A model generated the notes under the pieces. That model saw only the letters and a program-made list of their open reading frames with translations, was not told the DNA's origin and searched no databases. Positions 1-25,696 of a stretch of DNA of 25,696 nt are shown here, in pieces. The stretch lies in contig JASHOI010000392.1 in NCBI GenBank assembly GCA_030041195.1, positions 1-25,696 on the forward strand, written 5' to 3'. The DNA is from Streptosporangiaceae bacterium. Lineage in GTDB: Bacteria; Actinomycetota; Actinomycetes; Streptosporangiales; Streptosporangiaceae. Position 1 is the stretch's first letter. Every line of letters begins with the position of its first letter. The translations under genes were made by a program, and so were the position numbers.

Positions 1-1
1 G

Positions 2-1015
2 GCCCGGCTGGCTCAGGAGACCGGGGCCAAGCTGGCCTGGGTACCGCGCCGGGCAGGCGAGCGCGGCGCGGTCGAGGCGGGCGCCCTGCCGACGGTGCTG
101 CCCGGCGGGCGCGCGGTCACCGACCAGGCGGCCAGGGCCGAGGTGGCGCGGGCATGGGGAGTCAGCTCGCTGCCGTCCGAGCCGGGCCGTGACACCGCGG
201 GGATCCTCGCGGCCACGGCGGCACGGGACATCGGGGCCCTGGTCATCGCCGGGGTCGACCCGGCCGACCTGCCCGACCCGGCGGCGGCGCTGGAGGCCCT
301 TGAGGCCGCGCGGTTCGTGGTCAGCCTGGAGCTTCGGGTCAGCGCGGTGACCGACCGGGCGGACGTCGTGCTGCCGGTCGCCGCCGTCGCCGAGAAGGCC
401 GGCACGTTCGTGAACTGGGAGGGCAGGCCGGGGTCGTTCGACGCCCCGCTCCCCGTCCCCGCCGCGCGAAGCGACCTGCAGGTGCTCGGCGCGCTCGCCG
501 ACCAGATGGATGTGCATCTGGGGCTGCCCGACGCCGCCGCCGCCCGGCGCGAGCTCAACGCGCTGGTGCCGGGCGTCACGTCCAGCTTCCCCGAGGTCCC
601 GTCCGCGATCCCGGGCGGATCCGGGGCGCCCTCCCGCCAGGCCGGAACCCCGGGCCGCGCGGGCACCTCGCGGGCCGGCGCCGGCACCCTTCAACCAGGT
701 CCCGGCCAGGCGTTCCTCGCCACCTGGCATAATCTGCTGGACGTCGGCCGGATGCAGGACGGCGAGCCTAACCTGGCCGCCACCGCGCGCGCCGCGGTCG
801 CCAAGATGTCGGCAGCGACCGCGGCCGAAGCGGGTGTCGGCGATGGCGATAAGGTCACTGTGGCCACCGAGCGCGGGACCATCACCGTGCCCGCCGAGAT
901 CGCGGACATGCCGGACCGGGTGGTCTGGCTGCCAACGAACTCGGCTGGCTGCGCGGTGCGCGGCAGCCTCGGCGCAGGCCACGGAAGCCTCGTCACTTTG
1001 AGGAGCGCGCAATGA
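2..1015 (+). CDS. nuoG: NADH-quinone oxidoreductase subunit G, C-terminal part (5' end outside window)
   Basis: This is the C-terminal 337 residues of the large peripheral-arm subunit of complex I. The reading frame is open from the first bases of the window, so the N-terminal [2Fe-2S] and [4Fe-4S] domains lie upstream. What remains is the end of the molybdopterin-oxidoreductase-like domain (segment DRADVVLPVAAVAEKAGTFV followed by NWEGR, typical of the family) and the C-terminal dinucleotide-binding-like barrel (WLPTNSAGCAVRGSLGAG near the end). A Pro/Gly/Ala-rich linker at about 590-700 separates them. The stop overlaps the nuoH start as ATGA. Identity rests on family motifs and on being directly followed by nuoH-N. 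I see no frameshift. Confidence 0.93.
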   Translation, partial: ARLAQETGAKLAWVPRRAGERGAVEAGALPTVLPGGRAVTDQAARAEVARAWGVSSLPSEPGRDTAGILAATAARDIGALVIAGVDPADLPDPAAALEALEAARFVVSLELRVSAVTDRADVVLPVAAVAEKAGTFVNWEGRPGSFDAPLPVPAARSDLQVLGALADQMDVHLGLPDAAAARRELNALVPGVTSSFPEVPSAIPGGSGAPSRQAGTPGRAGTSRAGAGTLQPGPGQAFLATWHNLLDVGRMQDGEPNLAATARAAVAKMSAATAAEAGVGDGDKVTVATERGTITVPAEIADMPDRVVWLPTNSAGCAVRGSLGAGHGSLVTLRSAQ

Positions 1016-2409
1016 CCCGCTTGGCCGTGCGGGCGGGGACGTCGGGGAGCAGCCTCCCGACGCTCTCCGACTTTGGGCACGACCCGTGGTGGCTGGTCAT
1101 CATCAAGGTGCTGTTCGTCTTCCTGTTCCTGCTGCTCGGCACCTTGTTCGCGATCTGGGCCGAGCGGCGGATCCTCGGCTACATGCAATCCCGGCCGGGG
1201 CCGAACCGGGCGGGTAAGTTCGGCCTGCTGCAGTCGCTGATGGACGGCATCAAGCTCGCCTTCATGGAGGACATCGTCCCCCGCGGCGTGGACAAGGTCC
1301 TGTTCTGGACCGCGCCGGCGATCTCGGTGATTCCCGCGTTCATCAGCATCGCGGTCATCCCGTTCGGGCCCATGGTCTCGATCGCCGGCGTGCGCACCCC
1401 GCTGCAGGTCACGGACCTGCCGGTGGCGGTGCTCCTCGTGCTCGCGATGAGCTCGCTGGGCGTGTACGGGATCGTGCTGGCCGGCTGGTCGGCGTCCTCG
1501 CCCTACTCGCTGCTCGGCGGGCTCCGCTCGTCCGCGCAGGTGATCAGCTACGAGATCGCGATGGCGCTGTCCTTCGTCCCGGTGTTCCTCTACTCGGGGT
1601 CGCTGTCGACCAGCGCGATCGTGGCCGCCCAGGCGCACGGGACCGAGTTCCACTGGTTCGGCGCCGGGCTGCACTACCCGTCCTGGTTCGGCGTGCTGCT
1701 GCTGCCGTCGTTCGTGATCTACCTGGTCACGATGATCGGAGAGACCAACCGGCTGCCGTTCGACCTGCCCGAGGGCGAGGGAGAGCTGGTGGGCGGCTAC
1801 CACACCGAGTATGCGTCGCTGAAGTTCGCGATGCTGCAGCTCGCCGAGTACTGCAGCGTGATCACCGTATCCGCGCTCGCGACCACGCTGTTCCTGGGCG
1901 GCTGGCAGGCGCCGTGGCCGATCTCGGTGTGGCCGAGCGCCGACACCGGCTGGTGGCCGCTGCTCTGGTTCCTGATCAAGGTCTGCCTGTTCGTGTTCTT
2001 CTTCTTCTGGCTGCGCGGCTCGCTGCCCCGGATCCGTTATGACCAGCTGATGCGGCTCGGCTGGAAGGTGCTGATCCCGTCCGCGCTCGCGTGGACGCTG
2101 ATGATCGCGACCATCCGGGTGTGGCGCCGCCAGGGCGGCAGTACCGGCATCTACATCGTGGCCGGTGCGATCATCGTGGCGCTGATGCTGCTGGCGTGGG
2201 CCTGGGACAACGCGGCCGCCAAGCGTGCCGAGCAGGCCGAGGAGCTCGACCAGGCCGACACGTCGGCCGAGGCGGAGGCCGGGGCGTTCCCGGTACCGCC
2301 CATGGACCTGCCGCACTATCACGGGATCGGGGTGTCCCCCGAAGGGACTGCCACGGGACCGCCCCCAGCCACCAAAGCCGCCGCACCGAAGGAGGTCACC
2401 GGTGCCTGA
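1012..2409 (+). CDS. nuoH: NADH-quinone oxidoreductase subunit H
   Basis: Membrane subunit of complex I that forms much of the quinone-binding chamber at the junction of the peripheral and membrane arms. The 465-residue product has the family hallmarks [20 protein letters not shown] near residue 55 and [20 protein letters not shown] near residue 245, both on the quinone-facing side, and about eight to nine hydrophobic segments. It is longer than the roughly 325-residue enterobacterial NuoH because of an N-terminal extension and a charged, Pro/Ala-rich C-terminal tail after about residue 400, as in actinobacterial homologues. The ATG overlaps the nuoG stop, and GAGGAG lies a few bases upstream. 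Confidence 0.97.
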
Positions 2410-2962
2410 CTTCCTCAACTCGATCAAGGGGTTTGGCGTCACGTTCCGGCAGATGTTCCGGCCGGTCGACACCGTCCAGTACCCCGAGGCGAAGAAGCCC
2501 ACCGCGCCGCGGTACCACGGCCGGCATCAGCTCAACCGCTGGCCAGACGGCCTGGAGAAGTGCATCGGGTGCGAGCTCTGCGCCTGGGCCTGCCCGGCCG
2601 ACGCCATCTACGTCGAGGGAGCGGACAACACCGAGGAAGAGCGCTACTCGCCCGGCGAGCGGTACGGGCGCGTGTACCAGATCAACTATCTGCGCTGCAT
2701 CCTGTGCGGGCTGTGCATCGAGGCGTGCCCGACCCGCGCGCTGACCATGACCAACGAGTACGAGCTGGCCGACGACAGCAGGGAGAGCCTGATCTGGACC
2801 AAGGAGCAGCTCGTCGCCCCGCTGCAGCCGGGCATGGAGGCCCCGCCGCACCCGATGCGCCTCGGCGAGACCGAGCAGGACTACTACCTGCTGGGCGCGT
2901 CCGGGATCGTCGGTAACCCGAACATCGCCGAAGAGGGCCACTTCGGAACGGACGACCGATGA
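2402..2962 (+). CDS. nuoI: NADH-quinone oxidoreductase subunit I (two [4Fe-4S] clusters)
   Basis: Ferredoxin-like subunit that carries electrons along the peripheral arm of complex I towards cluster N2. The 186-residue product has two classical cysteine motifs: [12 protein letters not shown] (Cys54, 57, 60, 64) and [12 protein letters not shown] (Cys99, 102, 105, 109), each ending in CP, which ligate clusters N6a and N6b in this family. I chose the GTG at 2402 because GGAGG sits just upstream and the protein then begins [15 protein letters not shown] as expected for the family. The frame stays open further upstream, but that stretch is the antisense-free third reading of the nuoH tail. It overlaps nuoH by 8 bases and its stop overlaps the nuoJ ATG. 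Confidence 0.96.
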
Positions 2963-3813
2963 AGCCGGGCATGGTGCTTGCCGTTGGCATGGCATACGAA
3001 ACCCAGACGATCGCGTACTGGGTGCTGGCCGTGGTGGCGGTGGCCGCCGCGCTGGGCATGGTCCTGGCCAGGCGGGCGGTGCACTGCGCCGTGCTGCTCG
3101 CGGTCGTGATGCTGTCGCTCGCGGTGCTGTACGCGATGCTGGGCGCGCCGTTCCTGGCGTTCGTCCAGGTGATCGTCTACACCGGCGCCGTGCTGATGCT
3201 GTTCCTGTTCGTGGTCATGATCATCGGGGTGAGCTCGGCCGACTCGCTCGTGGAGACGATCAGGGGGCAGCGGGTCGCCGCGATCCTGGTGGCGATCGGG
3301 ATGCTGGTCCTGCTCGCGCTCATCATCGGCAACGCGGCGATCGGCCCGGCGGCGCCGGCGGCGGCCAGCTACTCCACCGGGAACCTGCAGGGCCTGGCCA
3401 CGCTGATCTTCACCACGTACGTGTTCCCGTTCGAGGTCACCAGCGCGCTGCTGATCACGGCGGCGCTCGGCGCGATGGTGCTGGCACACCGGGAGCGCAC
3501 CACCCCCAAGCCGACCCAGCGCGAGCTGGCCAGGCAGCGGGTGCTGAGCGGACGGCCGACGCCGCTGCCAGGCCCGGGAACCTACGCCCGGCACAACGCG
3601 GTCGACATGCCGGCCCTGCTGCCCGACGGGTCGCCGTCCACGCTGTCGGTCAGCCCGGTGATCGCCCGCCGGATCGAGCTGGGCACCGGCGAGTTCCCCG
3701 CCCCGCCGTCGGAGGCGCTCACCTCCGGCGAGGTCGTGCCCTCCGACGCCGAGGGCGGGCAGCCGAGCGAGGACGGCGAGCACAAGGGCGAGCATGAGGG
3801 GGCACGATGGTAA
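2959..3813 (+). CDS. nuoJ: NADH-quinone oxidoreductase subunit J
   Basis: Small antiporter-like core subunit of the membrane arm of complex I. The 284-residue product has about five hydrophobic segments in its first 180 residues, including the conserved [20 protein letters not shown] region with its pi-bulge helix. A long hydrophilic C-terminal extension of about 100 residues, rich in Pro, Ser and Glu, follows; it is usual in actinobacterial NuoJ and absent from the shorter E. coli protein. The ATG at 2959 overlaps the nuoI stop, but no strong ribosome site is seen. An internal ATG at 2989 ([11 protein letters not shown]) is a possible alternative start. Confidence 0.94.
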
Positions 3814-4109
3814 GCCCGACACACTTTGTGGCCCTGTCGGTGATCCTGTTCGTGATCGGCGCGGTGGGCGTGCTGGCCCGCCGGAACGCGATCATCATCT
3901 TCATGTGCGTGGAGCTGATGCTGAACGCGGTCAACCTGGCCTTCGTCGCGTTCGCCCGGCTGCACGGCAACCTGAACGGGCAGATCATCGCGTTCTTCGT
4001 GATGGTGATCGCGGCTGCCGAGGTCGTCGTCGGACTGGCCATCCTGATCTCGATCTTCCGCGCCCGCAGGTCCGCCTCGGTGGATGACGCGAACCTGCTG
4101 AAGTACTAA
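3807..4109 (+). CDS. nuoK: NADH-quinone oxidoreductase subunit K
   Basis: Three-helix membrane subunit of complex I taking part in proton translocation. The 100-residue length is standard. Two buried glutamates known to matter for pumping in the family are present at the expected places, Glu36 (in [13 protein letters not shown]) and Glu72 (in [12 protein letters not shown]). The ATG lies inside the end of nuoJ (7-base overlap), preceded by a GAGGGGG ribosome site. A 32-base spacer separates it from nuoL. Confidence 0.96.
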
Positions 4110-4141
4110 CGATCTGCAGTACTGACCAGAAAGGGTAGCCA

Positions 4142-6079
4142 GTGACGGGCTCTGTCGCGGGCGCGCCGTCGGCCGCGGTCATGACTACTGTGGCCGCCGT
4201 CGGCGTCCAGCGCGCCGCATGGCTGCTGCTGGCCTTCCCGATAGCGGGAGCGATAATCCTGCTGCTCGCCGGGAAGCGCAGCAACTCCTGGGGACACCTG
4301 GTCGGCGTGGCCATGCCGGTCGCGAGCTTCGTGTACGGGGTGATCGCGTTCTTCGCGATGCTGAGCTACCCGGCCAGCCAGCGCAGCAGGGACCTGCACC
4401 TGTACTCCTGGATACCGGTGGCCGGGTTCAAGGTGAACATCGGCCTGCTGCTCGACCCGCTGTCGATCAGCTTCGTGCTGCTGATCACCGGGGTCGGCTC
4501 GCTGATCCACATCTTCGCTGTCGGCTACATGGCGAACGACCCCGAGCGGCGTCGCTTCTTCGGGTACATGAACCTGTTCGTGGCGGCGATGCTGCTGCTC
4601 GTCCTCGCCGACAACTACCTCGCCCTGTACGCGGGGTGGGAGGGCGTCGGCCTGGCCTCGTACCTGCTGATCGGGTTCTGGCAGTACAAGCCCGAGGCGG
4701 CAACCGCGGCGAAGAAGGCGTTCATCGCCAACAGGGTCGGCGACGCCGGCCTGTCCCTGGCCATCATGCTGATGTTCGCCCAGTTCGGCACCGTCACGTT
4801 CACGGGTGTGTTCGGCGCGGTGCACGGTGCCAGCAAGGGCGTGGTGACCGCGCTCGGCCTGCTGCTGCTGCTCGGGGCGTGCGGCAAGTCGGCCCAGCTG
4901 CCGTTGCAGTCCTGGCTGCTCGACGCCATGGAAGGCCCCACGCCGGTGTCGGCGCTCATCCACGCCGCGACCATGGTGACCGCCGGCGTCTACCTCATCG
5001 TCCGGTCCAACCCGATCTTCAACCTGACGCCGGACGCCCGGCTCGCCGTCGCCATCGTCGGCGCCGCTACGCTGCTGTTCGGAGCGATCATCGCGTGTGC
5101 GAAGGACGACATCAAGAAGTCCCTCGCCGGGTCCACGATGAGCCAGATCGGCTACATGTTCCTGGCGGCCGGGCTCGGCCCGGCCGGCTACGTGCTTGCG
5201 ATCGCCCAGCTGCTTGCGCACGGGTTCTTCAAGGCCACGCTGTTCCTGACCGCCGGGTCGGTGAAGCACGAGATGGACGACGAGGTGGACATGCGCCGGT
5301 TCGGCGGGCTCGGCGCGGTGATGCCCGTCACTTTCGGCGCGTTCATCTGCGGCTATCTCGCGATCATCGGCGTGCCGCCGTTCTCGGCTTTCTGGACCAA
5401 GGATCCGATCATCAGCGCGGCCTACGCCAAGGGCGGCACCTCTGGCGCGCTGCTTGGCACCGCCGCGCTGATAGGCGCCGGGCTCACCGCGTTCTACATG
5501 ACCCGGATGCTGCTGATGACCTTCACCGGAGAGCGCCGCTGGGACGACAAGGTGCACCCGCACGAGGCGCCGCCGGTCATGATCTGGCCGGCGATCCTGC
5601 TGGCCATCGGCTCGCTGGGAGCGGGCGCTTTCCTGATGATCGGCAGTCGGCTGCTCAACTTCCTCGCGCCGGTCACCGGCAGGCCGCCGTCCTCGCCTGG
5701 GCTGTTCACGCCGGCCGGGATCGGAGCGCTGGCGCTGCTGGTGGCCGCGGTCATCCTCGCCTGGGCCATGTACGGCCGGCGGCCGGTACCGGAAACCCCC
5801 CCGGTCGCGACGTTCCCGGTCACCGCGGCGCGCAAGGAGCTGTACGGCAACGCGATCAACGAGTCGCTGCTGATGCGCCCGGGCCAGTGGCTGACCCGGC
5901 TGTCGGTCTACTTCGACAACCGCGGCATCGATGGCCTGGTCAACACCCTGGCCGCCGCCATGGGCGGCACGTCGGGGCGGGTCCGCCGGGTGGAGAACGG
6001 GTTCGTCCGCTCGTACGCGTTGCTGATGTTCCTCGGCGCGGCGCTGCTCGTTGGCGCGCTGCTTCTGGTGAGGGTGTAG
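4142..6079 (+). CDS. nuoL: NADH-quinone oxidoreductase subunit L (antiporter-like)
   Basis: Distal proton-pumping, Mrp-antiporter-like subunit of complex I with the long lateral helix. The 645-residue product has the expected motifs in order: [36 protein letters not shown] with the conserved Glu, [31 protein letters not shown], and [19 protein letters not shown]-terminal hydrophobic segments consistent with the lateral helix and its anchor follow. A GTG start at 4142 is favoured because AAAGGG lies about 5 bases upstream. An ATG at 4181 is a weaker alternative. The stop is three bases before nuoM. Confidence 0.97.
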
Positions 6080-6082
6080 CCG

Positions 6083-7693
6083 ATGAGCTCATTTCCCTGG
6101 CTGACCGTTATCGGCGCGATCCCGCTGGCCGGCGCCATCGTGGTCGCGCTGACCCCGGGCCAGTCCGCGCCCGGCGGCGAGGCAGATCGCAGGGCACGCG
6201 CCCAGATGGTCAAGATCATCACGCTCGGCTTCACGCTGGTCACGCTCGCGGTGACGATCGCGATGGCGGTCCAGTTCAAGACCGGCGGGCCCGACTTCCA
6301 GTTCAACGAGACCTACCAGTGGATTCCGCAGTTCGGGGTGCACTACGCGGTCGGCGTGGACGGGATAGCGCTGGTCCTGCTGCTGATGACCGTGGTCCTC
6401 ATGCCGGTGGTCGTGCTCGCGTCGTGGAACGATGCCGAGGGCGGGTCCAACCCGGCCGGCGAGCCGCCGCCGCGGCGCAGCGTGAAGACGTACTTCGCGC
6501 TGATGCTGGTGCTCGAGACGATGATGATCGGTGTCTTCGCCGCCACCGACGTCTTCCTGTTCTACGTGTTCTTCGAGGCCATGCTGATCCCGATGTACTT
6601 CATGATCGGGAGCTACGGGGTCGGCCAGCGCCAGTACGCGGCGGTCAAGTTCCTGCTGTACAGCCTGTTCGGCGGGCTGCTCATGCTGGTCGCCGTGATC
6701 GCGCTGTACGTGTACTCGGCGCACAACGGCCACCCGGGCACGTTCCTGTTCAGCCAGCTTCTGCACACATCGCTGAGCACCACGACCCAGAAGTGGCTGT
6801 TCCTCGGCTTCTTCGTGGCGTTCGCGATCAAGGCGCCGCTGTGGCCGTTCCACACCTGGCTGCCCGACGCGGCCACCGCGGCACAGCCGGGGGCCGCCGT
6901 GGTGCTGGTCGGCGTGCTGGACAAGGTCGGCACGTTCGGCATGATCCGCTACTGCCTCGAGCTGTTCCCGGCGGGCGCGCACTACTTCACGCCGCTGGTC
7001 CTGGTGCTCTCGGTCGTCGGCATCCTGTACGGCGCGATCGTCGCGATCGGCCAGCGGGACCTGAAGCGGCTGATCGCCTACACCTCCGTATCCCACATGG
7101 GCCTGATCACGCTGGGAATCTTCGCGATGACCAGCGAGGGCCAGGCGGGCGGCGTCTTCTACATGGTGAACCACGCGTTCGCCACCGGGGCGCTGTTCAT
7201 CATCGCCGGGTTCATGATCGCGCGGCGGCGCTCGCAGATGATCGCCGATTACGGCGGGGTGCAGAAGGTGGCGCCGGTGCTCGCCGGGCTGTTCCTGATC
7301 GCGGGCCTGGCGGGCCTGTCCCTTCCCGGCCTCTCCACGTTCGTCAGCGAGTTCCTTGTCCTGGTCGGCACCTTCACCCGGTACGAGGTGTACGCGGTCC
7401 TGGCAACCGTCGGCATCATCCTGGCCGCGATCTACATCCTGTGGATGTACCAGCGGACGATGACCGGGCCGGTCCGCGACGAGGTCAAGGGCATGCCGGA
7501 CCTCAAGGCGCGCGAGCTGTGGGCGGTAGGCCCGCTGATCGCGCTGGTCGTCGTCCTCGGCGTGTACCCCAAGCCGGTGCTTGACATCATCAACCCCGCC
7601 GTCCACCAGACGCTGGTCCAGGTGCACTCGACCGACCCGGTGCCGCCGCATCCGGGGACTACCAGCGCGCTCACCCAGAGGAGCTCCCCGTGA
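6083..7693 (+). CDS. nuoM: NADH-quinone oxidoreductase subunit M (antiporter-like)
   Basis: Second antiporter-like proton-pumping subunit. The 536-residue product contains FYVFFEAMLIPMYFMIGSYG with the key conserved Glu of the family, AIKAPLWPFHTWLPDAATAA with the conserved Lys, and LKRLIAYTSVSHMGLITLGI, all diagnostic of NuoM. The start ATG follows the nuoL stop by three bases, with GAGGGTG just upstream inside the end of nuoL. The final roughly 25 residues are hydrophilic and precede the GTGA overlap with nuoN. Confidence 0.97.
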   Translation: MSSFPWLTVIGAIPLAGAIVVALTPGQSAPGGEADRRARAQMVKIITLGFTLVTLAVTIAMAVQFKTGGPDFQFNETYQWIPQFGVHYAVGVDGIALVLLLMTVVLMPVVVLASWNDAEGGSNPAGEPPPRRSVKTYFALMLVLETMMIGVFAATDVFLFYVFFEAMLIPMYFMIGSYGVGQRQYAAVKFLLYSLFGGLLMLVAVIALYVYSAHNGHPGTFLFSQLLHTSLSTTTQKWLFLGFFVAFAIKAPLWPFHTWLPDAATAAQPGAAVVLVGVLDKVGTFGMIRYCLELFPAGAHYFTPLVLVLSVVGILYGAIVAIGQRDLKRLIAYTSVSHMGLITLGIFAMTSEGQAGGVFYMVNHAFATGALFIIAGFMIARRRSQMIADYGGVQKVAPVLAGLFLIAGLAGLSLPGLSTFVSEFLVLVGTFTRYEVYAVLATVGIILAAIYILWMYQRTMTGPVRDEVKGMPDLKARELWAVGPLIALVVVLGVYPKPVLDIINPAVHQTLVQVHSTDPVPPHPGTTSALTQRSSP

Positions 7694-9276
7694 CCGGCAG
7701 CCTGGCCGCGGCGGCCGCGACGATCGCCACGCCGCGCATCGAGTACGGCCAGCTCTCGCCGATCCTGGTGGTGTTCGGGGTCGCGATCGCCGGGGTTCTG
7801 GTCGAGGCGTTCGTGCCCAGGGCGGCGCGCCGCGCGATCCACCTCGCGCTGTCCCTGGGTGGCCTGGCCGGCGCGTTCGTGCTGACGATCGTGGTCGCGG
7901 CCACGAGCTCAATCTTCCGCAATGGCAGCCCCGGCCACATCGCCGCGATGGGCGCGGTCGCGGTGGACCGGCCCACCCTGTTCATCCAGGGCACGATCCT
8001 GGTGCTGGCGTTCATCAGCGTGCTGCTGATCGCCGAGTCCTCGCACGACGTCAGCCCGTTCGTGGCGCAGGCCGCCGCGGTCCCGGGCAGCCCGGAGGAG
8101 CGCGAGGGTCTGCAGGCCGGCATCGAGCACACCGAGGTGTACCCGCTGACCCTGTTCGCCGTCGGCGGCATGCTGCTGTTCCCGGCGGCGAACGACCTGC
8201 TCACCATGTTCGTCGCGCTCGAGGTGCTGTCGCTGCCGCTTTACCTGCTCTGCGGCCTGGCCAGGCGGCGACGGCTGCTGTCGCAGGAAGCCGCGATGAA
8301 GTACTTCCTGCTCGGCGCGTTCTCGTCGGCGTTCTTCCTGTTCGGCATCGCGATGCTGTACGGCTTCGCCGGCTCGGTGCAGCTGGCGGCCATCGCGACG
8401 GCCGCGTCGTCCAACACCAGCAGCCTGACGCTGCTCTACGCCGGCATCGCGCTGCTCGGGCTCGGCCTGTTCTTCAAGATTGGCGCGGTGCCGTTCCAGA
8501 GCTGGAAGCCCGACGTGTACCAGGGCGCGCCGACGCCGGTGACCGCGCTGATGGCCTCGTGCACGCTGGTGTCGGCGTTCGGCGCCCTGCTGCGCGTGTT
8601 CTACGTCGCGTTCGGGCAGCTGAGCTGGAGCTGGCGGCCGGCGATGATCGGCGTCGCGATCCTGACCATGCTGGTCGGCTCGATCGTCGCGATCACGCAG
8701 ACCGATGTGAAGCGGCTGCTCGCCTACTCCTCGATCGCACAGGCCGGATACGTCCTCACCGGCGTGGTCGCGGCGAGCACCGCGGGCCTGTCCAGCAGCC
8801 TGTTCTACCTGGCGGCCTACGGGGTCGCGGTCATCGGCGCGTTCGCGGTGGTGACCCTGGTGCGCGACCAGGCGGGCGAGGCGGCACACCTGTCCCGCTG
8901 GGCCGGGCTGGGCAAGCGATCGCCGCTGGTCGCCGGCGTCTTCGCGTTCTTCCTGATCACGTTCGCGGGCATCCCGCTCACCAGCGGCTTCACCGGGAAG
9001 TTCGCGGTGTTCGAGGCGGCGGTCCGCGGCGGTGCGCTGTCGCTGGTCATCATCGGCGTGCTGAGCAGCGCGATCCTGGCGTTCCCCTACGTCAGGGTGA
9101 TCGTGCTGATGTTCTTCAGCGAGCCGGTGCCGGATGGCCCGGCGGTGGTCAGGCCGAGTGCCTTCACCGGGGTGGCCGTGACCATCGGCGTCGTGGCGAC
9201 GCTGGTGCTCGGCATCGTGCCCGAGCCGCTGCTCAGCCTCGCCAACCACGCGGCGACCCAGCTCTTTGTCCGCTAA
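7690..9276 (+). CDS. nuoN: NADH-quinone oxidoreductase subunit N (antiporter-like)
   Basis: Third antiporter-like membrane subunit and last gene of the complex I operon. The 528-residue product shows LFFKIGAVPFQSWKPDVYQG, TDVKRLLAYSSIAQAGYVLTG and FAGIPLTSGFTGKF, the standard NuoN signature regions, within a string of about 14 hydrophobic segments. The GTG at 7690 overlaps the nuoM stop (GTGA), and GAGGAG lies about 7 bases upstream. No obvious hairpin terminator follows, so read-through into the polyprenyl synthase gene is possible. Confidence 0.97.
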   Translation: MTGSLAAAAATIATPRIEYGQLSPILVVFGVAIAGVLVEAFVPRAARRAIHLALSLGGLAGAFVLTIVVAATSSIFRNGSPGHIAAMGAVAVDRPTLFIQGTILVLAFISVLLIAESSHDVSPFVAQAAAVPGSPEEREGLQAGIEHTEVYPLTLFAVGGMLLFPAANDLLTMFVALEVLSLPLYLLCGLARRRRLLSQEAAMKYFLLGAFSSAFFLFGIAMLYGFAGSVQLAAIATAASSNTSSLTLLYAGIALLGLGLFFKIGAVPFQSWKPDVYQGAPTPVTALMASCTLVSAFGALLRVFYVAFGQLSWSWRPAMIGVAILTMLVGSIVAITQTDVKRLLAYSSIAQAGYVLTGVVAASTAGLSSSLFYLAAYGVAVIGAFAVVTLVRDQAGEAAHLSRWAGLGKRSPLVAGVFAFFLITFAGIPLTSGFTGKFAVFEAAVRGGALSLVIIGVLSSAILAFPYVRVIVLMFFSEPVPDGPAVVRPSAFTGVAVTIGVVATLVLGIVPEPLLSLANHAATQLFVR

Positions 9277-9444
9277 GTTCCCTTTCGCCGGGCCGTGCCC
9301 CACGTCCGGTTGGTGTTCGCTGATAGCGCTCGGGGCATACCTCGGATTACTCTGCCTTGCACGTATCGTGGGGGTGCTCTTGTGCTTGCCCGCTCACGGC
9401 TGGTTTGCGGCCGGAACCGGAGCACCGCCTCCGAGGGAGTCCGA
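9277..9444 (+). other. nuoN to polyprenyl synthase spacer
   Basis: This is a 168-base gap. The polyprenyl synthase frame is open through most of it, but the implied N-terminus (from 9295) does not resemble the enzyme family. I see no convincing terminator or sigma-70-like promoter. A GAGGGAG ribosome site at its end serves the TTG start at 9445. Confidence 0.4.
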
Positions 9445-10440
9445 TTGAGCACCGTAGTCACCATGGAACTGCCAGACGCCGCGCTGGCCGCCGACGTCGT
9501 CGAAGGCCTCGCGCAGGTCGAGGACGGCCTGCGCGAGGCGGCGCGCGCCGACCACGACCTGCTGGCGCAGACCGCCGCGTACGGGATCGACGCCGGGGGC
9601 AAGCGGTTCCGCGCCACGCTGGTGCTGCTGGCCTCCCAGTTCGGCAACCCGAGGGATCCGCGGATCGTGACGGCCGCGGTGGCCATCGAGCTGACCCATC
9701 TGGCGACTCTTTACCACGATGACGTGATGGACGAGGCCGCCGTCCGCCGCGGCCTGCCGAGCGCGAACGCACGCTGGGACAACTCGGTCGCGATCCTGGC
9801 CGGCGACTTCCTGTTCGCCCGGGCGTCGCTGCTGCTCGCCGCGCTGGGCACCGACGCGATCAGGATCCAGGCCGAGACCTTCGCGCGGCTGGTGGCCGGC
9901 CAGATCGCCGAGACCATCGGCCCGCAGCCCGGAGAGGACCCGCTGAAGCACTACCTGGGTGTGATCACGGAGAAGACGGCGTCGCTGATCGCTACCTCGG
10001 GGCGGTTCGGCGCGATGTTCTCCGACGCGCCGGAGAGCGTGACCGCGCACATCACGCCCGCCTGCGAGGCGCTCGGCATCGCCTATCAGCTCTGCGACGA
10101 CATCCTGGACGTGGCGAGCGAATCCGCGCAGTCGGGCAAGACACCAGGCACCGACCTGCGGGAGGGCGTGCCGACGCTGCCGGTTGTGCACGCGCTGCGC
10201 TCGGCGGGTCCGGGCGATGCCCGCCTGGTGGAGCTGCTGAGCCGCGGTGAACTGACCGAACCGGCGCTGCACGCCGAGGCGCTCGCGCTGCTGCGCGCCC
10301 ACCCGGCCATGGAGATGGCGCGCTCGGACACCCGGCGGTGGGCCGAGCGGGCACGCAACGAGATCCTTGCGCTGCCGGACGTGCCCGCCAGGGCCGCGTT
10401 CGAGGCGCTCTGCGCGTACGTGGTGGAGCGCACCGGCTGA
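9445..10440 (+). CDS. Long-chain polyprenyl diphosphate synthase (menaquinone side chain)
   Basis: Trans-isoprenyl diphosphate synthase that condenses isopentenyl diphosphate units onto an allylic primer, using Mg2+ held by two Asp-rich motifs. The 331-residue product has GGKR (51-54), the first Asp-rich motif DDVMD (92-96), GDFLFARA after it, and the second Asp-rich motif DDILD (218-222) followed by GKTPGTDL. Small residues before the first motif suit a medium- to long-chain product (hepta- to nonaprenyl), but length cannot be fixed by eye. I chose TTG at 9445 because GAGGGAG precedes it by 5 bases; ATG at 9463 is the alternative. Its place right after nuoN recurs in actinomycetes and suggests supply of menaquinone for the same respiratory chain. 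Confidence 0.9.
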   Translation: MSTVVTMELPDAALAADVVEGLAQVEDGLREAARADHDLLAQTAAYGIDAGGKRFRATLVLLASQFGNPRDPRIVTAAVAIELTHLATLYHDDVMDEAAVRRGLPSANARWDNSVAILAGDFLFARASLLLAALGTDAIRIQAETFARLVAGQIAETIGPQPGEDPLKHYLGVITEKTASLIATSGRFGAMFSDAPESVTAHITPACEALGIAYQLCDDILDVASESAQSGKTPGTDLREGVPTLPVVHALRSAGPGDARLVELLSRGELTEPALHAEALALLRAHPAMEMARSDTRRWAERARNEILALPDVPARAAFEALCAYVVERTG

Positions 10441-10472
10441 GGCCGGCAGCCGGTAACGCCTGCCCGGAATTA

Positions 10473-10486
10473 GCACTAAGTGCACT
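10473..10486. promoter_or_regulatory. Palindromic element before the IclR-type regulator
   Basis: Two overlapping inverted repeats, GCACT-A-AGTGC (10473-10483) and AGTGCACT (10479-10486), lie 14-27 bases upstream of the regulator start in a locally AT-richer patch. The placement suits an autoregulatory operator. This is inference; no binding site is known here. Confidence 0.4.
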
Positions 10487-10499
10487 AGCATGCAGGTCA

Positions 10500-11336
10500 A
10501 TGAGAACCTCTGGCACGGCTGGGTCCACAGCGAAGGAATCGGCGCCGCTTCAGCCCCCGGAGATGGCCGTCAGGAACGGTGACTTCGTTCAGTCGCTGGA
10601 CCGCGGGCTGGCGGTGATCCGAGCGTTCGGGCCGGACCGAGAGCGGCTGACCCTGAGCGAGGTTGCCAACGCGACGGGACTGACCAGGGCGGCGGCACGC
10701 CGGTTCCTGCTGACCCTGGTCAAGCTCGGGTACGTGCGCAACGACGGCCGGGAGTTTTCGCTGCGGCCGCGGGTGCTCGAGCTCGGCTACGCCTACCTGT
10801 CGGGGCTGGCGCTGCCCGAGGTGGCGGCGCCGCACCTGGAGGAGCTCGTGGCCCGGCTGCATGAGTCCTCGTCGATCTCGGTTCTGGACGGTCACCAGAT
10901 CGTCTACGTGGCCCGCGTCCCCACCAAGCGGATCATGACCGTCGCGATCTCCGTGGGAACCCGGTTTCCCGCCTACGCCACGTCGATGGGGCGGGTGCTG
11001 CTCGCGGCGCTCACCGACGACGAGCTTGACCGCTACCTAGCCGAGGCCACATTCGAGCGGCTGACCGCCCGCACCGTCACCAACCCGGACCGGCTCCGGG
11101 CGATCGTCCGCGACGCGGCCCGGCACGGATACGCGATCGTGGACCAGGAACTCGAAGAGGGCCTGCGCGCGGTCGCCGCCCCGATCCGGGGCGCCGCAGG
11201 CGTCGGGACCGCGGCCATCAACGTGTCCGCGCACGCCAGCCGGGTGAGCATGGTCGCGATGCGGGGGAAGATCCTGCCCGCGCTGCTGGAGACCGCGCAC
11301 CAGATCGAGGACGACCTCAAGGCCCAGGCTCCATAA
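10500..11336 (+). CDS. IclR-family transcriptional regulator, PcaR/PobR-like
   Basis: DNA-binding regulator with an N-terminal winged helix-turn-helix (about residues 30-85, starting DFVQSLDRGLAVIRAFGP and including TLSEVANATGLTRAAARRFL) and a C-terminal effector-binding domain (about 100-275, with ISVGTRFPAYATSMGRVLLA). These stretches are characteristic of the PcaR/PcaU/PobR branch, which in other bacteria senses aromatic acids of the beta-ketoadipate route. No pca or pob gene is in this window. It converges with the liv-type importer, leaving 27 bases between the stops. The ATG at 10500 gives 278 residues and has AGG about 7 bases upstream. The target is unknown; itself and the importer are the nearest candidates. 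Confidence 0.88.
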   Translation: MRTSGTAGSTAKESAPLQPPEMAVRNGDFVQSLDRGLAVIRAFGPDRERLTLSEVANATGLTRAAARRFLLTLVKLGYVRNDGREFSLRPRVLELGYAYLSGLALPEVAAPHLEELVARLHESSSISVLDGHQIVYVARVPTKRIMTVAISVGTRFPAYATSMGRVLLAALTDDELDRYLAEATFERLTARTVTNPDRLRAIVRDAARHGYAIVDQELEEGLRAVAAPIRGAAGVGTAAINVSAHASRVSMVAMRGKILPALLETAHQIEDDLKAQAP

Positions 11337-11363
11337 CTTTGGGCCTTCGGCGCGCTTTGGCCG

Positions 11364-12437
11364 TTATCCCCTGGCGCGCCCGGGTATCAGCCTGCGGGCG
11401 CCGCCCGGGCCGGCGTCGCGCCCGGTCCGCAGCCAGTACCCGACGGGGAACAGCCGCAGGTTCAGGCGCTCGTCCACCAGGCCCCACAGCCCGCGGCGGG
11501 CGAACAGCGCCACGAGGATCGCGACCAGGCCCAGGATGATCAGGTACCAGGCGTTGTACGAGGCCAGCGTCTGCTGCAGCACCATGTAGACCGCGGTGCC
11601 GATGATCGGCCCCTCGATCGTGCCGAGCCCGCCGATGATGGTCGCGAACGCCATCTCCGCGGTCCACTGCACGCTGAAATCCGCGGTTGGCGAGACCTGA
11701 AGCTGGCTGATCGCCAGCACCGCGCCCGCGGCGCCGCAGCCGACGCCCGCCACCACGAACACCAGCATCCGGGCCAGGCCGACCCGCGCCCCGGAGCTGC
11801 GCGCGGCCACTTCGTCGTCGCGGATCGCGGTGAGCACCAGGCCGAGCCTGCTGCGCAGCAGCAGGTATACGGCGGCCAGCGCCAGCACCGTGACGGCCAG
11901 GCCCGCCCAGTAGGTGTACGCGGTGAGCAGCGTCGGGCTCATCCCGGTGAACCCGGGCAGCGGCATGCCGCTGCCGCCGCCGATCGAGGTGAACTTCTCG
12001 ATGACGAGCATGATGGTCGCGGCGAGCACCCAGGTGGCGATCGCGAAGTACCCGCTGCGCAGCCGGGAGACCAGCCACCACAGCGGCAGCGCCGCGACGC
12101 CGCAGACGATCGCGGCGACGGGCAGCGCGGCGAACGGCGAGAAGCCGTGGATGGCGAGGATCAGCACAAAGTACGCACCGAGCCCCAGAAATCCCTGCTG
12201 TCCCACCGACACCAGCCCCGCGTAGCCCGCGAGCAGGTTCCACATGCTCGCCAGCGTGAGCACGATGAACGCCTGCACCAGGATCGCTGTGGTGCCCGAG
12301 TACACGATGTACGGGAACATCGCGAACACGACAATGATGATCAGTGCTACCGCCCCGGTCCAGGCGACGTTCCTGCGCGACCGGGTGACCCTGAAGTTCC
12401 CGGCCGGCCGGACCGTGGTTTCGGTGACCAGGCTCAT
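11364..12437 (-). CDS. livM: Branched-chain-amino-acid-type ABC transporter permease, LivM-like
   Basis: One of the two inner-membrane permeases of a HAAT-family importer. The 357-residue product has about nine to ten hydrophobic segments and the LivM landmarks NLLAGYAGLVSVGQQGFLGL (about residue 60), the cytoplasmic coupling segment LVLTAIRDDEVAARSSG, and TIIGGLGTIEGPIIG. The ATG at 12437 is chosen because it overlaps the LivH stop (ATGA); the same frame is open much further upstream, but that part is a shadow of livH. It is the last gene of the importer operon. The substrate cannot be told from the permease alone. Confidence 0.93.
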   Translation of the reverse strand: MSLVTETTVRPAGNFRVTRSRRNVAWTGAVALIIIVVFAMFPYIVYSGTTAILVQAFIVLTLASMWNLLAGYAGLVSVGQQGFLGLGAYFVLILAIHGFSPFAALPVAAIVCGVAALPLWWLVSRLRSGYFAIATWVLAATIMLVIEKFTSIGGGSGMPLPGFTGMSPTLLTAYTYWAGLAVTVLALAAVYLLLRSRLGLVLTAIRDDEVAARSSGARVGLARMLVFVVAGVGCGAAGAVLAISQLQVSPTADFSVQWTAEMAFATIIGGLGTIEGPIIGTAVYMVLQQTLASYNAWYLIILGLVAILVALFARRGLWGLVDERLNLRLFPVGYWLRTGRDAGPGGARRLIPGRARG

Positions 12438-13309
12438 GACTGCACCCCCCGGGAGAGCAAGCCCTGCGGCCGCAGCACGAGCACGGCGAGGAACACTATG
12501 TACCCGGCAAGAAGCTCGTCGGAGATGTTGATCTGGGCGCCGATCTGCTGGGCAATGCCGAGCACCACGCCGCCGACCAGGGTGCCCCACAGCGAGCCGA
12601 GCCCGCCGATCACCACGGCCGCGAACGCGAACAGCAGGATCGTGTCGGTGCCGGTCGTGGGGTCGAGGTCGACGTACATGCCGTACGCGATGCCGCCGAG
12701 CGCCACGGTGCCCAGCGCGACCGCCGCCGCGATGCCGAACACATGCCGGTAGTCGGCCCCAGAAAGCTGCGCCGCCTCCTTGTCGTCGGCCACCGCACGG
12801 ATCAGGCGGCCGTATTTGGACCGGGACAGGAAGTACTGCAGGCCGAGCAGCACCGCCACCGCGACGGCGAAGGTGAGCAGGAGCAGGTAGCCGATCGAGA
12901 TCTGCGAGCCGATGCTGAACGAGCCGGTCACCAAGGCCAGCCCGCTGCCGATCCCGCGGGTGTTGGCGGTGAAGAACTGGAGCAGGCCGTTCTCGATCAC
13001 CAGCGACAGGCCGAGGGTGACGATGAGCGTCGTCAGAATGCCACGGTCGAGCGCGGTCTGGATGAGTGTGCGCTGCAGCACGTAGCCAAGCACCGCCATG
13101 ATCGGCACCACGATGACGAAGGACCACAGCACCGGGACGTGGGTGGCGGCGATGATGCCGACCGCCACGTAGCCCCCGACAACGGCGAGGTCACCGTGCG
13201 CGAGGTTCACGACCTTCATCACCCCGAACATCAGCGACAGCCCGCAGGCGAACAGAGCGTACAGGCCGCCGGTCAGTATGCCCTGGATGATCGCGTTTAC
13301 CCAGGCCAT
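12434..13309 (-). CDS. livH: Branched-chain-amino-acid-type ABC transporter permease, LivH-like
   Basis: Second permease of the importer. The 291-residue length is standard for LivH. The N-terminus MAWVNAIIQGILTGGLYALF, the segment GVMKVVNLAHGDLAVVGGYV, and the late AAVVIGGLGSLWGTLVGG are family hallmarks. A charged cytoplasmic stretch with RAVADDKEAAQLSGAD is the coupling region that meets the ATPases. The ATG at 13309 shares one base with the TAA of the upstream ATPase gene. GGGAG and AAGGG lie just upstream. Confidence 0.95.
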   Translation of the reverse strand: MAWVNAIIQGILTGGLYALFACGLSLMFGVMKVVNLAHGDLAVVGGYVAVGIIAATHVPVLWSFVIVVPIMAVLGYVLQRTLIQTALDRGILTTLIVTLGLSLVIENGLLQFFTANTRGIGSGLALVTGSFSIGSQISIGYLLLLTFAVAVAVLLGLQYFLSRSKYGRLIRAVADDKEAAQLSGADYRHVFGIAAAVALGTVALGGIAYGMYVDLDPTTGTDTILLFAFAAVVIGGLGSLWGTLVGGVVLGIAQQIGAQINISDELLAGYIVFLAVLVLRPQGLLSRGVQS

Positions 13310-14100
13310 TACCCTTCGCTCCCTTCGCCGGGCTGGCCGGCCGGCGCGGCGCCAGCCAGGCCGAAGTATGCCGCCTCGACCTGGTCCGCCGTGACGTCGG
13401 CCGGCCTGCCCTCCAGGGTGGTCCGGCCCTCCAGCAGGCACTGGATTTGTGTTGCCACCCGCAGGGCCTGACTCACGTCCTGCTCAACCAGCAGCACGGT
13501 GAGGCCGCTCTGCAGGATCTGCGGCAGCATGCCGTAGATGCGCTGCACCACCACGGGCGCCAGGCCGAGAGACAGCTCGTCGAGCAGCAGCACGCGGGGG
13601 TTGGCGACCAGCGCGCGGCCGATCGCGACGGCCTGCTGCTCGCCGCCGGAAAGCTGGACGGTGGGCTGGTTGCGGCGTTCTCGCATCCAGCCGAACATCT
13701 CATAGACCTGCTCGATCGTCCACGGGCCAGGGCGCGCATACGTGGCGCCGACCTTGAGGTTCTCCTCGACGGACAGCGACCCGAACAGCCGCCTGCCCTC
13801 CGGCACCATAACGATCCCCTGGGTGGCCCGGCGCTCGGGCCGCAGCCCGGTCACGTCCTTGCCGTCGAACAGAATCGAGCCCGACGTCGGGTGGTGCAGG
13901 CCCGCGATCGTTCGCAGCAGCGTGGACTTGCCGGCGCCGTTCGCCCCGATGATCGCGTAGACCTCACCGGGGAACACCCGCAGCGAGATGGCGTCGAGCG
14001 CCCGAAGCTGCCCGTGGTACACGGTAAGGTCGCTGACCTCAAGCAATGGCACGCCGGTTTCCGGCCGCGCCCCATCCCCACTCGCCGCCGATGCGGTCAC
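13309..14100 (-). CDS. livF: ABC transporter ATP-binding protein, LivF-like
   Basis: Cytoplasmic ATPase powering the importer. The 263-residue product has Walker A GANGAGKST (52-60), a full signature LSGGEQQ (150-156), Walker B VLLLDE (170-175) and VPEGRRLF, a LivF hallmark. The GTG at 14100 overlaps the stop of the upstream ATPase gene (GTGA). The first about 16 residues are a low-complexity extension not needed for the fold. A later start is possible, but the overlap favours this one. Confidence 0.94.
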   Translation of the reverse strand: MTASAASGDGARPETGVPLLEVSDLTVYHGQLRALDAISLRVFPGEVYAIIGANGAGKSTLLRTIAGLHHPTSGSILFDGKDVTGLRPERRATQGIVMVPEGRRLFGSLSVEENLKVGATYARPGPWTIEQVYEMFGWMRERRNQPTVQLSGGEQQAVAIGRALVANPRVLLLDELSLGLAPVVVQRIYGMLPQILQSGLTVLLVEQDVSQALRVATQIQCLLEGRTTLEGRPADVTADQVEAAYFGLAGAAPAGQPGEGSEG

Positions 14101-14894
14101 GGCTCGCTCCGTTCCCCGTCCCCTTGCCCGGCCGGCGGAGCGTCCATCGTGCCGCCGGCCAGCGCCGCGGTGACCTCGGTGCCGAGGAACACCTCGCGAA
14201 CCGCCGGGTCGGCCAGCACCGTGGCGGGCTCGCCGTCGGCGACGAACTCGCCGCCGGACAGGCAGGTCAGCCGGCTCACCACGGCGGTGAGCGCGCGCAC
14301 CACGTGCTCGATCCAGATCACCGCGATGCCCTCGGCGTTGACGCCACGGACGATCTCGACCAGCTGGGCGACCTCGGGGTCGGTGAGGCCACCCGCCACC
14401 TCGTCGAGCAGCAGCAGCATCGGCTGCGTGGCCAGGGCCCTGGCCAGCTCCAGCCGCTTGCGCTGGAGCAGGCCGAGCCGTTCCGCTGGCAGGTTCGCGT
14501 GGGGTTCCATGCCGGTCTGGTCCAGCGCTCGCACCGCGGCCGCGTAGCTGGGCCGCCGGCGCAGCCCGCCGCCCTGTTGCGCGGCGACGAGCAGGTTCTC
14601 GAACACGGTCATATCGCCGAACGGCCGGGGCACCTGGTACGTGCGGCCGATGCCCAGCCTGCATCGTGCCGCCGCGTCCAGCTTGGTGACCGTCTGCCCG
14701 GCGAAGCGGATCTCACCGGCGTCCGGGGCAAGGTCGCCGGAGATGAGGCCGAACAGGCTGGTCTTGCCAGCACCGTTCGGCCCCACGATCCCGACGACGT
14801 CCCCGGGATCGACCGAGAATGACAGGTCCTCCGCGATGACGACCCGGCCGAACCGTTTCGTCACGTTGTCGAGCTCGAGCAGAGGTGTCGTCAT
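14097..14894 (-). CDS. livG: ABC transporter ATP-binding protein, LivG-like
   Basis: Partner ATPase of LivF. The 265-residue product has Walker A GPNGAGKTS (38-46), Walker B LLLLDE (160-165) and the switch histidine in WIEHVV (His197). The signature region reads RLGLLQRKRLELARAL, lacking canonical LSGGQ. That is common for LivG proteins, in which the paired LivF site is the canonical one, so I do not take it as inactivation. The C-terminal 25 residues are Gly/Pro/Glu-rich. It starts four bases downstream of the binding-protein gene stop, so translation is probably coupled. Confidence 0.94.
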   Translation of the reverse strand: MTTPLLELDNVTKRFGRVVIAEDLSFSVDPGDVVGIVGPNGAGKTSLFGLISGDLAPDAGEIRFAGQTVTKLDAAARCRLGIGRTYQVPRPFGDMTVFENLLVAAQQGGGLRRRPSYAAAVRALDQTGMEPHANLPAERLGLLQRKRLELARALATQPMLLLLDEVAGGLTDPEVAQLVEIVRGVNAEGIAVIWIEHVVRALTAVVSRLTCLSGGEFVADGEPATVLADPAVREVFLGTEVTAALAGGTMDAPPAGQGDGERSEP

Positions 14895-14898
14895 CCGG

Positions 14899-16287
14899 TC
14901 AGGTGTTCGTCGGCAGGAGGTCGGCCGTGATCTTCGCGTCCGGCAGCAGCGTGTTGTCGACGACCTGGAGTTCCAGCGGGTACGTGACGCCCTTCTGCCA
15001 CTGCACGCCGGCCGGGGGGGTGATCGCGACGCCCGGCGCGGGACCGAAGCCGTCTACCCAGCCCTTGCCGCTCGAGGTGAAGTCAAGCGGCCCGGCGAGC
15101 GCGCTGATGTTCACCTTGTGCAGGGCGTCGGCGACCTCGAGCTTGTCGTGCGGGTCGCTCACCGAGGTGAGCGCCGCGTACGCGACCTCGAAGAGGCTGT
15201 AGTTGCTGATGTTGGCGTTCCACTGCCCGAGGCTGGGCACCGCCTCGTACTGAGCCGCGATCTCCTTGCAGGTCTCGCCGGTGAGCGAGGACGTCCACGG
15301 CAGCGTCGGCACCCACCAGGTGTCGGTCGCCACGTTGTAGACCTCGGAGCCCATCGAGTAGGTGTCGCTCGGGAACAGCAGCACCTTGGCCACGGTGGCC
15401 AGCTTCGGCCGGAAGCCCTGTGAGATCGACTGCTTCCACATGGCGGCGAAGTCGGGCGGCTCCGGCACGTTCGTGAAGAAGTCGGCGCCGTCCGCCTTGA
15501 ACTGGGTGATCATCGACGTGTAGTTCGTCGTACCGTCCGGGTAAGCCGAGGACATGTTGAACGTGTAGCCCGCCGCCTTGACGATCGGCGGGAACACCAT
15601 GCGGAACGCGTCGCCGTCCGGGTCGTTCGGGAACGCGGCAGCGACCACCTTGTCGGTATGCAGCTGGGCGTGGATCCGGTTCCACATCGGGATGAAGCAG
15701 CTGGCCAGGTGCTCGGCGCCGAGGAAGTAGAGGATCGAGTACTTGGGCACGAACGTCGGTTTGCCCGGGTTGCCGCCGAGGTTGGCGTACCAGGATTCCC
15801 ACGGGCAGTTCGCGCAGATCAGCGGTGTGCCGAGCGTTTCGGCCTGGCTGGCCACCGCGTTGACGGTCTCCGGCGTTGACGTTGCGAACAGCAGGTCAAC
15901 GTTGTCGCTGAGGATGGCGGTCCTGGCCAGGTCCCCGGCCCGGGTGGTGCTGGACTGGCTGTCGTAGGACTTGATCGTGATCGGGTAGGTCTTGCCGCCG
16001 ATCTTGAAGCCGTTCTTGTACTGGCTGGTCTGCTTGATCTTGGAGATCAGCCACAGGTCGGGCGCGCCGAACGCGGCGATCTCACCGGTCAGCGGGTGGA
16101 TCCAGCCGATCGTGATGCCCTTGGTGCTGCTCGAGCTGGCCCCCTTGATGCCGGAACTGCACGCTTCGAGTAGCCCGCCGGCCCCCACGACGGCTGCGCC
16201 GGCGCCGGCCGCGCGCAGCAGGCCCCGTCGGCTGATGCCCGCGACGGGGCTGGTGCTAATCGATTGCAGTCTCTCGTGGTCGTTCAT
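14899..16287 (-). CDS. ABC transporter substrate-binding lipoprotein (LivK/Peripla_BP_6 type), Tat-like signal
   Basis: Extracytoplasmic solute receptor of the importer. The 462-residue product begins with a twin-arginine signal (SRRGLLRAAG, Arg20-Arg21), a hydrophobic Ala/Gly stretch, and a lipobox LLEAC with lipidation Cys43, followed by a Ser/Gly-rich tether. The mature part (GITIGWIHPLTGEIAAFGAP onwards) has the two-lobe type I periplasmic-binding fold. The ATG is preceded by AAGGAG at an 11-base spacing. Substrate is not evident: many aromatic residues and the PcaR-like regulator next door would fit an aromatic or other non-amino-acid ligand, but this is inference. It is the first gene of the operon. 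Confidence 0.92.
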   Translation of the reverse strand: MNDHERLQSISTSPVAGISRRGLLRAAGAGAAVVGAGGLLEACSSGIKGASSSSTKGITIGWIHPLTGEIAAFGAPDLWLISKIKQTSQYKNGFKIGGKTYPITIKSYDSQSSTTRAGDLARTAILSDNVDLLFATSTPETVNAVASQAETLGTPLICANCPWESWYANLGGNPGKPTFVPKYSILYFLGAEHLASCFIPMWNRIHAQLHTDKVVAAAFPNDPDGDAFRMVFPPIVKAAGYTFNMSSAYPDGTTNYTSMITQFKADGADFFTNVPEPPDFAAMWKQSISQGFRPKLATVAKVLLFPSDTYSMGSEVYNVATDTWWVPTLPWTSSLTGETCKEIAAQYEAVPSLGQWNANISNYSLFEVAYAALTSVSDPHDKLEVADALHKVNISALAGPLDFTSSGKGWVDGFGPAPGVAITPPAGVQWQKGVTYPLELQVVDNTLLPDAKITADLLPTNT

Positions 16288-16430
16288 CCGTTTTCGATCT
16301 CCTTATGAGGACGCCTCGCAGGACTGGGGGGTGCCTATGAGGGATGCCGGTGGTTCCCCTGCTTGGGCATGCCTGCGCGGCGTCGTGAGACTAACATGAC
16401 ATGAATTCCGGCGAGGCCGCAGTCGTTGAA

Positions 16431-16450
16431 TCATAAGGTTTCATAAGGTT
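16431..16450. repeat. Perfect tandem direct repeat TCATAAGGTT x2
   Basis: The 10-base unit TCATAAGGTT occurs twice with no gap, about 145 bases upstream of the binding-protein gene. One-helical-turn spacing puts both copies on the same DNA face, as expected for cooperative regulator binding. On the - strand the repeat contains TTATGAT, which resembles a -10 box, but I find no -35 partner at proper spacing. Confidence 0.6.
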
Positions 16451-16833
16451 CAGAATCGCTTTCGCTATTCAGCCTCGCTGGCGGCCGAAGCTAGCGTGCG
16501 GCCTTGTGGGCTGCGCGGACCTCGGTGCGGAACGCCTGGTGTGCGGACTCTCATTTACGTTTGCTTTGTGGACTGATGCTCGCTTCGTGACACATGCTTT
16601 GCAGAGCGGGTGCGGAGCCCGTCCAGAGCCGGCGCCGCCAGACGGGCGTTTGTACGCTCTGCGAACGAGCGTGCATAACCTGAACAGCATGGCACCATGC
16701 CTGTCTGTGCCTAGTCAACGGCCGTTATGTAACTGTTGCGACCCGCCTACGAAACCACGCTGAGCTGGGCTGAACGTGCGCCGGTCCAAACGCGGCGCTG
16801 ACGAGCTGCCCGCGGGCCCGGCCGAGCGGCGGA

Positions 16834-16845
16834 CGGAACGTTCCG
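16834..16845. promoter_or_regulatory. 12-base palindrome CGGAACGTTCCG upstream of msrA
   Basis: This perfect palindrome lies 5 bases before a TTGACA hexamer and about 155 bases upstream of msrA. Its GGAAC half followed 18 bases later by GTG loosely resembles the oxidative-stress SigR promoter pattern (GGAAY-N18-GTT) of streptomycetes. The match is imperfect, so either an operator or a promoter element is possible. Confidence 0.3.
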
Positions 16846-16999
16846 GGCGGTTGACACGTGCGACCGCGGCAGCTCCAGAGCGGTGGAGACGGTCTGCTCC
16901 GGTGCCCTGACCGTGGGGAAGGTTAGCGCCGGGATTCTGGTTCGTCACCAGGGGGTCCGGGTTGAGCGGGTCCCCGCACTCACACCAAAGGAGACAGTT

Positions 17000-17665
17000 G
17001 TGGGCATATTCGGTTTCCGCAAGGCCCAAATGGTCAACGCGGAGCAGGCGCTGCCGGGCCGGTCGGAGCCAATGCCGGTGCCCGCCCGCCATGAGGTGCT
17101 CGATGCCCCATTGCGCCCGCCATACCCGGAAAGCACCAGCGTGGCCGAGTTCGCGCTCGGCTGTTTCTGGGGCGCGGAAAAGACATTCTGGCAGCTACCG
17201 GGCGTGGTTACCACGGCTGTGGGCTACGAGGGCGGCTACACCCCGAACCCGACGTACGAGGAGGTCTGCAGCGGCCGGACCGGGCACGCGGAGACCGTCC
17301 GCGTGGTCTTCGACCCCAGGAAGGTCTCATACCGCGAGCTGCTCAAGGTGTTCTGGGAGTCGCATAACCCGACACAGGGCATGCGCCAGGGCAACGATGT
17401 CGGCAGCCAGTACCGCTCGGTGATCTTCTACCATTCGCCGGAGCAGAAGGCGGAGGCCGAGGCGTCGCGCGATGCGTATGCCAAGCGCCTCGCCGAGGCC
17501 GGTTACCGGGAGATCACCACCGAGATCGTCCCGGCGGGGGAGTTCTACTTCGCCGAGGACTATCACCAGCAGTATCTGTCCCAAGGCAAGAATCCGTACG
17601 GCTACTGCCCGGACCACGGGACTGGGGTGTCCTGCCCGGTGGGGGTCGTCCGCGCCGACGGCTGA
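17000..17665 (+). CDS. msrA: Peptide-methionine (S)-S-oxide reductase MsrA
   Basis: Cytoplasmic repair enzyme that reduces methionine-S-sulfoxide in oxidised proteins, using thioredoxin. The 221-residue product has the catalytic motif GCFWG (54-58, nucleophile Cys55), the family stretch [39 protein letters not shown], and two C-terminal cysteines (Cys203 and Cys212) that could act as resolving residues. The GTG at 17000 is chosen because AAAGGAGA lies about 6 bases upstream; the frame is open further back but without family similarity. It stands alone, with about 280 bases before the next gene. Confidence 0.95.
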
Positions 17666-17947
17666 GCCCGCCCGGCGAGTTTCTGGCCGGCGAGGGCTTC
17701 CACCGACGCGGCGCCGGGAACGAAGACCGGCGGGAGAGATCGGTGGCGCGGAAGGTCCGAGACAGTTAGTGCCCGGCGTCTCGACAACGCTGGTCGATAT
17801 CGCCGCAACACAACGCTGCGCTTGTGCAACACCGCGCTCACACGCCGCCGTCACTCGATGCCCATGCAAACCGGCAGGACCTGCTGGCGTCCCAGCGACA
17901 TGGCCACGACATCCGCGAACACGTGAGCGCAGAAGGGAAACGGTCAC
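17666..17947. other. msrA to bicupin spacer
   Basis: 282 bases without a convincing gene. It contains the 8-base palindrome CGATATCG and, at its end, the purine-rich ribosome site AGAAGGGAAA for the bicupin gene. No strong terminator hairpin or clear promoter was identified. Confidence 0.35.
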
Positions 17948-18694
17948 ATGGCGTACACGCGACGGGTATCGGTGGCCGACGCCGCCGATACCGGCTACCC
18001 GGACTACCAGGCTGCCATCGTGGCGAGCCCCGAGAGCGCGACCGTGCTGGCCGGCTTTCTCGGCAACGGCGGGCACCCGCCGCTGCATACGCACGACGTC
18101 GACCTGTTCTTCGTGGTCCTTGAAGGCAGCGCAACGATCCGGCTCGGGCACGATAATCATCAGGCCAGGGCCGGCGAGGTGATCTACATTCCGGCCGGGC
18201 TCCCGCACGGCAGCGACAACCAGAGCGGCGCGGCCGAGCGCCATCTCGAGATCCTGATACCGGGCGTACGCCCAGGGAGCCCTTTTCTGACGCCTGTCCG
18301 GTCTGTCGATGAAGTCCGGCTGCCGGCGACCGCACCGCACATCACCAGCGGCTCGGGCCCGGCAACGGAGGCGACTGGCCATGAAACGCGATCGCTGCTC
18401 ACGGGCGAGTCGACGGGCGGCCGTACCGCCCGGGTAACGGCCGTTGAGCGAACCGGGCCCGACGACGCGGGCACGCCCGGCACCCGGGAAGACGACCGGC
18501 TCGTTGTCGTGACGCAAGGCGAGCTGACTGCCGAGGTGGCAGCGCGGCCGGGTGCCGTCCCTGCCCCTGCGGTGATCGTCATCCCGGCCGGCGTGCCGCA
18601 TCGCATCTGGAATTCAGCATCCGCCCCGGCCCGGTATCTCGACCTCGACATTCCGGCGCCGGAGGCCTACGCCAAGCTCGCCGCGGCCCATTAG
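17948..18694 (+). CDS. Two-domain cupin protein, function unknown
   Basis: A 248-residue protein with two cupin beta-barrels. The N-terminal cupin has motif 1 GGHPPLHTHDVDLFFVVLEG (His47, His49, with Asp52 near the usual Glu place) and motif 2 GEVIYIPAGLPHGSDN (His87), enough to bind a metal. The C-terminal cupin keeps motif 2 (IPAGVPHRIWN, His218), but its motif 1 region (about 165-192) has lost the HxH histidines, so that site is probably degenerate. Pirin- or quercetinase-like dioxygenase, isomerase or sensor roles are all possible; I cannot choose. ATG with AGAAGGG upstream. It is flanked by msrA and the decarboxylase gene on the same strand but with wide gaps. Confidence 0.8.
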   Translation: MAYTRRVSVADAADTGYPDYQAAIVASPESATVLAGFLGNGGHPPLHTHDVDLFFVVLEGSATIRLGHDNHQARAGEVIYIPAGLPHGSDNQSGAAERHLEILIPGVRPGSPFLTPVRSVDEVRLPATAPHITSGSGPATEATGHETRSLLTGESTGGRTARVTAVERTGPDDAGTPGTREDDRLVVVTQGELTAEVAARPGAVPAPAVIVIPAGVPHRIWNSASAPARYLDLDIPAPEAYAKLAAAH

Positions 18695-18758
18695 GCGCCA
18701 CCGCCGCTGGTCAGGCTCGTGGCCCAGGTCAGCCCAACGCTGACCCCAGGCAGCGCCC

Positions 18759-18784
18759 GTTTGCGCTCGTGAGAGCCTGGGAAT
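18759..18784 (+). promoter_or_regulatory. Candidate SigB-like promoter before the decarboxylase gene
   Basis: GTTT, 16 bases, then GGGAAT resembles the streptomycete general-stress SigB pattern (GNNT-N14-16-GGGTAY) with one mismatch in the -10 box. It lies about 117 bases upstream of the decarboxylase start. It is an eye match only and could be chance. Confidence 0.25.
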
Positions 18785-18854
18785 TCGGGGGAGTGGCTGA
18801 CGCTGACCGCCGGCCTGCGGCCCAGGAGGCAGCGTTGGGGCAGTGATTTGGCGC

Positions 18855-18884
18855 GCCAGGTATTCCCGAAGGAAGCTACCTGGC
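18855..18884 (+). promoter_or_regulatory. Leader hairpin just before the decarboxylase ribosome site
   Basis: The inverted repeat GCCAGGTA (18855-18862) and TACCTGGC (18877-18884) with a 14-base loop ends four bases before the GGGGGAGG ribosome site of the next gene. It could be a regulator operator or an mRNA element modulating translation. Confidence 0.4.
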
Positions 18885-18900
18885 CCTCGGGGGAGGCAGT

Positions 18901-20658
18901 ATGACATCGCTAGCTGATCACCAGACCAACCAGTCCGGGCAGAACGGGCGAGGCGCGGAGGCCTCGACGATGACCGTCGGGGATTTCCTGCTCCGCCGGC
19001 TTCAGGAGGCCGGCCTCAGGCACCTGTTCGGTGTTCCCGGCGACTTCAACCTCGAGCTGTTGCAGCAGAACGAGGACGGTGGCTACCTGAAATGGGTCGG
19101 CACGTGCAATGAGCTGAACGCGTCCTACGCAGCCGATGGCTACGCGCGGCTGAACGGCATGGGCGCGCTGACCGTGACGAACGCGGTGGGCGCGCTGGGC
19201 GCGATCAACGGCATCGCTGGCGCTTTCGCCGAGCACGTCCCGGTGATCCTGATCGCTGGGTCGATACCGCTGCGGTCCATCCAGCGTGGCCTGGGAATGC
19301 ACCACACGACGGCCGATGGCACCTGGGACCGGTTCCTCGGCGCGTTCGCCCAGGTAACCGCCGGACAGGCCAGGCTGACGCCGCACAACGCGGCCACCGA
19401 GATCGACAGGCTGATCCTGACGGCCTGGCGGGAGAAGCTCCCGGTGTACATGGAACTGCCATCGGACGTCGCCTACCTCGACATCGAGGTCCCCACGGCC
19501 CGGCTGATGCTCGCCGACCCGCCCAGCGACCCGGAACGGCTCAGGTCGTGCGCTGGCGCGATCGCCGACCACTTGTCGAACGCCAAGTCGCCGGCGATCC
19601 TGGTCGATCGAGACGTCGAGCAATACGGTGCCGCGACGGAGGTCATGGGGCTGGCCGAGAAGCTGCAGATGCCGGTCGCGGTGACCGGGCCGGCCAAGGG
19701 AGTGATCGACGAGACGTTCCCGTATTTCGCGGGCGTCTACAACGGCAGGGCCAGCGCACCGCAGACCCGCGAGGCCGTCGAGGGCAGCGACTGCCTGCTG
19801 TCCATCGGCTACCGGCCGATCGACGGTACCTCGGGCGACTTCACCGCGTCGTTGCCCGCCGACACAATCCGCGCTCGCGGGCACTCGGTGGACATCGGCG
19901 AGGACAACTACCAGGCGGTGACGCTCAAGGAGGTCCTGCGTGCCGTCACCGACGCGGTCCCGCAGGTCACCAGCCGCGCCGCACATCCGTTCGCCGCGGC
20001 GATGCCCGCGGGCACCCACGCCGATGGCTCGGCCAAGCTGACCCAGGCCGCGTACTGGGAAACCATCCAGGGCTATCTGCGGCCGGGGGACGTGCTGCTC
20101 ACCGACAACGGGACGTCGTACGCCATCTTCGGTTTCCGGCTGCCGCCCAAGTGCACGGTGCTCGCGTCGGTCATCTGGGGCTCGATCGGCTACAGCGTCG
20201 GGGCGTTGCTGGGCACGCTGACCGCGGCACCGCAGCGCCGCCACCTGCTGTTCATCGGAGACGGCTCGTTCCAGGAGACCGCCCAGGAACTGTCGACCAT
20301 GCTGCGCAACGACTGCAAGCCGGTGATCTTCCTGATCAACAACGGCGGATACACGATCGAGCGCGGCTACATGGGCAAGACGGCGGACTACAACGACATC
20401 GCCAGATGGGCCTACTCCGAACTGCCGAAAGTGTTCCGTCCGGACACCACCGCGCGGTCGTTCGTGGTCAAGACCGTCGCGGATCTGGAAAATGCGCTTA
20501 GCGCGCCCAACGACAGCCTGGTGTTCATCGAGTCAGTCATGGATCCCTACGACGCTCCCGCCTCGGTAATTCACAGCAGCAACAACGGGGCCGAGCTCGA
20601 CTACGGTCCCCGCGGCCCGCAGCACCGCGGCAACGCCCAGCTCCTGCCGGCCACCTAG
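18901..20658 (+). CDS. Thiamine-diphosphate-dependent alpha-keto acid decarboxylase (pyruvate/indolepyruvate decarboxylase family)
   Basis: A 585-residue ThDP enzyme that non-oxidatively decarboxylates a 2-keto acid to an aldehyde. It shows CNELNASYAADGYAR with the cofactor-activating Glu71, the adjacent HH pair (His134-His135 in GMHHTTADG) that marks pyruvate/indolepyruvate/phenylpyruvate decarboxylases and is absent from acetolactate synthases, GDGSF (453-457) with NNGGYTIE (480-487) for Mg-ThDP, and the catalytic Glu487. All expected active residues are present. Substrate (pyruvate, indolepyruvate, phenylpyruvate or branched keto acids) cannot be fixed by eye. The ATG at 18901 has GGGGGAGG at 4-5 bases; a later ATG at 18970 lacks one. 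A strong hairpin terminator follows. Confidence 0.92.
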   Translation: MTSLADHQTNQSGQNGRGAEASTMTVGDFLLRRLQEAGLRHLFGVPGDFNLELLQQNEDGGYLKWVGTCNELNASYAADGYARLNGMGALTVTNAVGALGAINGIAGAFAEHVPVILIAGSIPLRSIQRGLGMHHTTADGTWDRFLGAFAQVTAGQARLTPHNAATEIDRLILTAWREKLPVYMELPSDVAYLDIEVPTARLMLADPPSDPERLRSCAGAIADHLSNAKSPAILVDRDVEQYGAATEVMGLAEKLQMPVAVTGPAKGVIDETFPYFAGVYNGRASAPQTREAVEGSDCLLSIGYRPIDGTSGDFTASLPADTIRARGHSVDIGEDNYQAVTLKEVLRAVTDAVPQVTSRAAHPFAAAMPAGTHADGSAKLTQAAYWETIQGYLRPGDVLLTDNGTSYAIFGFRLPPKCTVLASVIWGSIGYSVGALLGTLTAAPQRRHLLFIGDGSFQETAQELSTMLRNDCKPVIFLINNGGYTIERGYMGKTADYNDIARWAYSELPKVFRPDTTARSFVVKTVADLENALSAPNDSLVFIESVMDPYDAPASVIHSSNNGAELDYGPRGPQHRGNAQLLPAT

Positions 20659-20672
20659 GACGGCGCCCTGAC

Positions 20673-20709
20673 ACGGCCCCTCACGTGCGGAAACGCCGTG
20701 AGGGGCCGT
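20673..20709 (+). terminator. Hairpin terminator after the decarboxylase gene
   Basis: A perfect 13-base stem, ACGGCCCCTCACG (20673-20685) with CGTGAGGGGCCGT (20697-20709), is extended inside by GCG/CGC closing a GAAA tetraloop after one bulged base. There is no U-tract, as is usual for high-GC actinomycete terminators. It starts 14 bases after the stop codon and separates this gene from the RiPP-like operon. Confidence 0.85.
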
Positions 20710-20773
20710 TGCGCGCCGACGCGCTAGCGAGAATTGAGCCTGGCTATAGCATTCCGTAATCAACGCGCCAGTA

Positions 20774-20802
20774 TTGACAGTCATCATCGCTGGTATTAAA
20801 GT
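20774..20802 (+). promoter_or_regulatory. Candidate sigma-70-type promoter 1 of the RiPP-like operon
   Basis: A perfect -35 TTGACA (20774-20779), a 17-base spacer, then TAAAGT (20797-20802) as -10. It sits in an AT-rich island (20730-20910) that contrasts with the surrounding DNA. The predicted transcript start near 20809 is about 118 bases upstream of the chosen GTG of the E1-like gene. Confidence 0.5.
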
Positions 20803-20808
20803 GCCTGG

Positions 20809-20838
20809 TTGGCGGCTCAGGGCAATTAACGTTATGAT
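20809..20838 (+). promoter_or_regulatory. Candidate sigma-70-type promoter 2 of the RiPP-like operon
   Basis: TTGGCG (20809-20814), an 18-base spacer and TATGAT (20833-20838), the latter one base from consensus. It lies directly downstream of promoter 1 in the same AT-rich island, so one or both may be used. Confidence 0.42.
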
Positions 20839-20926
20839 CACGCGAATGGCGTCGGTGGTCATTCGGTCTGCATTTCTTTACGAATACATTGCGCACCGGC
20901 CCGTTATGAGTTCGGGAGGTATTCTG

Positions 20927-22051
20927 GTGGACCAGGATCCTCCGGTACCTATGCTCAGGCCACGAGTGAAGCCGGAGCACGCGCCGTACCGCATTGCCGG
21001 GGGCAAGATCCGCATCGGCGGGGTGTCTTTCCGGCTCGCCGCGGAGATCTCCGACCCGGATGGATGGGTGTGGACGATGCTGTCCGCGATGGACGGCAGC
21101 CGCGCGTTACCGGAAATCATCGAGCACGTGCGTGCGGCACATCCGGCGCAGGCTGTCGATGTCCTGCGGCGCGGTGCCGTGCAGCTGCTCGGCACCGGCT
21201 ACGTGGAGGACGTCGCGGGGCCGGTGCCGGCCGGGCTCACGGAGCGCGACATGCGCCGGCACGACCGAGCGGTTGGCTACTTCCGGTGGATGGATCTCAC
21301 CCCGCGGGCCAGTTCCTGGGAGCCGCAGGCCCGGCTCCGGGACGCGCGGGTCACGATTCTCGGCATGGGCGGGACGGGTGGCGTTGCCGCGCTGGCGCTG
21401 GCCGCGAGCGGTGTCGGGCACCTGCACTGCGTCGATCCCGACGAGGTCGAGCTGTCCAACCTCAGCCGGCAGATCCTCTACACCGAGCACGATATCGGGA
21501 AGCCGAAGGCCGATTCCGCGGTCAGCCGGCTCCAGCTACTGAACGCCGACGTTGAGGTGACCGGCCAGCGCACGGAGGCGACCGGGATCGAGGACGTGCT
21601 GGAGCTGGCGCGGGATTGCGACGTCCTGTTGCTCAGCGCCGACCGGCCGCCGGAGCTGCGGGTCTGGTGCAATCGGGCCTGCCTGGCCGCCAAGCGCCCG
21701 TGGGTCGACGCCGGATATCACGGCCCGCTGGTTCAGACCGGAGTCTTCGTTCCCGGCGAAGGGCGATGCTGGGAATGCACCAGGCTCGCGCTTCGCGACG
21801 GTCATGCCAAGGAGGGCGCCTACCCGGACGACGCACCCCATCGGCGTGAAGCGGTCTTCAGCGCGGTCGGGGCCGTTCCGGCGGGTATCTCTGGTTACCT
21901 CGGCGCCCATCTGGTCATTTCGCTGCTGACCGGCATACCGCCGGTTGTCCCAGGCCGGATCGAAACGGTGAACCTCGCCGCGCCCGACGCGCCACTTGTG
22001 CTCGATGACCGGCCGCACCCTGAGTGCGAAGCCTGCGGCGCGGCGCGGTAA
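20927..22051 (+). CDS. E1/ThiF-like adenylating enzyme with N-terminal PqqD-like (RRE-type) domain, putative RiPP maturase
   Basis: A 374-residue two-part protein. Residues about 18-97 (YRIAGGKIRIGG to GTGYVEDV) look like the small winged-helix PqqD-like fold that binds RiPP leader peptides. Residues about 135-374 are an E1/ThiF domain: GMGGTGG (146-152) nucleotide loop, Asp170 after the second strand, SNLSRQILY with Arg181-Gln182, GKPKADSA (191-198), and four zinc cysteines as CWEC (281-284) and CEAC (367-370). So ATP binding and adenylation look intact, unlike the inactive E1 parts of many azoline cyclodehydratases. Known relatives act on peptide C-termini (MccB, ThiF) or present leaders to YcaO; no YcaO is here. 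GTG at 20927 follows GGGAGG by 7 bases; earlier in-frame ATGs fall inside the promoter region. Confidence 0.85.
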   Translation: MDQDPPVPMLRPRVKPEHAPYRIAGGKIRIGGVSFRLAAEISDPDGWVWTMLSAMDGSRALPEIIEHVRAAHPAQAVDVLRRGAVQLLGTGYVEDVAGPVPAGLTERDMRRHDRAVGYFRWMDLTPRASSWEPQARLRDARVTILGMGGTGGVAALALAASGVGHLHCVDPDEVELSNLSRQILYTEHDIGKPKADSAVSRLQLLNADVEVTGQRTEATGIEDVLELARDCDVLLLSADRPPELRVWCNRACLAAKRPWVDAGYHGPLVQTGVFVPGEGRCWECTRLALRDGHAKEGAYPDDAPHRREAVFSAVGAVPAGISGYLGAHLVISLLTGIPPVVPGRIETVNLAAPDAPLVLDDRPHPECEACGAAR

Positions 22052-22065
22052 GAGGCGGCGGGCAC

Positions 22066-23460
22066 GTGGCGGTCGAGGAAACTGCGGCAGCCGCCCGCGT
22101 GACGGGCGGATCGACGGTGCGGCTCCGCCCGTTGAGCCAGCGCCTTGGCGGGGACGGCTGGGTGCTCGGCCGGATCGAGACCGGCGATTTCATCACCGTG
22201 CCCGAAGTGGCGCACCGCGTCATCACGCTGCTCGGCGACGGCCGCACCGTCGACGACGTCGCGGGCAGGCTCCTGGCCGAGACCGGGACGAGCTTCGCGG
22301 TCTCGGACTTCGTGACGGCGCTCGATGAGCTCGGGTTCGTCGCCGCCGTCGATGACGAAGTCCGGGACGATAAAGCACGCCCCCGGCCCAGCCTGCCCTG
22401 GCTGCGGCCCGGGCACGTGCGCTGGCTGACGCATCCGCTCGTAGCGGTCGTGGTGGCGGGCTTCGCGGTAGCGACCGTGGTCATGCTGGCGCTGCACCCA
22501 GCACTGCTCCCGAGTTCCCGCGTGCTCGTCTGGAGCCGGCGGGCCGGCCTGGTGCTCGCCGTCAACGCGGCGATCGCCTGGACGATCATCCTGGTTCATG
22601 AACTCGCCCACCTGGCCACGGCCCGGGCGGCTGGCGCGCCTGCCCGGATCACCGTCGGCACCCGGCTGCAATTCCTTGCCGCCCAGACCGACGTGAGCGG
22701 TGTCTGGGCTGCGCCGCGCCGCACCCGGATGACCGTGTACCTGGCCGGAATGGGCATCGATATCTGCGGTGCCGGGACCTGCTTGCTCATCGTCGGGCTG
22801 GCCGATCCGCATGGCCTGGCCCGTGATCTGCTCGCGGTGGCAGCCACCGAGATACTTCTCGGACTGCTCGCTCAGTTCATGATCTTCATGCGCACCGACG
22901 TCTACTTCGTGCTCCAGGACCTGACTGGGTGCGCCAACCTTTACGCGGACGGCTCGGCGTATCTTCGCTACCTCGCCGGGCGGGCCACCCGGCGCATCAG
23001 ACACGCGGGCGGCGCGGGCGCGGACCCGAGCCGCGAGTACCCGGCGTCGCAGCGCCGTGCGATTCGTCTTTACAGCGTCCTGCTGCTCGCCGGGACCGCC
23101 ATCTGCTTGGGCATTGAATTTGCGGTGTCATTGCCCGCTCTGATCACGCTGGTCGGCCACGCGGTGTCCGAGATCGGCACCACCCCTGTGGGAACTGCCG
23201 ACGGCGGAGTGGCTCTGGCCATTCTGCTCGGCTTCCAATTCGTCTGGGTCAGCCGCTGGCGTCACCGTCATGAGCATCAGGTGCGATCAATAGCCAGACA
23301 GTACCTGCGGACGCGAAGGGAGGTGAGTGGGCATCGCCGACATCTTCGAGACGTCAGATGGCCAATCCGTAGGGCCCGCCGAGGACACAGTCACCGGGCC
23401 GATCGTCATCCGCAAGCTGAACCGGCTCGAGGCGAGACACACGAGCTACGCCACCAGTAG
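22066..23460 (+). CDS. Membrane metalloprotease (M50/YydH-like) with N-terminal PqqD-like domain, putative RiPP leader peptidase
   Basis: A 464-residue protein. Residues about 18-95 (VRLRPLSQRLGG through LDELGFVAAV) resemble a PqqD-like/RRE winged helix. A polytopic membrane part follows, with hydrophobic segments near 123-145, 160-177, 224-246, 254-276, 333-363 and 380-397. HELAH (178-182) at the end of the second segment is the HExxH zinc site, and RTDVYFVLQDLTGCANLYAD (276-295) supplies the probable third ligand Asp278, the M50 arrangement seen in RiPP-linked proteases. GTG at 22066 has AGAGGCGG upstream; GTG at 22024, overlapping the previous gene by 28 bases, is an alternative. The last about 45 residues are Arg/His-rich and are read out of frame over peptide gene 1, so they may not be functional. 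Confidence 0.82.
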   Translation: MAVEETAAAARVTGGSTVRLRPLSQRLGGDGWVLGRIETGDFITVPEVAHRVITLLGDGRTVDDVAGRLLAETGTSFAVSDFVTALDELGFVAAVDDEVRDDKARPRPSLPWLRPGHVRWLTHPLVAVVVAGFAVATVVMLALHPALLPSSRVLVWSRRAGLVLAVNAAIAWTIILVHELAHLATARAAGAPARITVGTRLQFLAAQTDVSGVWAAPRRTRMTVYLAGMGIDICGAGTCLLIVGLADPHGLARDLLAVAATEILLGLLAQFMIFMRTDVYFVLQDLTGCANLYADGSAYLRYLAGRATRRIRHAGGAGADPSREYPASQRRAIRLYSVLLLAGTAICLGIEFAVSLPALITLVGHAVSEIGTTPVGTADGGVALAILLGFQFVWVSRWRHRHEHQVRSIARQYLRTRREVSGHRRHLRDVRWPIRRARRGHSHRADRHPQAEPARGETHELRHQ

Positions 23461-23464
23461 CTGA
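23327..23464 (+). CDS. Putative RiPP precursor peptide 1 (45 aa)
   Basis: A short gene encoding 45 residues that end in ARHTSYATSS. It carries the block PIVIRKLNRLEARHTS (residues 25-40), matching peptides 2 and 3 at the conserved positions PI-IRKL-RLE--HTS. The N-terminal half (acidic, Asp/Glu/Thr-rich) differs from the other two. Start: an in-frame TGA at 23324 makes GTG 23327 the first possible codon. AAGGGAGGTGA directly abuts it, leaving only 3 bases after GGAGG. The spot homologous to the ATG of the other copies is ATC, codon 3. All but the last four bases lie inside the 3' end of the protease gene in a different frame. Conservation of the block makes it real in my view, but start and translation efficiency are uncertain. 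Confidence 0.7.
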   Translation: MGIADIFETSDGQSVGPAEDTVTGPIVIRKLNRLEARHTSYATSS

Positions 23465-23515
23465 CCCCGTGCGGACGCAGGGACCGGACGTTCACCGGGA
23501 AAGGAGGTGAAGCGC

Positions 23516-23644
23516 ATGGAGACCAAGCCGTCAGCCCGGAAGGACGAGCAGATCGTGCCGAAGGACGACAGCCCGCAGCCGATCAGCATCCGCAAGCTGG
23601 ACCGGCTCGAGACCACACACACGAGCCAGGGCACCAGTAACTAG
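23516..23644 (+). CDS. Putative RiPP precursor peptide 2 (42 aa)
   Basis: A 42-residue peptide beginning METKPSARKDEQIV and ending HTSQGTSN. The N-terminal half is charged (Lys, Asp, Glu), the sort of sequence expected for a leader read by an RRE domain. Then comes the block PISIRKLDRLETTHTS (residues 22-37), identical to peptide 3, and a five-residue tail QGTSN ending in Asn. It has a near-perfect ribosome site AAAGGAGGTGA (23500-23510), 8 bases from GGAGG to ATG, suggesting strong expression as expected for a precursor. It lies 51 bases after peptide 1. There is no cysteine, so lanthionine and sactionine chemistry are excluded. Confidence 0.82.
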   Translation: METKPSARKDEQIVPKDDSPQPISIRKLDRLETTHTSQGTSN

Positions 23645-23768
23645 GGAGGTGAAGGGCATGGAGATCCGGCCGTCGCCGCGGAAGGAGCAGCAGATCGTGG
23701 CGAAGGACGACAGCCCGGAGCCGATCAGCATCCGCAAGCTGGACCGGCTCGAGACCACACACACGAGC
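23577..23768 (+). repeat. Tandem duplication carrying peptide genes 2 and 3
   Basis: A 50-base stretch at 23577-23626 recurs without change at 23719-23768, 142 bases on. It covers the conserved peptide block. Ribosome sites and upstream codons are also alike, while the tails after HTS diverge, so the copies arose by gene duplication followed by change of the C-terminal end. A less similar third copy is at 23402-23446 in peptide 1. Confidence 0.9.
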
Positions 23769-23789
23769 ACCGGCGGCAACGGCGGCTGA
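23658..23789 (+). CDS. Putative RiPP precursor peptide 3 (43 aa)
   Basis: A 43-residue peptide beginning MEIRPSPRKEQQIV and ending HTSTGGNGG. It matches peptide 2 over most of its length (shared KDDSP, PISIRKLDRLETTHTS at 22-37) but its tail TGGNGG is different and Gly-rich, ending in GG, the end that E1 enzymes adenylate in ThiS/MoaD proteins. It is far too short for a ubiquitin-like fold, so the likeness may be superficial. The ribosome site GGGAGGTGA with an 8-base spacing begins at the last base of the peptide 2 stop. The gene ends 9 bases before the closing terminator hairpin. No cysteine. Confidence 0.82.
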   Translation: MEIRPSPRKEQQIVAKDDSPEPISIRKLDRLETTHTSTGGNGG

Positions 23790-23798
23790 GTGCACCGT

Positions 23799-23828
23799 GC
23801 CGGGCCGGCGGGCGACCGCCGGCCCGGC
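23799..23828. terminator. Bidirectional hairpin terminator closing the RiPP-like operon
   Basis: A perfect 13-base GC stem, GCCGGGCCGGCGG (23799-23811) and CCGCCGGCCCGGC (23816-23828), with a GCGA tetraloop. It begins 9 bases after peptide 3 and lies between two convergent genes (the next gene ends at 23857 on the - strand), so it probably stops transcripts from both sides. Confidence 0.88.
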
Positions 23829-23856
23829 GACCCGGTCGGCCGGGCAGGCCGCGGCG

Positions 23857-24438
23857 CTACGACGACGATCCGTCCACCGAGCCCCCGGCACCGTGATCGT
23901 GGCGCCGGACGAGCGCCGTGACCTCGCCCGTGAAGGTGATTGACGGGCCGCCGATCAGTTCCCACGCGCGGGCGATCCCGATCAGGAAGCAGACGATCAC
24001 CATGCTCGCGATCGTGTTCACCGAGCCCGAGTTGCCAGGCTGCGCGAGCACCTCGGCCGCCTGCGATAGCTGCACCACGAACGTGACCGCCAGAAAGAGC
24101 AGGAACAGCGTGTCACGCAGCACGGCCCGGCGCATCTGGTGCCGCCGGATCAGCGACAGCAGCGCTGCCACGACGAACACGAGCCCGAGAATCGCCGCGA
24201 CCAGCGCGGCCGGCCCGATCTTGTGCCCGGGGATCAGCGAGAACAGCGACACCACCAGCGCGTTGGTGAAAGCCGTGAGCGCCGCCGCGGCGCGGATGCG
24301 GTGCACCTGCTGTGCCCGTTCCTCTTCCTGGGCGAGCCGCCCGGCCGCCACCGAGATGGCCACGAACAGCAGCCCGATCAGCGCGCCAGCCACACTGGCG
24401 CTCGCCACAAAGAAGTCATGGATGCTCTCAGGGACCAC
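23857..24438 (-). CDS. Small polytopic membrane protein, function unknown
   Basis: A 193-residue protein with about five hydrophobic segments (about 9-33, 52-71, 76-97, 109-127, 140-158), a charged stretch after the first (RLAQEEERAQQVHRIRA) and a polar His/Gly/Ser-rich C-terminus. I do not recognise a family. The GTG at 24438 is favoured since GAGGAT lies about 6-10 bases upstream. It is convergent with the RiPP-like operon and shares its terminator region, so it is not in that operon. An immunity or resistance role is only a guess from proximity. The opposite strand is also open here, but its product is Thr/Ser/Arg-rich without membrane or family logic. Confidence 0.75.
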   Translation of the reverse strand: MVPESIHDFFVASASVAGALIGLLFVAISVAAGRLAQEEERAQQVHRIRAAAALTAFTNALVVSLFSLIPGHKIGPAALVAAILGLVFVVAALLSLIRRHQMRRAVLRDTLFLLFLAVTFVVQLSQAAEVLAQPGNSGSVNTIASMVIVCFLIGIARAWELIGGPSITFTGEVTALVRRHDHGAGGSVDGSSS

Positions 24439-24715
24439 GCCATGATCCTCGCAGTCGGATGCCGTTAGGTCAGCACCGGCCGAGCCTCAGCGCGGCCCGC
24501 GCCGTCGCCGACAGTTATTGAAATGTCAGTATTTCTCGGCATGTGTAGCCGCAGACGCGCAAAGATAGGACGTGTTTCCCTGGGCTGCTGCCGCGGCCCC
24601 AGGGACGACGGCCGCCAGCGGGGAGCGCAGATCGGCGGCCTGCCTTGGAAATCGGGTGCCAATCGCGGCAGCGCCGTGGCCGCGGGAGCGCAAGCGTGCC
24701 GTTACCGGAGCGAGG
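24439..24715. other. Divergent spacer between the membrane protein and the kinase gene
   Basis: 277 bases between two divergent genes, so it should hold both promoters. An AT-rich patch at 24513-24536 contains TTGAAA (24518-24523) and the inverted repeat GAAAT/ATTTC (24520-24524, 24531-24535). No clear -10 was found. Open frames crossing this region lack ribosome sites. Confidence 0.4.
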
Positions 24716-25696
24716 ATGCAGCCACTGACCGCCGACGACCCGCGAACGGTCGGCGAGTTCGCGCTGCGCGCCCGTCTCGGTGCCGGCGGCATGGGACGCG
24801 TGTATCTCGGCTTCTCGCCGTCCGGCCGGGCCGTGGCGGTGAAGGTCGTGCGCCGCGAGCTGGCCTGGGATCAGGCGTTCATCACCCGGTTCGGGCAAGA
24901 GGTCGCCGCGGCGCGAGCCGTCAGCGGCATCTATACCGCACCGGTCGTCGCCGCCGGGCTCGATGACGACCCACCGTGGCTGGCGACCGCCTTCGTCCCC
25001 GGGCCGTCCCTGGATGGCGCGGTCGAGGCGGCTGGGCCGCTGCCCGACGCCGCGCTGTGGAAGCTGGGAGCCGGCCTGGTGGAGGCGCTGCAGGCGATCC
25101 ACGCCGCGCAGCTTGTGCACCGCGATCTCAAGCCGGCCAACGTGCTGCTGGCCGTGGACGGCCCCCGGGTCATCGACTTCGGCATCTCTCGTGCGCTGGA
25201 CGGCACCTCGCTGACATTGACCGGGATGGTCATCGGCACGCCCGCCTTCATGTCGCCGGAGCAGGCTGCCGCCCTGCCCACCGGGGCGTCCAGCGACGTG
25301 TTCTCGCTCGGCAGCCTGCTCGCGTTCGCCGCGACCGGGGTTCCGCCGTTCGGGGACGGCAACCCGGCGACCGTGCTGTACCGCATCGTGCACTCGCCGC
25401 CCGACCTGGACCTCGTGCCCGCCGCGATGCGCGGCCTCGTCGCGGGCTGCCTCGCCAAGCGCCCCAGCGACCGGACAGCGCTTTCCGCGCTCGCCGACGC
25501 GATCGCGACCGCGATGCCGCTGGGTGCAGCCGCCTCGCCGGCGTCGTTCTGGCCCGAGCCGATCGCTGACGTGATCGCGAAATACCAGGCCAGTCTCGGC
25601 ACCGAGGCGGCCGGGCGCGAGCTGCACCCGGTCAGCGCCGGGTCGAGCGCCCGCGCGGGGCCCGTGGCGCTGGCATCGCGCGGTGCCCCGGCGCCG
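24716..25696 (+). CDS. PknB-type serine/threonine protein kinase, N-terminal part (continues past window end)
   Basis: The first 327 residues of a Hanks-type kinase. The glycine loop LGAGGMGRVYLG (21-32), catalytic Lys43 in VAVKVV, Glu62, HRDLKPANVLL with catalytic Asp137, DFG (154-156), GTPAFMSPEQ (174-183) and SSDVFSLGSLL are all present, so the kinase should be active. The catalytic domain ends near residue 265. A Pro/Ala/Ser-rich linker then runs off the window, and any membrane or sensor domain is unseen. ATG at 24716 follows GGAGCGAGG closely. GMGRVYLG and MSPEQ are typical of actinobacterial PknB relatives. Confidence 0.93.
   Translation, partial: MQPLTADDPRTVGEFALRARLGAGGMGRVYLGFSPSGRAVAVKVVRRELAWDQAFITRFGQEVAAARAVSGIYTAPVVAAGLDDDPPWLATAFVPGPSLDGAVEAAGPLPDAALWKLGAGLVEALQAIHAAQLVHRDLKPANVLLAVDGPRVIDFGISRALDGTSLTLTGMVIGTPAFMSPEQAAALPTGASSDVFSLGSLLAFAATGVPPFGDGNPATVLYRIVHSPPDLDLVPAAMRGLVAGCLAKRPSDRTALSALADAIATAMPLGAAASPASFWPEPIADVIAKYQASLGTEAAGRELHPVSAGSSARAGPVALASRGAPAP

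Follow-up and report, generated by a model that had tools for sequence, protein, structure and literature searches.

A probable family of ThiF-like adenylyltransferase RiPPs with an RRE-bearing M50 protease in actinobacteria

A stretch of 25,696 nucleotides from a Streptosporangiaceae bacterium (GenBank assembly GCA_030041195.1, contig JASHOI010000392.1; hereafter the window) carries a compact unit that consists only of short peptide genes and the genes of two enzymes. Is this a pathway for ribosomally synthesized and post-translationally modified peptides (RiPPs), and if so, of which kind? The initial annotation described an E1/ThiF-like enzyme, an M50-type membrane protease and three peptides between two hairpins. 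All five ORFs were found in the window, and both hairpins exist as judged by RNA folding against 200 shuffles each (Table 1). The three terminator-like sites listed for 20600-23950 include neither of them. The host is a soil actinobacterium. Judged from its genes and their relatives, the unit very probably represents an uncharacterised family of ThiF-like adenylyltransferase RiPPs that has its own RRE-M50 leader protease.

The two enzymes and three peptides of the window

The start of the E1-like gene had been placed at TTG 20774. This codon belongs to the TTGACA of a promoter-like site, one of two such sites in the region against a shuffle mean of 0.3, and the start is most likely GTG 20927, which has GGGAGG just 5′ of it. 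The protein matches ThiF (PF00899) with an E-value of 4e-45 in a profile search, and its sequence-profile matches are headed by PaaA (5ff5, 1e-48) and include MccB (3h5n, 2.6e-48). Its AF2 model (pLDDT 92.7) has MccB as the best structural match, with 366 to 379 aligned columns and E-values down to 4.6e-26 (Foldseek). Since the alignment with PaaA begins at profile position 4 and the structural alignment with MccB is near full length, the proposed PqqD-like/RRE domain is strongly indicated. The enzyme thus has an RRE fused N-terminally to a ThiF domain, and passages of PMC12250964 and PMC12150305 present such a fusion with an active E1/ThiF enzyme as the hallmark of a group made up of microcin C, pantocin, GRC, enterofaecin and ind.

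In 36 E1 sequences the GxGGxG motif, D172, N178, R181, Q182 and K194 are invariant, as are D232, D239, C281, C284 and C367; read from the alignment, the ATP-site and zinc-site residues are intact. The spacings R181-K194 (13) and K194-D239 (45) equal those of EnfB Arg167-Lys180-Asp225, residues discussed in section 17 of PMC12250964. Retention of the adenylation and zinc residues argues against a pathway of the linear azole or thiopeptide type, where the sole part of the E1-like protein would be to dock a YcaO encoded elsewhere, the role that a passage of PMC12150305 gives to ThiF proteins in YcaO systems. YcaO is also missing from the recurrent neighbour families. Ten trio genomes other than the source genome of the window were searched for YcaO at any location; six have one, as docking would allow, but four (L001, L010, L047 and L066) have none, for which reason we rate this explanation as extremely improbable.

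The protease contains the HExxH motif, and D278 of its RTDxYF segment is almost invariant in a 21-sequence alignment. It matches PF02163 at 0.033, below the family cut-off; no NCBIfam family exceeded its cut-off, and a sequence search with the M50 profile gave no solved structure. At its N-terminus, PqqD (PF05402) is matched weakly, at 5e-4 and below cut-off. The best PDB matches of the N-terminal model are the lasso B1 RREs 6jx3 and 5v1v (TM 0.76 and 0.69 by target length, probability 1.00), with weak Foldseek E-values of 0.1 and 0.14, and no Foldseek match of this model reached E 0.001. The RRE that had been proposed for the protease is therefore indicated, more weakly than that of E1. The protease frame overlaps peptide 1, which lies in a different frame, and several close relatives stop near residue 430.

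Peptide 1 is supported by a metagenomic relative with a common N-terminus, P0127 (MADIFQTPD...KLDRLETTHTS), and five homologues of peptide 2 were found outside the window. Peptide 3 is 74% identical to peptide 2 (P0122); their comparison gives 2.5 synonymous changes over 25 sites and 7.5 non-synonymous changes over 86, with no purifying signal. NCBIfam has no family for the window peptides.

Table 1. Features of the unit in window coordinates. The three window peptides are among the seeds of the precursor profile, so the E-values given for them are not independent.
Feature	Position	Strand	Details
Upstream hairpin	20655..20725	+	between TPP-enzyme gene and operon; -46.1 kcal/mol, z -5.61, 0/200 shuffles as good
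Promoter-like site, TTGACA-17-TAAAGT	20774..20802	+	consensus match only
E1/ThiF-like adenylyltransferase with fused RRE	20927..22051	+	374 aa, GTG start; homology, fold, invariant residues
Predicted RRE of E1	20948..21220	+	about residues 8-98, limits approximate; PaaA/MccB alignments
RRE-fused M50-type membrane metalloprotease	22066..23460	+	464 aa in frame; HExxH, RRE-like fold
Predicted RRE of protease	22111..22353	+	about residues 16-96, limits approximate; PqqD and lasso B1 matches
HELAH zinc motif of protease	22597..22611	+	H178, E179, H182 invariant in 21 sequences
Precursor peptide 1	23327..23464	+	45 aa, GTG start, divergent copy IVIRKLNRLEARHTSYATSS; profile E 1.6e-4 (seed)
Precursor peptide 2	23516..23644	+	42 aa, ATG, AAAGGAGGTGA site; profile E 3.1e-6 (seed)
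Precursor peptide 3	23658..23789	+	43 aa, ATG, GGGAGGTGA site; profile E 1e-6 (seed)
Downstream hairpin	23785..23860	+	3′ of last peptide; -54.1 kcal/mol, z -2.43, 6/200 shuffles as good

Conservation of the trio in other genomes

Eighty loci were chosen by the presence of the protease. E1 lies 5′ of M50 on the same strand and within 1 kb in 79 of them, and the two genes share 4 bases in 40 of the 79 (start codons chosen by rule). A precursor (E<1e-3) occurs within 1.5 kb of the pair in 76 of the 80, while none of 25,705 shuffled segments matched; in a further locus, L062, a precursor was found by pattern. The three related peptides of 42 to 45 residues are thus more than chance, and the expectation that such peptides accompany the enzyme pair elsewhere is borne out. 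The precursor gene may be 3′ of the enzyme pair, between its members or divergently 5′ of it; the trio is conserved and gene order is not, which means that more than synteny links its members.

Relatives of the trio occur in many actinobacteria, with outliers in cyanobacteria. As lower bounds, with just 4 to 17 candidates scored per genome, the protease was present in 3 of 396 genomes of the phylum (L095 without E1), 9 of 101 Streptomyces-family genomes and 3 of 292 genomes of the cyanobacterial phylum (L097 without E1), the centre being included in each count. The Streptomyces-family genomes gave 10 places, of which L088, L094 and L098-L101 have E1 and L102-L105 have none. Precursors were found at profile level in L098 and L101 and weakly in L099, and none was seen with the precursor profile in L094 and L100; L088 is a short excerpt of the L066 genome, in which a precursor is present.

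Few other genes accompany the trio. Among the 80 loci, an M14-like gene is added in 36 of streptomycete type and DUF6879 in 15 others, whereas across the family neither an exporter nor another modifying enzyme is recurrent. The description of the set as lacking an exporter holds for the unit in the window, where no EamA transporter was read among the ORFs, and for the family at large, but not for one streptomycete group: EamA transporters occur in 11 of the 80 loci, all of that group, in varying places and with housekeeping neighbours alongside. Neither 2OG oxygenases nor radical SAM enzymes are among the recurrent neighbour families, and aminotransferases, oxidative decarboxylases/dehydrogenases and methyltransferases are absent both from these families and, by eye, from the window ORFs.

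Could the peptides instead be unmodified regulators or scaffolds of another process, with E1 and M50 acting on other substrates? In annotated plasmid loci the E1/M50 pair sits in varied surroundings with no obvious larger cluster, and this, like the lack of an exporter across the family, would agree with such a role. We nevertheless consider it improbable, given that the peptide accompanies both E1-RRE and M50-RRE in 76 of the 80 loci and that the leader is strongly conserved: among 31 Streptomyces-type precursors (23 distinct DNAs), pN/pS is 0.28 overall, 0.08 in the leader and 0.45 in the core.

The precursor family and candidate chemistry

The precursors follow the consensus I-x-I-R-x-L-D-K-x-E-T-T-x-x-(S/C)-tail, a Streptomyces-type example being the 25-mer MANKIEIRPLDKKETTGDSGGNGGS. 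Ser or Cys stands at the fifth position after the conserved Glu (Glu+5) in 50 of 64 distinct tails and is missing there in 14; tail shuffling gives an expectation of 17.4, a test that overstates independence because the tails are related by descent. The peptides had been described as free of cysteine, which is true of the three in the window but not of some relatives, in which Cys stands where most have Ser. In 12 of 15 Cys-bearing tails the first Cys is at Glu+5 or +6, while the distance from Cys to the C-terminus spans 0 to 10. Relatives found later have Ser/Cys at +7 or +8 (L099, L101 and L062) or Arg at that place (L084). None of the 64 precursors has a C-terminal Cys or any Trp; outside that set, L093 has the former and L084 the latter.

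We propose that, once the three precursors are produced, the RRE of E1 would bind the conserved I-x-I-R-x-L segment and that E1, by homology to MccB and PaaA, would adenylate a core carboxylate. The likeliest target would be the Glu side chain of E-T-T; a Ser/Cys, usually at the fifth residue after it, would attack and so form a macrolactone or thiolactone. We tentatively favour this chemistry as the likeliest by analogy with the Glu-Cys closure by GrcB. The ring size would vary, since the position of the nucleophile differs among relatives. Replacement of Glu by Gln (2 of 64) or Asp (1 of 64) implies that its activation is not universal, unless another acid is used. The RRE-M50 protease would then bind the same leader and cut it off at the membrane. 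It may also pass the product outward, which would explain the lack of a family-wide exporter; EpeP is thought to both cleave and export in a passage of PMC10885120.

A possible but doubtful alternative is adenylation of the C-terminal carboxylate, where Thr, Ser, Cys or another nucleophile would close a C-terminal ring or the nucleotide would stay on. MccB, the best structural match of E1, acts on this carboxylate, as do EnfB and IndF. The narrow length of the precursors (53 of 64 run to 20-21 residues, counted from the first Ile) would fit too, as would tails of 8 or 9 residues past E-T-T in 51 of 64 distinct tails. However, the last residue is variable among the 64 distinct precursors (N 15, S 14, G 13, A 11), unlike the Asn of microcin C, and the changing distance from Cys to the end also speaks against this reading. 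A ubiquitin-like role for a C-terminal Gly-Gly was rejected, since GG is the ending of only 6 of the 64 precursors.

The position of PaaA as top sequence match, starting at the N-terminus, could point to a pantocin-like reaction, in which the activated Glu would condense with a backbone or side chain next to it, E-T-T would become a small bicycle or imide, and the tail would serve as a follower. The conserved acid is internal with a tail after it, as in PaaP (section 9 of PMC12250964), and EamA is the family of PaaC, although its 11 loci are confined as described above. The 64 precursors have no Glu-Glu-Asn core, and the 2OG oxygenase is not among the recurrent neighbour families; we consider this reaction unlikely.

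With Glu-to-Ser/Cys closure as the preferred reading, a core that keeps its outline from streptomycetes through to Micromonospora and Microbispora would be more in keeping with a signal or physiological peptide than with a fast-changing antibiotic. The family may show RiPP maturation without a dedicated exporter, by way of an RRE-bearing M50 protease. It is compact, was found together with its precursor in 76 sequenced loci, and offers a substrate-enzyme pair that can be tested at once.

Comparison with known systems

Passages of PMC12250964 and PMC12150305 describe varied chemistry for ThiF-like RiPP enzymes in five cases (microcin C, pantocin, GRC, enterofaecin and ind); Streptomyces does not occur in the review text on these enzymes. 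No characterised pathway of the present make-up was found in the literature outside supplementary files, and a literature search on the precursor motif returned no paper. The claim that no known RiPP class has exactly this composition stands to that extent, but its parts are familiar: RRE-E1 fusions are known, as are RRE-fused PF02163 peptidases, from daptides (part of PMC10036551). Figure S1 of PMC12150305 shows further unexplored RRE-ThiF groups, among which this family may be.

Pantocin A (PaaP/PaaA/PaaB/PaaC) shares the RRE-fused E1/ThiF enzyme, the closest by sequence, and the internal conserved Glu with a tail; it differs in its Glu-Glu-Asn core and 2OG oxygenase (PaaB), while the present set has an RRE-M50 protease and lacks the EamA transporter in the window and in all but 11 of 80 loci. 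Microcin C7 (MccA/MccB/MccC) shares an RRE-like peptide clamp with an adenylating domain, MccB being closest in structure, whereas the precursors here are longer, with a leader, and have no family-wide exporter. Membership in the microcin C group was rejected, because no more than 15 of the 64 distinct precursors have Asn at the C-terminus. The streptococcal GRC system (GrcA-F) has a ThiF-like enzyme and sets a precedent for the proposed Glu-Ser/Cys bond, since there the side chain of Glu is closed onto Cys; unlike it, the present family is actinobacterial, lacks radical SAM enzymes among its recurrent neighbours and has a candidate nucleophile that is not C-terminal. Enterofaecin (EnfA/EnfB) and ind (IndA/IndF/IndP) both use RRE-ThiF enzymes. 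The EnfA leader motif (V/I)RKA resembles (I/V)RKL here, and ind has a protease and a core that starts EDTT, but no WWIVI or NWYFI core is found here and the protease is M50-type, not M16.

Daptides fuse an RRE to an M50-type peptidase, and the HExxH motif and RRE-like domain here suggest the same, but the PF02163 and PqqD matches fall under their cut-offs; daptides differ in having an aminotransferase, a decarboxylase/dehydrogenase and a methyltransferase, and C-terminal Thr is not conserved here (5 of 64). The epipeptide protease EpeP and the pearlin proteases TglG/TmoG are membrane M50 enzymes that act on RiPP precursors, as proposed here, in systems whose modifying enzymes differ from E1: radical SAM in epipeptides and PEARL in pearlins.

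Microcin C, pantocin, GRC, enterofaecin/ind and daptides each have defining features that are missing here, and the unit is a new family within a known kind, not a new principle. It is tempting, if still tentative, to regard it as a separate, unnamed actinobacterial RiPP class with cyanobacterial outliers, in which a Glu-Ser/Cys macrolactone or thiolactone would be formed on a hydrophilic core and an RRE-guided membrane protease would free and release it.

The E1–protease–precursor unit and its relatives

Reading frames and RNA folding bear out the initial annotation's view that the window holds a unit of five genes, encoding an E1-like enzyme, an M50-type membrane protease and three peptides, between two strong hairpins. 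The E1 start that it gave, TTG at 20774, belongs to the TTGACA of a promoter-like site, and the start was moved to 20927. In the window, the protease frame continues ~30 codons past the point where several close relatives stop, and it overlaps the differently framed precursor 1.

A search with peptide 2 returned itself, peptide 3 and five relatives from outside the window, all five sharing ISIRKLDRLETTH(Q/T)S. One genome per species was scanned with the protease alignment, and the best 80 of 92 loci (numbered L001 onward) were kept. In 79 of the 80, the E1 gene lies upstream of the protease gene and on its strand, at spacings from an overlap up to 963 bases; the E1 match is partial in L059, L060 and L063. 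A precursor profile was built from 20 seed fragments (14 of the 80 loci supplied 16, the window three and the peptide relative P0123 one) and iterated three times at a threshold of E<1e-3. Relatives of the peptides adjoin the pair in other genomes: the profile found 92 peptides in 76 of the 80 loci, all within 1.5 kb of the pair, and matched 0 of 25,705 shuffled segments. Precursors were recovered in 62 of the 66 loci without a seed, some peptides being near-identical to seeds. The profile had no match in L052 (which has no E1), L059 (a contig end), L062 and L063; the L062 precursor, missed by the profile, is visible by pattern. Of the precursors, 70 lie upstream, 56 of them on the opposite strand and 14 on the strand of the pair; 11 sit between the two genes and 11 downstream. 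Two genomes that the genome tool places in the cyanobacterial phylum also carry E1, protease and precursor together (L075, from the same genome as L091, with peptide IQIRKLEKLETTASRGGPR, and L096 with IKIRRMEKLETPAGSYNNRSYGYFVFTS).

Features of the window and of related loci
Feature	Location	Position	Strand	Remark
Thiamine-pyrophosphate enzyme gene	Window	18901-20658		Upstream of the five-gene unit; Pfam TPP domains
E1-like enzyme	Window	20927-22051		Corrected start
Membrane protease	Window	22066-23460		Five-gene unit, after E1
Peptide 1	Window	23327-23464		Five-gene unit
Peptide 2	Window	23516-23644		Five-gene unit
Peptide 3	Window	23658-23789		Five-gene unit
Convergent gene past the unit	Window	23857-24438	-	No family above cut-off (Pfam, NCBIfam)
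M14 carboxypeptidase-like gene	L006	7135-8424	-	35 similar loci
DUF6879 gene	L003	11343-12023	+	
DUF6879 gene	L010	9370-9984	+	
EamA transporter	L038	13539-14501	-	
Short-chain dehydrogenase	L038	11201-12082	-	
M1 aminopeptidase	L038	4381-6960	+	
Short peptide PIRKAGSIRLT...	L095	2822-2989	-	Similar leader
Short peptide TVRKAGSVRLT...SCWPF	L097	2730-2942	-	
Short peptide QVREVETVKTT...GWPF	L103	2733-2900	-	

The two enzymes

Pfam finds ThiF in the E1 protein at 4e-45, whereas the PaaA-like domain at the N-terminus scores weakly (0.0023, short of the cut-off). An E1 profile made from 39 sequences hits PaaA at 1e-48 (profile positions 4 to 227) and MccB at 2.6e-48, covering the catalytic part. 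For the AlphaFold2 model (36-row alignment, pLDDT 92.7, pTM 0.92), alignments with MccB span 366-379 columns, with E as low as 4.6e-26 and TM ~0.8 by target length; the E for PaaA is 1.4e-21. Because of these matches, the invariance of the active-site residues in 36 aligned sequences and a spacing that matches the one discussed for the essential EnfB residues (PMC12250964), the E1 very probably works as an adenylating enzyme and is not a docking relic. In several Streptomyces loci (L043, L055, L060, L065, L068, L077, L078, L080) the E1 similarity is split into two pieces, perhaps by an insertion ahead of the ADRP motif.

The protease has 503 homologues at E<=1e-3 among 7,998 candidates scored; in JGI, many of the best 120 are called "putative peptide zinc metalloprotease protein." Across 21 sequences HExxH never varies and the aspartate of RTDxYF hardly does. 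Its model is poor overall (pLDDT 65.2), with the first 100 residues better, and has no PDB match at E<=0.001; the top-ranked structures are B1 RREs of lasso-peptide systems in complex with leader peptides (by target length, TM 0.76 and 0.69; probability 1.00; weak E of 0.1 and 0.14). Since PqqD also matches at 5e-4, just under the Pfam cut-off, an RRE is likely, not certain. In L095, L097 and L103, where a remoter RRE-M50 relative has no E1 within the stretch that was fetched, the protease adjoins another short peptide with a similar leader and a weak profile score, which suggests that proteases of this type work in several RiPP-like systems.

Recurrent neighbors

Rough gene prediction across the 80 loci yielded 37 families present in at least five loci: E1 and M50, three antisense overlaps of them (artefacts) and 32 others, whose representatives were scanned with Pfam (three without a match at 1e-5). 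YcaO, radical SAM, lanthipeptide synthetase and ATP-grasp were absent from the scanned recurrent families, and four of 10 tested genomes with the trio have no YcaO anywhere. Only three genes recur near the pair. An M14 carboxypeptidase-like gene, which could trim the Gly/Ser/Asn tail, directly follows the divergent precursor in 36 loci of streptomycete-type arrangement (two of three genes scanned exceeded the M14 cut-off; one had no M14 match). DUF6879 occurs in 15 loci, none of which has the M14 gene; they come from Verrucosispora, Microtetraspora, Microbispora, Sphaerisporangium and, in some cases, Streptomyces. Four of its 19 genes were scanned, and each passed the cut-off. Neither gene was seen among the window's reading frames. 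The third, a convergent short-chain dehydrogenase, is found in one streptomycete group (seven loci). That group also carries an EamA transporter (11 loci, median 2.4 kb off, on one flank or the other) and an M1 aminopeptidase (12 loci, median 1.7 kb), accompanied by aspartate-semialdehyde dehydrogenase. All of these are probably shared chromosomal surroundings, with some room for a functional role of the transporter and aminopeptidase. An ABC ATPase (seven loci, median 4.6 kb) and a subtilase (eight loci, 1.9 kb) also recur. Where plasmid records come with gene tables, the pair is listed as a ThiF-family gene plus a protease called hypothetical or site-2, amid unrelated genes.

Candidate bond site and relation to known systems

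Counted from the first Ile, there are 64 distinct precursors; the registering pattern demands Arg/Lys and Leu, present in 95 of 95 peptides. The Asp position holds Asp in 57, Glu in six and Asn in one, and the Glu position Glu in 61, Gln in two and Asp in one, followed by a first Thr in 58 and a second in 61. Among 64 distinct tails, drawn from these precursors plus six further relatives, Ser or Cys stands five residues past this Glu (Glu+5) in 50, versus 17.4 expected and a maximum of 33 in 20,000 shuffles; in 12 of the 15 Cys-bearing tails the first Cys is at Glu+5 or +6. Outside this set, Glu+5 is Ser in L096 and L098 and Arg in L084; in L099, L101 and L062 the Ser/Cys comes at Glu+7 or +8. 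The exchange of Ser and Cys at one place suggests that this residue is a nucleophile. Both the C-terminal residue and the Cys-to-end distance vary, which, with the excess at Glu+5, favors a Glu-to-Ser/Cys closure like that of GrcB, which closes Glu35-Cys39 (PMC12250964), over C-terminal activation. It is only a preference, given that the tails are phylogenetically dependent, two precursors have Gln and the spacing has exceptions; C-terminal activation may apply instead.

The window unit represents a genuine, conserved and minimal RiPP-like family with putative chemistry. PMC12150305 reports 27,400 filtered RRE-ThiF fusions and points to a supplementary figure for further groups, so these E1 enzymes may already sit uncharacterized in that network. 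M50-type proteases are already known in daptides (PMC10036551), epipeptides (PMC10885120) and pearlins. Supplementary figure groups aside, the available portions of the literature, including these four papers, PMC12710340, PMC7470986, PMC8442711 and PMC12670281, yielded no description of E1-RRE and M50-RRE with this precursor. The kind of enzyme is already known; the combination and the precursor family are new.
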